NCBI GenBank assembly: GCA_945874535.1
Contig: CAMCGZ010000006.1
Coordinates: forward strand, 1-64,000
Direction of reading: 5' to 3'
Source: Bdellovibrio sp. ZAP7
GTDB taxonomy: Bacteria; Bdellovibrionota; UBA1018; CAIMNF01
Length of the DNA stretch: 64,000 bases
Part shown: piece after piece, positions 1 through 64,000 of the stretch
How positions within the stretch are numbered: the first letter of the stretch is position 1
Layout: the number at the start of each line of letters is the position of its first letter
The notes under the pieces: generated by a model
The model's database searches: none
The model's input: only the letters and a program-made list of their open reading frames with translations
Told to the model about the DNA's origin: nothing
Position numbers and translations under genes: made by a program

Positions 1-99
1 ACGAAAGTCGAGCACTTGGACTGGGAACTCGATGGGGGTGCGGTACTCAACGAATTCAGTGTAGTCTCCGTGGAGTACGGTCCCGATCAAAAAGCTTGA
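1..99 (+). CDS. C-terminal end of an upstream CDS (partial), product unknown
   Basis: Frame 1 reads TKVEHLDWELDGGAVLNEFSVVSVEYGPDQKA* with no internal stop from base 1; truncated by the window edge. Confidence 0.5.
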   Translation, partial: TKVEHLDWELDGGAVLNEFSVVSVEYGPDQKA

Positions 100-135
100 C
101 GCACAGCCTCCGGGTCCCGTGGTAAACTGAATTCG

Positions 136-1056
136 ATGGGGCGGAACGATCGGGTTTTGTGGGCAGTGCTTTGGATTTTTTCGGGATGGGGGGCTCCTTC
201 CCATGCAGGGGCTGCTGTGTCGTGCGAGTCGGTTTGCGATGCGAAGAGCGGGGTATCCGGAAAGTCGATCCAACAGCAGTGGGATCAGCTGTTCAAGGGG
301 CAGCGCGTGTGTCGGGTCACTTCCGGTTCGGATAGTCCTTCTCGATCGATCCAAGAACATCGGGACCTGTTCACCGGAGCCAGGATGGAAGCAGCAGTCC
401 TGACCGGGGGCTGTCGGATGAACCGTCCGGTCTTGAACTCATTCCGCGAATCCGTGGATTCCGAAGGCAGTCAGGGTTTCGTGAGGCGTTCATTGGAGAG
501 GGCCGGACTTCAGAACAAGCCCGGGTGTTTCCAGGAGATCTCTGCCGGATCACCCATGAAGGGCGGGGACCTCCTGCGTCTCGGCCATCAGGCGATGATT
601 GTGGCCTCCGTGGGTGAGGATCCTTTCGGGATCGATGCCCGCCTGGCCGCTGACTCCACCCCACTCCGATTCTCAGGAAAGAATCCCGTATCCGGCGCTC
701 AGCAGCTCTGTCGCGAATGGTTGATGGATAGTTCCAAATTTCAGATTTCTGTCGTTTTCCTCTCCCAAGAGGGGCGTCACGGATCGCGGGTGAGGCAAGG
801 GACCTTCGGATCATTGATCAGTGAGGATCATCCGGGATCCCTGTGGGATCATGCATTGCAGGAGTGGGCGCTGCCCGACTGTGTTCAGAAAGTCATGGGA
901 CGGGGTTACCAGGCTGCGAGCACCCCTTCGTCACCACTCAAGGTGGAGCGTCATACCGGGGCCGGGCCCGGGTGCCGAGTTCCGGTGTCAGGTCTTCCTT
1001 CTTCCCGGGAATCTGAGTGTGCCCTTTGTTGTGCGGCTGGAGGGAGGGCGCCATGA
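136..1056 (+). CDS. Hypothetical secreted protein
   Basis: 306 aa ORF with hydrophobic N-terminus; stop overlaps the ATG of the next ORF (ATGA). Last ~40 aa are low quality (possible frameshift). Confidence 0.55.
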   Translation: MGRNDRVLWAVLWIFSGWGAPSHAGAAVSCESVCDAKSGVSGKSIQQQWDQLFKGQRVCRVTSGSDSPSRSIQEHRDLFTGARMEAAVLTGGCRMNRPVLNSFRESVDSEGSQGFVRRSLERAGLQNKPGCFQEISAGSPMKGGDLLRLGHQAMIVASVGEDPFGIDARLAADSTPLRFSGKNPVSGAQQLCREWLMDSSKFQISVVFLSQEGRHGSRVRQGTFGSLISEDHPGSLWDHALQEWALPDCVQKVMGRGYQAASTPSSPLKVERHTGAGPGCRVPVSGLPSSRESECALCCAAGGRAP

Positions 1057-1526
1057 AAGTATTCTGGCTAGCGCTCCTCTTCGCTTCAGGGGGAGTGGCC
1101 AGTCCCGTGGTCGTGGAGTCTTTGTATTCCGAAGAGGATTGTGAGGACCTTCAGCAGATCGCTCAGGATTACCTCGAGCTCGAGCTTTCGGGTTTCCGCT
1201 GGCAAGGCGGGGAGTCGGTCTGCCTGAAAGGACTTAAACTGAAAACCTGGCCCTCACAGCAGGAAGCTCCGGTCGCGGATCCGATGCTCCGACGTCCCGA
1301 GTATTTGATCCCCGACGACCGCCCTGCGGATGTCTCGGTGCGGAGGCTGCCAGGAGACCGGCTCGAACTCAAAGTGCACTACATCGGAAGAAAGGGAGCC
1401 AAAGAGATCGCGGTGCGGGATACTGCGATCCTTCGATTGCACTTCGGCAAGGTGCGGGAGACCCGGGGCTGCGCATCGGTGTACCAGCCCCTTGAACACC
1501 TGGTGATGCGCAAAAATTGCCAGTAG
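1053..1526 (+). CDS. Hypothetical secreted protein
   Basis: ORF from ATG 1053 (MKVFWLALLFASGGVASPVV...), signal-peptide-like N-terminus, overlaps previous stop. Confidence 0.6.
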   Translation: MKVFWLALLFASGGVASPVVVESLYSEEDCEDLQQIAQDYLELELSGFRWQGGESVCLKGLKLKTWPSQQEAPVADPMLRRPEYLIPDDRPADVSVRRLPGDRLELKVHYIGRKGAKEIAVRDTAILRLHFGKVRETRGCASVYQPLEHLVMRKNCQ

Positions 1527-1541
1527 GGTGGCTCTCACCTC

Positions 1542-2027
1542 TCATTGAATCGGTGTTTCGATTCCTTCGGTTCTGCTCTCCATCACCCACGCCGATTCGC
1601 CATTGGAATAAAAAGACCTGCGTTCATGGGTTTTTTTGAACCCGCAGGACTCATACAAACGGATTGCGGTCAGATTGCTTTCCCGGACCTCGAGCAGGAT
1701 TCTCGGAATCTCTTCCCGGATGGTGTCCTGGATCATCAATTGCATGAGCTTGCGACTGAGCCCCGTTCCCCGCCATTCGGGCGCCACCGTGATGTTGAGC
1801 AGGGAGACCCCTTCAGTCTGGATCCAGTACACCATGTAAGCAAAAATCCGGGAATCCGTTTCATCGTCCGTGAGAACCAGAAAACGGGACCAAGCTGTCG
1901 AGAGCTCTTTTTCAAAACCGGAGCGGGACCAAGGGAAAGGGTGGCTTGCGCCCTCGATGGCCAACACGGAGTCGAGGTCTTCCGAGCAGGCGGGGCGAGG
2001 GCTCAGTTTTGGAAGCGGTTCCATCAC
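1542..2027 (-). CDS. rimI: GNAT acetyltransferase, RimI-like (ribosomal protein S18-alanine N-acetyltransferase)
   Basis: Motifs LLNITVAPEWRGTGLSRKLM...ILLEVRESNLTAIRLYESCGFKK typical of RimI. Confidence 0.8.
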   Translation of the reverse strand: MMEPLPKLSPRPACSEDLDSVLAIEGASHPFPWSRSGFEKELSTAWSRFLVLTDDETDSRIFAYMVYWIQTEGVSLLNITVAPEWRGTGLSRKLMQLMIQDTIREEIPRILLEVRESNLTAIRLYESCGFKKTHERRSFYSNGESAWVMESRTEGIETPIQ

Positions 2028-2118
2028 GGGCTTGATACCAGACCGAGTCCTTCAATTCAAATGCAAGGTGCAAGGCCGGTGACTCTGGGTTAACCTATAC
2101 GGGAAGGAGCGGTGCACC

Positions 2119-3537
2119 GTGAAGCGAAGCGTACTCTATGATGTCCTGTATGGGTTCATCCCGATTACGGAGTGGGAAGAACAGATCATCAATTCACCGT
2201 TTTTTCAGAGACTGCGTTGGATCAAACAACTGAGTTTCGCCAACTACATTTTCCCCGGGGCTGAGCACAATCGTTTTGCCCACACGATCGGCGTGATGCA
2301 CTCGATGGACCAGATGCTCCGGGCTCTGGGGCTTGCAGTGCCGGATCACGAACTCTTCGATGCCCGGGCCACTTCCCAGGCCGCCATGCTCCACAAGAGT
2401 CTCAGGATCTCGGCTCTCATGCACGACATCGGTACTTTCCCGTTCTCACACACGGTCGAGTACGCCTACATGAGGCATGGAAATGATGCGCGGCGCTTGC
2501 CCAAGAGGGCCAAGACACTTTCCAACAACCATGAGCACCTCGGCGCTTTCATCATCAAGAATACCCGCTACGAAGGGGGGATCACCCGCATCCTGGAGGA
2601 TTTCGGTTTTGATGTGGCCATGATCTCAAAAATCATCAAGGGTGAATCTCCCTACATGGTCGCAAATCAGCTCATGCATTCCGATCTCGACGCAGACCGG
2701 ATGGATTATCTGCTCCGCGATTCTTATTACACCGGGATCCAATACGGTCAGTTCGACCGGGATTACATCCTCGCCAATCTTGCCACCTTCGACATCGGCA
2801 GAGGCCAGGTCGGTTTCGGAGTGCGCGAGAATGCCATGCGAGCAGTCGAGGATTTTTTGATTGCCCGCTTCAATTGGTACTCGCAGGTGATCAAGAACCA
2901 ACAGTCATCGAAGTTCGATGTCATCTCGACACAAATCGCGGAGAAGTTTCTTGAAGAGGACCTGATTCACCAGTTTCACGATCTCCTTCAAATGATCGAA
3001 GACCGGGACGAGCGGTTTTTCTGGTGGAACGATGTTTACTTCATCAATCGTTGTCAGGAAGTCCGGCAACTGGGTCTCATTGAAGACCGGAATACCAATG
3101 AGTTGATCGAAATGCTTCTTTACCGGAAGGCGCCCAAGACAGTGCATCACCCCGAGTTCGAGCACCGGATTCTCGAGGCCTCCGGATCCGAAAAGGAACG
3201 CGAAAAGCGGGTCAAGCGGATCCGTGCCATCGTATCGGATATGGAGCGAGTGATCGATCAGTATGGGACCGGCAAAGAGTGGATCCTGGCCGACATTCCC
3301 GAGAAAGACATCTCTTTCACCGCCTCGCGCGAGAAATTGAAAAAGAAGGAGAGGAAGGGACCCCTGTATCTCGAGCTCGAGCCGGTGAAGATCCTCACCA
3401 AGCGCTCGGGGGTCAAGCTTCTGATCGAGGTCGAAAACTCGATCGTGAAACGACTCTCTCACTACATCAACTTTGTTCCCAATGTGTACGCCAACGAGGC
3501 TGCGATCCGCCTCTTCAAGTCAAAAAAGCTGATCTGA
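2119..3537 (+). CDS. HD-domain phosphohydrolase (dGTPase-like, COG1078 type)
   Basis: NRFAHTIGVMHSM, ALMHDIGTFPFSHTVE and SDLDADRMDYLLRDSYYTG motifs. Confidence 0.85.
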   Translation: MKRSVLYDVLYGFIPITEWEEQIINSPFFQRLRWIKQLSFANYIFPGAEHNRFAHTIGVMHSMDQMLRALGLAVPDHELFDARATSQAAMLHKSLRISALMHDIGTFPFSHTVEYAYMRHGNDARRLPKRAKTLSNNHEHLGAFIIKNTRYEGGITRILEDFGFDVAMISKIIKGESPYMVANQLMHSDLDADRMDYLLRDSYYTGIQYGQFDRDYILANLATFDIGRGQVGFGVRENAMRAVEDFLIARFNWYSQVIKNQQSSKFDVISTQIAEKFLEEDLIHQFHDLLQMIEDRDERFFWWNDVYFINRCQEVRQLGLIEDRNTNELIEMLLYRKAPKTVHHPEFEHRILEASGSEKEREKRVKRIRAIVSDMERVIDQYGTGKEWILADIPEKDISFTASREKLKKKERKGPLYLELEPVKILTKRSGVKLLIEVENSIVKRLSHYINFVPNVYANEAAIRLFKSKKLI

Positions 3538-3607
3538 CGAGTGACTCATGGCGTTAATCCGGCCTTTTCGGATTGCGTGGGGCTCGAAGTGAATCTAAGT
3601 TGGAAGG

Positions 3608-4282
3608 GTGGAAAACTCCCGTCTGAAAACTGTCGTTCTCCTGTCTGGAGGGCTCGATAGCAGTGCCAATCTGGCTATCGCCGATCATTTCGATCGCCCC
3701 GTGCTCGCACTGACGGTCGATTACGGGCAGCGTGCTGCCAGTCCGGAGATCCATGCATCACGGAAACTGGCCGAATATTACGGGGTCCCTCACCGCGTTT
3801 TGGATTTGAAGTGGTTGGGCGGTCTCGGTGGAAGTGCGCTGACCGCAGGGTCCATCGATATTCCGGAGCCGGATACGGCCGGGCTTGATGATCTGAAGTC
3901 GGCCACGGAGACTGCAAAAGCGGTTTGGGTACCCAATCGGAATGGTGTCCTGATCAATGCGGCGGCCGCTTTGGCCGAGAGCATGGGCGCTCAGCAGGTC
4001 GTTGTCGGATTCAACAAGGAAGAGGCGGCCACCTTTCCTGATAACTCTTCCCAGTTTCTGGGAACGGCCAACCTGGCACTCAAGTACTCGACCGCCGGGA
4101 AAGTGAAGCTCGCCTGTTACACCGATATGATGATCAAGAGCGAGATCGTCGAGGCTCTCAGGAATCTCCCCAAGACTTTTCCTTTCGAAATGGTCTGGTC
4201 CTGCTACCACGGTGGCGAAAAAATGTGTGGAAAGTGCGAATCGTGCAAACGATTCATCCGTGCAACAGGGGGTAGTACATGA
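3608..4282 (+). CDS. queC: 7-cyano-7-deazaguanine synthase QueC
   Basis: VVLLSGGLDSSANLAIA PP-loop, TVDYGQRA, C-terminal zinc cysteines CYHGGEKMCGKCESCKRF. Confidence 0.93.
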   Translation: MENSRLKTVVLLSGGLDSSANLAIADHFDRPVLALTVDYGQRAASPEIHASRKLAEYYGVPHRVLDLKWLGGLGGSALTAGSIDIPEPDTAGLDDLKSATETAKAVWVPNRNGVLINAAAALAESMGAQQVVVGFNKEEAATFPDNSSQFLGTANLALKYSTAGKVKLACYTDMMIKSEIVEALRNLPKTFPFEMVWSCYHGGEKMCGKCESCKRFIRATGGST

Positions 4283-4842
4283 GCCTGACCGTGTTCCGTT
4301 CGTCCGAGTCCATGCCGTATACGGGGCCCGAGCTCAGGCCGCATTTCATCCTCTCCCGCTTCGGGATCGAAGGGTCGGCTATTGTGGCTTTCCGGGGTCC
4401 GTGTCGGGTGGAGACCGCGCACTTGGTGGATTGGGAAGACCGACTGGCGGCGGACCACATTGCGGCCAAGGAGATGGTCCACTTTCTCGGAGAATTTTTC
4501 GGGATCACCCTCCGGGAGGGTGTCTGGATCCAACGGCACCTGGTTCTAGAGGCAGCTGCCAGACTCCGGGCGTTGGGGCTCGAGGTGAGTCGCGATGGGG
4601 ACGATCTTTTTCTGGCTGGCGGAAAACTCAGTGTCTCAATTGTCACCGCATCTCCGGTTTCCGTGCTACTGCACCTCGGGATCAATCTGGATGCGGAGGG
4701 TGCTCCGGTCCGGGCAGCGGGTTTGACCGGAGCTCTTGAAGCGACAGTGATCGAAAGCTGGATCGATGCACTCCTGGACAGGTTCAGCAAGGAATGGACG
4801 AGCGTGAACCGGGCCACTGTGAAAGTAAAACCGGTCATTTGA
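4279..4842 (+). CDS. DUF366-like family protein
   Basis: YTGPELRPHFILSRFGIEGSAIVAFRGPCRVETAHLVDWED N-terminus resembles DUF366; ATGA overlap with queC. Confidence 0.7.
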   Translation: MSLTVFRSSESMPYTGPELRPHFILSRFGIEGSAIVAFRGPCRVETAHLVDWEDRLAADHIAAKEMVHFLGEFFGITLREGVWIQRHLVLEAAARLRALGLEVSRDGDDLFLAGGKLSVSIVTASPVSVLLHLGINLDAEGAPVRAAGLTGALEATVIESWIDALLDRFSKEWTSVNRATVKVKPVI

Positions 4843-4852
4843 GGAGCGGAAG

Positions 4853-5986
4853 ATGTCGATTCAGGTTCCGAGTTACATTGAGCAATTGAAACCCTATATC
4901 GCCGGGAAGCCGATCGAGGAAACCCAGCGTGAATACGGTGTGAAGCGGGTGATCAAGCTGGCATCGAATGAGAATCCTCTCGGGCCCTCTCCGAAAGCGG
5001 TCGCCGCCATCAAGAAGTCCATGAAGGACCTGCAATTGTATCCGGATGCCAGCGGGTACCGTTTGCGCCATGCGCTCGCCAAGCTCGAGAAAGTTTCTTT
5101 CGAAGAGATTGTACTCGGGAACGGGTCGAACGAGGTCATTGAGCTGTTGATCCGTTCGTTTTGTGTGCCGGGTGATTTCATGGTTGCCAGTGACGGAGTT
5201 TTTGCCGCCTATCCCATTTCGGCAAGGATCCAGGGTGTCGATACGCTCTTCAGCCGGATGACCCAGGACTACCGCTTCGACCTTCCTGCCATGCTTGAAT
5301 TGATCCGTTCCAATCCGAGGGTCAAGCTCGTGGCGATTCCGAATCCGAACAATCCCACGGGGACCTATGTGACCGAGCGAGAACTCACCTCGTTTTTAAG
5401 TGAAGTCGAGAAGGTACGGGACGGCTCGGTGCACGTGATTCTGGACTACGCTTATTGGGAGTACGTGAGCGCTAAGGATCTTCCCGATCCCGTGGCGCTT
5501 TACCGGAAATTCTCGAATGTCTCGGTGCTGAAGACCTTCTCCAAAATCTACGGTCTGGGCGGGCTTCGGGTGGGTTACGGGATCATGCGGAATGATCTGG
5601 CGAAGTACGTGCAGAAAGTCCGAATGCCCTTCAATGTTTCGGGCCCGGGATTGGTCGGTGCCGAAGCCGCACTTGCCGACAAGGAATTCATCAAGAAGAG
5701 CATCCGGATCAACCGTGAGGGCATGAAGTCGATGAAGAAGTTTTTCACCGATCTTGGAGTTCCCTTTCTTCCCTCCCAGGGGAACTTCTTCCTGATCAAT
5801 ACCCGGCAGGGGTTCGGGATGTCCGGTCCCGAGGTGTTCGAGGCGTGTTTGCGACTCGGAGTTATTTTCAGGCCTGTGGCCAATTATGGACTCCCGGACT
5901 GGCTCCGGGTCACAGTGGGTACTCCTGCCCAGAACCGGGTCGCTCAGAAGGCGTTTCTGAGCCTGAAAAAGCACAAAATCCGCTGA
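4853..5986 (+). CDS. hisC: Histidinol-phosphate aminotransferase
   Basis: ASNENPLGPSPKA, NPNNPTGTYV, FSKIYGLGGLRVGYG PLP lysine motif. Confidence 0.93.
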   Translation: MSIQVPSYIEQLKPYIAGKPIEETQREYGVKRVIKLASNENPLGPSPKAVAAIKKSMKDLQLYPDASGYRLRHALAKLEKVSFEEIVLGNGSNEVIELLIRSFCVPGDFMVASDGVFAAYPISARIQGVDTLFSRMTQDYRFDLPAMLELIRSNPRVKLVAIPNPNNPTGTYVTERELTSFLSEVEKVRDGSVHVILDYAYWEYVSAKDLPDPVALYRKFSNVSVLKTFSKIYGLGGLRVGYGIMRNDLAKYVQKVRMPFNVSGPGLVGAEAALADKEFIKKSIRINREGMKSMKKFFTDLGVPFLPSQGNFFLINTRQGFGMSGPEVFEACLRLGVIFRPVANYGLPDWLRVTVGTPAQNRVAQKAFLSLKKHKIR

Positions 5987-6007
5987 ATCCGTGATACGCT
6001 CCGGTTC

Positions 6008-6724
6008 ATGGCCAATCCCTTTGTTGTCGCGGTCGACGGACCCGCGGGCACCGGCAAAAGTTCGGTGACAAAAAAAATCGCGGACCTTTTCCACCTGGTG
6101 CATGTGAACACCGGGTCCTTGTATCGTGCGGTGGCTTATCTTGCGACTGAAGCCGGTTTCAATCTCGATTTTGAGGAGGCGGATCATGCCGCCATCACCC
6201 GGATCGCCGAAAAAGCCCAGTTCGAGTTCAAACGGGTGCAGGAAAAGAATCCGAAGAACCGCTTGTTTGCAAACGGGAAGGACGTCACGTCCCAGTTGCG
6301 GACTCCGGATATGAGCATGATGGCCTCGAAGGTTTCGGCCATTCCGGGTGTCCGTTCGGCCTTGAAGGGACTTCAGCGCGGGCTCGGTCTCCAGGCTCCT
6401 TCCATTCTCGAAGGCCGAGACATCGGGACCGTGATTTTTCCGGATGCATCGATCAAGTTTTTTCTCACAGCCAGTATCGATGAACGTGTAAAACGCCGTT
6501 TGGCCGAGCTCGAGGCCCAGGATAGCGAGCCCATTTCCTTTGAGGAGCTTCGCGAGCAGATCCGCCTCCGGGACGAGGGAGATTCGAACCGGGCCATCGC
6601 GCCCCTCAAGAAAGCGGTCGATGCGATCGAGATCGATACCACCTCCCATACTCTGGAAGAGGTGGTGAGGATGATTTCAGAACGTATCGTAGAAAGATTC
6701 CCCGGGCTCGGAGTGAAGGTCTGA
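6008..6724 (+). CDS. cmk: Cytidylate kinase
   Basis: VAVDGPAGTGKSSVTKKIA P-loop, ILEGRDIGTVIFPDA. Confidence 0.95.
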   Translation: MANPFVVAVDGPAGTGKSSVTKKIADLFHLVHVNTGSLYRAVAYLATEAGFNLDFEEADHAAITRIAEKAQFEFKRVQEKNPKNRLFANGKDVTSQLRTPDMSMMASKVSAIPGVRSALKGLQRGLGLQAPSILEGRDIGTVIFPDASIKFFLTASIDERVKRRLAELEAQDSEPISFEELREQIRLRDEGDSNRAIAPLKKAVDAIEIDTTSHTLEEVVRMISERIVERFPGLGVKV

Positions 6725-7735
6725 ATGAAGCGGATCCTCGTGACCCGCACGGATCGCCTCGGGGATGTGATCCTCGCCACCCCGGTTCTACGTCGTTTGG
6801 TCCGGGCATTTCCAGAGGCGAAGATCGATTTCCTGGTCCGCAAGGAATGGACTCCTGTTTTGCGCTACAACGAACCGGTGCGGACTTTGGTTTATGACCC
6901 GCAGATGCCGGGTGATGATTTGACGAAGGTGCTCCGGGAATCCTCCTACGATGCAGCTTTCGTCCTCCGGGATGAATCCGCGGTGACCCGGGCGGTCTCG
7001 AAGGCCGGAATTCCGATCCGGGTGGGGCCATATTCGACTTTGAGGTCGTTTTTCCATTTCAACCGGGGAAGATTTCAAAGACGCTCGCGTTGTCTCATGC
7101 ACGAGGCCGAATACAACCTCGATTTGTTGAGTCGTTATGCCGCGAAGGAGGAGTCCGTTCCGAGAGCCTGGATCGAGACATCCGACAGTGCCAAGCAATC
7201 AGCGTCGAAGTTCTTATCGGACGGGGGGCTCATTCCGCGGAGCTACGTGGTGATCCACCCGGGATCGAGCGGTTCCGCACGATACGTCAAGCAGGAGGCG
7301 CTTCAAGCGCTGGCTTCCGGTTTGGTGAAAAAAGGAGTTCCGGTCTTGGTGAGTGGGGGGCCTGCCGAAGGAGCGCTGATCGAGGCCTTCCGCTCGAAGG
7401 TTCCCGGTGTGACGGTACTGGGAGGCGATGCCGGAATCGGACTCGACGGGCTCGCGGAGGTGATGAGACAAGCGAGAACGGTCGTCGCTCATGGAACCGG
7501 ACCGCTCCACCTGGCCGCGGCTGTCGGGACTCCTGTGTTGGCGATTTTTCCTCCTTTGTTTGTTTTGTCGGAGAAACGTTGGGGTCCGTTGGTACGACCC
7601 TGTTCTGTTTGGATTCCCGAGGTCTCCTGCCCTGAAAAATACCGCTGTGCAGGCCAGAGGTGTCCGGTTTATGATTGTATGGATCTTTTCGATGTGAATT
7701 CCGCGATGCGCACCCTGGAGACCCTTCACCCATGA
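6725..7735 (+). CDS. Glycosyltransferase family 9 (ADP-heptose:LPS heptosyltransferase-like)
   Basis: ILVTRTDRLGDVILATPVLRRL, VIHPGSSGSARYV, VAHGTGPLHLAAAVGTPVLAIFPP. Confidence 0.88.
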   Translation: MKRILVTRTDRLGDVILATPVLRRLVRAFPEAKIDFLVRKEWTPVLRYNEPVRTLVYDPQMPGDDLTKVLRESSYDAAFVLRDESAVTRAVSKAGIPIRVGPYSTLRSFFHFNRGRFQRRSRCLMHEAEYNLDLLSRYAAKEESVPRAWIETSDSAKQSASKFLSDGGLIPRSYVVIHPGSSGSARYVKQEALQALASGLVKKGVPVLVSGGPAEGALIEAFRSKVPGVTVLGGDAGIGLDGLAEVMRQARTVVAHGTGPLHLAAAVGTPVLAIFPPLFVLSEKRWGPLVRPCSVWIPEVSCPEKYRCAGQRCPVYDCMDLFDVNSAMRTLETLHP

Positions 7736-8748
7736 AGACCAAACCCCATCCTGTGACCCTGCCAGAAGAGGAACTCGTCCAGTTGTTGTCGCGGTTCAGA
7801 GAACAGCGCGTGGCGGTGCTCGGGGACGTCGGGATCGACCGCTACACCCAGGGGAGGGTCGACCGGATTTCTCCTGAAGCTCCGGTTCCGATTGTTGCGG
7901 TTGAAAAAGAGACTTTGAAGCTCGGTCTTGCGGCGAATGTGGCGGATAACATTGTGGCTCTCGGCGGGAACGCCGAGTTGACTGGTGTGGTCGGCAAGGA
8001 CAAGGACGCGCATGATCTCGAGGCGCTATTGAAAGAGAAGACTTTGCCTGTGAGCGGTTTGGTTCCAGACTCGTCCCGGCGGACCATCTTGAAGGAGCGG
8101 ATTGTCGCCGAGACCCAGCAGATGCTCAGGGTCGATTATGAAGACACCCATTCGCTATCTTCCGTGATTCAGAAGCGCGTTCTTTCTTCAGCATTGAAAG
8201 CGGTGAAACGTTCGACCGCACTGATCATCGAGGATTATTCGAAGGGTCTGTTGAACGAGGTCATGTTGAAGGCCGTGATCACCGAGGCACGGAAGCGGAA
8301 GATCCCCGTGCTGGTGGATCCGCATTTGAAAACTCCAGCCCGATGGTACTCGGGGGCCACCTTGCTCACTCCCAATAAAAAAGAAGCTGAAGCTTTGGCG
8401 GGGATGAAGATCGAGAGCGATGAGACCCTTCTCCGTGCCGGTCACACCATCATGAAAGAAACGCGGGCGGACAGCTTGATCATCACGCTCGGTAAGGATG
8501 GCATGGCCATTTTCAAAAACGCCCAAGCGAAGCCTGTACTCATTCCGACTTTTGCGCGTGAGGTTTACGATGTCTCTGGAGCCGGAGACACGGTGATTTC
8601 CGTGCTCGCTCTTTCTCTCGCTTCTGGAGCGAAGCTCGAGGAAGCTGCGTTCGTTTCGAACCTTGCCGCAGGTGTCGAGGTCAGCAAGCGTGGAACGGCG
8701 ACAGTTTCGCCTCAGGAAATCATCCAGGCCTACCTCAGTTCGAGTTGA
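7732..8748 (+). CDS. hldA: D-glycero-beta-D-manno-heptose-7-phosphate kinase (RfaE/HldE domain I type)
   Basis: ATG at 7732; VAVLGDVGIDRYTQGRVDRISPEAPVPIV and YDVSGAGDTVISVLALSLASG motifs; ATGA overlap with upstream heptosyltransferase. Confidence 0.88.
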   Translation: MKTKPHPVTLPEEELVQLLSRFREQRVAVLGDVGIDRYTQGRVDRISPEAPVPIVAVEKETLKLGLAANVADNIVALGGNAELTGVVGKDKDAHDLEALLKEKTLPVSGLVPDSSRRTILKERIVAETQQMLRVDYEDTHSLSSVIQKRVLSSALKAVKRSTALIIEDYSKGLLNEVMLKAVITEARKRKIPVLVDPHLKTPARWYSGATLLTPNKKEAEALAGMKIESDETLLRAGHTIMKETRADSLIITLGKDGMAIFKNAQAKPVLIPTFAREVYDVSGAGDTVISVLALSLASGAKLEEAAFVSNLAAGVEVSKRGTATVSPQEIIQAYLSSS

Positions 8749-9955
8749 ATCCTTCCCGCCGAATCCAGACCAGAGAAAGTGCCACGACGGTCAGGCAGCC
8801 GATGTAGAAGGGGAGCTCCATTTTGAATCCGAAAGCGAGGAGCCCGCAAAAAGGCCCCGCGATCCGAGCAAGCGAGCTCATGCCCTCCTTCAGTCCGATG
8901 ACCGCGCCTTGCTCATCAGCCAGGGCCCTTTTGGAAACCAAAGAGGCCAGTGTCGGGTTAATGAGGCCACTCCCGAGCGCGAGTGGAATGGCATTATAGA
9001 AAAACGCCTCATAGGTGGAACTGTGGGCGAAGAGCACCATGGCGGCCCCCTGCAGTGCGAGGCCGGTGATCAATAGGCGTTTTTCGCCGTATTTGGGAAC
9101 GAGTTTCCGGATGAGGCCTCCTTGGATGAAGGCGCCGAGGATTCCGGACCACATCAGCACCATCCCTGTTTTATAGGCGGCCGATTCAGTTCCAAGGTCG
9201 AATCGCTTCTGGATCAGGAGTGAGAATACTTGCTCAAGATTCGAGAAGGCAAAGGTGGCAAAGAAGGTCGAGATGACCGGAAGCAACAGCGCCGGATCGT
9301 TCAGGATGCGTTTGAAGGTGGTCCATTGAGCTGAGCGTTTTCCGACTGCCGCTTTCGATTCATTTTCTTTCCGTATCAATTCCGGAAGACTTTCTTCGAG
9401 GCGGAACCACGCCAGGATCAGATTCAGGAGACAGAGGGTGCCTGCGATCAGGCCGGGAGCACTCATGCCGAGTTTGGCGGTCGAGATCCCTCCCAGCGGC
9501 GGACCGAGGGTGAACCCGATCCCGAAAGCCGCTCCGATCAGCCCCATGCCTTTGGCCCGGTCCTTCGGGGGGGTGATGTCCGCGATGTAGGCTTGAGCGG
9601 TAGAAATATTGGCTGCGAAGATCCCCGCCAGTGCGCGGGAGAGGATGATGAGGCCGAGCGTGTTTGAAAAAGCGAACAGAAAGTACGAAAGGGTCGATCC
9701 CAGCAAAGAAAGAAGCAGGATCGGACGTCTGCCCAGCCGGTCGGAAAGGCGGCCCCACACCGGAGAGAAGAAGAACTGCATCAGAGAATACACGGAACCG
9801 AGCACGGCAAGCTCGAGCGGGGTGGCGCCATAGTGGCGCCCGTAGATCCCGACCAGGGGGATGATGATGCCGAATCCGACCAGATCGAGAAAAACCGTCG
9901 TGAAGATCACCACAAGGGGGGATCGCTTGCGAGGAGGGCTGGCGGAGTGTTTCAT
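8735..9955 (-). CDS. MFS transporter, tetracycline-efflux-like (TCR/Tet subfamily)
   Basis: Twelve hydrophobic segments; FLDLVGFGIIIPL, WGRLSDRLGRRPILLLSLLGS, AYIADITPPKDRAKGMGLIGAAFGIGFTLGP. Confidence 0.88.
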   Translation of the reverse strand: MKHSASPPRKRSPLVVIFTTVFLDLVGFGIIIPLVGIYGRHYGATPLELAVLGSVYSLMQFFFSPVWGRLSDRLGRRPILLLSLLGSTLSYFLFAFSNTLGLIILSRALAGIFAANISTAQAYIADITPPKDRAKGMGLIGAAFGIGFTLGPPLGGISTAKLGMSAPGLIAGTLCLLNLILAWFRLEESLPELIRKENESKAAVGKRSAQWTTFKRILNDPALLLPVISTFFATFAFSNLEQVFSLLIQKRFDLGTESAAYKTGMVLMWSGILGAFIQGGLIRKLVPKYGEKRLLITGLALQGAAMVLFAHSSTYEAFFYNAIPLALGSGLINPTLASLVSKRALADEQGAVIGLKEGMSSLARIAGPFCGLLAFGFKMELPFYIGCLTVVALSLVWIRREGFNSN

Positions 9956-10013
9956 AGGCTAGCTTCTAACAAACTTGAGGAAAGCTCTCAAACTCAATGT
10001 TAAAACCGGGAAT

Positions 10014-11000
10014 ATGAGCGAGCTCAGCTGGGGATCCGGGCCCACCCGGTTTTTTTTCGACCTGACTCCCGATCGGGTCATGGATGCGGTGGAGCGGGAT
10101 CCGGTCCTGGGTAAAAAAGAGCGCTGTACCGGATTTTGCCAGCCCTTAGCCAGTTTCGAGAACCGGGTGTATGAGATCGAGTTCGAGAACGGCACCCGGA
10201 AGATCGCCAAATTTTACCGGCCCGGTCGGTGGAGCGAATCCCAGATCCGGGAGGAGCATGAGTTCATGCTCGAGATCCAAGACTCCGAGGTCCCGGTGGT
10301 GGTTCCGGATTGGTTCGAGCGGGAAGGGGATACCCTCCGACAGACGCCAGAAGGGTTGTTTTATTGCCTCTACCCCAAGGTCGGAGGTCGCCAGCCGGAG
10401 GACCTTTCTCCGGAACGGCTGGAACAATTGGGGCGTTTGATTGCCCGGATGCACTCAGTCGGGATCAGGCGCCAGGCTCCGACGCGGGTCCGGCTCACTC
10501 CCGACACCTACGGGCGGGCTTCGATCGGCTTCCTCGGCGCATCGGGGCGGATCCCCGGACCTCTGGAAACCCGGATCCTCGCGGTGATGGATCCGCTTCT
10601 GGGCCTCGCTGACGAGCGGTTCCGGAATCATCCGCTTCAAAGGATCCATGGCGATTGCCATGCCGGAAATTTGCTCTGGAATGAGCGAAACGGTTTTTTC
10701 TTCATCGACTTCGACGATATGGTCACAGGTCCCCCCGTGCAGGATCTCTGGTTGCTCGCTCCGGACGATGATTCCCTTCATCATTTGGTGGAGGGTTATT
10801 TGCAAATGAAAGACCTGCCCCCGGGCAGTCTCGCCTTGGTCGAGATTCTCCGTGCCCTCCGCATGGTTCACTACGCCACCTGGATCGCCAAGCGCTATGA
10901 AGATCCGGCATTCCAGAAGGCTTTTCCCCATTTCGAATCTCCCCGTTATTGGGAGGAATGGACTGCGGATCTCGAACGTCAAGCGGAGCGGATCAAATGA
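10014..11000 (+). CDS. srkA: SrkA/YihE-like stress response kinase (APH-fold)
   Basis: CQPLASFENRVYEIEFENGTRKIAKFYRPGRWSESQIREEHEFM, IHGDCHAGNLLW, FFIDFDDMVTGPPVQDLWLL. Confidence 0.88.
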   Translation: MSELSWGSGPTRFFFDLTPDRVMDAVERDPVLGKKERCTGFCQPLASFENRVYEIEFENGTRKIAKFYRPGRWSESQIREEHEFMLEIQDSEVPVVVPDWFEREGDTLRQTPEGLFYCLYPKVGGRQPEDLSPERLEQLGRLIARMHSVGIRRQAPTRVRLTPDTYGRASIGFLGASGRIPGPLETRILAVMDPLLGLADERFRNHPLQRIHGDCHAGNLLWNERNGFFFIDFDDMVTGPPVQDLWLLAPDDDSLHHLVEGYLQMKDLPPGSLALVEILRALRMVHYATWIAKRYEDPAFQKAFPHFESPRYWEEWTADLERQAERIK

Positions 11001-12133
11001 AGATCGATATTCAAGCCTACACAGAGCAATTCCAGCAGCGTCGCGGGATTCATTTCAACAGTGCCGGAATCACCCCCATACCCTCGGTGACGGCGACCAC
11101 TATCGAACGGGCTGTCTCCCGGATGCGGGAGGGGACCTCTCTTCACGATGCGGATCTCCTCGCCGAAGCAAGAGCGGCACGGTTGACACTGGCGCGGTTT
11201 CTCGGGGCGGATCCCGCTCAGGTTGCGTGGACACCCAATTGCGCCACGGCGCTTTCGATCGCAGCGCTCGGATTTCCGCTTCGCCCTGGTGACCGCGTGC
11301 TCACGCTCGATCAGGAATATTCCTCGAATTTTTATCCATGGAAAGTCGCTTGTGAACGTTCGGGTGCGACCCTGGTCAGTTTGCCGCACGATGCGGACTG
11401 CTCGGTGGATGAAGCGAAGCTCCTCGAAGCCATCGTACCGGGAATCCGGATCGTGGCGGTTTCGTGGGTCCAGTTCCAGACCGGGGCGATCATCGACCTG
11501 GTCCGTCTCGGGGAGCATTGTCGTCAGCAAGGGGCTTTCCTGGTTGTGGATGCGATTCAGGGTCTGGGCCAATTGCCCTTTCACTTCGATTCCCTGCCGG
11601 TGGACTTTGTTGCGGGAGGCTCCCACAAGTGGCTCTGCTCGATCAACGGTCAGGGGTTCTTCGCTGCAAAACCGGAATTCATGCAGTGGCTCCGGCCGAT
11701 CGTAGTCGGGGGTGGAACCTTCAATCGCTTCGGGACCTTTGCCGATCCGGATGCGGGGATGGAATCGAGTGCGCGACGTTTCGAGCCGGGAGGTTATGGA
11801 TTTGTTCCGGTTCTCGCTCTCGGAGCTTCGGTTTCTTTGATCGAAAGTGTCGGGGTCGCAGCCATCGAAAGTCGGATTCGGGAATGCTCAGAACGGCTCA
11901 GGCGCGGAATTCTCGATCAGGGTCTCGAATTGGTCACTCCCTTCGATCAGCGGGGTGGAATCACCAGTCTCCGGCTGAGCCCCTCCCACGAGGGCCTGTT
12001 TTTACAGCGTTGCGGGGAAGCCCGTGTTGCGCTCGCCAAGCGGGGCGGTTTTGTCAGGATTTCTCCTCACGCTTTTTGTTCCGCGAACGAGGTGGATACG
12101 GTATTGGAACTGTTGAGGGAGACCCGGACATGA
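10997..12133 (+). CDS. Class V aminotransferase (cysteine desulfurase/isopenicillin-N-epimerase-like)
   Basis: PLP Lys context VDFVAGGSHKWLCSINGQGFF; ILVVDAIQGLGQLPF-type Asp motif; ATG overlaps previous stop. Confidence 0.82.
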   Translation: MKIDIQAYTEQFQQRRGIHFNSAGITPIPSVTATTIERAVSRMREGTSLHDADLLAEARAARLTLARFLGADPAQVAWTPNCATALSIAALGFPLRPGDRVLTLDQEYSSNFYPWKVACERSGATLVSLPHDADCSVDEAKLLEAIVPGIRIVAVSWVQFQTGAIIDLVRLGEHCRQQGAFLVVDAIQGLGQLPFHFDSLPVDFVAGGSHKWLCSINGQGFFAAKPEFMQWLRPIVVGGGTFNRFGTFADPDAGMESSARRFEPGGYGFVPVLALGASVSLIESVGVAAIESRIRECSERLRRGILDQGLELVTPFDQRGGITSLRLSPSHEGLFLQRCGEARVALAKRGGFVRISPHAFCSANEVDTVLELLRETRT

Positions 12134-12432
12134 GAATCGAGAAAAGCGCTGAACAGTATGACCTCCACATCCTGGTTTGTTCGAACACCAAGGAAAAGGG
12201 GCAAAGTTGCGGGCCGAAGGGCGGACAGGACATCGTGGACCACCTCAAGGTCTGGACCAAGTCGGCTGACTCCGGGCTCCGGGGCAAGGTCCGGGTGAAC
12301 AAGTCTGGCTGCCTCGGGAAATGCGATTCGGGCGTGGCCTGCGTCGCCTATCCGAAGGGCGAGTGGGTGCTTGAAGCCTCTCCCTCGGATCTGCCTACAA
12401 TCGAAGCGTGGATCCGGTCTTTGAACTCCTGA
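12130..12432 (+). CDS. Thioredoxin-like [2Fe-2S] ferredoxin
   Basis: ATG at 12130; LVCSNTKEKGQSCGPKGG...VNKSGCLGKCDSGVACVAYPKGEWV cysteine pattern. Confidence 0.85.
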   Translation: MRIEKSAEQYDLHILVCSNTKEKGQSCGPKGGQDIVDHLKVWTKSADSGLRGKVRVNKSGCLGKCDSGVACVAYPKGEWVLEASPSDLPTIEAWIRSLNS

Positions 12433-12474
12433 AAGGGGTTGCCGGCGTAGGGGCACTGAAGCTAGACTCTCCCC

Positions 12475-13746
12475 ATGCTCGATTTGAGATACATCCGTGA
12501 AAACAAGGATCTGGTCCGTAAAGCCATCACCGAAAAGCGCGTCTCGTTGAACCTCGACGAGTTACTCGCTCTGGACGTGGAGGTGCTCGACGCGAAAAAG
12601 AAACTTCAGGCCCTCCAAGAAGAGAAAAACGCCAACGCGAAGAAAATGCCGAAGGCCACTCCCGAGGAGCGTCCGGGGCTGATCGAACGGGGTCGTGCCA
12701 TCGGACAGGAGATTTCGAAACTCGAGCCCGAGGTTGCGGTCAGGGAAGAGTCTTTGAAACAGCTGTTGTGGCTGACGCCCTTGGTGCCGGCCGCGGATGT
12801 GCCGGTTGGGAAAGACGATTCCGAGAATGTCGAGCGCAGGAAGGGCGGAAGCGTTCCGGCTTTTGATTTTGCGTTCAAGGATCATGTAGATCTGACTCTG
12901 GCCAATCACTGGGCCGAGTTCGAACGGATGGCGCAAGTTTCCGGATCACGAATGATCGCACTCAAGAACGAACTCGCACTCTATGAGTTCGCGGTGATCC
13001 GTTTCGCCCTGGATCACCTGGCTAAGAAAGGATCCCAGATCATCACCGTTCCGGCGATGGTCCGGGAGGCGGCACTCTTCGGAACCGGCCACTTTCCAGC
13101 TGGAAGAGAGCAAGTTTATCATTTGAAGGAAGACGACCTGTACCTGTCCGGAACAGCCGAAGTCCCGGTGACCTCCTTGTACAGTGGCGAGATCATGTCC
13201 GAGGCCGATCTTCCCAAGCGGATCGGAGCCTTTTCTCCGTGCTTCCGTCGGGAGGCGGGAAGTGCCGGCAAGGATGTCCGGGGTCTCATGCGTGTCCATC
13301 AGTTCAACAAAGTGGAGCAATTCGTATTCTGCCGGAATGATGCGGAGGAATCCGAACACTGGCACCGGGAACTGCTCGGGACTTCCGAGGAGATCGTTCA
13401 AGCCCTCGAGCTCCCTTATCGGGTGATCGAAGTTTGCACGGGCGACATGGGCGCCGGAAAATACCGGATGCACGATGTGGAGTGCTGGGTGCCTTCCGAA
13501 GGAAGGTACCGTGAAACCCATTCCTGCTCGAGTCTGCACGATTGGCAAGCCCGCCGGGCGAATCTCCGGTATCGCGACAAGGAAGACAAAGTGCGGTTCA
13601 TTCACACCTTGAACAACACCGCTGTGGCCACACCACGAATCCTGATTCCTTTGCTCGAAAACCACCAGCTTCCGAACGGGGCGATCCGGGTTCCTCAAGC
13701 CCTCCAGCCCTACATGAACGGATTGGATCGCATCGGCGGGCGCTGA
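12475..13746 (+). CDS. serS: Seryl-tRNA synthetase
   Basis: MLDLRYIRENKDLVRKAI; LYLSGTAEVPVTSLY; FRREAGSAGKDVRGLMRVHQFNKVEQFVF; ILIPLLENHQ. Confidence 0.96.
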   Translation: MLDLRYIRENKDLVRKAITEKRVSLNLDELLALDVEVLDAKKKLQALQEEKNANAKKMPKATPEERPGLIERGRAIGQEISKLEPEVAVREESLKQLLWLTPLVPAADVPVGKDDSENVERRKGGSVPAFDFAFKDHVDLTLANHWAEFERMAQVSGSRMIALKNELALYEFAVIRFALDHLAKKGSQIITVPAMVREAALFGTGHFPAGREQVYHLKEDDLYLSGTAEVPVTSLYSGEIMSEADLPKRIGAFSPCFRREAGSAGKDVRGLMRVHQFNKVEQFVFCRNDAEESEHWHRELLGTSEEIVQALELPYRVIEVCTGDMGAGKYRMHDVECWVPSEGRYRETHSCSSLHDWQARRANLRYRDKEDKVRFIHTLNNTAVATPRILIPLLENHQLPNGAIRVPQALQPYMNGLDRIGGR

Positions 13747-13808
13747 TCGTCTCAACCAGGGGCTGTCCAGCATTGCTTTCAGGTGCCTGACGGGGTAGGG
13801 TTCGGCCC

Positions 13809-14636
13809 ATGCTTGTCGCACTGCTTCTGTCTTCTTTGGTGACTGTTTCGGCCCATGCCGGTCCCCGTTTCGAACGCGTGGTCCACATCGTGTTCGAGAA
13901 CGCCGATCTCGACGATGCTCTGGCCCAGCCTGCTTTCGCAGCTTTGGCGCGTTCAGGGGCTTGGTTGCAGGATTTCCGGGGTGTCACCCATCCCTCCCAG
14001 CCGAATTACATCGCCATGATCGCGGGGAGTACGATGGGGGTGAGGCTCGATGGGAATGTCGATCTCGAAGGGCGTCACCTCGGGGATTTACTTCGTGAAA
14101 AAGGTAAGACCTGGAAAGCCTATGCACAGGGCTATCCCGGAAATTGCTTCCTGGGGAAGAGACTCGGAAATTATGTCCGGAAGCATGTGCCCTTTCTCAG
14201 CTTCAAAAGCGTTCAAAACGATCCGACCGAGTGCGCTCGAGTGGTTCCTGCAGAGCGGTTTTTCGAGGATCTGAAGCGCAAGGAGCTTCCCGATTATTCC
14301 ATGTTCATTCCGGACTTGGTGGACGATGGGCATGACACCGGAGCCGCGCACGCTGCCCGGTGGTTCGGGGCCACTTTCGGCGCGGTCTTGAACGATGTCG
14401 AGGTGGTCAGGAATACCCTGTTCATCGTGACCTATGACGAGAGCGAGTCCTATGTCGGCCCGAACCGGATCTTCACCGTACTCTATGGGGCCAACGTGAT
14501 TCCCGGATCCCGCATGGTTTCCCGGGCAGATCACTACTCAGTCCTGCGTCTGATTCAGGAGGGGTTTGGACTGGGTTCCCTGGGCAAAGAAGATGCCCGG
14601 GCCGGAGCCATTCGCGGGATCTGGTCGGAACCCTAA
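13809..14636 (+). CDS. Secreted phosphoesterase (acid phosphatase/phospholipase C-like)
   Basis: Signal peptide; VVHIVFENADLDDAL, GVTHPSQPNYIAMIAGS, FIPDLVDDGHDTG, TYDESES. Confidence 0.8.
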   Translation: MLVALLLSSLVTVSAHAGPRFERVVHIVFENADLDDALAQPAFAALARSGAWLQDFRGVTHPSQPNYIAMIAGSTMGVRLDGNVDLEGRHLGDLLREKGKTWKAYAQGYPGNCFLGKRLGNYVRKHVPFLSFKSVQNDPTECARVVPAERFFEDLKRKELPDYSMFIPDLVDDGHDTGAAHAARWFGATFGAVLNDVEVVRNTLFIVTYDESESYVGPNRIFTVLYGANVIPGSRMVSRADHYSVLRLIQEGFGLGSLGKEDARAGAIRGIWSEP

Positions 14637-14724
14637 TGAAATCAAATGAGTTTTCCGTGGGTGACGGCCATTGGCAAGCCCCGGTTTCTATGCTAGCGTT
14701 CGCCCATCTTCCAAGGAGTGTCGC

Positions 14725-15171
14725 ATGAATGCTTTGAAATCGATTCTCGTTCTCAGTCTGGTGTTTTCCGCTTCCGCAGCCCGAGCTGCCGGAGGTCCTC
14801 GTGATTTCGCTCTCGAGTGCGAAGTAAGAAAGTCTGCAGACCGCATCCTGGAAGTCCGGGTGGAGCCCACCGACCTCACCGGTCAGATCTCTGCGACCAC
14901 CCTCAGCCTGAATCCGGACAACACCATTCAGCGCCTTCAGCTGGTGAGCAATGGAGACATCCGCGACGATCAGCTTTATCTGTTTGAGACCAGCGTTCCC
15001 AAAGTCGGAACGACGTTCCGGTATCTTGAAAAAATCGAAGGGCAGTACTTCATCACCCAGTACTTCCGTTGTGACGATTCCCTCGGGAACGATTACTGTC
15101 GTCCACAGAGTGACAATATCCGTTATCAGGGCAAGAGCGGTCAGCTTTCTTGCCGTTTCGTGAACCACTGA
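14725..15171 (+). CDS. Hypothetical secreted protein
   Basis: Signal-peptide start MNALKSILVLSLVFSASAARAAGG; AAGGAG-type RBS upstream. Confidence 0.65.
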   Translation: MNALKSILVLSLVFSASAARAAGGPRDFALECEVRKSADRILEVRVEPTDLTGQISATTLSLNPDNTIQRLQLVSNGDIRDDQLYLFETSVPKVGTTFRYLEKIEGQYFITQYFRCDDSLGNDYCRPQSDNIRYQGKSGQLSCRFVNH

Positions 15172-15185
15172 ATCTGGTATCGTAC

Positions 15186-15626
15186 TCAGAGTCGTTCGGA
15201 AGTGGAGTAGAGTCTTCGACTCAATTCGGTGCACATCCGGTAAAGGAAAGCCCGTTCGGCTGAAGGGTGTTTTTTCCCCCATTGCTCCAGGTGGGGCTTC
15301 TGGAGAATGATGCACACCGTTCGATCTTTAGCTACGACGTCAGCGGTGGCAGTAAAAGACACTCCGAACAGGGAGATTTCTCCGAAGAATGCTCCCCGCC
15401 CCAGAATGGCCAGCGGAGTGCCTCCTTTCAGGATCTGAGCAGAGCCTTCGACGATGACGTGGAGGCCTTTGACTCTGCCATCCTGCTCGAGCAGGGGTTG
15501 TCCCGGAGCGGTTTCTACCCGCTCTGAGGTTTGGACCAAGGCCTCGAGTGCAGGAAGCTCGATCCCATGGAAAACCTGGCTGTGGCTGAGAGCGCGGACG
15601 GTGGCTTCGATGAGTTTTTGGTCCAT
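15186..15626 (-). CDS. Stand-alone cyclic nucleotide-binding domain protein
   Basis: GQPLLEQDGRVKGLHVIVEGSAQILKGGTPLAILGRGAFFGEISLFG cNMP-binding fold. Confidence 0.82.
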   Translation of the reverse strand: MDQKLIEATVRALSHSQVFHGIELPALEALVQTSERVETAPGQPLLEQDGRVKGLHVIVEGSAQILKGGTPLAILGRGAFFGEISLFGVSFTATADVVAKDRTVCIILQKPHLEQWGKKHPSAERAFLYRMCTELSRRLYSTSERL

Positions 15627-15671
15627 ACCAAGAGGATACCTTCGGAATCAGAATCGAGGTAGGGTGTGGGT

Positions 15672-16361
15672 ATGGAATTTTTTGAAACGGTTCGGGTCAG
15701 ACGGAGTGTTCGGGCGTATACCGAGGAGGATGTTCCCGGTGAGGTGATCGAGCGCGCGCTGGATGCAGCCCTACTTGCACCGAACTCTTCCAACATGCAG
15801 ACCTGGGGTTTCTATTGGGTGAGGAGTCCCCGTGAGAAGGCCTTGTTGGTTCAGGCTTGCATGAGTCAGGGTGCCGCACGGACCGCCCGGGAATTGATCG
15901 TGGTGGTCGCAGAGCCCCGGAGGTGGAAAGAAAACCGGGACGAAATGTTGCGGAAACTCACTGCGAATCAGGCTCCGGCATTCGCACTCGATTATTATTC
16001 CAAGCTCATCCCATTCACCTACGGATTCAGATGGCTCTCACCTGTGAAATGGCTTTTGTTCAATGTGGCGGGTTGGTTTCGCCCCATGGTGCGGCGGCCC
16101 TGGTCCGGTCGGGATATCGAGGAAGTGAGTATCAAATCGGCTGCACTCGCATCAGAAAACTTCATGCTCGCCATTTCGGCACAGGGATTTTCCACTTGTC
16201 CGATGGAGGGCTTTGATGAGTCCCGAGTGCGTCGATTGCTGAAGCTGACGCGTGCAGACCGGGTGGTGATGGTGATCTCCGTGGGCAGGGAGAATCCCTC
16301 CAGAGGGATCTGGGGGCCTCAGATCCGCTTTCCGCGCGAGAAGTTCATCAAGCAGGTGTAG
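15672..16361 (+). CDS. Nitroreductase-family protein
   Basis: FFETVRVRRSVRAYTEEDVPGEVIERALDAALLAPNSSNMQTWGFYWVRS. Confidence 0.85.
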   Translation: MEFFETVRVRRSVRAYTEEDVPGEVIERALDAALLAPNSSNMQTWGFYWVRSPREKALLVQACMSQGAARTARELIVVVAEPRRWKENRDEMLRKLTANQAPAFALDYYSKLIPFTYGFRWLSPVKWLLFNVAGWFRPMVRRPWSGRDIEEVSIKSAALASENFMLAISAQGFSTCPMEGFDESRVRRLLKLTRADRVVMVISVGRENPSRGIWGPQIRFPREKFIKQV

Positions 16362-16425
16362 TCAAACTTCTGACGCTTGCCACCTTGGATTCCACCCTTC
16401 AGAATTTAAAAGGGAGAATCGATCG

Positions 16426-16653
16426 ATGAGCCAGAATCAAATGAGTCCGATCACAGGGATAATCGATGAGTCAAAGGTGATCATTGATTTCGGAAAGCAC
16501 GAGGGGGTCACTGTCAGTGAACTTCAGGTGTTGGATCCGGGTTTTTATGCCGCACTTGCCGACGAAAAGGGTGAGGGTGTTTTTGCAATTCGGAGGCACC
16601 GCGACAAAACCTTCCGCCTCTATCTGAATCCGCTTGCGCAAATGGATCAGTGA
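16426..16653 (+). CDS. Small conserved protein resembling the DUF3820/exonuclease-X C-terminal-like module
   Basis: IDFGKHEGVTVSELQVLDPGFYAAL resembles FGK(Y)xGkTvxEl..DPgYl; 16 bp upstream of the next ORF. Confidence 0.55.
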   Translation: MSQNQMSPITGIIDESKVIIDFGKHEGVTVSELQVLDPGFYAALADEKGEGVFAIRRHRDKTFRLYLNPLAQMDQ

Positions 16654-16669
16654 CCGATAACTTCGGGTC

Positions 16670-17830
16670 ATGCTTGACTCATTTCTGCGTCACGTGACCA
16701 AGGACTCTTATGGACCGGTCAGGCTCGAGGATCATGGAGAGAGCCGTTTCGTGGTCCATCGTTTTCACGATCATTTCTCGGTGTTGAACTGGGGCAGAAT
16801 GCCTGATGCCCTCGCTGGGCGCGGACGGGTTTCGGCCCTCGTGTTCTCTGTTTTGAATTCCAGGTATTGCGATTCCGAATCCTGGCGTCAGTTCCTCCGC
16901 TCACCTGAGGCACTGAGTTTCAGGAAGTCCGGTGCCTCACTCTCCCAGGGAGGAGCAGTCAGTTCCGGTTTGAACGCTCTTGCTGACGCTTTGCCCTTGA
17001 AGTCGAATTTTGCAGGATCGATCCCGGATGAGACTTTCAAGTCTTCGGTTCAAAATCAGCTTCTGCCCCGCTCCGTGTTGGTCTCGGATCCCGCGCTCCT
17101 TTACCGCGGGTCCAATTGGTATCCAGTGTGCGAACATTTCGAAGAGATCCGGATTCCCCAAGCGCTGGTCATGGGCCGTGCCAGCCACAATTTCGAGCCC
17201 TGGCGTCATGCTCGAGGGCCGAAGCGTCTCCCGTTTGAGATCGAGTGCCATTTTGAATTGAATGCTCACAGCCTCGAGGGACTCAACACAGATGCGGTCT
17301 CGATTCCCAAGACCGCCTCACTCCGGATTTTACAGGCTGGAGCGACCTTTGATTTTCCTCTGATGGAGCTGGTTCTGACGGCGGATCCGTGTGAGCGCAA
17401 GATCGGCCTCACTGAAGCTTTGGCCATCACGGGTTTCACCCCCGAACGTCTCCAGGAGTTGTTCCTCCAGGCCGCATGGGTCGCTGCATGGGCCCGTTAC
17501 CAAATCCGGGTATTCAGGCTTCATTCGGTCAGGCTCCGGTTCGGGCTTGATTCCGATGGTGCCACGGTCCTTCTCGATGCATTCGAGCCGGATGATTTGA
17601 TGCTTGAAGATCAAGGGGCGTGGATCCATCCAGGGGCATTGCTCGGTTATTACTCCAAGACCTCCTGGTATGAGGGGGTGATCCGTGCTCGCCGCCAAGC
17701 GAGCGAACTCGGTCTGACCGAATGGAAGCGCCTTTGTGTGGAGCCTGCTCCGTTCCTCGATCCGGCGGTCAAGTCGGGGTTTGAAACAGAATACCAGGGG
17801 CTTGAACGCATGATCCGGGGGAAGGTCTGA
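16670..17830 (+). CDS. Divergent PurC (SAICAR synthetase)-like protein, probably catalytically altered
   Basis: FSVLNWGRMPDALAGRGR resembles the PurC FDWGxMPDxIPGKG region; IGLTEALAITGFTPERLQELFLQAAWVAAWARYQIRVFRLHSVRLRFGLDSDGATVLLDAFEPDDLML matches the PurC C-terminal layout with key positions altered. Confidence 0.7.
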   Translation: MLDSFLRHVTKDSYGPVRLEDHGESRFVVHRFHDHFSVLNWGRMPDALAGRGRVSALVFSVLNSRYCDSESWRQFLRSPEALSFRKSGASLSQGGAVSSGLNALADALPLKSNFAGSIPDETFKSSVQNQLLPRSVLVSDPALLYRGSNWYPVCEHFEEIRIPQALVMGRASHNFEPWRHARGPKRLPFEIECHFELNAHSLEGLNTDAVSIPKTASLRILQAGATFDFPLMELVLTADPCERKIGLTEALAITGFTPERLQELFLQAAWVAAWARYQIRVFRLHSVRLRFGLDSDGATVLLDAFEPDDLMLEDQGAWIHPGALLGYYSKTSWYEGVIRARRQASELGLTEWKRLCVEPAPFLDPAVKSGFETEYQGLERMIRGKV

Positions 17831-17831
17831 G

Positions 17832-20234
17832 ATGTTCGTCAGAGTCGAAAGTGGTTTTAAGGCGGGATTCTCGGATCCCGAAGCCAAAAGAATCCATCAG
17901 AAGATCACCGAGCTCCATTCCGGAATCGGCGAGAAGGTGAGATGGATCCGCAAGTTGAATGTTGCATGGATGGAGTTCGAGGCGCCCCGTGACAAAGTGG
18001 TGCAGGCCATCCAGCATTGTTTCAAAAATCCGGTGACCGACTGGGTTTTCACCGGAGATCTCCTTCCCTCGGCGGCCGGATCCTCCGGAACCCTGTTCGA
18101 TCTGATGCAGGATTCACCGTTCCGACCAGGAGTATTTCACGGGATCGAGAAGCGGAAGCGTTTGAATGCTCATGACGAAGAAGCTCTGGTGATTTGTGAT
18201 GCCATGCAAACCGTTCTCGGGCGGAAGCATTCCGGAGATCGTGTCGTGACAGGTGAACTCATGTTGGTCGAGGGCGCCAAGTTGACCCAGTCCGATCTCG
18301 AGTGGATCGCCAGGAACTGGTTCTCACAGGAACGCCTGGAGTCCTGGTCGCTGCTCTCTGAAGAGGAACTGAAACGGAACGCGAGATTCCAATCCGAGCA
18401 GGTGGGTAAATACCTGATGAATCCCCAGCAGGCGAGCCGTTCCAGATTACTTCAATTCCGTGCTACCACTCGCGGAAGTGAGGAGCGTCCCGGCTGGTCG
18501 GGTGTAGAAAAGGTATTGCTACAGCCCTCCGGCGATTCCGGACGGGCTCCGGTCCTGATACAAGGCGAGGAGTGGAGTTTCAGGCCCGATATCCGTTTCT
18601 CGACCGGCACACTGAACGAAGATCCTCTCACGGTCACCGAGTACCAACTCTGCAAGCAGCAGTTGGAGCATCATTGCCGGCGCGGTTCAATGAGATTTCA
18701 GAGTATTCTCGGAGTCCTCCCTGAACCGACCCGTCTTTGGCGGAGTGATTTGGGAATGGAATCCCCCCTCCGGATCAGGACCGATTTCGAGACCGCGGTA
18801 GAACGGACTGCGATTGCCACCGATACGCCCATGGCCCTGATGAAGGTTTTGGAGGATGTGAACGAGACCGCCCCTTCCTATTTTTGGACTGGTAGTGTGA
18901 GTGTCCTCGACCCCAGGCTGGAGTCCCGCGGTTCGGTCGAAACGGAGTCCATTCTCGATCTGGTTTATGTCGGGCATGCGGATCAGGTCGAGCTCCGGAA
19001 TCTCGTGTTTTTCGGTAATTTGAAGGCCGCCTATCAACACGCCATCCTCGGCGAATCAATCGCGTTTTCGGTCGATACCGCCTCCAGAACATTGCTCGAT
19101 TGCTTGAAATCGGTTCCGCCCCAGGCGCAGTATGGATTTGATCTGGTGGTGGATGGTGTTTCGGAATGGCTGCGGAAGCACTTGACCGCTCCCTTGTCCT
19201 TGGGGTTCCTGTGGGGCGTGATTCCGGAAAAGCGTGATTGGTTGTTTGGTGAACTCAGGACCCGTGGCATTCCCTTCATTCACTTTGGAACGACGACTCT
19301 GACCGGAGATATCCGTGTGCTGGAAGCGGGTGAGTGCGCGGCCAAGGTGAATATCAGGGAGTTTTTTGCAAAAAATAAAGTAGTGAAGCCGGTGATCGAG
19401 GATTTGTTCTCCGAACCCGTGTATTCCGTCGATCATTTGTCCGCCCCCCGTCAGTTCCGGAACCGGTTTTCGACCGAGGAGCTGGTATTGAAGCCCGAAA
19501 TGCGACCTACTGGCGTATCACCCGTGGTGATCCGTCCAGAGCTTTCGAGTTGGTCTGGGATCGTCGTGCTGTCGGATCTGGTCGGTCTGGAGTTCAATGA
19601 AGCCAGGCTCGATTACCTTCTCCGGAAAAGCACGGCGGCGGGAGGTCAGATCCAATCCATCCAGGCTTCCTACTTGAACGGGATTCAATCCTGGTCCGCG
19701 ATACTCGGTAAACTCCAAAAGCATTTCGGGATCCTGGTCCTCGAGACTGAAGCGATCCGGAACGGTTCTATCCATGCGCATTGGTTGGCACTTCAAATCA
19801 TTTCACGCATTTCGGATGTCCGTACTGCGCGGACCGAGGAGTTCAAGTTCGTCAATGACCGCATTTATTGGCTACCCGGTGATTTCGAGCAAGCGGGAAC
19901 CCGTTGGTTGGCCGGATTCGAGGGGCGCTATCAAACCGGACTCCACAGTGCCATTGCGATCGAGTCGAGTGAATCAGGCGATGAACCCGCTGTGAAAGCA
20001 CTGATTAGTGCCCTGCTTAAGCGCCGGCTCGGGGCGGACGTCCGTCTTCAGCACCATTTCCCAGGCGGCTTCTTTGTCAGCGTGAGTGAGAATGAGCGCT
20101 TCGCTGTTGAAGAAGAATGGAGGGTGGTCGGTGTGGAATACGAATTTGTCGGACGGATCACGACTTCGCCTTATCTGGTCATCCGGGACGACGAAGACCG
20201 TGTGAAAACCATCGCCATCGAGGATCTTGCATGA
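17832..20234 (+). CDS. Divergent PurL (FGAM synthase)-like protein with N-terminal PurS-like repeats, probable pseudoenzyme
   Basis: N-terminus VRVESGFKAGFSDPEAKRIHQKITELHSGIGEKVRWIRKLNVA and GVFHGIEKRKRLNAHDEEALVICDAMQTVLGRKHSGDRVVTGELMLVEGAKLTQSDLEWIAR; AIRS_C-like end GFFVSVSENERFAVEEEWRVVGVEYEFVGRITTSPYLVIRDDEDRVKTIAIEDL; canonical PurL catalytic motifs not found. Confidence 0.7.
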   Translation: MFVRVESGFKAGFSDPEAKRIHQKITELHSGIGEKVRWIRKLNVAWMEFEAPRDKVVQAIQHCFKNPVTDWVFTGDLLPSAAGSSGTLFDLMQDSPFRPGVFHGIEKRKRLNAHDEEALVICDAMQTVLGRKHSGDRVVTGELMLVEGAKLTQSDLEWIARNWFSQERLESWSLLSEEELKRNARFQSEQVGKYLMNPQQASRSRLLQFRATTRGSEERPGWSGVEKVLLQPSGDSGRAPVLIQGEEWSFRPDIRFSTGTLNEDPLTVTEYQLCKQQLEHHCRRGSMRFQSILGVLPEPTRLWRSDLGMESPLRIRTDFETAVERTAIATDTPMALMKVLEDVNETAPSYFWTGSVSVLDPRLESRGSVETESILDLVYVGHADQVELRNLVFFGNLKAAYQHAILGESIAFSVDTASRTLLDCLKSVPPQAQYGFDLVVDGVSEWLRKHLTAPLSLGFLWGVIPEKRDWLFGELRTRGIPFIHFGTTTLTGDIRVLEAGECAAKVNIREFFAKNKVVKPVIEDLFSEPVYSVDHLSAPRQFRNRFSTEELVLKPEMRPTGVSPVVIRPELSSWSGIVVLSDLVGLEFNEARLDYLLRKSTAAGGQIQSIQASYLNGIQSWSAILGKLQKHFGILVLETEAIRNGSIHAHWLALQIISRISDVRTARTEEFKFVNDRIYWLPGDFEQAGTRWLAGFEGRYQTGLHSAIAIESSESGDEPAVKALISALLKRRLGADVRLQHHFPGGFFVSVSENERFAVEEEWRVVGVEYEFVGRITTSPYLVIRDDEDRVKTIAIEDLA

Positions 20235-20965
20235 ACAAGTACCGAGCATTGATTCTGAATTCCCCGGGCGCACGCGGAGAGCGCTTTTTCATACAGTCTT
20301 TGAACCTGGCGGGATTCGATCCAGAGGTGCTCGATGTCCAGGGCGTTCTAGACTACCGGATCGATATGGAGCAGCTTTGCCTGAAGTACCGACTGGTTGT
20401 TTTACCGGGTGGAAGTCCCTACTCCTCCATTCTCGGAGGAGGGAAGGCTCTCGCGCTCAAGATCGAGCATGCTTTCCGTTGGAATCTTTCAAAGTTCGCC
20501 GAACGTGGTGGACTCGTCCTCGGAGTCGGAACCGGATTTCAGACCCTGTTGCACCTGAAAGTGTTCGGTGAAGATTATACGCTCAGGACCAACCCGACCG
20601 CCCAGGTTCAGGAACGCTGGGTGCGGGCGATTCCGAGCGGGAACCGTTGTGTCTGGTTGAAGGGGCTGGGTGCTCTCGATCTGCCCGTCAACATGACCGA
20701 TACCGAGTTTGTCATCGAACCCGGAGCGATGGTCGAGGCCCGCGGCAAGCTGGAAAGATTGGGCATGGCTTGCCTGAAATCTTCCGATCAAGAGCAGGTT
20801 CTCGGGCTCTGTGATCTGACCGGTCGGATCCTCGGGATGCAGCCCCATCCTGAATACTTTCTCAGTTGGATCCATTCTGAAGACTGGGTGCTGAATCCCA
20901 CCCGCGCAGCCGCCCCCGGACAGGGGCTTCCCCTGTTCGAAAACGCTGCCAAATCATTGGAGTGA
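20231..20965 (+). CDS. Divergent PurQ-like class I glutamine amidotransferase lacking the catalytic Cys
   Basis: ALILNSPGARGERFFIQSLNLAGFDPEVLDV, VVLPGGSPYSS, LVLGVGTGFQTLLHL (PurQ consensus GxCNGxQ), GMQPHPEYFLSW; ATGA overlap with upstream PurL-like ORF. Confidence 0.78.
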   Translation: MNKYRALILNSPGARGERFFIQSLNLAGFDPEVLDVQGVLDYRIDMEQLCLKYRLVVLPGGSPYSSILGGGKALALKIEHAFRWNLSKFAERGGLVLGVGTGFQTLLHLKVFGEDYTLRTNPTAQVQERWVRAIPSGNRCVWLKGLGALDLPVNMTDTEFVIEPGAMVEARGKLERLGMACLKSSDQEQVLGLCDLTGRILGMQPHPEYFLSWIHSEDWVLNPTRAAAPGQGLPLFENAAKSLE

Positions 20966-22264
20966 TCACTTCGCCCAGTAATCCTCGTCCAGGCTCTCCT
21001 CACGCTCGGGGAGTCCCCGGAAAAGTCTCGGAGAGTTCCGGGAGAGGATTTCGAAACTGACACGATTCGAATACTTGCAGATTTGTGAGAGGGACGAGTA
21101 AGTCAGATAGTTCGCAGCGTGTTTCGGTGAATTGGGAATCTTCATCCTGTGATAACGGTTGGCCGCCATATCATGGAGCAGGGCTGCGAGTGCTCCATCA
21201 CCGGCACCGTTGGTGTTCCGGATCACCACGGGACCGCCCATGAAAGGATTGATGTGGGAATAGATCCGGATCGGATCCTCGCAATCCGACTGCCTCATGG
21301 CCCGCGAGTATTCGTAGAGGTTGTAGTTCACAATCGACTTGGTGTGAAGCTCGTGTTCGGTCCGTCTGGCACGCTTCCTGTCGACATGCCCCCCCACATA
21401 GAGTCCTTGCGCTCCAACTGTCAGCAGAACCATGTCGGTGAGTTCGAGGGTTTTTTCCAGAGAGAGGAGGGGATCTTCTATCCCGGTGAGGGCTATGGCC
21501 TCCTCGTGGTTCATGGCAAGCACGTTGACGTGATTCCTGATGAACTCGATAAAGAAATCCTTTTTCTCGGATACCAATGCGCTCGTACCCAGCGTGAGAA
21601 CTATCGGAACGCCGGCCCGCCGTGCGATCTCGCAGGCTTTCAGTGTCGAGCGGGAAATCGGCCAGTTGGAATCTCGGAGAATGTAGGCCGATATCATCAG
21701 CGCGCAGGATTTCTCGATGATGGTCGCGGGGATGTGGTCCTCGGAAAGCTCGTTCATGCAGCCTTTCGAAATTCCGAAAGTCCGTTCCCCGTCGGGAGTG
21801 ATGAAGCACATGGCCCTGCCCATCGGAGAGTCGCATGGTTGGAGGTGGTTCAAGTCCACTTTGGATGAGGTCGATGCGATGTACTTGAATGCGTAGTCTC
21901 CCACATTGATCTTCTGGGAGATCGCACCGATCAGCACCGCGCGCTCGTCCGAAAGAACGCAGAAATTATGGAGGGTGTTACCCACGGTACCACCGGCGAA
22001 CTCGCCCGTGATCCGACCCGCGAGTTTCAGTTTCTGGTACATCAGGTCCGCGAGCTGCTCGTCCACGAGCTGGCTTTGTCCTTTGATCAGACCGTGCTCT
22101 GCCAAAAACGCTTCGTCCACCGTGCACTCGATATCGACCAGGAGCTGGTCGATTCCGACCACATGGAAAGACTCGTCTGCGGTGAAATTATGATCGATGT
22201 TTCCGCGGTCTTTTTCCGTGATCGGGAAATAGTGTTTGCTCTTCCGTCTGCCGGGGAATTTCAT
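20966..22264 (-). CDS. gsk: Inosine/guanosine kinase
   Basis: MKFPGRRKSKHYFP N-terminus, VVGIDQLLVDIE, FAGGTVGNTLHN, NTNGAGDGALAALLHD, SPRLFRGLPEREESLDEDYW very close to E. coli Gsk. Confidence 0.95.
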   Translation of the reverse strand: MKFPGRRKSKHYFPITEKDRGNIDHNFTADESFHVVGIDQLLVDIECTVDEAFLAEHGLIKGQSQLVDEQLADLMYQKLKLAGRITGEFAGGTVGNTLHNFCVLSDERAVLIGAISQKINVGDYAFKYIASTSSKVDLNHLQPCDSPMGRAMCFITPDGERTFGISKGCMNELSEDHIPATIIEKSCALMISAYILRDSNWPISRSTLKACEIARRAGVPIVLTLGTSALVSEKKDFFIEFIRNHVNVLAMNHEEAIALTGIEDPLLSLEKTLELTDMVLLTVGAQGLYVGGHVDRKRARRTEHELHTKSIVNYNLYEYSRAMRQSDCEDPIRIYSHINPFMGGPVVIRNTNGAGDGALAALLHDMAANRYHRMKIPNSPKHAANYLTYSSLSQICKYSNRVSFEILSRNSPRLFRGLPEREESLDEDYWAK

Positions 22265-22288
22265 GGGGGGAGGCTAGCGCGGTTGGGC

Positions 22289-22918
22289 TCAGATGGAAAG
22301 GGGGATTTTTGTTCGGATGAGGTGGGTTTTTCCCGATTTCGGATGAGGAAATTCAAGGGATTGGGCCTGGAGCATGAGTCGGGGCTCTTTTTTGAAAAAG
22401 CCGGTCCAGGACTCCGGATTTCCATATAATGGATCCCCGACCAGGGGGTGTCCGATCTGATCGAAGTGGCGCCTGATCTGGTGGAACCGTCCGGTATGGG
22501 GCATCACCTCGACCAGTGTCGCCCCACGGGAGTGTTTCAATGCGCGGTAATCGGTCCGGGCAGGTTCTGTTTCCTTTGATTTGTGTTTGCGCAAAGGGGT
22601 TTTGATCGAACCGGATCCCGACAATTCACCCGTGCACCAGGCGGAGTAGGTTTTTTTGACCCGATGCTCGCGGAATGAGCGAATGAGGCTCGAGGCGCTT
22701 TTCGGATCGAGGGCGAAGACCACCACCCCCGAAGTGTCCGCATCAATGCGGTGTACGGGGAAGAGTCTCTGGTTCAGTTGCTCTTCGAGTAATTCTTTGA
22801 GGCCCCCATCCCCCCGACCGTGCGACTCCCCGTAAGTCGTTATCCCCTCCGGCTTGTGTGCGGCAAGGAGCTGTGCGTCCCGGTACAGGAGCTTAAGGGT
22901 GGGGGATTTAGGGTTCAT
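22289..22918 (-). CDS. RluA-family pseudouridine synthase
   Basis: VHRIDADTSGVVVFA catalytic Asp motif, HTGRFHQIRRHFDQIGHPLVGDPLYG. Confidence 0.9.
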   Translation of the reverse strand: MNPKSPTLKLLYRDAQLLAAHKPEGITTYGESHGRGDGGLKELLEEQLNQRLFPVHRIDADTSGVVVFALDPKSASSLIRSFREHRVKKTYSAWCTGELSGSGSIKTPLRKHKSKETEPARTDYRALKHSRGATLVEVMPHTGRFHQIRRHFDQIGHPLVGDPLYGNPESWTGFFKKEPRLMLQAQSLEFPHPKSGKTHLIRTKIPLSI

Positions 22919-22974
22919 CGAGGTTCCGTCCTACTCCACTATACACCACACGGTGCTTGAGCTAAACTCCCGTT

Positions 22975-24225
22975 ATGCACCTTTCTGAGCGGTCCAGCGG
23001 TTTTGTCGATCTCGAGAACGCCTTTGGCGGAAAAAACTATGCTCCACTTCCTGTGGTGCTTTCTCGCGGGAAAGGGGCCCGTGTCTGGGACGTTGACGGA
23101 AAAGAATATCTGGATTTCCTATCTGCCTACAGTGCGGTCAATCAGGGGCACTGCCACCCCAAAATCGTGGGCGCGCTCCGGGATCAAGCCGAGAGACTCA
23201 CGCTGACCTCCCGTGCCTTTTACAACGATCAGCTCGGACCCTTCGAAGCATGGCTTTGCGGGTTGCTGGGTTTCGAACGGCTGATTCCCATGAATTCGGG
23301 TGCCGAGGCTGTAGAAACCGCCATCAAGCTTGCGCGTCGTTGGGGCTATGATGTGAAAGGTGTTCCTCAGGATCGAGGCAAAGTCATCGTCTGTTCGGGG
23401 AATTTTCACGGCCGGACCCTCGGAATCATTTCCGCTTCCACCGACCCGGCTTCGAGAGGGGGCTTCGGGCCTTACCTGCCGGGCTTCATCACGGTTCCTT
23501 TCGGTGATCTCGAGGCACTTGAGAAGGCGCTCGAGGATCCGGATGTCGTCGGGTTCCTGTTCGAGCCCATTCAGGGAGAAGCCGGGGTGGTGGTTCCTCC
23601 GGAAGGGTATCTTTCCGGTGCTTCGGCCTTGTGCCGAAAGGTCAGGGTGCTGTTCATCGCCGATGAGGTGCAAACCGGTCTTGCCCGAACCGGAAAAATG
23701 CTGGCCTGTGATTATGAGCAGGTGAAACCGGATCTTCTGATTTTGGGGAAAGCGCTTTCTGGCGGGATCCTGCCGGTTTCTGCCGTGCTCGGTTCTTCTG
23801 AAGTGATCCTGACCATCCGTCCCGGTGAGCACGGCTCCACTTTCGGCGGTAACCCTTTGGCATGTGCTGTCGCACGGGCGGCTGTCGAGGTTTTGCTCGA
23901 TGAAAAACTCGCAGAAAGTGCCTTTGCTTCTGGAAAAGTGTTCCGAGAGCGGCTCTCGTCCTTGAATTCCCCCTTGATCGAAACCGTCCGGGGAAAGGGC
24001 TTGCTGAATGCCATCGTGATTCGTCCCCATGGTGATAACGGAAAGGGCGGCAAGCGAACGGCCTATGATCTTTGTCACGAACTCGCCGAGCATGGGGTTC
24101 TGGCCAAGCAGACCCAGGTCCACACCATCCGGTTCGCTCCTCCGTTGGTCATCACCGGACCTGAAATGGAGCAGGGGCTTTCGGTCATTGAATCCGTTCT
24201 GAAGCGGGCGGCGGAGTCACTGTGA
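22975..24225 (+). CDS. rocD: Ornithine aminotransferase
   Basis: NYAPLPVVLSRGKGARVWDVDGKEYLDFLSAYSAVNQGHCHPKI; PLP motif LLILGKALSGGILPVSAVLG; GEHGSTFGGNPLACAVA. Confidence 0.94.
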   Translation: MHLSERSSGFVDLENAFGGKNYAPLPVVLSRGKGARVWDVDGKEYLDFLSAYSAVNQGHCHPKIVGALRDQAERLTLTSRAFYNDQLGPFEAWLCGLLGFERLIPMNSGAEAVETAIKLARRWGYDVKGVPQDRGKVIVCSGNFHGRTLGIISASTDPASRGGFGPYLPGFITVPFGDLEALEKALEDPDVVGFLFEPIQGEAGVVVPPEGYLSGASALCRKVRVLFIADEVQTGLARTGKMLACDYEQVKPDLLILGKALSGGILPVSAVLGSSEVILTIRPGEHGSTFGGNPLACAVARAAVEVLLDEKLAESAFASGKVFRERLSSLNSPLIETVRGKGLLNAIVIRPHGDNGKGGKRTAYDLCHELAEHGVLAKQTQVHTIRFAPPLVITGPEMEQGLSVIESVLKRAAESL

Positions 24226-25460
24226 TCGCACTGCTTCTGATCGCATCCTTGGGTTTTTTGGGAACCGGCAGCGCTCATGCCTGGACCGAACGCGCCTTGG
24301 AGGCGGCTGACCCTTTTGTTTTCACTCCCAATGATCTCCGTCTCAAAGACTTCACCATCGAGGCTCTCGTGCCTTGGCGTTGGGTCGAGGGTAGCTTCGA
24401 ATGGGTCCGCATTGAACGCCGATTCCTCGTCCCCCGCGCCCGGATCAGGGTTCAACTTCCACCCGGAACCCCGGTTTCCTATCGGGGTCGCCATTTCGAA
24501 AGTCGTGAGTCGGAGCTCGAGCTTCCGGTGGTTTTATCCCAAGAGTCGGGAAATGAACTCCGTATCGGCGGGGCTTCACCCTCGGTGATACGTCCGAGGT
24601 TCAAACCACAAGCGCCTTTGAAGCAGCCCATCATCCTGGACGCCTCCTGCAGTTCGACACCCCTGAGAATCCAGGCACCCTCTTTGAGTCGTTCCTGGGG
24701 GCATGTGATCTGCAGGCCAACCCACCCGAATCAGGAAACCGGGTACGGACTCAGGATGGATGTGGATCTGCTTTGGGAGAGCGAGAATCCAAGTGAGCCA
24801 GTCAGGATCGGAAGTTCCCTTTCCGAGAGCGTGGACGGAATCACTCATTCTCTCTCGTTCTCCGGAAACACCCCGGTCTACGATCTTGCCAAGGGAAGCG
24901 AATCGATGACGCTGGCCGCACCCCTTCCAGACCGTTTTCGTCCTCTATCGGTCAGTTTGGGACTCGGTCCGTATTCCCATATGGAAGTTTTGAGGCCATT
25001 TGCGACTGTCTACGCGGCATACCTCTTCAATGATGCACTCAAGATGGCACTGTTCTCGGCCTTTCCGGTCCGGAAGAGTCCGGAAGTGGACACCGGTGTC
25101 TATGTCATTGTCGAACAGTTCCGGGGAATCGATGAACGGGTCACCCTCAACCTTTTGCTGGGCGCCCATGCGCTCAGTTTCCGGAGTAACGGAGAATACC
25201 TGCACCGGATGAGTGCTCCGCAAGGGGTCGAAATGAGTTTCCGGGATTGCCTGCTCCGGACCCAGAATCTGACGCTCGGAGGCTTTTTCTATCCCAAGAT
25301 CGAGGGTCGTTCCTACGTCAATACCTGGATCCGGTACGGTAACGCGAAGTTCTTCACCGAGTTCAACTTCATTAACTGGCAGGAACCGGTCAGCACGGGG
25401 TCGTTCTCGGTCAAGAGCGCTGGCCTATCGATTGGCTTTCCTCTCTTTCGTGCACTTTGA
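24222..25460 (+). CDS. Hypothetical exported (possibly outer-membrane) protein
   Basis: GTG start overlapping rocD stop; signal-like N-terminus IALLLIASLGFLGTGSAHA; C-terminal half with alternating aromatic strands. Confidence 0.6.
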   Translation: MIALLLIASLGFLGTGSAHAWTERALEAADPFVFTPNDLRLKDFTIEALVPWRWVEGSFEWVRIERRFLVPRARIRVQLPPGTPVSYRGRHFESRESELELPVVLSQESGNELRIGGASPSVIRPRFKPQAPLKQPIILDASCSSTPLRIQAPSLSRSWGHVICRPTHPNQETGYGLRMDVDLLWESENPSEPVRIGSSLSESVDGITHSLSFSGNTPVYDLAKGSESMTLAAPLPDRFRPLSVSLGLGPYSHMEVLRPFATVYAAYLFNDALKMALFSAFPVRKSPEVDTGVYVIVEQFRGIDERVTLNLLLGAHALSFRSNGEYLHRMSAPQGVEMSFRDCLLRTQNLTLGGFFYPKIEGRSYVNTWIRYGNAKFFTEFNFINWQEPVSTGSFSVKSAGLSIGFPLFRAL

Positions 25461-25516
25461 TCCTCAGTTTTTGAGCCATGCGTCACGGGTGTGTGTTTCC
25501 CGCAATTAACCTTTAA

Positions 25517-26523
<1,007 letters not shown>

Positions 26524-26524
<1 letters not shown>

Positions 26525-27735
26525 TGAATATCCATGAATACCAGGCCAAGAGCCTGCTCAAGCGTTTCAAGGTGCCGGTTTCCGAAGGAGTGCTCGTTGA
26601 GGGCTCTCGCGATGGAATCACCTTCAAGTCAGCCGATCAGATCGCCAAAGAGGCGACCGAGGCGGCTGAGAAGCTGAAAAAAGAAGTGAATCCCGCAGTG
26701 TTCGTCGTGAAGGCCCAGATTCATGCCGGTGGACGCGGAAAAGCAGGTGGAGTGAAGGTTTGCAAGAACCTCTCCGACGTCGGTGCTGCTGCAACCGCCA
26801 TCATGGGCAAGGTCCTGGTGACTCCCCAGACCGGAGCCGCGGGCAAAAAGGTGCACAAACTCTGGATCGAAGGCGGATCAGACATCAAGAAAGAATACTA
26901 TCTCGGTGTGGTGCTGGATCGGGCGCTCTCCCAGGTGGTTATGATGGCTTCCACCGAAGGCGGGATGGAGATCGAGGAGGTTGCCGAGACTCATCCGGAG
27001 AAAATCTTCCGTGTCGTGATCAATCCGGGCACCGGCTTCCAGCCTTTCCATGGCCGTACGCTTGCCACCGCGCTCGGACTTCCCGCGGAATCGCTGAAAG
27101 AAGCGGTTCAGTTTTTCAAGGGAGTATACGAGTGTTTCATGAAGATGGATTGCTCTCAGGTCGAAATCAATCCAATGGTGATCACCGGCGACAACCGTCT
27201 TTTGGCTCTGGATGCGAAAGTCAATTTCGATGATAACGCACTTTTCCGGCATCCTGATTTGATGGAAATGCGCGATCTTCTCGAAGAGAACGCACAAGAT
27301 GTGGAGGCTTCCAAGTACGAGCTCGCTTACATCGCCCTCGACGGGAATATCGGATGTCTCGTGAACGGTGCCGGGCTCGCGATGGCGACTCTCGACATCA
27401 TCAAGTTGCATGGAGGTACTCCGGCCAATTTCCTCGACGTGGGCGGTGGGGCCTCGAAAGAGAAGGTGGCCCAAGCATTCAAAATCATCCTGAAAGATCC
27501 GAAGGTGAAGGCGATTCTCGTCAATATTTTCGGCGGAATCATGAAGTGCGATGTGATTGCCGAAGGTGTGATCGCCGCTGCCAGGGAGCTCGCTCTCACC
27601 GTTCCGTTGGTGGTCAGGCTCGAGGGTACCAATGTTGAACTCGGTAAAAAAATGCTCGCGGAAAGCGGACTGAAGATCACCCCGGCGGATGATCTCGCTG
27701 ATGCCGCCCGTAAAGTCGTCGAAGCGGCTAAATAA
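26524..27735 (+). CDS. sucC: Succinyl-CoA synthetase beta subunit
   Basis: [57 protein letters not shown]. Confidence 0.97.
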
Positions 27736-27747
27736 GGAGACGATACG

Positions 27748-28635
27748 ATGTCGATTTGGGTAAATAAGAATACCAAGCTCCTGGTTCAGGGAATCACCGG
27801 TTCCCAGGGCCTGTTCCATGCCAAAGGTTGCGATGACTATGGCTCAAAAGTTGGTGGCTGCCGTGTGGTCGGGGGTGTGACTCCCGGCAAGGGCGGACAG
27901 ACTGTCGACGGTTTTCCGGTGTTCAATACCGTTGTCGAGGCGGTGAAGCATACCGGAGCGAATGCGACGATGATTTTCGTCCCTCCTCCGTTCGCGGCAG
28001 ATTCGATTTGTGAGGCTGCTGATGCCGGTATCCCGCTCATCATCTGCATCACCGAGGGAATCCCGATCGCCGACATGATCGCCACCAAGCGATACGTGAA
28101 GGAGCGTGGTTCGCGTCTGATCGGGCCGAATTGTCCGGGAATCATCACTCCGGGTGAGTGCAAGATCGGCATCATGCCCGGTCACATCCACCTTCCCGGT
28201 CGGGTGGGAGTGGTCTCCCGCTCCGGAACACTGACCTACGAGGCCGTCCACCAGTTGACCAAGCTCGGAATCGGGCAAAGCACCTGCGTGGGAATCGGTG
28301 GTGATCCGGTCAACGGGACGAACTTCATCGATGTACTCGAGGCTTTCAATCATGACCCGGATACTGATGGCGTCATCATGATCGGTGAAATCGGCGGTAC
28401 CGCCGAGGAAGAAGCCGCCGAGTGGATTAAAAAGAACATGAAAAAGCCAGTTGCCGGTTTTATCGGTGGTGCATCTGCTCCTCCGGGTAAGCGGATGGGA
28501 CATGCCGGAGCGATCATTTCGGGTGGTAAAGGCACCGCCGAGGAAAAATTCAAGGCGCTCGAAGCTGCTGGCGTGAGGATTTCGCGTTCTCCGGCCACTC
28601 TCGGAGTGACTCTGAAAGATGCGATGAAACTGTAA
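27748..28635 (+). CDS. sucD: Succinyl-CoA synthetase alpha subunit
   Basis: [52 protein letters not shown]. Confidence 0.97.
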
Positions 28636-28679
28636 GTTCAATCTGTGAATTTGAAAGTGAAATAACAAAGGAGAATCAT

Positions 28680-29108
28680 ATGGCAGTCGAAAAAACCTTC
28701 AGTATCGTGAAACCCAATGCAGTTGCAAAAAACAATATCGGTAAGATCGTAGACCGTTTCGAGTCGCGCGGCCTTCGGATCGCTGCGGCTAAGTTCACCC
28801 GTCTTTCCAAAGAGAAGGCCGAAGGGTTCTACATCGAGCACAAAGAGCGTCCATTCTTCGGAAGCCTGGTGAACTTCATGACCAGCGGGCCTGTGCTTCT
28901 GATGGTTCTCGAAGGCGAGAACGCAGTGGCTCTGAACCGTGAGATCATGGGTGCCACCGATCCGTCCAAGGCCGCTCCAGGGACCATCCGCAAAGATTTT
29001 GCCGACAGTATCGAGGCGAATGCTGTTCACGGATCCGACAGTGCCACTTCGGCAGACCGCGAGATTTCTTACTTCTTCGAAAAGAACGAAGTCATCGGCC
29101 GTTTCTGA
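28680..29108 (+). CDS. ndk: Nucleoside diphosphate kinase
   Basis: [12 protein letters not shown]-like start, [20 protein letters not shown] active-site His motif. Confidence 0.96.
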
Positions 29109-29146
29109 ATCCTGAAATGAACACTGGCAAAGTCATCCGGAAAGGA

Positions 29147-29617
29147 ATGAAAACCATGACCAAGAAAATCGACCTCAATAAGTTCAAAGAGGTGGTCGGA
29201 CAGCTCAAGACCAAGCAAAAACAGCTCAAGGGTCTGATGAGCAAAGACACCCTTCAAGAAGCGAAGAAGTACGCTGAGGCTTCAAAGCAGGAGCTTCAAC
29301 GCCTGATCAAGACCACCGACGTGAAGAAGGTGAAGTCGATCCTCGAGAAGGAAGCGAAGGAGATCCAGAAGCTCCAGAAGGCGGTCCCGCAGGAATTGGC
29401 AAAATTCGCCAAGTTCGTCGAGACCCAGCGCAAGGAGTTCGAGAATATCCTGAAGAATGTGAGTGCTCTCGAAGCGGCGGAGTTCATCCAGAAAAAGGTT
29501 AGGGGTAAGCGCGGGGGTAAGCGCGGGGGTAAGAAATCCGCAAAAAAGCCCGTGGTGGTCAAGGAAGCCGGAGCGCAGGCCCAGTCCGAGACCACCGAAG
29601 CTCCGGAACAAAAGTGA
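29147..29617 (+). CDS. Lys-rich coiled-coil hypothetical protein with basic KRGGKRGGKK tail
   Basis: Highly charged helical sequence; basic repeat and KKSAKKP tail; AAAGGA RBS (start may be 29156). Confidence 0.65.
   Translation: MKTMTKKIDLNKFKEVVGQLKTKQKQLKGLMSKDTLQEAKKYAEASKQELQRLIKTTDVKKVKSILEKEAKEIQKLQKAVPQELAKFAKFVETQRKEFENILKNVSALEAAEFIQKKVRGKRGGKRGGKKSAKKPVVVKEAGAQAQSETTEAPEQK
29502..29533 (+). repeat. 12-bp tandem repeat (GGGGTAAGCGCG x2.7) encoding GKRG
   Basis: ggggtaagcgcg|ggggtaagcgcg|ggggtaag read directly. Confidence 0.9.
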
Positions 29618-30090
29618 GTGATTCGGGTTTGATGCCGGGCCGCAAGGCGCCGGCGTTTTCCGTGCCGGATCAGGATGGACAGACGGTCTCGCTCAACTCT
29701 TTGAAAGGGCAGCGAACCGTTCTGTATTTCTATCCGAAAGATCATACTCCGGGCTGCACCCAGGAGTCTTGTGACTTCAGGGACTCTTTCTCCAGGCTCG
29801 AGTCCATGGGGATCAGGGTTTACGGTGTGAGCCGTGACAACGAGAGTTCGCACCGGAAATTCAAGGACAAGCTCGGGCTACCGTTCCCGTTGTTGTCCGA
29901 CGCAGAGGGCAAGATGTGCGAGGCTTTCGGAGTCTGGAAGGAAAAGAGCCTTTACGGTCGGAAGTATATGGGTATCGAGCGGACCACTGTAGTGATCGGT
30001 GCGGACGGAAGTATCGAGAAGGTTTATTCCAAGGTCTCGGTCAAAGGGCACGTGGATCAGGTGATCCGGGATTTGAACGGGGTCGAATAA
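29614..30090 (+). CDS. bcp: Thioredoxin-dependent thiol peroxidase (Bcp/PrxQ)
   Basis: GRKAPAFSVPDQDGQTVSLNSLKGQRTVLYFYPKDHTPGCTQESCDFRD; GTG start. Confidence 0.94.
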   Translation: MSDSGLMPGRKAPAFSVPDQDGQTVSLNSLKGQRTVLYFYPKDHTPGCTQESCDFRDSFSRLESMGIRVYGVSRDNESSHRKFKDKLGLPFPLLSDAEGKMCEAFGVWKEKSLYGRKYMGIERTTVVIGADGSIEKVYSKVSVKGHVDQVIRDLNGVE

Positions 30091-30103
30091 GGAGGATCAG
30101 GTG

Positions 30104-30589
30104 ATGGAAGTCGGACAGAAGTTCACTGGGGTCAAGTCGGTTTTGGTGGTGCTCTCTTCCAAGGCGATGTCTTTCGATCAGGGAGGTCTCAGGAACCTCA
30201 TCACTCACGCTTACCCGGGGTCTGCTGTTTTCTTCATTTCAACCAGCGGTGATCCGGTGGGTGTCGCCGGACCCGAGCAAGTCGATCTGGTGATTGACTT
30301 CACGGCTCCCGGTTCCCGCCAAAATCCGTTTTTTGCTTCCCGGATGAGGTCACGAGGACGTCATTTGGTGGGCAGGAAGGCGGGTTGGTTCTACCGGGTC
30401 AGCCGTTACGATCGTGTTTATGACGAGCGGAAGGACACTTCTGTACCGGTCGACTATCTCGAATCCGAAGCTCACGCGCAAAGGGCGGTTCTGGCTATGG
30501 CCGGAGTGGCATTGGTCCGTCACGGGGGTACCACCCCGGACCGGAGTAAGGACATCGGAACCGGAGTCACAACCGGGGCCGTGCGGTGA
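30104..30589 (+). CDS. Hypothetical protein upstream of cytochrome c biogenesis genes
   Basis: Intact 161-aa ORF with GGAGG RBS, next gene starts 4 bp downstream. Confidence 0.6.
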   Translation: MEVGQKFTGVKSVLVVLSSKAMSFDQGGLRNLITHAYPGSAVFFISTSGDPVGVAGPEQVDLVIDFTAPGSRQNPFFASRMRSRGRHLVGRKAGWFYRVSRYDRVYDERKDTSVPVDYLESEAHAQRAVLAMAGVALVRHGGTTPDRSKDIGTGVTTGAVR

Positions 30590-30592
30590 AGG

Positions 30593-32074
30593 ATGCGTGA
30601 GTCGCTGAGCCGGATATTCGAGAGCATTTGGCGGGTTCTGATTTCCCTGAAGCTCGCCGTGCTGGTGATTGCTTCCCTGGCTGTGACCCTTTCTGTGGCC
30701 ACCGTGCTTGAGAGTCTGCATGATGCCAAGACGGCGCAGTATTACGTGTATCGGGCCGCTTGGTTTTACGGGCTTCTCGCGCTCCTCGGTCTGAACATTC
30801 TTGCTGTGGCTTTGAGCCGTCTCCCTTGGAAGCGGAAGCACACTCCATTTCTGATGGCTCATGCCGGAATCCTCATGATCCTGACCGGTTCCTGGATCAC
30901 TTATCGGGACGGCCTCGACGGGTCTCTCCAGGTATCGGAGGGGGAGATCAATTCCGCAGTGGAGCTCGATCAACACGTCTTGGTCATGAAAGTGAACGAG
31001 GATGTGCGGACCGTGCCGTTCGACTGGATGCCAGCTCCGGTGGCGGAGAAATTCTCAGGCAAGGTGTTTCCCGAATTCGGAATACGGGTCGACCAGATCA
31101 TTCCCGATGCCGAGCCGAGGGTCCGGTTCGTCGAGATGCCGGGTACGGCGGTTGAAAAATCCGCACCGGCGGTGCAGGTGAAGATCATCGGAGCTCCAAT
31201 GGGTGGTGCACCCGAGTTCTGGCTTTGGGCGGGGGATGCCGGATGGTCGAGTCAGAAACTCGGTCCTGCACGGTTTCTCATCCGAAAAGAAGGTCGTCAG
31301 GATCTGGAAGCACTCGGATTTCCCTCCGGGGAAGCCCGATTCGATTTTGTCGCCTCGGAGAAGGGGGCTCTCTCGTTCGAGTCTGTTTCCGTACGAGGAG
31401 AGAAGAAAACGGGTAAGATCGACCTTTCCAAGTTGAAGCCCGGCTCGCCACCACTGATTCTCGAGCCCGGTTGGAAAATGCCGATACGGATCCAATTGAA
31501 GGCATTTTTGGCAAATGGGGCGAATCGTACTGACTATATCCCGGTCAAAGTGAAGCCACAGGGGATGGGCACTACGATTCCCCAGCCCGCCATCCGGATC
31601 TCCCTGCTCGAGAATCCCGAGTCGAAACTCTGGCTGGGTTTGGGTGATCGGGCTGATTTCACGTCACAGGACGGTGTCCGTCGTTTGATCGGTTACTATC
31701 CGAAGCGGGTGGTCCTGCCATTCGGGATCCAGCTCGATCGGTTCGAATTGAAACACAATCCCGGAACCATGGACCCGGCTGCTTACTCTTCTTTTGTCAG
31801 GGTGGTGGATCAGATCAAAAATCCAGCAGAACTGAACACCCCCCCGGTTCATCACATCACGATGAACGAACCGCTCGAGAACAAGGGTTATACCTTTTAT
31901 CAGGCCAGTTACATTCCTGAGATTCCGCGGCCCGTGACCACGATTCTCTCGGTCAATCATGATCCCGGGCGTGTCCTCAAGTACTGGGGATCGATTCTCC
32001 TGATTCTCGGAAGCATCAGTCTTTATCTCGTCAAAGTCGTCCAGCGGAAACGCAAGGTGGAGGGTACTTCATGA
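30593..32074 (+). CDS. resB: ResB-like cytochrome c biogenesis protein (System II)
   Basis: IWRVLISLKLAVLVIASLAVTLSVATVLES, KRKHTPFLMAHAGILMILTGSWIT, GYTFYQASY, C-terminal TM helix. Confidence 0.87.
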   Translation: MRESLSRIFESIWRVLISLKLAVLVIASLAVTLSVATVLESLHDAKTAQYYVYRAAWFYGLLALLGLNILAVALSRLPWKRKHTPFLMAHAGILMILTGSWITYRDGLDGSLQVSEGEINSAVELDQHVLVMKVNEDVRTVPFDWMPAPVAEKFSGKVFPEFGIRVDQIIPDAEPRVRFVEMPGTAVEKSAPAVQVKIIGAPMGGAPEFWLWAGDAGWSSQKLGPARFLIRKEGRQDLEALGFPSGEARFDFVASEKGALSFESVSVRGEKKTGKIDLSKLKPGSPPLILEPGWKMPIRIQLKAFLANGANRTDYIPVKVKPQGMGTTIPQPAIRISLLENPESKLWLGLGDRADFTSQDGVRRLIGYYPKRVVLPFGIQLDRFELKHNPGTMDPAAYSSFVRVVDQIKNPAELNTPPVHHITMNEPLENKGYTFYQASYIPEIPRPVTTILSVNHDPGRVLKYWGSILLILGSISLYLVKVVQRKRKVEGTS

Positions 32075-33762
32075 AAAAGGGTTTCATCGTCCTGATCGGG
32101 CTTCTCGGATTGAACTTGTCGGCTCAAGGTGCCCCGACTCCGCTACCCGGGGTCCGGCTGAATGATCTCCGTCTTCTTCCAGTGCAGAGCGGAGGAAGGT
32201 TGAAACCATTCGATGAGTTCGCCAGGGAGACCCTGTTGGCGATCACGGGCTCCAGGTCTTACGGGGCTTTCGATCCGAGTGAGACATTGGTCTCGATGAT
32301 GGTCGACCCGAAAGGTTGGGCGGATGAAAAGATCATCCGGATCTCAGTTCCGGAGGTCAATCAACAGCTTTTGCTCGAGCCGGGCAGGAAGATGTTTTCT
32401 CCAAATGAGCTTTTTTCCAGTAACGCCTTCCTGCAGTATGCCGAGGGAATCCGCTCGGGCGGGAAGTCCGCCGAGCAGGTCACCGGTACCGGTATCAATG
32501 CGGTGTCAGGAAAAAAAGATCCGCGAGGCGAGGAGTTGAGGAGGGTGGTGGACCGGGTGGAGAGATTCCAGGCCATTGTGACCGGAGCACTGTGGACTCT
32601 GACCCCTCCGTCTGGATCCGATACCGACGCACCTTGGAAGACTTTCGCTGAAGGAATGGTCACCTCGAATCCTCAGGTGGAGATCGCTGGGGCCATGTTG
32701 AAGTGTTACCTCGACCGGCAAGCCGAATGTGTCCAGGAAAAGTCCGCCATGCTTCGCGATGCAGTGGAAAAATCAGTCCCGGCTTTTTCGTCCGTTGAAA
32801 ACAAATTGAAAGCCGAAGTCTGGTACAATCGACTCAGGCCTTTCCTGCAGGCGATGATCTTTTATCTTTTCGCAGGACTTTTCTGGTTGTTCGCTTCCCG
32901 TCATGCATTTCCACGAATGATGGCAAAGTTTCTGACTTTCTCTGCTGTTTTCTTGCATGTGCTCGGATTCTTGCTCCGGAGTTATGTCGCCGATCGTCCG
33001 CCGGTGACCAACATGTACGAGTCCATTATCTGGGTCAGCCTCGGAGTCATGGTGTTCTCGTTTCTTCTTTACCGTAAAAACCGCCAAGTGGTGCTCATGT
33101 CCACCGCTTGTATCCTGGCCGGGTTTTCACTTTTTGCCGGAGATGCCGCTCCACTCGTGATGGATCCGACCATCAGGCCGCTTGTCCCGGTATTGCGAAG
33201 CAACTATTGGCTCACGATTCATGTGCTCACTATCACACTCAGTTATGGAGCCTTCATGTTGGCCATGGGGATTTCAAATGTGAGTCTGTTCCAGTTCGTA
33301 AAAATTGCCCGAAGGGGAGACACTCCGGAACTGAGTCAGAGAGTGGCTTCATTGAACCAACTGAGTTACCGGGCTCTCATGTTCGGGACCGTTCTCCTAG
33401 CTGCCGGAACCATCCTGGGTGGAGTCTGGGCCGATTATTCATGGGGCCGTTTTTGGGGTTGGGATCCGAAAGAGGTTTGGGCCCTGATTGCTTTGTTAGC
33501 TTACATGGCGGTCTTGCACGGGCGTTATGCGGGTTGGGTAGGACGATTCGCATTGCCTCTTTGGACCGTGATCTGTTTTTCGACCGTGGTGATGGCCTGG
33601 TACGGGGTCAATTTCGTGCTCGGAGCCGGACTCCATTCCTATGGGTTTTCGACGGGTGGGCAGGCTTTCGTCGCGTCATTCTTGTTGGCTCAAACTCTGT
33701 TTTGTCTCATGGTCGCCTGGATCCATAAGCGTAACCCTGTCACTCCCGCTGCCGAGGCTTGA
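32071..33762 (+). CDS. ccsA: CcsA/ResC-type cytochrome c assembly protein
   Basis: PPVTNMYESIIWVSLGVM, WGRFWGWDPKEVWALIALLAYMAVLHGRY WWD motif; overlaps resB by ATGA. Confidence 0.92.
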   Translation: MKKGFIVLIGLLGLNLSAQGAPTPLPGVRLNDLRLLPVQSGGRLKPFDEFARETLLAITGSRSYGAFDPSETLVSMMVDPKGWADEKIIRISVPEVNQQLLLEPGRKMFSPNELFSSNAFLQYAEGIRSGGKSAEQVTGTGINAVSGKKDPRGEELRRVVDRVERFQAIVTGALWTLTPPSGSDTDAPWKTFAEGMVTSNPQVEIAGAMLKCYLDRQAECVQEKSAMLRDAVEKSVPAFSSVENKLKAEVWYNRLRPFLQAMIFYLFAGLFWLFASRHAFPRMMAKFLTFSAVFLHVLGFLLRSYVADRPPVTNMYESIIWVSLGVMVFSFLLYRKNRQVVLMSTACILAGFSLFAGDAAPLVMDPTIRPLVPVLRSNYWLTIHVLTITLSYGAFMLAMGISNVSLFQFVKIARRGDTPELSQRVASLNQLSYRALMFGTVLLAAGTILGGVWADYSWGRFWGWDPKEVWALIALLAYMAVLHGRYAGWVGRFALPLWTVICFSTVVMAWYGVNFVLGAGLHSYGFSTGGQAFVASFLLAQTLFCLMVAWIHKRNPVTPAAEA

Positions 33763-33770
33763 GGGACAGC

Positions 33771-34700
33771 ATGCCGTTTGCCGACGAATTCCGAGCCCTG
33801 AGTGGTCGTTTTTCGGGTCAGCTCGAGTTCGAAGCGCCTTTATCCAGAGTGGCCTACTACCGGATCGGGGGACCCGCCTCGGTGTTGGCGACTCCCCGGA
33901 ATCTCGAGGACCTGGCGTTGCTGCATGAGGTGGTGCTCCGGACCTGGTGCCCGGTGTTCATTTTGGGCTGGGGTTCCAATCTCCTGTTTCCGGATGAGGG
34001 GTACGCGGGACTGGTTCTCCGCATGAAACATCTGTTCACGGGGGTCGAGGAGACAGGCCCGGGGAGGCTCCGGGTCGGTGGTTCTCTCGGAGCAAGCGCA
34101 CTTCTCAGAGTCGCTGCCGAGCGAGGGTACGGTGGGCTCGAGCGTTTGACCGGAATCCCGGGATCAGTCGGCGGAATGATCACTATGAATGCCGGGACCC
34201 ATCTCGGAGAGATCGGAAGCATTCTGATCCAGACCGAGATGGTGAGCTTCGGAGCTGGGTCGCCGGTTCTCGAGAAGAGGATCAGAGTCCATGAACCATC
34301 CGATTTTTCATACCGCCGGAATCATTTTCTCGGATCCTCCGATTTGATCCTCCATGCGGAACTCGTCTTTGAGCCCGAAGATCCTGCAAGGGTGAAAGCG
34401 AATATCGACGATTTGTATCAACGCAGGAAATCCACGCAGCCTGTGGATCTCCCCTCTTGTGGCAGTGTCTTCATGAATCCGAAATCGTCCGGTCTCCATG
34501 CCTGGCAGGTGGTCGAGAAGCTCGGACTCAAAGGATACCGGATCGGTGATGCACAGGTTTCTGAGAAACACGGAAATTTCATCGTCAATCTCGGCTCAGC
34601 CAAAGCATCGGATGTCCGTGCCCTGATCCGCCTGATCCGCGACCGGGCGAAGACCGAGCTCGGAATCGACCTCCATGAGGAAGTCAGGATCCTCTCATGA
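33771..34700 (+). CDS. murB: UDP-N-acetylmuramate dehydrogenase
   Basis: YYRIGGPASVLATP, ILGWGSNLLFPDEGY, GLERLTGIPGSVGGMITMNAGTHLGEIGS, SCGSVFMNP, HGNFIVNLGSAKASDV. Confidence 0.93.
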   Translation: MPFADEFRALSGRFSGQLEFEAPLSRVAYYRIGGPASVLATPRNLEDLALLHEVVLRTWCPVFILGWGSNLLFPDEGYAGLVLRMKHLFTGVEETGPGRLRVGGSLGASALLRVAAERGYGGLERLTGIPGSVGGMITMNAGTHLGEIGSILIQTEMVSFGAGSPVLEKRIRVHEPSDFSYRRNHFLGSSDLILHAELVFEPEDPARVKANIDDLYQRRKSTQPVDLPSCGSVFMNPKSSGLHAWQVVEKLGLKGYRIGDAQVSEKHGNFIVNLGSAKASDVRALIRLIRDRAKTELGIDLHEEVRILS

Positions 34701-35392
34701 GTCGGAGCGGCGGGCTTCCTTACCACTTGAAGGCGCTTCTGTACCGGAAATCGCTCTGGAGGGTTCATGAGCAGGCGACACGGAGCTTCTTGGAGCGCTG
34801 GAATCCTTCGGAGAAAGAATTGATTCTGATCGGACCCTCCGGCGGGTATTCGATTCCAGTAGGATGGCTCGCACATTTCGACCGGATATCGGCTTACGAA
34901 CCGGATCTGTTGGCACGGAAGATATTTGAAAGGCGTCACGGGATGAAGCCTGACTGGAGAGGCCGTTTTTTCCCCTTCGGGAAACCGGGAGCATTGAAGG
35001 CTTTTTCCGGGTCGGCTGTTCTGTTTTCGAATTTGCTCGGACAAATCGAGATCCGGAATGTCCGGAAGCTCGGAGCCTGGCTGGAAGAGGAGTTGCAGGG
35101 TTTGACCTGGGCGTCTTTTCATGACGCGCTTTCGGGTTATGGAATCGACTTTGACACAGAGGATGCTGGTAGGGAGCGTGCGTTACTCCCCGTCATGAAG
35201 CGGTGGATCCATGTCCGGAATCCCGGAGTCGGCAGGATCGAAGTCCTCTCTCACGAAGCACCGGACTTGTTCGCCAGTTTTAAGAATCTCCAGTACAGTT
35301 ATTGGCAATGGACCCTCACTCCCGGGCACACTTTCCTCACAGAGGGCGTGTTTCCAGGTAAAGTGTCGGTGCCGGAGGATGAATCATGTTGA
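34697..35392 (+). CDS. Hypothetical protein, possible SAM-methyltransferase-like Rossmann fold
   Basis: ILIGPSGGYSIPVGWLAHFDRISAYEPDLLARKIF resembles motif I plus acidic loop; ATGA overlap with murB. Confidence 0.5.
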   Translation: MSRSGGLPYHLKALLYRKSLWRVHEQATRSFLERWNPSEKELILIGPSGGYSIPVGWLAHFDRISAYEPDLLARKIFERRHGMKPDWRGRFFPFGKPGALKAFSGSAVLFSNLLGQIEIRNVRKLGAWLEEELQGLTWASFHDALSGYGIDFDTEDAGRERALLPVMKRWIHVRNPGVGRIEVLSHEAPDLFASFKNLQYSYWQWTLTPGHTFLTEGVFPGKVSVPEDESC

Positions 35393-37062
35393 AAGCGAGA
35401 ATGGATGCGGCCCTCGGCAAAACGCCTTGTGATTGGGTGATTCGCGGGGTGCGTTACCTCGATGTGTTTTCGTGCGAGTGGCGTACGGGTGATGTGGCTC
35501 TGCATTCGGGAGTGGTGGTCGCACTCGATCCGGGTCTCAAAGCGGTCAGGGAAGTCGATGGACGAGGGAGGTGGCTCGTTCCCGGCTTTATCGATGCCCA
35601 TGTCCATGTCGAAAGCTCCCTCGTGGTCCCCTCCAACTTCGAGCGGAGTGTGCTGCCTCTCGGCACCACGACCGCGATTTGTGATCCACACGAGCTGACC
35701 AATGTCCTTGGAACAGGAGCGCTCCGTTATTTTCTTTCCGAGGCCGAGCGTCTGCATCTCGATCTTCGAGTGATGCTTTCATCTTGTGTTCCGGCCACAC
35801 ATCTGGAAACCAATGGAGCCGGTGCGGTATTGGCCCGGGACCTCCTTCCGTTCAAGTCCCACCCGAAAGCACTCGGTCTTGCCGAGATGATGAATGTCCC
35901 TGGGGTTTTGAATGGAGATCCCGAGGTGCACGAAAAGCTCGAGGCTTTTCAGGATCGGCCCCTCGACGGGCATGCTCCGCTTCTCACAGGAGGTGCTCTT
36001 TCGGCCTATGCATTGTGCGGGATCTCGAGTTGTCATGAATCCTCGGAGCTGGAAGAAGCGCGCGAAAAACTCACCAAAGGCATCGCTGTCTGGATCCGGG
36101 AGGGGAGTGTGGCCAAAGATCTTCATGCACTGGCGAGTCTGGTCACGCAGGCCTCCTCTTCCTGCCTCGGTTTTTGTACGGACGATCGGAATCCCCTCGA
36201 CATCGCCCAAGAGGGACATCTCGATCATCTGATCCGCGAGTCGATCCGTCTCGGGGTGGATCCTCTGGCTGCCTACCGTGCGGCTTCTTATGGTGTTGCA
36301 GTTCACTACGGACTGACTTCCGGGCCCGATCGGGTTGGAGCCATCGCTCCCGGGTTCCGGGCTGATCTGGTCCTTCTCGATGATGCGGCAACGTGTTCCA
36401 TCCGCACGGTGTTCAAGCGCGGGATTCCGGCAAACGAGTTGAATTGGGCTGGAAACGTGACCGGAAAACCGGAGCAGACCATCCATGCCGATCCCGTGAC
36501 CGAGATCGATTTGCAAGCCGTTACCGGAAGAGTGCATGTGATCGAAGTGATTCCCGGTAAAATCATCACGGGACGGTCGGTCAGGAATCATTCGGATCCG
36601 GGTGTTGCCCGTCTTTCGGTGATCGAGCGTCATGGCAAGAAGGTTAAGCCAGCCAATGCCTGGGTGTCCGGATTCGGAGAGGGTCTCCGGGGCGCGATTG
36701 CATCCAGTGTCGGTCATGACAGCCACAACCTGATTTGCGTTGGTGACGAGCCTCGCTCCATGGCCATCGCGGTGAATGCTCTCAGGCAAATGGGTGGCGG
36801 GTTTGCCGTGGTTCGCGGGGATCAGGTCCTGGCTTCGCTCGCCTTGCCGATGGGAGGGCTCATGTCGCTCGAAGATCCAGCCCGGATCGAGCAGGGGCTC
36901 GTGGCCCTTCGGGCTGCAAGTCGGGAAATCGGCTGTGCTCTGCCCGAGCCATTTTTACAGCTCGCCTTCCTGAGTCTTCCGGTGATTCCGTCCCTCAAGT
37001 TGACGGATCAAGGCTTGGTAGACGTGGACCAGTTCGCAATCATCGACGTGAGAGCGTCCTGA
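35386..37062 (+). CDS. ade: Adenine deaminase
   Basis: WLVPGFIDAHVHVESSLVVPSNFERSVLPLGTTTAICDPHELTNVLG; VSGFGEGLRGAIASSVGHDSHNLICVG. Confidence 0.95.
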   Translation: MLKARMDAALGKTPCDWVIRGVRYLDVFSCEWRTGDVALHSGVVVALDPGLKAVREVDGRGRWLVPGFIDAHVHVESSLVVPSNFERSVLPLGTTTAICDPHELTNVLGTGALRYFLSEAERLHLDLRVMLSSCVPATHLETNGAGAVLARDLLPFKSHPKALGLAEMMNVPGVLNGDPEVHEKLEAFQDRPLDGHAPLLTGGALSAYALCGISSCHESSELEEAREKLTKGIAVWIREGSVAKDLHALASLVTQASSSCLGFCTDDRNPLDIAQEGHLDHLIRESIRLGVDPLAAYRAASYGVAVHYGLTSGPDRVGAIAPGFRADLVLLDDAATCSIRTVFKRGIPANELNWAGNVTGKPEQTIHADPVTEIDLQAVTGRVHVIEVIPGKIITGRSVRNHSDPGVARLSVIERHGKKVKPANAWVSGFGEGLRGAIASSVGHDSHNLICVGDEPRSMAIAVNALRQMGGGFAVVRGDQVLASLALPMGGLMSLEDPARIEQGLVALRAASREIGCALPEPFLQLAFLSLPVIPSLKLTDQGLVDVDQFAIIDVRAS

Positions 37063-37080
37063 GATCCATGAGACCGGGAA

Positions 37081-37581
37081 TCAGCGGTGTCCGGGACCCT
37101 GTCCGTAAAGGATGTCGTTGATCTTCATGTAGCCATGGTGGTGGCGGCGGGGATTCGGGCTCCTGTGAATCCAATGGATGATCGCTCCATCCGGTGAAGG
37201 CTGATAGACCTGGGTCGGTGCGTTCGAGGTGATGTAATCCCCGCAGGCTTCAACGCTGAGGCCGGGAACGATGTTATCCACTTCTCCGAAAGAGATGTTG
37301 TACACCACTTCGAGAGTGTCTTTCTCATTCGGTCCGATCAAGGCATTGAAATGGTAGTGTCCGTTCCGGTTCGGGTAGACATCACGAATGACCCCTTTGA
37401 TGCGGGCGCGATCCTGAAACTGGTTCGGGGTGGATGCTTTCCACTTGAGGACTTGCTCGTTGATCACCGGGAGCTCTCGACCTTGCTTGTCGAGGCAGGC
37501 CATATTGTCCCGGGCTTGGGCGGGAAGGGCCAGGAGGAGTTGCGCGACCAGGAACCAGACCGACAGGGTTTTATTGAGCAC
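37081..37581 (-). CDS. DUF3465-like secreted protein
   Basis: Signal peptide; RARIKGVIRDVYPNRNGHYHFNA, CGDYITSNA, GAIIHWIHRSPNPRRHHHGYMKINDILYG. Confidence 0.7.
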   Translation of the reverse strand: MLNKTLSVWFLVAQLLLALPAQARDNMACLDKQGRELPVINEQVLKWKASTPNQFQDRARIKGVIRDVYPNRNGHYHFNALIGPNEKDTLEVVYNISFGEVDNIVPGLSVEACGDYITSNAPTQVYQPSPDGAIIHWIHRSPNPRRHHHGYMKINDILYGQGPGHR

Positions 37582-37650
37582 TATCCGAATCTCCCTTTAT
37601 GACCGCACCCTAACAGCATTGACGCTGAAGGGAAAGAGAGGAATCCGGAA

Positions 37651-37977
37651 TCATCCCCTGAGTCTGAAAAACAGGACATAAGACCCCAAGGTAGCGATAA
37701 CGCTTAGTATCATTGCCCAGGGGAACCCCATTCCCCGACGGAGCATCACAGGCAGGGCCAGGAACAGCACCAATGAGGGGAGAATGAACCAGAGGGTTTC
37801 CAGGGTCATTTGGGCGGTCTTCTCGGTGTCGCGGCTTTCCCACCAGAACCAGGTGAGCGCCAGAATGGAGGTCAAGGGGAGCGAGAGGAGCAAGCCCCCC
37901 GCCTTACCGCTGCGTTTTCCAAGCTCGGTGACTCCGACGATCATCAGACTGCTCAGAAGGATTTTGACGAAGATCAT
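37651..37977 (-). CDS. DUF3147-like small membrane protein
   Basis: Three to four TM helices; VTELGKRSGKAGGLLLSLPLTSILALTWFWWE. Confidence 0.75.
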   Translation of the reverse strand: MIFVKILLSSLMIVGVTELGKRSGKAGGLLLSLPLTSILALTWFWWESRDTEKTAQMTLETLWFILPSLVLFLALPVMLRRGMGFPWAMILSVIATLGSYVLFFRLRG

Positions 37978-38729
37978 CGTGTGGAGAGCCTGGCGCGAGG
38001 GGGTTCCGACCAGGACAGAAGGTTCACTTCCCCTTCTTCAATTTTGACATAGTGAGGAGTCAGCATCCAAGATCCTGAATTCAAATAACGGCTGCCGTTC
38101 TCGAGTTCGGATTCTCCCGGGTGGTGGGTGTGACCGAAGATGATCGCATCGAATCCACGCCGGGCAAGCTCGATCGCAGCCTCCCGGAAGTGGGGCTTCT
38201 CTCCCACGATCCCTGTCTTTCTCGCGCGCAATCTTGAGGTGAATCGCTCGAAAGAAATCCAGAGACGGTACATTTCCGGATGCATCTTGAGGGCCCAGCC
38301 CCCCAAGTGGGTCAAGGTTTCATAGAGAGCCGGATATCTGACAAAGAACGGATCATAGATGTGGCCATGTTCGATCCGGATCCGCTTCCCAGAGGAATGC
38401 ACATTCAAGAAAGGAGAAACCTTCATCACACCCCAATCCTCGAGGAAGTGCTCGAGTGCGATGTCGTGGTTCCCCGTGACATAATAGACTTCGCGTCCCG
38501 CGCGCTTGAATTCCCCGAGCATTTTGAAAAACTCCGGAACATCAAAAGCGATCTTTTTAAAACTGGCTTGGGCGATTTCGAGACCGTCACCATTGATGCA
38601 AAGGTCGAACTTCTCCTGGGCAGCCCACTTCAAAAAAGGGATCACGCGCCGCTTGGCAAGCGAGAAGGGGTTCCCGAGGTGGAGATCCGAAATGACCACG
38701 AGTCTGTCAGATTGGATGGAGGTGATCAT
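37974..38729 (-). CDS. Metallophosphoesterase (LpxH-like/calcineurin-like)
   Basis: VVISDLHLGNPFS, INGDGLEI, VTGNHDIAL, FGHTHHPGE motifs. Confidence 0.9.
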   Translation of the reverse strand: MITSIQSDRLVVISDLHLGNPFSLAKRRVIPFLKWAAQEKFDLCINGDGLEIAQASFKKIAFDVPEFFKMLGEFKRAGREVYYVTGNHDIALEHFLEDWGVMKVSPFLNVHSSGKRIRIEHGHIYDPFFVRYPALYETLTHLGGWALKMHPEMYRLWISFERFTSRLRARKTGIVGEKPHFREAAIELARRGFDAIIFGHTHHPGESELENGSRYLNSGSWMLTPHYVKIEEGEVNLLSWSEPPRARLSTR

Positions 38730-39184
38730 TCCTGGGCACCGCCGCCGAGCAAGCGCATGATGTCCTGGATTTGGGCGAGCGGTAAATTGTTCCGGATCAT
38801 CACTTCTAGCAAGCGATCATTCGACATCTTCACCCGATAGCTGAGTTGTTGGAGCATCTCGAATGCAAAAGTGGGATCACGGCGGATCTTCAGCAGGAAG
38901 CCCGCAGGCTTCAGGATGAGCAGGCGGGTGTTCCCGATCGCATAAGCACTGGCATAGCGGGGCAAGCTTTGAAGCAGAGCCATATCTCCGAAGAATTCGC
39001 CCTTTTTGAAGCGGACCATCTCGATCTCGCCTGAGGGGGTTTTCTTGCGGATCTGGACCGAACCGGATTGGATGATGTAAAGATCCCGTCCGGTATCACC
39101 CTCTTCGAAAATACAGGATCCGTCCTCGTAGTCCTCGAGGAATTCGTGCTCAAAGCGTTTTTCACCCAACAAAGTCATGGCCAT
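38726..39184 (-). CDS. Stand-alone cyclic nucleotide-binding domain protein
   Basis: CIFEEGDTGRDLYIIQSGSVQIRKKTPSGEIEMVRFKKGEFFGDMALLQSLPRYASAYA; overlaps metallophosphoesterase start. Confidence 0.87.
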   Translation of the reverse strand: MAMTLLGEKRFEHEFLEDYEDGSCIFEEGDTGRDLYIIQSGSVQIRKKTPSGEIEMVRFKKGEFFGDMALLQSLPRYASAYAIGNTRLLILKPAGFLLKIRRDPTFAFEMLQQLSYRVKMSNDRLLEVMIRNNLPLAQIQDIMRLLGGGAQE

Positions 39185-39229
39185 ATCAGGATATCGGGAT
39201 CAGCGGGAGATCGATAGTGAAAACGCTGA

Positions 39230-40192
39230 TCAGGGAGCCTGAACCCGGAGGACTGAGTTTCCTCCCCGGTCGTCTTTGACGATCCCGATCAACACTCTTT
39301 CGCGATCCACAGGGGTCGGGACTTTGGGGGGAGTGAAGCGGTTCAACTCGCCAGGGGAGGTGCGTGACAAGGACAAGTAACCATCCGTGGTGCACTCCTT
39401 GTCGTTCGAACACTCGATGTCCGCAGGACCGGTCAGGAACCAGGCGACCTCGATGCTCTCGGTCAGGGTCTGGGGATTCCCCGAACTGTCCTGGACGGTG
39501 TAGGTTTCGAGATTCGAGGCCGGCACCACGGCTTTCAGAAAGGTCTCCACCGTGGGGAATCCGACCAGTGAGGTTCCGTCTTCCCGAGCGAGATCGAGTC
39601 CCGTTCCCGGGTTCTGGTTCAAAGTCCTGCCCTCTGAGATGAACAGCCGTTTGAAGGTCGTGATCTTGTCGGTCGAACTTAGGGTCGGAAAGAGCTCGAA
39701 GAATACCAGGATGGAGATGCCATTGAACCGCTGGATCGAGGTGAGGCTTGCGAAACGTGCCGAGTAGAGTGCGAGGGTGGCGGGGGGCATGGCACTCAGA
39801 TCGATCGAGAGTCCGAGTGCCGGAATCCCCGTGAATTCGGGGGACGTGAATGTCCCGGACGGCCCGAAGCTGGTATTTAGGGACACGTCTACCCGGCTCG
39901 CGTTGCCCTCGCAAGTGGGAGGAACCCCGAGTCCCACACCGGGGTCGAGGCAGTAATACAGGTTGAACGCAAGGGGGCGGCCGCCTCCATGAAGATCACT
40001 GAGGACCGGGGTCACCTGGAGCGTGGCTGGGTTGAAAGTGGCACCGTCAAACGAGGTCTCTGCGACATTCCCCGCTCCATTTAGGTTCATGCCGAGCACC
40101 CGCAGTCCCTGAACCGTGGCAAAGCGGGGCATGGTCTCGGGCGAGCAAGCGGTGAGTGAGAGGAGGAGCAGGGCCGGGATGAGACGCAGCAT
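39230..40192 (-). CDS. Hypothetical lipoprotein associated with a TonB-dependent receptor
   Basis: Lipobox MLRLIPALLLLSLTACSPE; adjoins the TBDR stop. Confidence 0.7.
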   Translation of the reverse strand: MLRLIPALLLLSLTACSPETMPRFATVQGLRVLGMNLNGAGNVAETSFDGATFNPATLQVTPVLSDLHGGGRPLAFNLYYCLDPGVGLGVPPTCEGNASRVDVSLNTSFGPSGTFTSPEFTGIPALGLSIDLSAMPPATLALYSARFASLTSIQRFNGISILVFFELFPTLSSTDKITTFKRLFISEGRTLNQNPGTGLDLAREDGTSLVGFPTVETFLKAVVPASNLETYTVQDSSGNPQTLTESIEVAWFLTGPADIECSNDKECTTDGYLSLSRTSPGELNRFTPPKVPTPVDRERVLIGIVKDDRGGNSVLRVQAP

Positions 40193-42408
40193 CAGAATTC
40201 TCCTTTCAAGCCGAAGGTCGGCAGGATCGGAATCCCTTTGACCGTTTCGTAAGTCTTGTAGTCGTAGGCGAACTGGAGCCCCTCGGTGTTCTGCCGGTTG
40301 GTCACGTTCTGGATGTCCAGGTAAAGTGAGAGCGTCCAGGTGTCATAGACCCACCTTTTATCGACTCTTAGGTCGAACATCATGAAAGCATCGAGCCGTG
40401 CATTAAAGAGCGATCCCCGAATCGGAATGAATACATCATTGTCGAGGTCGCCTGCAGCCGACGTGGGAATCGTGTCGAGAGGTCCTGTGACATAACGGAA
40501 TCTGGAAGAAATCCTCCAGTTCCGTTTTAGGTTTACCCCTGCAATCAGGGTCAGGAAGTGGGTCTGATCAAACTGATAGAGATAGGAAGAACGGCTGGGA
40601 TCCGAGCGGGTCGAACGCGAGAGCGTATAAGCACCGAAGAAGTTCCAAGGGTCGAGATTGTAGGTGACACTTGTTTCCCAACCGATCGCCTGACCCTTTC
40701 CGCCGTTGGAGAATACGGTTTGCGTGTCGGGAATCACCAGGCGATCGAACAGACGGGCAAAGATCCCTGTATAGGCCTCGGATCCTTTGGTCAGGCTCGC
40801 CGACAGGTCTTTTTCAGCACCGAGGCGCAGGTGCCAGGCGCTTGAGCTTCTGATGGCAGGGTTGCCGAAGGTGGGGGCATATTGCTGTTCGAGGGGGGCT
40901 TGGGCATAGAGCCCTCCCGCGGCGATCAGGCTCAACGTCGGGTCGAGCTGGTAATTGGCTGAAAGTCGGGGTGCGGGTCTCCACTCGCGGATGGGTGCGA
41001 AATAATCGAGACGCAGGCCCGGGTGAAGAGTCCAACGCGAGTCTAAAGCGGGCTTCCAAACCGGATTGACATAGAAGCCGAACAAGTTCGAACTCACGTT
41101 TTTCAAGTCTGCGATCCGAGTCTCCCCGGTCGAGAGGGGATTCGGGAGGCCCCCTTCACTGAAGATTCTCGGCAGCTTGAACCCCACATCCGACCAGGCC
41201 AGGCGGTGATCCATCCCGGTATTGAGCAAAAAGGTCTCGCTCACGCGGAGACGGTTTTCAGCCCGCACCGTGGCGGCGATGGTCCTCAAATTGAAGTAGG
41301 ATTTACCGATGTCCGTGTTGATGAAGTCCCGGCCGAGGGCGGTCGAGATCACGGTTTTCGAGCGTTCGGAATGGGTCCACTCGAACTGTGGGATCAGTCT
41401 GAAAAACCCGATTTTGTTCGAGAAGGTTCCCCGGAGTGAAGGATCGCCCCCCAGCGGATTCGCGGCAATGAAATCGAGTGCGTCCTGGGATCCGATCACC
41501 GTGAATTTGAACTTGAGGCGGTCGGAGAGCGGGCGCTGGTAGAGGAGACCCACATCCCCATAGGAGGGTGCGACCGTGAGTGAGAAGTTGTCGCTGCCCT
41601 TGGCAACGGCCTTCAGTACCTGGCCGATATAGCTGATCCGGCCTCCCACTGCGAGTTGCCCCCGCTCTCCGACAGGTGTTTCGAGCAGGAGCCCTGAGTT
41701 GAAGGTGTCGACAAATCCGGATGCCTTGAACCGCTTCAGTTCGAGATTGCGCGAGTTCAGATTCAGAATTCCCCCCATCGCGCGGCCATAGTTGGATTGG
41801 TATCCAGCGGATAAAAAGTCAAAGCTCTCGGTCAATTCGGGATTGAACACCGAGCTGAGTCCGCCAAAATGGAAAATCAGCGGGATCTCATGCCCGTCGA
41901 TCGTGTAGCGGGTGTCCTGCGGTGCCGAGCCCTGGATGATCACCTGGGAGCTGAACCCTTGCGATCGATTGACCCCGGGTAGATTCTGGATCGCGCGAAC
42001 CGGATCCGAACCCGCCCCCGGTTGGGCTGCGGCTTTCTTCTGACTCAAGGTGCGTTTGACGAGATCACGCGTATCTTTCGATTCGATGGTGGTCTCGTAA
42101 ACGAGAGCGTTCTCGCGTTCGAGGTAGACGATTTTGGCGGAATCGCCCGTGAGTTCGATTTCGTCTTCCTGTCTCACGAACCCGGGGTGATTGATGACGA
42201 GCTTGATCTTTCCGGGAGCGATATTTTCGAACTTGAACCGTCCGGTGCCATCCGTCTCGGCCCTTTGCTTCGCAGGAAGGGCGAACACACTCACGCCACC
42301 CAGGGTGTCGCGACTTCCACGGATGTAAACTTCACCCTCGAGCGTGGCAGCACGGGAGACCGAAGTGGCGAATAATCCTGCCAAAACCCATCCGCAAATT
42401 GATTTCAT
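40192..42408 (-). CDS. TonB-dependent receptor with N-terminal carboxypeptidase-regulatory-like domain
   Basis: EGEVYIRGSRDTLGGVSVFALPAKQRAETDGTGRFKFENIAPGKIKLVINHPGF; plug DPVRAIQNLPGVNRSQGFSSQVIIQGSAPQDTRYTIDGHEIPLIFHFGGLSSVFNP; long barrel ending in F. Confidence 0.9.
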   Translation of the reverse strand: MKSICGWVLAGLFATSVSRAATLEGEVYIRGSRDTLGGVSVFALPAKQRAETDGTGRFKFENIAPGKIKLVINHPGFVRQEDEIELTGDSAKIVYLERENALVYETTIESKDTRDLVKRTLSQKKAAAQPGAGSDPVRAIQNLPGVNRSQGFSSQVIIQGSAPQDTRYTIDGHEIPLIFHFGGLSSVFNPELTESFDFLSAGYQSNYGRAMGGILNLNSRNLELKRFKASGFVDTFNSGLLLETPVGERGQLAVGGRISYIGQVLKAVAKGSDNFSLTVAPSYGDVGLLYQRPLSDRLKFKFTVIGSQDALDFIAANPLGGDPSLRGTFSNKIGFFRLIPQFEWTHSERSKTVISTALGRDFINTDIGKSYFNLRTIAATVRAENRLRVSETFLLNTGMDHRLAWSDVGFKLPRIFSEGGLPNPLSTGETRIADLKNVSSNLFGFYVNPVWKPALDSRWTLHPGLRLDYFAPIREWRPAPRLSANYQLDPTLSLIAAGGLYAQAPLEQQYAPTFGNPAIRSSSAWHLRLGAEKDLSASLTKGSEAYTGIFARLFDRLVIPDTQTVFSNGGKGQAIGWETSVTYNLDPWNFFGAYTLSRSTRSDPSRSSYLYQFDQTHFLTLIAGVNLKRNWRISSRFRYVTGPLDTIPTSAAGDLDNDVFIPIRGSLFNARLDAFMMFDLRVDKRWVYDTWTLSLYLDIQNVTNRQNTEGLQFAYDYKTYETVKGIPILPTFGLKGEF

Positions 42409-42980
42409 TCCAATACAAAACGATAGGTGTAGCGGATCCGGATTGCAACGGACTTGTCCCCGATTTTCGCGGGTTTGAAGCGGAAACGCCTCACTGCTCC
42501 GAGCGCGGCTTCTGTCAATTCGGGCGCGGGTGACATCAATGCTTTGGCGGTTTTCACGCCGCCATCGGAACCCACCACCAGATCGAACACGACGTTGCCT
42601 TGGACTCTTTTACGCTTCGCTTCCGGTGGGTAGGGGACCTTCACCTCGTTTACCAAAACGGGCAATTCTCCGACCTCGAACTCCTCTGCCAAAGGTTCGC
42701 CGATCGTGTCGGACACTGCCCCGGGAATCAATGCCCCTGCCGGGCCCACGATCGTTTTTGCGTCCGGGCTCGTGCTGATCCGGGTACTCGGTGAGGGAAT
42801 CGAACGGCTATCGGGCCGGACCCTGCGCTTCGGAGCCGTTTGAGGGGCCTCCACCAATCGTTTGAACTCAGTGAGTTCGATTGGGACCTCTTCACTGACT
42901 TGCTCCGGGCGTACAAACCAGAGCGCCACCACACCGAGGAGTGCCAGATGGATCAGGAAGGATTCCAGGATGACCCGCAT
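42405..42980 (-). CDS. TonB-family energy transducer
   Basis: N-terminal TM, basic/Pro region, C-terminal VPYPPEAKRKRVQGNVVFDLVVGSDGGVKTAKALMSPAPELTEAALGAVRRFRFKPAKIGD. Confidence 0.88.
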   Translation of the reverse strand: MRVILESFLIHLALLGVVALWFVRPEQVSEEVPIELTEFKRLVEAPQTAPKRRVRPDSRSIPSPSTRISTSPDAKTIVGPAGALIPGAVSDTIGEPLAEEFEVGELPVLVNEVKVPYPPEAKRKRVQGNVVFDLVVGSDGGVKTAKALMSPAPELTEAALGAVRRFRFKPAKIGDKSVAIRIRYTYRFVLE

Positions 42981-43060
42981 GGTCTCCAGTCTAGGACTTG
43001 GACAGGGAAGGCTTCCAGAAAAAACCACTCGGCGTTCGCTTTTGTGTTAGGTTTCAGCGC

Positions 43061-44098
43061 ATGTCGCCACGTTATTATTACTCCCTTTGTCAAACCGGGG
43101 CTGAGAAAGCCATGCGCGAAGAGATCTTGAATGAGTTTCCGGATCTCAGGTTCGCATTTTCCAGACCGGGCTTTGTGACCTTCAAGCAAAAGGACGACGG
43201 AGGAGGGGATTGGGTCCATTTCACCCGTTCCGTATTTTCGAGGGTCTTCGGGACCAGTGTGGGACAGTCGAAGGATCAGGCAGCCTTGGAGGCCCTTCTT
43301 GAGTTGATTCCCGAAGGGGCTCCTGTTCATGCATTCGATCGTGATGTTTTTGTCCCGGGTGACGAACCTGAAGGTTTTGTCGAGGACTCCGGGATTCACG
43401 AGGAACTGAAGGGGGTGTCTCATTCACTCAATTTCAATTTGAAGCCGGTCGAAGGGCAGCCGGTTTACGATCTGATCCGGATCGATCCCGGGCACGTTTT
43501 TCTCGGTTTTCATCGCCACTCCGGTGCTTACCTTCCTTTTCCGGGAAATCGGACGGGACTCGATGTCCCCGCTCATTCTCCTTCCCGCGCCTGGTTGAAG
43601 CTCGAGGAGGCCCTTCTCCGGTTCAAGCCTGCAATCCGTTCCGGAACCGAGGTGCTCGAGGTCGGTTGTGCGCCGGGTGGAGCCACCACGGCGATGCTCG
43701 ATCGTGGATGGAAGGTCACCGGAATCGATCCGAAGAAGATGGATGCTTCCCTCGACAAAAAAACGGATTTCCGGCTGATCCGCAAGCCGGCCAAAGAGGT
43801 GAAGCCTGAGGATCTCAGTGCAGTGAATCCACGTCTGATCGTCCTCGATATGAATCTGGCCCCCTTGGAAACGCTGGATGAGCTCGAACACGTGGTACGT
43901 ACCCTCAGGTTGCTTCACGGGAAGCGCCTGGCTCTCACCCAAGGCTTACTCACCATCAAGTTGAATGACTGGAGATTTGCCCATCACGTACCGCTGTACC
44001 TCAAACGGATCCGTGAGCTCGGTTTCATGGAGCTGACTGCTCGTCAATTGTGCTCGAATCGTCAGGAATTCTTCGTATTCGCCAACGGATTCAAATAA
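43061..44098 (+). CDS. RlmM/FtsJ-like 2'-O-ribose RNA methyltransferase
   Basis: SPSRAWLKLEEALLRF...VLEVGCAPGGATTAMLDRGWKVTGIDPKKMD; N-terminal THUMP-like region. Confidence 0.82.
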   Translation: MSPRYYYSLCQTGAEKAMREEILNEFPDLRFAFSRPGFVTFKQKDDGGGDWVHFTRSVFSRVFGTSVGQSKDQAALEALLELIPEGAPVHAFDRDVFVPGDEPEGFVEDSGIHEELKGVSHSLNFNLKPVEGQPVYDLIRIDPGHVFLGFHRHSGAYLPFPGNRTGLDVPAHSPSRAWLKLEEALLRFKPAIRSGTEVLEVGCAPGGATTAMLDRGWKVTGIDPKKMDASLDKKTDFRLIRKPAKEVKPEDLSAVNPRLIVLDMNLAPLETLDELEHVVRTLRLLHGKRLALTQGLLTIKLNDWRFAHHVPLYLKRIRELGFMELTARQLCSNRQEFFVFANGFK

Positions 44099-44104
44099 TC
44101 CCGA

Positions 44105-45184
44105 TCAGCGGCAGCTCGCAGGCACTTCGAGTCTTCTTCCGATGAAGTTTTCCACGGTTGCTTTTTCGAGGGTTTGATAGAGGCGATTCAGGCGTCCCTT
44201 CCAGGTCCCGTCCAGGGTGCCTCGTTTGGAAGCGCATGCCCGATTCAATACCTGCTCGGCCTGACTCCACAAGGCATCAATCGTGTTGGGATAGCGGCTG
44301 TTTCTCATCTGTTGGTACAGATTTTTCTGTTCTTCCGAGGCTAGCCTCAGGTACTTGGCTGTGTAATCCATCATGGCCACCAGTCCCGGATTGATCGTGT
44401 GGCGCTCATTCAGCCCCTCGGACAAGTCGATCGTCGTCCAGGCACCATGGGCATAGGCGTTCAGTTCATCCAGCAGGATGTCAAGACCCTGGGCACCCGA
44501 AGCGCCCTCAAGATAGGTTTCGACATAGTGGTCTGACCTTTCTTCCCGGCTCATGAGTTTCACCACTTGGCTCCGGTGGAAGGTTTTCATCCGTGGAGCA
44601 TCGACCACTTTCTGATCGATGAGAAAGTAGCTGGCCTGGGCATCTTGCTTTTCGATTTCCCCGTCCAAAAGGTGCAAGCTCTCGTGAACCCCGGTGTCGA
44701 GTGCGTCGACCACGCTTTCTCCCTTTTCGATGCCGGAAAAGAAGTCGAAACTTTGCTTGTTTTTCAGGCGGTCAATCACCGTATAGCCGGCTGGATTGTG
44801 TTGCTTCAAGATCCGGAGTTTGGAGGCACGGGAATTCGGATTCGAAAGGTCACCCTGATCCACCAGCTTGAAGGATTGATCCAGGCTCTCTTTCAATCCG
44901 GGATAAGCCGAAAAAACCGAAGTCGGAATCGCATCGAAGCGGTTTCCCTGCTGGGTCACCTTTCCAGTGGCATCGCGAACACGGAAGGTGATGTTCTCGC
45001 CTTGCTTCTCAAGCTCGAAGCGCATGATTCCTGCTTTTTCCACCTGGATCCCGGTTTTGTTTCCGACCTGATACATGATGATTGAAAACCCATCCTGCAT
45101 CAGGACAGTCGGGTGGGCCGAGGCGGTGGTGAGGACGAACGGAAGGAGGAGAGACCAGCAAAAAACCCAGGATGAAAAGTTCAT
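44105..45184 (-). CDS. Secreted protein with HExxH motif (putative zinc metallopeptidase)
   Basis: Signal peptide; VVDALDTGVHESLHLLDGE and downstream DELNAYAHGAW. Confidence 0.6.
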   Translation of the reverse strand: MNFSSWVFCWSLLLPFVLTTASAHPTVLMQDGFSIIMYQVGNKTGIQVEKAGIMRFELEKQGENITFRVRDATGKVTQQGNRFDAIPTSVFSAYPGLKESLDQSFKLVDQGDLSNPNSRASKLRILKQHNPAGYTVIDRLKNKQSFDFFSGIEKGESVVDALDTGVHESLHLLDGEIEKQDAQASYFLIDQKVVDAPRMKTFHRSQVVKLMSREERSDHYVETYLEGASGAQGLDILLDELNAYAHGAWTTIDLSEGLNERHTINPGLVAMMDYTAKYLRLASEEQKNLYQQMRNSRYPNTIDALWSQAEQVLNRACASKRGTLDGTWKGRLNRLYQTLEKATVENFIGRRLEVPASCR

Positions 45185-45270
45185 GGTTCCTGGCATTCGC
45201 AAGGAGCATGCCCGGCTCAGACCCTCTTCAGATGAAATCCGGGAGGGTTCGATGAAAAAAATACCCGGTT

Positions 45271-45287
45271 TGCCCAGACCCTGGGCA
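45271..45287. other. Short perfect inverted repeat TGCCCAG-ACC-CTGGGCA in a divergent intergenic region
   Basis: Read directly between divergent CDSs at 45184(-) and 45337(+). Confidence 0.6.
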
Positions 45288-45336
45288 TGAACAAAAACAG
45301 TTGAGTAGCGGGTGTACCGGATGGGACACTAGCTTT

Positions 45337-46140
45337 ATGGAGCAACCTTCAGAACGGCGACGTCGCGATCTTCCTGTCGAGGAACCGGGTCAATCAGGAT
45401 GGTCGGGAAGGTATGAGCGCTGGCTCAGAAAGTATCCCGAACTCACCCATGGACTCACTTTGATTCCGGTCTACGGGGTTGCCGCGATGATTGCGGGCAC
45501 AGCCATGGTCCCCGGTGTGATGTTTTTCAAATGGATGACCGGTTTGGCCCAGTCGCCGGGTGCAGGGCTGGATGCCCTCCTGAATGGGGTGGGGCTGGGT
45601 GGGGGGTTTTTTCTGTCCGGTTTCGCATTGATGGCCATCGTGCCGGGAGTGACGGCATCCATTCGATCCCGTGTCCGGCCGGATCGCGGCCCCAGCCATT
45701 CCAACCGGTTCATTCCCTGGTACCTGTTCAACTCTCTGGCCTACCTGGTACGCTACACTTTTCTGGAATTCGTGACGCCTACGCCCCTCAGTCTTTGGTA
45801 TTTTCGCGCGATGGGAATGAAGGTGGGCAAGAGGGTGGTGATCAATACCACCCACATTACCGACGCTCCCTTGATCACGCTCGAAGACGGTGTGACCATC
45901 GGTGGCTCGGCCGTGATCCTGGCCCATTACGGAATGGAAGGCTACCTGATCATCGCTCCAGTAGTGATCAGGAAGAATGCGGTGATCGGTCTGCATGCGA
46001 AGATCCTGGCCGACGTCGAGATCGGTGAAGGTGCCCGTATTCTGCCTGGATCCGTGGTGATGCCGAAGACCGTGGTTCCTGCCGGTGAGATCTGGGGCGG
46101 GATTCCAGCCGTACGGATCGAGTCCCGGAAGGTCAGTTAG
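45337..46140 (+). CDS. Membrane-associated hexapeptide-repeat (LbetaH) acyltransferase-like protein
   Basis: Two hydrophobic segments then GVTIGGSAVILAHYGMEGYLIIAPVVIRKNAVIGLHAKILADVEIGEGARILPGSVV. Confidence 0.8.
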   Translation: MEQPSERRRRDLPVEEPGQSGWSGRYERWLRKYPELTHGLTLIPVYGVAAMIAGTAMVPGVMFFKWMTGLAQSPGAGLDALLNGVGLGGGFFLSGFALMAIVPGVTASIRSRVRPDRGPSHSNRFIPWYLFNSLAYLVRYTFLEFVTPTPLSLWYFRAMGMKVGKRVVINTTHITDAPLITLEDGVTIGGSAVILAHYGMEGYLIIAPVVIRKNAVIGLHAKILADVEIGEGARILPGSVVMPKTVVPAGEIWGGIPAVRIESRKVS

Positions 46141-46936
46141 CGCCTTCGCCGCTGTCCTTGATGGTCTGGCGGATGATATTTCTCATGATCCGGTTCCGGT
46201 TGGTCTGCCCGATCAGTGCTTTGGTGTCATCGTAAAGGGCCGGGTCATTGATGAAAGCTCCCAAGGATCCGCGGCCGTGGTCGATTTTTTCCAGAATCGA
46301 ATTCAAGTGTCCCACAGTGGACTTCAATTTCATCTGGTTCAGTTCCTCGTTCATCCGGGTGGAAACCTCAGCAAGATTCTTGCTGGTCGTCGTCAAACCT
46401 TCGAAGAACTGGTCGGCACGGTTTCCTCGATTGAAGGCCGACAGGATGCGCTCGAGATTCTCGGTAGTCGACGTCAGTTTGGCCATGAGGCGGTCGCTTG
46501 AAGTCAGAATCTGTGAAATGTCCTTGTTCAGTCCGTGAGGGATTTCTCCGTCGTTCGCCACCACTTCTTGGGCAGGGTCTCCCGCATTCAGTGAAAGGTA
46601 TTTGTCACCGAGTACCCCTTGGGTGACCACTTCCACAGTCGAGTCTTTCCGGATATAGACCGCATAGTCCCTCTCGACGGTGAAGTCGACTTTCATATCC
46701 CGCTTGACCGGGTCGAAGGAGATTCCGGAGACGGATCCGATCTGAAGCCCCCCGAGGGTGACTTTCGCACCATGGACCAGTCCGTCGATCTTTTCGAAAT
46801 GGGAAGTGTATCGGTTCACCGAAGTGAAGACACTCTGTTTGCCACCCAGAATGATGATCGAAGCCATGGTGATACTGAGACCGATCAGCACGAAGGTTCC
46901 TACGCGTGTTTCGATTTTCTTTTCGTCGGCTTTCAT
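46133..46936 (-). CDS. mlaD: MlaD/MCE-family lipid transport substrate-binding protein
   Basis: N-terminal TM; FEKIDGLVHGAKVTLGGLQIGSVSGISFDP MCE domain. Confidence 0.9.
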   Translation of the reverse strand: MKADEKKIETRVGTFVLIGLSITMASIIILGGKQSVFTSVNRYTSHFEKIDGLVHGAKVTLGGLQIGSVSGISFDPVKRDMKVDFTVERDYAVYIRKDSTVEVVTQGVLGDKYLSLNAGDPAQEVVANDGEIPHGLNKDISQILTSSDRLMAKLTSTTENLERILSAFNRGNRADQFFEGLTTTSKNLAEVSTRMNEELNQMKLKSTVGHLNSILEKIDHGRGSLGAFINDPALYDDTKALIGQTNRNRIMRNIIRQTIKDSGEGAN

Positions 46937-47691
46937 CGGATATGGGCTCCTGTGGTGAAGGATTTGACAAGCGCGTCGTTTGACTTCTTTATTTCATCGA
47001 CGCTCATGATGAGTTCAATTTTTCCCTGGTTGAGAATGGCGATGCGGTCGCAGATCTCGAAGGCGGCCGGAATGTCATGGGTGACGAAAATCCCGGTCAT
47101 TCCCCTGCGCTTGAAGGAGAGAATATTTTGCAACAAGCGCCCGGTATTGACCGGATCGAGGCCGGCAGTCGGTTCGTCGAACAGGACCACTTTAGGTTGA
47201 AGGATGACCGATCTGGCGAAACCGGCGCGTTTTTGCATCCCGCCGGAAAGTTCGCTCGGAAGCAGGTGGTTCGCACCCTTCATATCGATCATTTCGAGCA
47301 GTTCATCGACCCGTTCGTGGATCTCGCTGTCAGTCATCAAGGCGTGTTCCCTGAGGGGATAGGCGAGATTCTCCTCGACAGTCAAAGAATCGAAGAGGGC
47401 GCCATTCTGGAACACATAGCTGATCCGTGTCCGGACGCTGAACAGTTCACGCTCGGTCAGAGGAATCAAGTTACGTCCCTCAAACAGAATCTCTCCCGAG
47501 TCCGGATGTTCGAGCCCAATGATCGATCTGAGAATGACGCTTTTTCCCGTGCCCGAACCGCCGAAAAGTCCGAGGATCTCTCCATCGCGGAGATCGAAAC
47601 TGACTCCACGGTGGACGACTTTCTCGCCGAAGGCCTTGTGAAGGTTCCGGAGGCTGAGGGCGATATTCGGTGTTGGGTTTTCCTGTGTCAT
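46933..47691 (-). CDS. mlaF: MlaF-type ABC transporter ATP-binding protein
   Basis: GLFGGSGTGKSVILRSIIGLE Walker A, LSGGMQKRAGFARSVILQPKVVLFDEPTAGLDPVN. Confidence 0.93.
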   Translation of the reverse strand: MTQENPTPNIALSLRNLHKAFGEKVVHRGVSFDLRDGEILGLFGGSGTGKSVILRSIIGLEHPDSGEILFEGRNLIPLTERELFSVRTRISYVFQNGALFDSLTVEENLAYPLREHALMTDSEIHERVDELLEMIDMKGANHLLPSELSGGMQKRAGFARSVILQPKVVLFDEPTAGLDPVNTGRLLQNILSFKRRGMTGIFVTHDIPAAFEICDRIAILNQGKIELIMSVDEIKKSNDALVKSFTTGAHIR

Positions 47692-47698
47692 GTGACGC

Positions 47699-48496
47699 TC
47701 AGTATTTCGGATACACCGTGATGATGAAAAGTTTGGTCAGGAAAAAATCCGCCACCATGATGAAAATCGAGCTCATCACCACCACGTCGGTGGTGGTCCT
47801 GCCGACCCCACGGGTTCCTCCGTCGCTGTGCAAGCCCTTCCAGCAGGCCGTGATCGCGATGAAAAAGGCGAACACCACAGTCTTGGCCATTCCGGTGAAG
47901 AGGTCGGCCAGAGTCAGGGTTTCCATCGATTTTGCGATAAAGAAGTTGAATCCGATATTGAGTTCGATTTTGGCAATCAGCATCGCACCGATCAATCCCA
48001 CATAGTCGGCAAGAAGGGTGAGGATCGGCAACGAGAAGACGCAGGCGAGCAATCGGGGGATCACGATTTTCTGGACGGGTGAGGTGCCGAGTGCCCGGAT
48101 CGCGTCGATCTGTTGGGTCACTTTCATCGAAGCGATTTCCGAGGCCATTCCCGAACCGATCCGGCCTGCCACGAGGAGACTGGTGAAAACCGGGCCCATT
48201 TCTCTCAGAATCGAGAGCGAGGTCAGCTTGGGGACGTAGAGGGTTCCGCCGAACCTCGCCAGTCCGAAGCCGAACTGCAAGGCCATCACAGAGCCGGTGG
48301 CAAGACCCGTGATCAGAACCAAAAGGAGGGAGTCCACACCGATTGCTGCCATTTGTTGCAACATCGGCTTCCAGGGAAAGGGAGGAATGAATAGCTCGCG
48401 GAACGCTTGCATGGAGAGTCGAGCGAAGCCGCCCGCAAATCGGGAGCTCTCCATCATGCGAAAACCGATTCGTTGGGGTAGTCCGAGTTCACTCAC
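47699..48496 (-). CDS. mlaE: MlaE-type ABC transporter permease
   Basis: REMGPVFTSLLVAGRIGSGMASEIASMKVTQQIDAIRALGTSPVQKIVIPRLLAC. Confidence 0.93.
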   Translation of the reverse strand: MSELGLPQRIGFRMMESSRFAGGFARLSMQAFRELFIPPFPWKPMLQQMAAIGVDSLLLVLITGLATGSVMALQFGFGLARFGGTLYVPKLTSLSILREMGPVFTSLLVAGRIGSGMASEIASMKVTQQIDAIRALGTSPVQKIVIPRLLACVFSLPILTLLADYVGLIGAMLIAKIELNIGFNFFIAKSMETLTLADLFTGMAKTVVFAFFIAITACWKGLHSDGGTRGVGRTTTDVVVMSSIFIMVADFFLTKLFIITVYPKY

Positions 48497-49029
48497 TTGA
48501 GGATCAAGTTATCATGAAAGCTTTGAAAAACAGAGAGATCTCGTTCGAAGCTGCCGGTCGGACCGACCAAGACCAGGTCGTAAATGCAAGACGGGGATTT
48601 GACGATGGTGATCTTGAACTTCCTAGCCTCACCCGAATACATTCCCTCCGCAACGGTGCTCAGCGCCGGGAATCCGGACAGTGTGTGCGGGGTTTCAGAC
48701 AGGACATGAAGTCGGTCCCATTGGGAGAGCAGGGTCTGCGTCACCGACTTCAGGCTCTCACGATTTCTCTTCTTTGAGCGGTCACACACTGAGTTGATCG
48801 AAATGACCGCGGAAGTATCCGGCGACTTCCAGGCGGCGTCTGGAATGTCTGTATGGCTTTGCGCCGAACTCTCGATTTCGAGTCGTTTCCAACCTGAGGT
48901 GCTGTCAGGCATCCCGCTTGTCGGAGAATTGACAGCCTTCTCTTCCAAAGGTCTGACCGTTCCCACCAGGATGCTGCATCCAGAGGACCACATGGCGAGG
49001 ACGAGTAAGCAAGAGCAGAGTGATTTCAT
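48493..49029 (-). CDS. Hypothetical lipoprotein co-transcribed with mlaEFD
   Basis: ATG at 49029; lipobox LVLAMWSSGCS; stop overlaps mlaE start. Confidence 0.7.
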   Translation of the reverse strand: MKSLCSCLLVLAMWSSGCSILVGTVRPLEEKAVNSPTSGMPDSTSGWKRLEIESSAQSHTDIPDAAWKSPDTSAVISINSVCDRSKKRNRESLKSVTQTLLSQWDRLHVLSETPHTLSGFPALSTVAEGMYSGEARKFKITIVKSPSCIYDLVLVGPTGSFERDLSVFQSFHDNLILK

Positions 49030-49170
49030 GTGTTTACAAGATCGTAGGGCAAGGGAGTCTGAAATTGAAAGAGAAAAAATGAAAAACTTCCGGAATCTGG
49101 ATTGCGACCGGGAGGCAGATACTGCCACAATGGGAAACAAGTACCTGGGCAATTCACGACTAGGAAGGGA

Positions 49171-51945
49171 GTGATCGGTACGGTGAGTGACATCAAGAAG
49201 CCACACAGGGTTTGGATCGGACTCGGCGCGCTCTTTGCGCCTGTGTTTTGTCTTGCCATGGAGTTCGACGGATCGGTCGAACTGGCCAGCCAAGCTTCTT
49301 ATTCCCGACTCAAGATCGCTCTCGACGAGTCTTTCCGGCCGCGGATCGAAAGCGGACAACAAGGTTTCAAAATCGTCATTCCTGCCGCAACCCTCATGGA
49401 TCTTGGCGTTCCTTTCGGCGCCGAGGAGAAATTCAATGACTTCCTGAAGGGGATCTCCGATGAGCGACTGGTTCAGCTGAAGGTCCGGGAAAAAGAAGAC
49501 TCGCTCGTGCTCGAGGGAAAGTACCGGTTTCCGACCGGATCCAAAGCATTGGCTCGACCGGCAATGGAGCATTTCGACTTCCGCAGAGACGATCAAGGCA
49601 AGTTCGTCGTCGATTTCTTCTACCGGAAAGGGCCCACCCGCGGTGATGTCGAGCGTGAGACCCGGGCGCGCGAACTGGCCCGTCTTCAAGCTGAAAGAGA
49701 AGCGATTCGCCGCAGGGAAGCCGAGAAAAAAGAGAGTAAACGGAAGCGCATCGAGGACGGAAGGAACGCTCTCTTGTTTTGCGAACGCCCTTTCAATCGT
49801 CAGAGCACGGTTTTTCTGAGATTCCGTGCCGAGCATTCCGCTTTGGACCTTTCCAACTACTTTCCCGAGAAAATCCCCGATCATCGTTACGAGTATCCCG
49901 AACCGAAAGGGGCCGGGGAAGAGTTCGACATGATCCGCCTCGCACTCAAGCTGAGCCGCGAAAACCAGCATGCGCTTTCTATCAAGACTGTCGAATTTCT
50001 CGATAAACAGTATCCGAAGTCACGCTATCGCAATGAAATGGCCTTTTTGAAAGCCAACGCCTATTTCAGGTTGGGTCTCGAGGATCAAGGCCGTGATTTG
50101 ATTCGTGACATCGCCAAGCGGGCGAAGGGAACCGAGGTGGGTCTCCAGGCTTCCGGATTCATCGCTGCGCAGAGCTTCCAGAAGAAAGAATGGCTTTCGG
50201 CACTCGAGAGCTTCCTCGCACTTAAAAAAGAGATGCCGAAACATCCACTGCTCTGGCTTTTCCGTTATGGAATCGCGGAGTGTCTCTACCAGATCCGGCA
50301 GTCTGAACAGGCGATCGAGGAGTATCAATGGCTGGCTCAGAACGCACCTAAACCGGAAGTCCGTGCTGAAGCCGCATTCAAAGCGGGAGATGCCCACTTT
50401 GAAAGAGGTCAGTACGCCCAAGCCGCAACGTCTTACGAAGCTGCAGTGCGCAAGCACAATAAAGAATTGCCCCACTATCCACTGGTTCTCCTGAATTTGG
50501 GGGAGAGTTACTTTCAGTTGGAGGAATCACAGAGATCTGTGGGGGTGTACAAGCGGTTCATCGAGATTGCGCGGAATCAACCCTCTGCCTGGAAAGCCAG
50601 TCTGCGGATCGCCGAAATCACCGCGATGAATGAGCATGTCAATTCGAGGGCGGAAGGGGCCTTGATCGGCACGATCAATCAGTACCCGCTGTCTCCCGGT
50701 GCGCTGGTGGCCCGGCTGCGCCTTTTGCCTTGCGGGAGTCACGGGGGTTTCGATTTACCTGCTGCCGAGCGCTTCATTTCCTCTCCTGAGGTGAAGAATT
50801 TCTCCGGTGAAGGGGCCGTTTATGACGGTCCATTCCGGGATCTGGTCGCATTGACCGAGGTCCGGATGCTGATTTCGTTCCATGAGGATTTGAAAGCGGT
50901 GGAAAAAGCGCTTGAGCATTTGCGGGCCAATCCCGGCGTGGATACCCGGAAGATGATCGAACAGGCGATGATCGGGGGAGTCAAGAACCTCATTGAGAAA
51001 AAAGTCGCCGAGAATGATCCATTCGGTGCGATTGCGTTGTACGAGAAGTACGGCGACTTTCTGCCCTTGCCCGCCCACGATCCTTTGGCGGACGAATTGA
51101 AAATGAAGATCGCAGCTTTTGCAGCCGAGCGGAACCTCACCACTTTGGCCAAGAAGATCATCGAACCCTTCCGTCTGATGAACGAGGCGAGTCAGCGCGA
51201 GGTGATCGCCGCGATCGAGAAACGGCTGACGCTCGAGGGGGCTGAGGATCAGGAATCCCGCAGTCTGATTGAGGCCAAGACCCTCTGGAACAGTCCCGAA
51301 TTTAAGCTGGAGGATGCCAAATCGGTCGAGTATTTGACGGGTAGACTAGCTTTCGTCCGGGATGGATCGAAATTCGCAGTCGAACGGGATCTGATTCTGG
51401 GGCTTTTGCACTGGAAAAAGAAGGATTCTGCCAAGGCGGGGATTCTTGCAGGCAAGGTGGTCGATTCCTCATCCGGACTCGGGAAGGCGGATCGGTGCCG
51501 GATCCTCGGCTGGGCAGGGGATGTTGCGATAGAGGCACAGGACCTTGAATTCGCTGAGAAAGCTTATCGAACTGGAAAAAAGCTCCGGGAACAGGTGGGA
51601 GCGACCGAAACCGGAACACTCGGGATCAAGCACCTCGGGGCCTTGCCTTCGTTGGCCTACTTCGTGCTTCAGTTGGGAGAAACCCTCGAAAAGCAGGAAA
51701 AATGGAAAGAAGCGGTTGCGCTTTACTCCGAAGCCAGTGAAAATAAAATCGGGGGAAATCGGGTGCTTTATGCGCATGCCCGGGCTCTCTTGAAAGACGG
51801 TGGAAAAGATTCCAGGATCGCAGCCAGTCGCTCACTCGAAAAGATTCAACAGAGTCAGGAAGATGATGTTTGGAAAAAATTAGCGAAGGATACGCTAAGT
51901 GAAATTGCCAAGGAGGGCAAAGTCGATGAGAAACGAAATCCGTGA
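49171..51945 (+). CDS. Large exported TPR-repeat protein at the head of the flagellar operon
   Basis: Signal-type N-terminus (VWIGLGALFAPVFCLAMEF); repeated TPR helices (e.g. AIEEYQWLAQNAPKPEVRAEAAFKAGDAHFERGQYAQAATSYEAAVRKHNKELPHYPLVLLNLGESYFQLEE); start codon uncertain (GTG 49171 or 49183). Confidence 0.8.
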   Translation: MIGTVSDIKKPHRVWIGLGALFAPVFCLAMEFDGSVELASQASYSRLKIALDESFRPRIESGQQGFKIVIPAATLMDLGVPFGAEEKFNDFLKGISDERLVQLKVREKEDSLVLEGKYRFPTGSKALARPAMEHFDFRRDDQGKFVVDFFYRKGPTRGDVERETRARELARLQAEREAIRRREAEKKESKRKRIEDGRNALLFCERPFNRQSTVFLRFRAEHSALDLSNYFPEKIPDHRYEYPEPKGAGEEFDMIRLALKLSRENQHALSIKTVEFLDKQYPKSRYRNEMAFLKANAYFRLGLEDQGRDLIRDIAKRAKGTEVGLQASGFIAAQSFQKKEWLSALESFLALKKEMPKHPLLWLFRYGIAECLYQIRQSEQAIEEYQWLAQNAPKPEVRAEAAFKAGDAHFERGQYAQAATSYEAAVRKHNKELPHYPLVLLNLGESYFQLEESQRSVGVYKRFIEIARNQPSAWKASLRIAEITAMNEHVNSRAEGALIGTINQYPLSPGALVARLRLLPCGSHGGFDLPAAERFISSPEVKNFSGEGAVYDGPFRDLVALTEVRMLISFHEDLKAVEKALEHLRANPGVDTRKMIEQAMIGGVKNLIEKKVAENDPFGAIALYEKYGDFLPLPAHDPLADELKMKIAAFAAERNLTTLAKKIIEPFRLMNEASQREVIAAIEKRLTLEGAEDQESRSLIEAKTLWNSPEFKLEDAKSVEYLTGRLAFVRDGSKFAVERDLILGLLHWKKKDSAKAGILAGKVVDSSSGLGKADRCRILGWAGDVAIEAQDLEFAEKAYRTGKKLREQVGATETGTLGIKHLGALPSLAYFVLQLGETLEKQEKWKEAVALYSEASENKIGGNRVLYAHARALLKDGGKDSRIAASRSLEKIQQSQEDDVWKKLAKDTLSEIAKEGKVDEKRNP

Positions 51946-52876
51946 AAACACCAGTGTCAGCACCCAAGCCATTTCGCCAGAAGGCTATCCTTTAGCGGGT
52001 AAGGTGCAGGCACTGCCAAGTGTGGATCGTCAGTACAACGAAGTTTTGGGTCTCGCAGAGACCGTCGCTCGCAGCAAAGCGAGTATCTTGATTCTCGGCG
52101 AATACGGGACAGGTAAGCGCTCTATCGCTCGATTCATCCATGACCGGAGCTCGCGTTCCAGTCGTCCGTTTTTCATGATGAACTGCCGTGAGACGGCACT
52201 TGGCGATCAGGAAGTGCTGTTTCAGTCTCTGGTGGAGCAAGCCCGTGGAAGCACCCTAGTCTTCGCCGAGATTTGGAAGTTGTCTCCCGCTGTTCAACTG
52301 CGTTTGCTCGATTTGATTCAAAGCGGAGCCGACATCCGGATCATCGCGACCAGTTCCCGCTCCGTTGCCAATCTCGTGCGGAATGGTGAATTTCGTGAGG
52401 AGCTTTATCATCGCCTGAATGTGGTGAACATGAAGGTTCCCAATCTTCAGGAACGGCTCGGAGATGTCGAGCTCCTGGCCCAGTCCTTCGTGGCGAAGTG
52501 GTCCGAGTCCCACTCGCGCCCGGGTCTCAAGCTTTCTGAAGAGGCCATCATGCTTCTCAATTCTCACCGTTGGCCCGCTAACATCCGTGAGCTCGAAGGA
52601 GTTTGTGAGCGCGCTGTGCTTCTTGCGCAAGGGTTCGAGATCCGTGCCCGCGACATTCAATTCCAGACCACCGGAGAGGGTAGGCCCACTGCCGAGGCTT
52701 CCGGATCGGCTTGGAAGCCCGGGAAGACACTCGATGAGATCGAGCGCAATGTGATCCTCGAGGCGCTGAAACACTTTTCCGGAAATCGCACACATACTGC
52801 CAAGGCTCTCGGTATTTCGATCCGGACGCTCCGTAACAAACTTGCTGAATACCGGGTCATGGGGATCCGGGCTTGA
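51926..52876 (+). CDS. Sigma54-activator-like (FlbD/NtrC-type) AAA+ regulator with Fis-type HTH; lacks GAFTGA and Walker B Asp
   Basis: ILGEYGTGKRSIARFIHDRS Walker A, STLVFAEIWKLSP degenerate Walker B, REELYHRLNVV, HRWPANIRELEGVCERAVLL, FSGNRTHTAKALGISIRTLRNKL. Confidence 0.87.
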   Translation: MRNEIRENTSVSTQAISPEGYPLAGKVQALPSVDRQYNEVLGLAETVARSKASILILGEYGTGKRSIARFIHDRSSRSSRPFFMMNCRETALGDQEVLFQSLVEQARGSTLVFAEIWKLSPAVQLRLLDLIQSGADIRIIATSSRSVANLVRNGEFREELYHRLNVVNMKVPNLQERLGDVELLAQSFVAKWSESHSRPGLKLSEEAIMLLNSHRWPANIRELEGVCERAVLLAQGFEIRARDIQFQTTGEGRPTAEASGSAWKPGKTLDEIERNVILEALKHFSGNRTHTAKALGISIRTLRNKLAEYRVMGIRA

Positions 52877-52886
52877 GGAGAACTGA

Positions 52887-53300
52887 ATGAAAGGTCTTTT
52901 CGATCCCACCATCAATGCCCTGAATCAGAATCTGAATCTCAGACTCGAGAATCAGAATGTGATCTCGGCCAATATCGCCAACGCCGATACCCCGGGGTAC
53001 AAAGCGAAGGCGGTCAGTTTCGAGCATGCGATGCGGGATGCGATGGACCTCAATGACAACGTCAAGCTCGAGTCCACTGATTCCAACCATTTCGGCTCCA
53101 AGGGACCGGAAGGGGTGACTGCCGATGTCTATGAGAATCCGAATGGTGTGGAATCCCTCGATGGAAACACGGTGGACCGCTCCGCGGAAATGGCGAAGAT
53201 GAAGGAAAACCAAATCCTGTACAATGCATCGGTGGAGTCTCTCAGGAAGAAGCTCGGGATGCTGGAGTACGGGATCACTGAAGGGGGAGGGAATAAATAA
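52887..53300 (+). CDS. flgB: Flagellar basal-body rod protein FlgB
   Basis: LENQNVISANIANADTPGYKAKAVSFE. Confidence 0.94.
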   Translation: MKGLFDPTINALNQNLNLRLENQNVISANIANADTPGYKAKAVSFEHAMRDAMDLNDNVKLESTDSNHFGSKGPEGVTADVYENPNGVESLDGNTVDRSAEMAKMKENQILYNASVESLRKKLGMLEYGITEGGGNK

Positions 53301-53722
53301 TGGCTGATTTTTTCTCGTCCATGAGGGTGAGTGCCACAGGCCTCGATGCCCAGATGAAGCGGATGAATACCATTTCATCCAATATCGCAAACTCCGAGAC
53401 CGTCGGATACAAGCGGAAGGACGCCGAGTTCACCGCAACCGCGGACCGGGAAACCTTTGGTGAGATCCTGAACGACAAAGTCGATCAGGCAGTTCAGGGA
53501 GTTCTGGTCACTGACATTCGTGAGGACACCCGTCCTGCGCGGATGGTGTACAAACCGGACGATCCTCGGGCCAATCCGGATGGATATGTCGAGATGCCGA
53601 ATGTCAATCCGGTGCAGGAAATGGCGGACATGATCAGTGCTCAGCGTTCCTATGAAGCGAACGTCACCGCTATCGGAGCGGCGACCCAGATGGCCAACAA
53701 GGCTCTGGAACTCGGTCGATAA
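53300..53722 (+). CDS. flgC: Flagellar basal-body rod protein FlgC
   Basis: MKRMNTISSNIANSETVGYKRKDAEF...VNPVQEMADMISAQRSYEANVTAI. Confidence 0.95.
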   Translation: MADFFSSMRVSATGLDAQMKRMNTISSNIANSETVGYKRKDAEFTATADRETFGEILNDKVDQAVQGVLVTDIREDTRPARMVYKPDDPRANPDGYVEMPNVNPVQEMADMISAQRSYEANVTAIGAATQMANKALELGR

Positions 53723-53742
53723 ACGGTGAGAGGGGATAAACG

Positions 53743-54084
53743 ATGAACTCGATCCAGAATAACCTGAGACAGATGGATCCCGATCTGGGGCTGATCCGTG
53801 AGGATTCCATCTCGATCCGGCAACCGGGTGTCCAGGCGCCTGTCCCCGGTGCGGATCCCAAGGGAGCCGGGTTTTTTGAAACGCTTGCGAAGTCGATGGA
53901 GGAGGTCAATTCCGACCAAGTCCAGGCGGATGTCGCAATCAAGGACCTCGTGGCTGGACGTACCAAGAATATCCATGAGACGATGCTTCAGGTGCAGAAG
54001 GCTGAATTGTCTTTGAAGACCATGATGCAAGTCCGGAACAAGATTCTCGAAGCATACAAAGAAATCATGAGGATGCAGGTATAG
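53743..54084 (+). CDS. fliE: Flagellar hook-basal body protein FliE
   Basis: Position between flgC and fliF; IHETMLQVQKAELSLKTMMQVRNKILEAYKEIMRMQV. Confidence 0.94.
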   Translation: MNSIQNNLRQMDPDLGLIREDSISIRQPGVQAPVPGADPKGAGFFETLAKSMEEVNSDQVQADVAIKDLVAGRTKNIHETMLQVQKAELSLKTMMQVRNKILEAYKEIMRMQV

Positions 54085-54085
54085 T

Positions 54086-55780
54086 ATGGAATTCTTTAAT
54101 CGGATCAGAACGCAACTCAAGGAATTCGTCGAGGGACTCTCCACCAGCAAGAAGATGGCTCTCGGGATCACCGGGAGCATCATCGGAGTGGCTCTGGTGG
54201 CCATTTTCATGTGGGCCGGGAAGCAGGGTTATCAGCCTGTGACCTACGGCAATTTGAACGCCGAAGACTCCGCGAACATCATGAGACTTCTCCGGGAGAA
54301 GAAGATCCCTTTCCAAGTGGATACGACCGGGAAACAGGTCATGGTTCCGCCGGAATACCTGCACGATCTCCGTCTCGAACTCGCCATGCAGGGGATGCCC
54401 CAGTCCTCCGGAGTGGGCTACGAATTGTTCGACAAACAGTCTTTCGGAACCACGAGTTTTCTGAACAAGGTGAATCAGAAACGTGCGCTCGAGGGAGAAC
54501 TCATGCGCTCGATCAACTCCATCAAGGGAGTGAAGAGATCCCGGGTGCATCTGGCGGTGCCTGAAAAAACCGCTTTCGTCGAAGACCAGAAGAAATCCAC
54601 GGCATCAGTAGTTCTCGATCTCGAGCCGGGGACTCTTCTGAATGAGAAGCAGATTTTCGGGATCAGTCATCTGGTTTCTGCGGCAGTGGAAGGAATGGAC
54701 ACTTCGAATGTCGTGATCCTCGACTCATTCGGGAAAGAGCTCTCGAAAAACGCGCATGACTCCATCGTGGGGCTCACTACCGAACAATCCGACTTCAAGC
54801 GCCGCTTGGAGGAGGATTACCAGCGTCGGGTCGAGAGCATTCTCTCCAAGGTGGTGGGTGAGGGGCACGTCAAGGTTGCGATTTCGGCCGATCTCGACTT
54901 CTCGACAGTGACCGAACAGCAAACCATTCTCGATCAGGATGGGGCCACGGTCCGCTCCCAGCAGAAGACCAACGAGACCATGGACGGCAGCCGTCCTCTC
55001 GCATCCGGAGCGCCCGGTGCCACCTCGAACACTCCGGGAGAACAACCCGGTGTCGTGGCTTCGAACTCGATCCGGAACAACACCGCCAAATCCAACGAAA
55101 TCGTGAATTACGATATTCCGAAGATCGTCCGGAACACCCAGAAGCCTACGGGTTCGGTGCGGAAACTCTCGGTGGCGGTCCTGGTGGATGGAAAGCAGGT
55201 CAGGAGCCCGGCTGGTGCGGATGGCAAGGTGGAAACCAAGACCGAAGCTTGGTCTGCTGAAAAGATCAAAGAATTCGAAGCCTTGGTTGTGGGAGCTCTT
55301 GCGCTAGACCGGAAGCGCGGTGACAATCTCGAGATCAAAAATATCGACTTTGTTCCCGAGGACTTCGAAGAAGCCCAGAGGATTCTCGACGCCACCGCGT
55401 CTCGCGGTTACATCCAGAGTCTCATCGTTTACGGTGTGATCGGGTTGATCATCCTCCTCTTCTTCTTCCTCGTGGTCCGTCCGTATGTCCGGTGGATCAC
55501 CGAGAATACGACCGATAGCGTCGATACCTTCTTGCCTCAGACCATCGAGGAGCTCGAGAAGATCCAGAAGAGCAGTACACTTGCCCAGCTTGAAGAAGTG
55601 GTACCGGATCTTCCAGACCGTCTCGACCCCGAAAAAGTGGAAGGTGAGATGATCCGTGAAAAAATCGTAACCTTGGTGGATAATAATCCTCAGAAGGCCT
55701 CTTTGATCCTGAAGGAATGGTTGGTCCAGAAGCCGATCAAAGAACCGGTAGGGGATAAGGGCAAGTCAGCGAGTGCTTGA
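54086..55780 (+). CDS. fliF: Flagellar MS-ring protein FliF
   Basis: MRSINSIKGVKRSRVHLAVPEKTAFVEDQKKSTASVVLDLEPGTLL; two TM segments. Confidence 0.96.
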   Translation: MEFFNRIRTQLKEFVEGLSTSKKMALGITGSIIGVALVAIFMWAGKQGYQPVTYGNLNAEDSANIMRLLREKKIPFQVDTTGKQVMVPPEYLHDLRLELAMQGMPQSSGVGYELFDKQSFGTTSFLNKVNQKRALEGELMRSINSIKGVKRSRVHLAVPEKTAFVEDQKKSTASVVLDLEPGTLLNEKQIFGISHLVSAAVEGMDTSNVVILDSFGKELSKNAHDSIVGLTTEQSDFKRRLEEDYQRRVESILSKVVGEGHVKVAISADLDFSTVTEQQTILDQDGATVRSQQKTNETMDGSRPLASGAPGATSNTPGEQPGVVASNSIRNNTAKSNEIVNYDIPKIVRNTQKPTGSVRKLSVAVLVDGKQVRSPAGADGKVETKTEAWSAEKIKEFEALVVGALALDRKRGDNLEIKNIDFVPEDFEEAQRILDATASRGYIQSLIVYGVIGLIILLFFFLVVRPYVRWITENTTDSVDTFLPQTIEELEKIQKSSTLAQLEEVVPDLPDRLDPEKVEGEMIREKIVTLVDNNPQKASLILKEWLVQKPIKEPVGDKGKSASA

Positions 55781-55793
55781 GGAGAGATGACTC

Positions 55794-56810
55794 ATGTTGG
55801 AAGTCCAAGCCTATGAACAGCTTTCCGGGATCGAGAAGTCGGCCATTCTGCTGAACGTTCTTGGAAACCGGGTGACCGCCGAGATCTTCAAGCATCTGCG
55901 GGACAACGACGTCAAGCGCCTGGTCACAGTGATGGGACAGGTCGGCAAAGTGCCGATTCCGATCGTGAAGCAGGTATTGGACGACTTCTATGTCGAGATC
56001 TCCGAAGAGGAACAACTCATCTTCGGTCACGCGAGCGGAAAGGACTTCATCCTCGAAACTTTAGGTGAAGAGCGCGCCAAGACCGTACTCGGTCAACTGG
56101 CGGTGATTGAAGGCAGCCGTTCACTCGAGGCCCTCGAACTCGTCGATCCTCGGACTCTTGCGAACTTCCTCGTCAACGAACATCCTCAGACCACTGCGGT
56201 GGTTTTGGCCCACTTGACTCCCGACAAGAAGTGCGACGTGCTGAAGAAGCTTCCGGAGCCGGTACAGACCGAAGTAGTCCTCAGGATCGCGAATCTCGAC
56301 TTCATTTCGCCTTCGTTGCTCTCCCAAGTGGATGAAATCCTGAAACAGGAATTGGCAACCCTCGGTTCCATCGATACCCAGCAACTCGGCGGGGTTTCAC
56401 CGATAGCCGAAATGCTCAACGTCATGGACAAGGGTACCGAGCAGGGCATCATGTCCCGGGTCGAGGAACGCGATCCTCAGCTCGCCGAAGAGATCCGCAG
56501 GCTCATGTTCGTCTTCGAAGACATTGTTTTCATCGACGATCGAGGCATGCAGACCCTCCTGAAAGAGGTTCCGAACGACAAACTCACGGTGGCGATGAAA
56601 ACCGCTCCCGAGGAGATCAAAGAGAAGATTTTCAAGAACATCTCCAAGCGTGCCGCGGATCTCCTTCGCGAAGATCTGGCCGCCATGCCACCGGTTCGGC
56701 TTTCCGATGTGGAAGCGGCCCAGCAGGAGATTGTCAACGTGGCCAAGCGTCTTGAGAATGAAGGCAAGGTGATCATCAGCCGTGGCGGTGGAGAGGATGC
56801 CCTCGTCTAA
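55794..56810 (+). CDS. fliG: Flagellar motor switch protein FliG
   Basis: NEHPQTTAVVLAHLTPDKKCDVLKKLPEPVQTEVVLRIA; IFKNISKRAADLLREDLAAMPPVRLSDVEAAQQEIV. Confidence 0.96.
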   Translation: MLEVQAYEQLSGIEKSAILLNVLGNRVTAEIFKHLRDNDVKRLVTVMGQVGKVPIPIVKQVLDDFYVEISEEEQLIFGHASGKDFILETLGEERAKTVLGQLAVIEGSRSLEALELVDPRTLANFLVNEHPQTTAVVLAHLTPDKKCDVLKKLPEPVQTEVVLRIANLDFISPSLLSQVDEILKQELATLGSIDTQQLGGVSPIAEMLNVMDKGTEQGIMSRVEERDPQLAEEIRRLMFVFEDIVFIDDRGMQTLLKEVPNDKLTVAMKTAPEEIKEKIFKNISKRAADLLREDLAAMPPVRLSDVEAAQQEIVNVAKRLENEGKVIISRGGGEDALV

Positions 56811-57601
56811 TGGAGAGTGGAAACGGGAATCCGAATCAAAAAAGATTCCAGACCGGTGTGGTCGATACGCGTTCTGTCGAGATTAAGCCTTTCAAACCCA
56901 GAAATTTGAGTGAATCCAATCCCGCTGATTACCGCGATGTCAAAAAGCGTTTCGGGACTCTTGCCAATACCGATTCCGGAACCTCCTCTCGCTTCAATCT
57001 TCATCCGGCAGCGAAGAAATTGCTCGGTGTTGAAAAAGAAGAGCGATCCCACATCGAGGGCATGGTCAGAGCCGAGGTGGATACCCGTCTCGAAGAATTG
57101 AGAGAAGAGGCATTCCAGAAGGGGCTCGAAGAGGGTCGGGTAGAGGGAAGGGCTCTCGCCGAACAGGAACACCGTTCGAGAATGGAGCCTCTCCAGGAGC
57201 GATTCTCGGGATTGATCGCGGAATTCGAAGGGATGAAAAAGGAATTGCACGCAGCGAACGAGGCATTCCTGATCAGTCTCGTGTTTCAGGTCGGGAAACA
57301 GGTGCTCATGCGTGAACTCCAGACCGATCGCGAATATGTGAAGCGTCTGACCTCCCACGTGGTTGAAAAGGTCGGTGCTAAAGACCATATCCGGATCCGT
57401 GTGGGTCGTCAGGACGCAGAGGTCCTAGAACAGATCAAAGAGCACCTCAAGATTCAATTACCGGACCTGAAAAACATCCAGATCGATGCGGTGGATGATC
57501 TTCCGCTGGGCGGGTGCAAGGTCGAGACCGATCTGAGCCGGATGAACGCCAGTGTGGAAACCCAACTTGCGGCCATTGAAAAAGCCCTGGGTGAGGCATG
57601 A
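56810..57601 (+). CDS. fliH: Flagellar assembly protein FliH
   Basis: Position between fliG and fliI; FQKGLEEGRVEGRALAEQ and VGRQDAEVLEQIKEHL...IQIDAVDDLPLGGCKVETDLSRMNASVETQLAAIEKAL. Confidence 0.92.
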   Translation: MESGNGNPNQKRFQTGVVDTRSVEIKPFKPRNLSESNPADYRDVKKRFGTLANTDSGTSSRFNLHPAAKKLLGVEKEERSHIEGMVRAEVDTRLEELREEAFQKGLEEGRVEGRALAEQEHRSRMEPLQERFSGLIAEFEGMKKELHAANEAFLISLVFQVGKQVLMRELQTDREYVKRLTSHVVEKVGAKDHIRIRVGRQDAEVLEQIKEHLKIQLPDLKNIQIDAVDDLPLGGCKVETDLSRMNASVETQLAAIEKALGEA

Positions 57602-58971
57602 AGGAATTCTCCCCGAAGCGCTATGAAGAGGCCTTGTCGAGGGCCATGATTTACGACGAGGCGGGAAAGATCACCAAAACTCTCGGGCTTCTTTATGAAG
57701 CCTACCTGCCCGGTGCCAGTATCGGAAGCATCTGTGACGTCATCCTGAACGAGCAAGATCGCTTTGCTGAACCTGTGGAAGCCGAGATCGTCGGATTCAA
57801 GGACAAGCGGGTCTTTCTGATGCCTTTTGACGAAGTCAGCGGGATCAATAATGACAGTATTGTGAGGCTCAAAGAAAAATCATCATCCGTCCCTGTTTCC
57901 AAGAGTCTTCTCGGACGGGTGATCGACGGAAGGGGAGCCCCCATCGACGGTCTGGGGCCGTTGTTTTCCGGTGAGATTGAGACCGAACATCGATCTCTTT
58001 ACCGCAAGCCGACCGATCCTTTATCCAGAACCATGATCGAGGAGCCCCTCGATCTCGGAGTTCGGGCCATCAATGGCCTTCTTTCCTGCGGGAAGGGTCA
58101 GCGCATGGGCATTATGGCGGGGTCGGGTGTGGGAAAGTCGGTACTCCTCGGCATGATGGCCAGAAATACGGCCGCGGATGTGAACGTCATCGCCCTGATC
58201 GGTGAACGGGGGCGTGAGGTGCGCGAGTTCATCGAGCGGGATCTCGGACCCGAGGGATTGAAGCGCTCTGTGGTGATTGTAGCAACTTCGGACAGTTCCG
58301 CACTGGTCAGAACGCGCGCGTCCTTTCTCGCAGCGACCATTGCCGAGTATTTCCGTGATCTCGGTAATGACGTGCTGCTGATGATGGACTCGGTTACACG
58401 GTTCTGCATGGCCCAGCGTGAAATCGGCCTTTCTTTGGGTGAGCCGCCGGCATCCAAAGGATACACTCCGAGTGTGTTCGCCCAGCTCCCGCGCCTGCTT
58501 GAGCGGGCGGGTACCGGATCCAACGGTAAGAGCATCACCGGGCTTTATACCGTGCTGGTCGACGGTGACGACATGGACGAGCCGATTGCGGATGCAGCCC
58601 GGTCCATCCTCGATGGGCACATTGTCTTGTCCAGGAAACTGGCCCAACAGAACCATTTCCCAGCCATTGATATTCTCGCCTCAGCCTCCCGGGTGATGGG
58701 TGCCATCACGTCGGATGAACACAAACAGTGGGCGGGCCAAGTGAAAGAGTGGATGGCGGTTTACAAGCAGGCCGAAGACATCATCAATATCGGAGCTTAT
58801 GCCAAGGGATCCAATCCCAAGATCGATCAAGCGATCTCGGTCCATGACAGGATCCAGGGTTTTCTGCGTCAGAGAGTCGGCGAATCGGCGGATTTTTCCG
58901 AGTGTCTCGGCCTCATTCATGGCATTGTCCGATCGGGCGAAGCCTTCTCTCATAGCCAGGGTCGCAAGTAG
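57598..58971 (+). CDS. fliI: Flagellum-specific ATPase FliI
   Basis: GIMAGSGVGKSVLLGMMARN, ALIGERGREVREFIE, LLMMDSVTRFCMAQREIGLSLGEPPASKGYTPSVFAQLPRLLERAG. Confidence 0.97.
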   Translation: MKEFSPKRYEEALSRAMIYDEAGKITKTLGLLYEAYLPGASIGSICDVILNEQDRFAEPVEAEIVGFKDKRVFLMPFDEVSGINNDSIVRLKEKSSSVPVSKSLLGRVIDGRGAPIDGLGPLFSGEIETEHRSLYRKPTDPLSRTMIEEPLDLGVRAINGLLSCGKGQRMGIMAGSGVGKSVLLGMMARNTAADVNVIALIGERGREVREFIERDLGPEGLKRSVVIVATSDSSALVRTRASFLAATIAEYFRDLGNDVLLMMDSVTRFCMAQREIGLSLGEPPASKGYTPSVFAQLPRLLERAGTGSNGKSITGLYTVLVDGDDMDEPIADAARSILDGHIVLSRKLAQQNHFPAIDILASASRVMGAITSDEHKQWAGQVKEWMAVYKQAEDIINIGAYAKGSNPKIDQAISVHDRIQGFLRQRVGESADFSECLGLIHGIVRSGEAFSHSQGRK

Positions 58972-59026
58972 GCATTCTTTTCAGTCTGGCGATTTTTTAA
59001 ACAATAGATAAAAATCAAATTCAGGT

Positions 59027-59500
59027 ATGGCTAAATTCAAGTTCCATCTTGAAGCTGTCGAAAAGGTCCGGACTCAGAAAGAGCAGAAGATGCTTGAAGA
59101 GCTCTCTTTGTGTCAGCGCGTTTACCAGGAGAAAATCCGGGTGAAACGCGATCTTCTCACAAAGAAGCAGGACACTTTCGCTTCCAAAAACGAGCTCGTC
59201 TCAAGGGATTCGAGTATCAACGAGATCCGTCTGCTCGAGGATTACATCGACGGTTTGAAGCACCAGTTGATCCGCGCAGATCAGGCGATTGTCCGTTCCC
59301 GCCGTTTTCTCGATCAGGCCATGAGAAATTACATTCTTGCCCGCCGTGAAAGAATGATGATCGATCGCTTGAAGGAGAAAGCGCTTGAGGAGTTCAAGCT
59401 CGAACAGTCCCGTCTCGAGCAAAAGAATCTGGACGACCTGATCACCATGCGGACCCGCCTCAATCACGGACCGCTGTCACAAGAGGAGGAGTGGACATGA
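59027..59500 (+). CDS. fliJ: Flagellar export chaperone FliJ
   Basis: Coiled-coil 157 aa directly after fliI; AKFKFHLEAVEKVRTQKEQKMLEELS. Confidence 0.85.
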   Translation: MAKFKFHLEAVEKVRTQKEQKMLEELSLCQRVYQEKIRVKRDLLTKKQDTFASKNELVSRDSSINEIRLLEDYIDGLKHQLIRADQAIVRSRRFLDQAMRNYILARRERMMIDRLKEKALEEFKLEQSRLEQKNLDDLITMRTRLNHGPLSQEEEWT

Positions 59501-60078
59501 ACCCGAAGTACCTCCCCATCCTCGCATTGATGGCTTTTGTCGCGGCTCCGGTGGTCATGGGTGTAGCCGAAACCAAGACTGAAGCCAAGACTGAAGCCAA
59601 GACCGAGGTCGTTACCGCCCCTCCGCCGAAACGGAGCGGAGAATGCCTGGCTTCCGAAGAAATCGTCCAGGATATCGAATTGCGCGAAAAGAAACTGCTC
59701 GAGCGGGAGGCAGCCCTCCGCGAAAAGGAAAAAGAGTTACAGGCCCAGCAAGCGGTCATCAAAGAAGAGCTCTCCAAGCTCGAGGGGAAGCGGACCGAGG
59801 AACAGGCCGCACGGCAGAAAGCTCTTGCAGCCCGTGAGGAGCAGGTGAACAAGTTGATGGAGACTTTCGAGGGAATGTCCCCGAAAGCGGCCGCCCAGGT
59901 TCTGGGCGGGGTGGATGACGAGCTTGCGGTGATGGCTTTGGGCCGTCTGAGTACGTTGAAGGCCGGGAAGGTTCTCGGCAATTTGAAGGCGGATCAATCC
60001 GCCCGCCTTTCCGAGTTGATGGCATTCGGAAAGGTGTCGACCAAGAAGGAGGCAGGACGTGCTGGTTCCAATAAATAA
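59497..60078 (+). CDS. motE: MotE-like periplasmic motor protein/MgtE-N-like coiled-coil protein
   Basis: Signal/TM start, long coiled coil, MSPKAAAQVLGGVDDELAVMALGRLSTLKAGKVLGNLKADQSARLSEL. Confidence 0.78.
   Translation: MNPKYLPILALMAFVAAPVVMGVAETKTEAKTEAKTEVVTAPPPKRSGECLASEEIVQDIELREKKLLEREAALREKEKELQAQQAVIKEELSKLEGKRTEEQAARQKALAAREEQVNKLMETFEGMSPKAAAQVLGGVDDELAVMALGRLSTLKAGKVLGNLKADQSARLSELMAFGKVSTKKEAGRAGSNK
59572..59607 (+). repeat. 12-bp tandem repeat encoding KTEA
   Basis: accaagactgaa/gccaagactgaa/gccaagaccgag. Confidence 0.8.
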
Positions 60079-61387
60079 TCAGCCGATTCAGCAGGACTTG
60101 GCGGGGGCGATCCTCGGAGTTCCTTTGAAGTCCCCTGAGGGCGGGACGGGAAGGGATTTCCAGGAAGCGCTTTTGCAGGACCTGAATCGGCAAGACTCAG
60201 AGGATGCTGCGGCACAGGCGGCAATGATGGGTTTACAGGCGGCGGGGGTACAGTTGGGCGTACCGATGCCGGCGATGAGCCCTGTTTCGGGTACTGAGAT
60301 CCGGCCGGATCTTTCGCTTCAAAGCGAGTCGATGATTCCCGGCTCGGCGAAGGGGACTCAGGTTTCGGATTCAATCCTGATGAAGAATGTTCAAAAGGCA
60401 CTGGTTCCTTCCGCCCCCTCCAAAGGGACCGGTATTGAGGCGCAGCCTGATCTGATTCCTGAAGGTCGGGATGTCGTATTACCCGAACTCATGAAGTCAC
60501 TCTCTTCGGATAGCGTGGATGTGACCCGGCTCGAGAATTGGCAGAATGAAGGAGTGAGCTTCGAGGGGCTGAAAGTGGTTTCCGGAGAGGAACGCCAAGA
60601 GACACCTGTTAAGGATTCCACACCTCAAAATTGGTCCACTCACGACTTCCTGAATCTCCGGTTTTCTGGTCAGCAGCGCGAGCAGGGCTCCGGTGCCGGG
60701 TTGGGGCAGGGCAGCTCCAAAGAGGCTTTGCCAGGTCTGAAAAAAGCCAGAGTGGGGGGGGATCAGGAAGTTCGTGATCCGGCTGCCTTCACGGGCGTGA
60801 TGGATCAGATCCCTGTGATGCGTTCGGGGATCGATCGCCAGACTCTCGAAGCCCCCGTCATGCGCGCTCCGTCCGGGCAGATTCGCATGAACGACGAAGC
60901 AATCGGGTCCCTGGCGGGTAAAGTGAACGGACTCAGTCAAGCCCGTCAGGATGGTGAGATCAAGATCCGTCTGAGGCCCGATCACCTCGGTGAATTGGTG
61001 ATGAACGTCAGGACCCAGGGGCAACAGGTTTCACTTCAGATCAAAGCGACTGACGGAGAGTCGAAGAAAATCCTCGAAGACAGTATTTCGGCTCTACGGG
61101 ACTCCTTGTCTCAGCAAAATCTGAGTCTGTCCAAAGTCGAGGTTGTCTCCAGTCCTGCCGCATCTTTTGCGGCTCCCGACCAGAATCCGAACCTGATGTC
61201 GGACTCGGGCGCCCAGCGCCAGGGTTTTGGCGGCCAGAGTGGTGGATTCTCCGGCAACGGAGCTGAGCGGGAGAGTGGGCAAGAAGGTCGCTTTGAAGAG
61301 TCTGTCGCAGGAGGTAATCTGAATCTGTCCCGTTCAAGCCGCACGGTTCGGAACCGTTCGGCCTCGGGATTGGATCTGATTGCATGA
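60059..61387 (+). CDS. fliK: Flagellar hook-length control protein FliK
   Basis: C-terminal IKIRLRPDHLGELVMNVRTQGQQVSLQIKATDGESKKILEDSISALRDSLSQQNLSLSKVEV; overlaps motE end by 20 bp. Confidence 0.93.
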   Translation: MLVPINNQPIQQDLAGAILGVPLKSPEGGTGRDFQEALLQDLNRQDSEDAAAQAAMMGLQAAGVQLGVPMPAMSPVSGTEIRPDLSLQSESMIPGSAKGTQVSDSILMKNVQKALVPSAPSKGTGIEAQPDLIPEGRDVVLPELMKSLSSDSVDVTRLENWQNEGVSFEGLKVVSGEERQETPVKDSTPQNWSTHDFLNLRFSGQQREQGSGAGLGQGSSKEALPGLKKARVGGDQEVRDPAAFTGVMDQIPVMRSGIDRQTLEAPVMRAPSGQIRMNDEAIGSLAGKVNGLSQARQDGEIKIRLRPDHLGELVMNVRTQGQQVSLQIKATDGESKKILEDSISALRDSLSQQNLSLSKVEVVSSPAASFAAPDQNPNLMSDSGAQRQGFGGQSGGFSGNGAERESGQEGRFEESVAGGNLNLSRSSRTVRNRSASGLDLIA

Positions 61388-61400
61388 GCGGGGAGTGAGC

Positions 61401-62360
61401 ATGGACATCAGCAGAGCGGCAGGATCAATGGGGATGCAGGCGGTGACGAGTGGAGGCGATTCGATGCCCGCACCTGATGCAGCAGCGCGGGAGCAGGCGA
61501 TGAAAAACGCCGTGAATCAGCTCCAGGCCCGCTATGGTGAGAAGCCGAAAGAAGCGCGTCCCATCAAGAAGCAGCTCGATAAAGATGATTTCATGAGGAT
61601 CATGATCACCGAAATGCGGCATCAGGATCCGACGAAACCCATGGACTCCGACCGTATGGCCACCCAGATGGCACAGATCACCTCGGTCGAACAATTGAAG
61701 AATGTCAGCGGCGCAATCGAAAAACTTTCAGAAAAGAGTTCCGCATCGGATCGACTCGCGATGAGTGCGATGATCGGAAAGAACGTCACGGTCGACAAGA
61801 GCCGTTTTGCACACCAAAAAGGGATGGTATCGCCGTTGAACTTCACTCTTCCTGAAGACGCGGAAAAAATCAGACTCACCATTCTCGACGAACGAGGTGA
61901 GGAAGTGGCCGCCCGTGAGTTGGAACCGATGAAGGCAGGATTGAATGCCTACAATTGGGACGGGATCAATTCGACCAATTTGTTGAGCGGATCCGGCACT
62001 TACTTGGTGAGAGTCGATGCCGAGAATGCCCAGGGTAAGAAGATCAAGATCGACCCGGTCAATCGCGATACCGTGGTCGGCGTTTCTTTTGATGGAGGCG
62101 AGACCCACTTTCTGGTAGGCGACTCGAAGAACCCCCAGAAGGTGAACTTCAAGAACGTGATCCGGATCGAGTCGGATGCTCCTCAAAAGTCAGCAGTACC
62201 GGTCCAGGAATCGAGGTCCGGGGAGATCGAAACCGCCAGGCAGGTTGCCAGTGGTGACTCGTTGCCTCCCGGTCTCCAGGAGAAATTGAATCGCGAGTTG
62301 GCGCAATCCGGCTCGGAAGATCAGGCGACAGGTTTTCCTAATGGCCTGTCGAACGAATAG
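61401..62360 (+). CDS. flgD: Flagellar hook capping protein FlgD
   Basis: LDKDDFMRIMITEMRHQDPTKPMDSDRMATQMAQITSVEQLKNV; MISKMIGK-type AMIGKNV; YNWDGINSTNLLSGSGTYLVRVDA. Confidence 0.95.
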   Translation: MDISRAAGSMGMQAVTSGGDSMPAPDAAAREQAMKNAVNQLQARYGEKPKEARPIKKQLDKDDFMRIMITEMRHQDPTKPMDSDRMATQMAQITSVEQLKNVSGAIEKLSEKSSASDRLAMSAMIGKNVTVDKSRFAHQKGMVSPLNFTLPEDAEKIRLTILDERGEEVAARELEPMKAGLNAYNWDGINSTNLLSGSGTYLVRVDAENAQGKKIKIDPVNRDTVVGVSFDGGETHFLVGDSKNPQKVNFKNVIRIESDAPQKSAVPVQESRSGEIETARQVASGDSLPPGLQEKLNRELAQSGSEDQATGFPNGLSNE

Positions 62361-62378
62361 TAAAGAAAGGAGGTGAAT

Positions 62379-62828
62379 ATGAGTGGAATGAATACGATTC
62401 TTTACCCGAATGTCAGTCGTGTCCCGACGAATCCAAGTGTTTCAGAAGGGCAGCGGACTCCGGGTGAGGCACCCTTGCAAAAGGGAGAGTTCGACCAGAG
62501 TCTTCAAAAAGCTTTGGATTCGAAAACTCCCAACTTGATTCAATCGGGCGGTCCGACGCTGAATCAGGTCGCCCAGGGAGTCAAGTTTTCGGCACACGCG
62601 ACCCAGCGTTTGCGTGAGCGGCAGATTCAATTCGATCCCGAGACACTGTCTCGCTTGAGTGATGCGATCACCAAGGCTGACGGCAAGGGAGTGCAAGACA
62701 CTCTCGTGCTGACTGATAAAGCGGCTTTGATCGTGAGTGTTCCGAGTCGCACTGTCATCACGGCGATGGACCGAAATCATTTAAGTGGGAATGTGTTTAC
62801 AAATATTGATGGTGCAGTTATTTTGTAA
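62379..62828 (+). CDS. Flagellar operon protein (TIGR02530-like)
   Basis: GVKFSAHATQRLRERQIQFDPETLSRLSDAITKADGKGVQDTLVLTDKAALIVSVPSRTVITAMD...NVFTNIDGAVIL. Confidence 0.88.
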   Translation: MSGMNTILYPNVSRVPTNPSVSEGQRTPGEAPLQKGEFDQSLQKALDSKTPNLIQSGGPTLNQVAQGVKFSAHATQRLRERQIQFDPETLSRLSDAITKADGKGVQDTLVLTDKAALIVSVPSRTVITAMDRNHLSGNVFTNIDGAVIL

Positions 62829-62842
62829 ATAAGAGTTGTTTA

Positions 62843-62874
62843 ATTAATAAAGATCGTGCTACGATCTTATTAAT
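62843..62874. other. Near-perfect inverted repeat ATTAATAA(A)GATCGT-GCT-ACGATCTTATTAAT
   Basis: 14-bp arms with one bulged A, 3-nt spacer, read directly. Confidence 0.8.
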
Positions 62875-62882
62875 GAGTAGAT

Positions 62883-62968
62883 AGGCTGGACCCTTTTGGG
62901 AAGCCTAAACTCCCCTGACTGACTGAAGGGGAGTGAACCAGAAACCGGGACTTCAGGATTGAAGTCCC
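62883..62968 (+). promoter_or_regulatory. Structured leader upstream of flgE: three successive hairpins
   Basis: AGGCT-GGA-CCC-TTTT-GGG-A-AGCCT (62883-62906); ACTCCCCT-N10-AGGGGAGT (62909-62934); GGGACTTCA-GGAT-TGAAGTCCC (62947-62968). Confidence 0.7.
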
Positions 62969-62993
62969 CAATCGAACGCAAGGAGGCGCTCAA

Positions 62994-64000
62994 ATGGGTA
63001 TTCTGTCATCAATGTACACTGGCTATACTGGGATCCAAGGACAAGGCGAAGCTCTCTCGGTATTCGGCGATAACATTGCAAACTCTGCAACGACTGGTTT
63101 TAAAACCGCACGTCCTGAATTCAAGGATGCAGTAGCAAAGTCCATGGGCGGCATGGGATCGTCCAATGCGACCGGTCGCGGTTCCAAAGTTGGAAACATC
63201 CGTACCGTGTTTTCACAAGGCACTCTGGCTCAGACCGAGAGCCCGACCGATCTTGCCATCACTGGTAACGGTTTTTTCGTGACTGACGGTGTGGACGGAC
63301 GGAGTTACACCCGCGATGGCGCATTTCACTTCGACAAAGAAGGCAAGTTGGTGACCGGCGAAGGCGGTAAGGTTCAAGGTTTCCAGGCTGATGAAGATGG
63401 TCGAATCACCTCTAAAATGGGTGATATCTCCATTGATCGTGCCATTCTGGACGCAAAAGGAACAGGTAAGGTGGATCTGTTCGCCAACCTCGATTCCCGC
63501 GTCGACACCAATCTTCAATTTGACCCATCCAATCCTGACAAGACTTCGCACTTTGCGACCGGTGTGACCGTTCACGATACGAACGGCGCCCCTCACGCTG
63601 TCACCGTTTACTTCAACAAGGTGGACGGTTCCAAGTGGGAGTGGAAGGCCATGGCGAAAGGCGAGGAAATCGAAGGCGGCAAGGCCGGTCAGATGCTTCT
63701 CCAAGCAGAAGGCAGCCTCAAGTTCGATGAAAAAGGCCGTCTTGCCGAGCAAAACGTGAAGAAGACCTCATTCAGCTTCAACAAAGGTTCGAAGCCGGAT
63801 CAGGAGATCAGTTTCAGCTTCGGTAAGGACATCAAGAGCGGTGGGGACGGGCTCCAATTGACCCAGTACGGCTCGAATTCTGAAGCATACAAGACCATCC
63901 AGAACGGATACGCTTCTGGAACTCTCGGATCCCTCAAATTCGAAGATGATGGAAGCCTTGTGGCTTTCTACTCGAATGGCGAGACTATGAAAGTGGCCCA
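62994..64000 (+). CDS. flgE: Flagellar hook protein FlgE (partial, runs off window)
   Basis: ATG 62994 with AAGGAGG RBS at 62980-62986; MGILSSMYTGYTGIQGQGEALSVFGDNIANSATTGFKTARPEF...DLAITGNGFFVTDGVDGRSYTRDGAFHFDKEGKLV; absent from the ORF track because it is open-ended. Confidence 0.95.
   Translation, partial: MGILSSMYTGYTGIQGQGEALSVFGDNIANSATTGFKTARPEFKDAVAKSMGGMGSSNATGRGSKVGNIRTVFSQGTLAQTESPTDLAITGNGFFVTDGVDGRSYTRDGAFHFDKEGKLVTGEGGKVQGFQADEDGRITSKMGDISIDRAILDAKGTGKVDLFANLDSRVDTNLQFDPSNPDKTSHFATGVTVHDTNGAPHAVTVYFNKVDGSKWEWKAMAKGEEIEGGKAGQMLLQAEGSLKFDEKGRLAEQNVKKTSFSFNKGSKPDQEISFSFGKDIKSGGDGLQLTQYGSNSEAYKTIQNGYASGTLGSLKFEDDGSLVAFYSNGETMKVA

Follow-up and report, generated by a model that had tools for sequence, protein, structure and literature searches.

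The purC-, purSL- and purQ-like genes in the window, that is, the whole stretch of 64,000 nucleotides analysed here from an uncultured member of the Bdellovibrionales, probably encode a pseudoenzyme complex in which PurSL and PurQ are joined by a less essential PurC. The complex would have descended from the purF-C-D-N-SL-Q operon of the order and would serve a second, non-catalytic role. At the level of sequence it is established that the genes have this descent, that catalytic residues are lost, that the other pathway genes are absent, that purifying selection is strong and that the pattern recurs in several lineages.

The three ORFs lie exactly at the coordinates originally predicted, with a 1-bp gap (position 17831) between PurC and PurSL and a stop-start overlap between PurSL and PurQ. 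The features of the locus are the following:

16670..17830, + strand: relic PurC (SAICAR synthetase-like putative pseudoenzyme), 386 aa (NCBIfam, AF2, Foldseek, residue losses, dN/dS)
17832..20234, + strand: relic PurSL (fused PurS, linker and FGAM synthetase), 800 aa, catalytic motifs lost
17832..18416, + strand: N-terminal PurS+linker module of PurSL, residues 1-195, order-specific, the best conserved part
20231..20965, + strand: relic PurQ (class I glutaminase subunit), 244 aa, nucleophile Cys replaced by Gly100, HPE retained
20231..20234, + strand: ATGA stop-start overlap at the PurSL/PurQ junction
20966..22264, - strand: inosine/guanosine kinase, convergent neighbour, purine salvage (NCBIfam NF011655, 602 bits, Gsk subfamily)

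The Rfam search of the window returned no riboswitch or other RNA match, and promoter and terminator scans at the locus performed no better than chance.

By sequence, the PurC-like ORF is matched weakly by the NCBIfam PurC model NF010566 (7.5e-7) and by the PDB PurC 1kut (0.002). Its AF2 model (pLDDT 88.4) retrieves SAICAR synthetases with Foldseek (best E 5e-11), and the top 38 matches are PurC/PAICS throughout. In the case of PurSL, Pfam PurS was found at a non-significant 0.16 only, and none of the NCBIfam models searched matched. The AF2 model of this protein (pLDDT 81.0, pTM 0.73) corresponds over most of its length to FGAM synthetases (StPurL, E 2e-28, TM 0.62), with canonical PurLs in the input alignment that could favour a PurL-like model. 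The sequence resemblance of both ORFs is thus weak but real, and the predicted structures settle both identities. PurQ is matched by GATase_5 (2.2e-23) and by PurQ of Thermotoga maritima (3d54, 8.7e-12). The purine-enzyme layout proposed for the trio agrees with the profile matches of PurQ and with the predicted folds of the other two.

Twelve catalytic positions of PurL were scored in the catalytic and metal motifs SEH, ETHN, NRD, VQ, TDNGAGG, ESQ, ND and HD, selected on the basis of the PurL family and of the motifs seen here. PurSL in the window retains 1/12 of these and members of family f1 retain 0-2/12, where the catalytic half aligns loosely and a gap merely indicates that there is no alignable residue. 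In full-pathway genomes, PurSL shows 12/12 wherever the gene is complete, PurQ has Cys-His-Glu, and PurC has all ten scored positions (KDSDERKEDD), which presumably include Mg and substrate ligands. Second operons also carry full catalytic sets, except for one PurSL position (g21) and one PurC position (G008b).

The PurQ triad in the window is Gly100-His206-Glu208, with the Gly100 codon (GGA) at 20528-20530. The nucleophile is changed from Cys to Gly across family f1, with Ala in G008. The same Cys to Gly change is found in the pathway-less G030 and G058, in G032 and G044 (these two also with His to Arg), and in G033a and G034a/G039a, whose genomes have a second operon. In G026 and G037 the PurQ Cys is retained and PurL residues are lost, and in G032 and G044 (g19) an intact PurSL site (12/12) stands beside a dead PurQ; the latter pair indicates that either subunit can die first. 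PurC in the window reads KDSNEHTRDD (D to N, R to H, K to T, E to R). Like SAICAR synthetase, it has the predicted PurC fold and 6/10 of the scored residues; unlike it, several residues invariant in full-pathway relatives are replaced, and the gene is dispensable in the genus, as it is absent from the locus in the sister species G011. Catalytic signatures had been predicted to be gone from all three proteins, and they are indeed missing or substituted in each, but the loss is partial in PurC and in PurQ, where His and Glu (HPE) are kept.

The absence of the rest of the pathway from this genome is judged from searches, in which PurF, PurD, PurN and PurH (joint query), PurM and PurE gave no full-length match. 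Weak single matches apart, the same holds for G001, G003, G004, G006, G007, G009, G010, G012 and G013 of the same genus. Missing contigs are an unlikely cause, since G001 (8 contigs, 98% complete) and G013 (10 contigs, 98%) miss the same genes. The search for a second canonical purC/purL/purQ set found no PurL or PurM elsewhere in the genome; the only AIRS_C gene was considered as a candidate and rejected, because it reads as the selenophosphate synthase SelD. This gene (L090, G000:C15:32428-32955) is located beside a SelU/MnmH-like gene, and from these neighbours tRNA selenouridine is likely in this genome. Phosphoribosyltransferase genes of salvage size are present, which together with the adjacent inosine/guanosine kinase fit purine salvage. 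The search for an ADP/ATP translocase (PF03219) gave no match in the genome, and none in the controls either.

The sampled genomes are metagenome-assembled or species-representative; where a relative has a named record, it is a MAG, in most cases under the label Bdellovibrionales, Oligoflexia or Proteobacteria. Most genomes of the order have the operon purF-purC-purD-purN-purSL-purQ, usually followed by purH. Compared with it, the locus here is without purF, purD and purN, and purC, purSL and purQ have become neighbours. The purine gene set is nearly all-or-none across the order, with the exceptions of G026, which retains PurH, and G053, which shows PurE without PurM.

Among the 46 genomes of the order with at least 85% completeness, the N-terminal module of PurSL is present in 45, weakly and partially in two genomes of f3. 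PurM falls below the cut-off in 17 of the 46, and the module is retained in 16 of these 17. A degenerate PurSL is accompanied by a canonical purine set elsewhere in nine genomes (G002, G005, G008, G011, G015, G033, G034, G039 and G048). Overall, the ancestral PurSL is kept in 25/26 genomes (at least 85% complete) that either have no pathway or have it on a second canonical operon. The only one of the 46 without the module is G016 (f2, g4; 97% complete), in which the purine pathway is absent too. Since this genome is nearly complete, the function of the module is not indispensable in the order. G016 also offers a natural case for testing the purpose of the module.

In the tree of the N-terminal module and PurQ, from which the catalytic PurQ columns were excluded, five changes between full and relic states are needed. 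Well-supported branches, such as those that place G038 with G029 and G026 with G047, force at least three of them, and long branches leave the placement of G014 and G015 uncertain. Erosion of the active sites took place in at least three lineages and probably in five or more.

Other gene arrangements were observed in the same genomes. PurN and PurL form one ORF of 1145-1180 aa in the second canonical operon of G011, G008 and G033 (L076:7592-11026, L079:2265-5804 and L075:6660-10184, respectively), and they are separate ORFs in those of G015 and G002. In the full-pathway G049 (L137:5780-8862) and G052 (L134:297-3571), PurSL is divided into two overlapping ORFs, probably through assembly frameshifts. 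The serS gene of the window (12475-13743) is of an f1 SerRS type, approximately 40% identical to most of the order and 57-59% to G016 and G026, a pattern that suggests horizontal exchange or differential loss. SerRS was consequently dropped as a species marker, as the serS type of f1, G026 and G016 is only distantly related to that of the other members of the order.

The conserved part of the relics was located through columns at least 90% conserved among 18 full-pathway PurSLs, tallied by domain. In PurS and the linker (45 columns), f1 relics keep 0.70 and f2 dead relics 0.86, against 0.38 in functional second-operon/f3 PurSLs, a comparison that for second-operon PurSLs passes partly through gaps. 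In the catalytic half (199 columns), the respective values are 0.11, 0.40 and 0.85. The reversal of the domain scores between the groups shows that conservation falls on opposite halves of the protein in relics and in functional second copies (Mann-Whitney p 1.8e-5, indicative only, as the sequences are related and not independent). Fourteen N-terminal residues (R37, W38, R40, R53, W71, G75, L77, A81, G86, P96, P99, G100, F102 and G148) are found in 26/26 relics compared, and they are mostly absent from second copies. Despite its low pLDDT, the loop around residues 71-90 (FTGDLLPSAAG) is conserved, which fits an exposed binding element in the model. Across the phylum, strong matches to the module are confined to this order; elsewhere they are weak and mostly restricted to the linker.

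The PurS-like region is required for activity in ordinary FGAR amidotransferase (PMC3815217). Some constraint on it is thus expected as long as catalysis lasts, but not after its loss. Compared with the known PurS/PurL/PurQ assemblies (PurLQS of T. maritima, 3d54; the large PurL of Salmonella, 1t3t), the proteins here share the fold of the PurL part, the fused PurS-like N-terminus, the linker and a separate PurQ with a C-terminal tail. On the contrary, family f1 has lost catalytic residues in both subunits, the rest of the pathway is absent, and the order-specific N-terminal module is more conserved than the catalytic core.

The original prediction offered two roles for the trio, a repurposed sensing or scaffold complex and enzymes recruited to a new ribonucleotide-derived product. 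The first stood in that dead enzymes are held open by selection and not by decay, but its sensing variant fared less well. According to this variant, the dead complex would bind ADP/ATP at the auxiliary site of PurL and signal purine status, for instance to salvage, which we consider unlikely. The site was scored at StPurL D679, E718, N722 and D884, the last three of which we take to be auxiliary-site residues, and at four neighbours, in f2 dead relics with that half sequenced. All eight are intact in G030, G054, G033a, G034a, G039a, G058 and G057, and Asp679 of S. typhimurium PurL contacts the auxiliary ADP (PMC3815217). However, retention of the site could be structural, and these residues are lost throughout family f1, window included. 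The salvage kinase lies beside the trio in most members of the genus, which would suit such signalling, but it is not adjacent in G005 and G015. Nucleotide sensing is accordingly possible in f2 relics, whereas in f1 the residues argue against it at the auxiliary ADP site.

Recruitment to a new reaction and product is still less probable. The folds, the PurSL-PurQ pairing and the strong constraint are retained, which fits such a change, and an ammonia-using PurL reaction is conceivable in g19 (G032 and G044), with its complete PurSL and dead PurQ. In all members of f1, however, 10-12 of the 12 PurL positions, covering metal, substrate and catalytic residues, have been lost together with the PurQ nucleophile and several PurC residues; no substitute catalytic set was seen, and no added enzyme genes are consistently linked to the locus.

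Selection on the relics was estimated by the Nei-Gojobori method in comparisons of this genome with the three relatives closest to it, at dS >1, which makes the figures rough. The dN/dS ratio is 0.015-0.022 for PurSL and 0.010-0.022 for PurQ, compared with 0.016-0.034 for the neighbouring gsk and rocD and about 0.01-0.02 for serS. PurC is under weaker constraint (0.08-0.10). In all sampled members of the genus, PurSL is without internal stops at 43-95% identity, with the copy of G003 split across two contigs. Neither dN/dS near 1 nor frequent frameshifts, either of which would have spoken for decay, were found. PurSL and PurQ here combine a lost active site with a fold and sequence under purifying selection, and on these grounds would be classed as pseudoenzymes. 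As a unit, the trio is intact in this genome but not fixed, since PurC evolves faster and is lost in several relatives, with PurSL-PurQ as the persistent core.

The open frames could alternatively be pseudogenes still undecayed after a recent loss of the pathway, which is very improbable. The pathway is indeed lost, the catalytic residues are degenerate, and G026 and G037 may represent recent losses. Nevertheless, for this genus such a reading is already contradicted by dN/dS of 0.01-0.02 at cross-species synonymous distances >1 and by the genus-wide open frames, and the N-terminal residues are conserved across the order; decay, against which the original prediction had argued, was rejected on this basis. 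Scarcely credible is persistence as a by-product of subunit assembly, with the loss of one protein being toxic or destabilising another retained one: on complete contigs PurSL and PurQ are retained as a pair, their ORFs abutting or overlapping in most relatives, but both are dead and could be deleted jointly, and the nearly complete G016 lives without PurSL.

Under the pseudoenzyme-complex explanation, the ancestral FGAR amidotransferase assembly of the order would have gained a second, non-catalytic function, whose interface would sit in the order-specific PurS+linker module, positioned by the PurL-PurQ body. We incline, by a small measure, to regard the ancestral enzyme as a two-job protein in which the function of this module, tied to the biology of the lineage, and not purine synthesis, keeps PurSL in the 25/26 genomes that have no further need of it. 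Prey-derived purines or a second purine operon could then have made catalysis dispensable. Use of nucleoside monophosphates by Bdellovibrio has long been known, as far as earlier work cited in PMC7529429 indicates; it may account for the tolerance of pathway loss, with predation by these uncultured species being presumed. Subsequently, purF, D, N, H, M and E would have disappeared or been replaced, the active sites would have degenerated, and the Cys to Gly change would have ended glutamine hydrolysis, while the module and the assembly stayed throughout. Most likely, the complex would act as a scaffold or regulator by binding a conserved protein or nucleic acid partner.

An analogy is provided by the vFGARAT tegument proteins of gammaherpesviruses (ORF75 family), which are FGARAT-derived, reported without significant FGARAT activity, and have other roles (PMC2464709); one of them recruits the host enzyme to deamidate RIG-I (correction PMC6155549). 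Those proteins are viral and thought to stem from one capture, whereas here a bacterial set of two or three genes was converted repeatedly from its own operon. No earlier description of this locus was found among the papers searched.

A pseudoenzyme typically has a single origin, in many cases following a duplication. In this order, the sequence comparisons suggest that a complex of central metabolism lost catalysis several times independently, mostly without a second copy and with one module fixed. The second function can be separated from the enzymatic one by comparison alone, and the residues to mutate are named. This suggests an undiscovered role of FGAR amidotransferase in relatives of predatory bacteria and, if true, evolution in the order would have repeated, like replicates of one experiment, the change of a metabolic enzyme complex into a pseudoenzyme serving as regulator or scaffold.

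Follow-up and report, generated by a model that had tools for sequence, protein, structure and literature searches.

A catalytically degenerate PurL–PurQ set of Bdellovibrionales, probably kept for a non-catalytic second function

Why would a bacterium keep a glutaminase-like protein whose catalytic nucleophile has been replaced? The question is raised by a PurQ-like gene in a 64,000-nucleotide stretch of a Bdellovibrio sp. ZAP7 contig (CAMCGZ010000006.1; the whole stretch is hereafter "the window"), which belongs to a genome of 2.4 Mb that is 96% complete (G000). Bdellovibrionales, the order in which the gene is followed below, includes known predators. We propose that the preserved unit is a dead FGAM-synthase complex, rather than a single odd PurQ, and that the complex is probably kept for a second, non-catalytic function. 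The features of the locus are collected in Table 1.

Table 1. Features of the PurC–PurL–PurQ locus and other annotated genes, in positions of the window
Feature	Position	Strand	Remarks
PurC (SAICAR synthetase)-like gene, decayed	16670..17830	+	NCBIfam match to PRK13959.1-4 under the cut-off, E 7.5e-7
PurL (FGAM synthetase large subunit)-like gene, 800 aa, catalytically degenerate	17832..20234	+	
PurL N-terminal domain, residues 1–200	17832..18431	+	best-conserved part common to live and dead copies
Signature insert, residues 67–102, PVTDWVFTGDLLPSAAGSSGTLFDLMQDSPFRPGVF	18030..18137	+	native PurL copies only
PurQ (GATase_5)-like gene, nucleophile Cys to Gly	20231..20965	+	ATG 20231, stop 20965, 244 aa
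Gly100 at the nucleophile position, codon gga	20528..20530	+	
His-Pro-Glu (HPE) of the former catalytic dyad, residues 206–208	20846..20854	+	
gsk, inosine/guanosine kinase (purine salvage)	20966..22264	-	PRK15074 602 bits against 367
Adenine deaminase	35386..37062	+	TIGR01178 520 bits (cut-off 472.5)
RlmM-like 23S rRNA methyltransferase	43058..44095	+	below equivalog cut-off, 43.5 against 176 bits

The PurQ-like protein has the class I GATase fold: it matches Pfam GATase_5 with 83 bits (E 2e-23; cut-off 27), and its AlphaFold model (pLDDT 87) aligns in Foldseek with the GATase domain of FGAM synthetases (TMq 0.78–0.85). It resembles PurQ (TIGR01737; T. maritima 3d54_D, TMt 0.84) in this match, in fold, in the HPE and in its place behind PurL, but differs in carrying Gly for Cys, a changed Asn and a changed oxyanion strand, and it scores far below the equivalog cut-off (46.4 bits against 177.8). 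The elbow is RGGLVLGVGTGFQTLLH, with a core that reads GVGTG. As an earlier note on this DNA had claimed, the nucleophilic Cys of a PurQ glutaminase is replaced by Gly, the adjacent Asn is Thr in the translation, and the HPE is kept. In an alignment of 57 sequences, all catalytic PurQs and the PurL of E. coli have Cys in the nucleophile column, and no alternative Cys falls in the elbow of the PurQ-like protein. The HPE is retained in most orthologues, with the variants DPE (G003) and RPE (G028/G040). The oxyanion strand has changed from GGFSFGD to GGSPYSS; this strand and the elbow Gln differ among congeners (PSGN, TGGN, SGFE, NGLL).

A sequencing error at the Gly100 codon was considered and ruled out, given that Gly is also present in two independent MAGs (L033 and L034; 94% identity) and in nine further congeners. 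Across the genus, every one of the 12 genomes has Gly at this position. Since these genomes use all four Gly codons (GGA, GGC, GGG and GGT), it is the residue Gly itself that is maintained.

The decay extends to the two upstream genes. The PurQ-like start overlaps the stop of the PurL-like gene in an ATGA, an arrangement of translational coupling. In the 800-aa PurL-like protein the sequence signal is near nil: profile searches returned a weak PurS match and no AIRS or AIRS_C match in Pfam, the catalytic KVETHN motif is absent, and a sequence-only PDB search found no match, so that a fold search was required. The AlphaFold model (pLDDT 80) does show the overall fold of PurL, its best Foldseek matches being whole FGAM synthetases (4lgy, E 2.9e-28, TMq 0.58, 11% identity). 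Its homologues in other Bdellovibrionales are PurLs of ~1040–1060 aa, encoded in the same gene order; it is orthologous to the intact ones and ~240 aa shorter than its native relatives. Compared with FGAM synthetase PurL (Salmonella 1t3t/4lgy; AIRS, AIRS_C, FGAR-AT_linker), it shares the predicted fold over its whole length, but has neither the AIRS/AIRS_C match nor KVETHN, and carries a lineage-specific insert of 36 residues in its N-terminal domain. Among native PurLs in which the region is covered, live and dead copies alike carry the insert consensus WxFTG[ND]L[IL]PSAAGxxGxxxDLxxxxPxRPGxF or a close variant (G018 would be an exception if its copy is native); the insert is absent from second-copy PurLs, from E. 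coli, and from G018, G014 and G019. The PurC-like protein matches PDB 1kut weakly (E 0.002), has lost the RGSxKD and SKEF motifs of its catalytic relatives, and gives no PF01259 match. PurC is also the less constant member of the set, being not found in g15 or in the dead locus of G010.

The pathway that these proteins once served is gone. In G000 we found no purH, no purD, no second GATase_5 and no purF, for which there is a weak match to the amidotransferase part only (98 bits against 350). The absence of purF, purD and purH recurs in eight congeners, and neither they nor G000 contain a SAICAR synthetase (PF01259) above cut-off; an AIRS_C domain is likewise missing from the PurL-like proteins of these nine genomes; purM is also counted as missing, and one AIRS_C protein of G000 lies on another contig. 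Because purF, purD, purH and SAICAR synthetase are missing, the organism is, judged by gene content, most likely a purine auxotroph. The gsk and adenine deaminase genes of the window are consistent with purine salvage; gsk is the convergent neighbour of the PurQ-like gene in the genus. In genomes of this kind, annotations of purQ, purL and purC would falsely point to purine synthesis. The earlier note had described a selective loss of the nucleophile, which proves too narrow, given that Thr has replaced Asn, the oxyanion strand, PurL and PurC have changed, and the pathway has been lost. As a separate observation, G022 (L113) is without purF and purD but keeps purH and a catalytic-looking PurL/PurQ, possibly reflecting an early stage of pathway loss or the use of salvaged intermediates.

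Across Bdellovibrionales, Gly was found at the PurQ nucleophile in five of the lineages sampled, taking in the window's genus (g1) plus g15, g17, g34, g18 and g19 of family f2, while Cys is found in E. coli and in every PurQ copy that accompanies an intact PurL. Of 22 Cys genomes, 21 have an intact PurL motif, against none of the 22 Gly genomes, in all of which it has decayed (Fisher p 2e-11, from a table compiled by hand and with relatedness ignored). Likewise, the purine pathway relies on the native set in 21/23 Cys genomes and in 0/21 Gly genomes. Indeed, no genome with Gly depends on the native set for its purines: each has either lost the pathway or carries a second, catalytic set. Stages of decay can be seen: g17 is transitional, with Gly in PurQ and a PurL motif that is partly changed (KVETHNSASALEPFGG) and has decayed further in G053; G033 keeps the PurQ Cys beside the PurL motif KVEAHDSP; and in the sister genus (G012) the PurQ copy is far more decayed still.

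Eight genomes carry a second catalytic purine set beside the dead copy (G002, G005, G010, G012, G029, G030, G035 and G044). The PurL and PurQ of these second sets share genome and pathway with the dead copies, but differ from them in having the Cys, a motif that is intact where covered, no N-terminal insert, and positions on separate branches of the PurQ tree. The missing insert and the separate branches suggest that the native purine operon was replaced more than once, perhaps by horizontal transfer.

The change to Gly itself arose more than once. On the rpoB tree, Gly requires at least four changes, and the AU test rejects grouping all Gly lineages in one clade (p-AU 0.004); for the three Gly groups of f2 alone, separation is not significant (p-AU 0.074), and G054, the fifth Gly group, gave no rpoB match. 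At least two origins are thus firm by the AU test, and four is the best estimate from the best rpoB tree. In the PurQ gene tree, the window's genus groups with some of the f2 Gly copies. The placement of decayed copies in gene trees is unreliable, and the genomes are largely draft assemblies; since the grouping is possibly long-branch attraction, origins were counted on rpoB.

Pathway loss would be expected to remove the genes, yet PurL and PurQ outlive their chemistry in separate lineages. Native PurL is present in 19 of the 21 genomes that are without purF, purD and purH. The two exceptions are G013 (97% complete), which has lost the whole set, and the incomplete G049 (71% complete), in which none was seen; on account of these two, the retained function is not universally required. 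No stops or frameshifts occur in the PurL-like and PurQ-like genes of the congeners; the PurL-like gene of G003 is split by a contig break only. Against close relatives, dN/dS is 0.015–0.019 for PurL-like, 0.010–0.022 for PurQ-like and 0.083 for PurC-like, compared with 0.016–0.025 for gsk and 0.010–0.018 for mdh, sucC and sucD, all of these values being approximate at a dS near saturation. The PurL-like and PurQ-like proteins are probably pseudoenzymes, in that the predicted fold is kept, the catalytic residues are lost and purifying selection persists. Such strong selection on intact dead genes suggests that the complex has a second job.

Where does this selection act? Live PurLs are best conserved in their AIRS core. 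When the dead PurLs of f2 are compared with live ones, core identity is 0.20–0.45, against 0.50–0.60 at residues 1–120 and 681–720 (window numbering). Of the residues that are invariant in live copies, the dead PurLs of g15, g18, g19 and g34 keep 18–20 of 20 at N-domain positions 61–130 and 20–21 of 21 at positions 901–1000 (G038 numbering), against as few as 12/61 and 12/68 in the core. In the window's genus, where alignment through the decayed core is uncertain, PurL identity is 0.27–0.50 at residues 201–560 versus 0.59–0.79 at residues 1–200; here the C-terminal block has drifted too, leaving the N-domain as the main shared constraint. A model of this domain, scored mostly on native copies outside the model alignment, gives means of 302 bits for dead PurLs, 320 for live ones and 40 for other PurLs. 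Constraint has shifted onto PurQ and onto the N-terminal domain of PurL, insert included.

These patterns bear on what maintains the set. Slow neutral decay, by which the genes would be pseudogenes of a lost pathway awaiting deletion, is very unlikely: the catalytic motifs do go progressively, with g17 at an intermediate and g1 at an advanced stage, and the flanking genes of the pathway have disappeared, but the reading frames are free of stops and frameshifts at a dN/dS of 0.01–0.03, like gsk and mdh; the same two PurL regions are constrained in separate lineages; and purF, purD, purH and purM of the same pathway were removed. Continued help with purine synthesis, for example through ammonia-dependent FGAM synthesis, would fit the conserved purC-purL-purQ order, but is barely credible for a PurL without its catalytic motif in a genome that, like eight congeners, is missing purF, purD, purM and purH.

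Two further readings give the dead proteins a ligand or a reaction. The Cys-less PurQ pocket could bind intact glutamine and report on nitrogen or purine status by way of the N-domain of PurL, a proposal to which most dead copies lend something by keeping the HPE, as do g15 and g17 by keeping GGFSFGD-type strands and GNGFQ; PDB entry 4wio, moreover, describes a Cys mutant of a related GATase crystallised with glutamine. We consider such a sensor unlikely, and the variation of the oxyanion strand and elbow Gln within the genus makes a conserved glutamine site unlikely here. The same variation divides the earlier note's suggestion of a retained fold or binding without glutamine hydrolysis: a fold without the glutaminase nucleophile holds up, whereas glutamine binding without hydrolysis finds little support in this genus. 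A new enzyme activity, in which the ATP-binding scaffold of the PurL and PurC remnants would work on another substrate without glutamine, seems quite unlikely; the whole 800-aa fold is predicted to be kept, and the C-terminal HDxSDGG and FGEGFH persist in the dead copies of f2, but no part of the PurL-like protein is less conserved than the AIRS core, even within the genus, and HDxSDGG is lost in g1.

Retention of a pseudo-FGAM-synthase complex for a second function remains the reading that we favour. The PurQ-like protein would be the PurQ subunit of an FGAM synthase native to Bdellovibrionales that in this lineage no longer makes FGAM. Loss of de novo purine synthesis, as read from gene content, would have allowed catalytic sites to decay in PurQ (Cys), PurL (FGAR/ATP core) and PurC, while PurL and PurQ would have been kept as a folded, co-translated, non-catalytic complex, an association to which homology and the gene overlap point. 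The remaining role would fall mainly to the insert-bearing N-terminal domain of PurL, along with PurQ, and would not depend on ammonia transfer. The insert probably makes the relevant contact, and the complex would most likely serve as a module for binding, scaffolding or regulation. Gly may keep the fold at the strained nucleophile elbow once catalysis is unneeded, which would be why it recurs there. More tentatively, the native PurL–PurQ of most Bdellovibrionales families may have an order-level second function, unrelated to purines and residing in the N-domain insert and PurQ, that is needed widely enough to outlast pathway loss or replacement and exists as hidden moonlighting in catalytic relatives; we regard this broader version as possible rather than probable. 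The natural separation-of-function series of live, intermediate and dead copies could reveal such moonlighting of FGAM synthase in Bdellovibrionales.

The closest parallel comes from viruses: the vGATs of gamma-herpesviruses, PFAS homologues that lack the catalytic residues, have a non-metabolic role and act by recruiting host PFAS (PMC10820379). Both cases involve retained, dead FGAM synthase homologues, but those described here are cellular, are split into PurL and PurQ, and occur in bacteria without an active copy; common descent of the role is not claimed. No published description of a dead PurL–PurQ set was found in the papers searched.

The surroundings of the locus were also surveyed. 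There is no Rfam match (riboswitch or known RNA) in 15000–23500, the promoter and terminator scan at the locus did no better than shuffles, and PADLOC gave no match for the PurC-like, PurL-like or PurQ-like protein, which is not the picture of a known defence family. No conserved neighbour hints at the function of the native set. An AddAB-like nuclease/helicase lies 3' of several f2 loci and was dropped as a functional link, as it also follows intact operons; AddAB-like genes are not adjacent to the cassette in the window's genus. Among individual neighbours, G028 carries a Hint-domain protein directly 3' of a transitional PurQ, on the opposite strand (L112:11189-12457), and G002 encodes a 912-aa DUF6600 protein between gsk and a pseudouridine synthase (L096:8243-10978).
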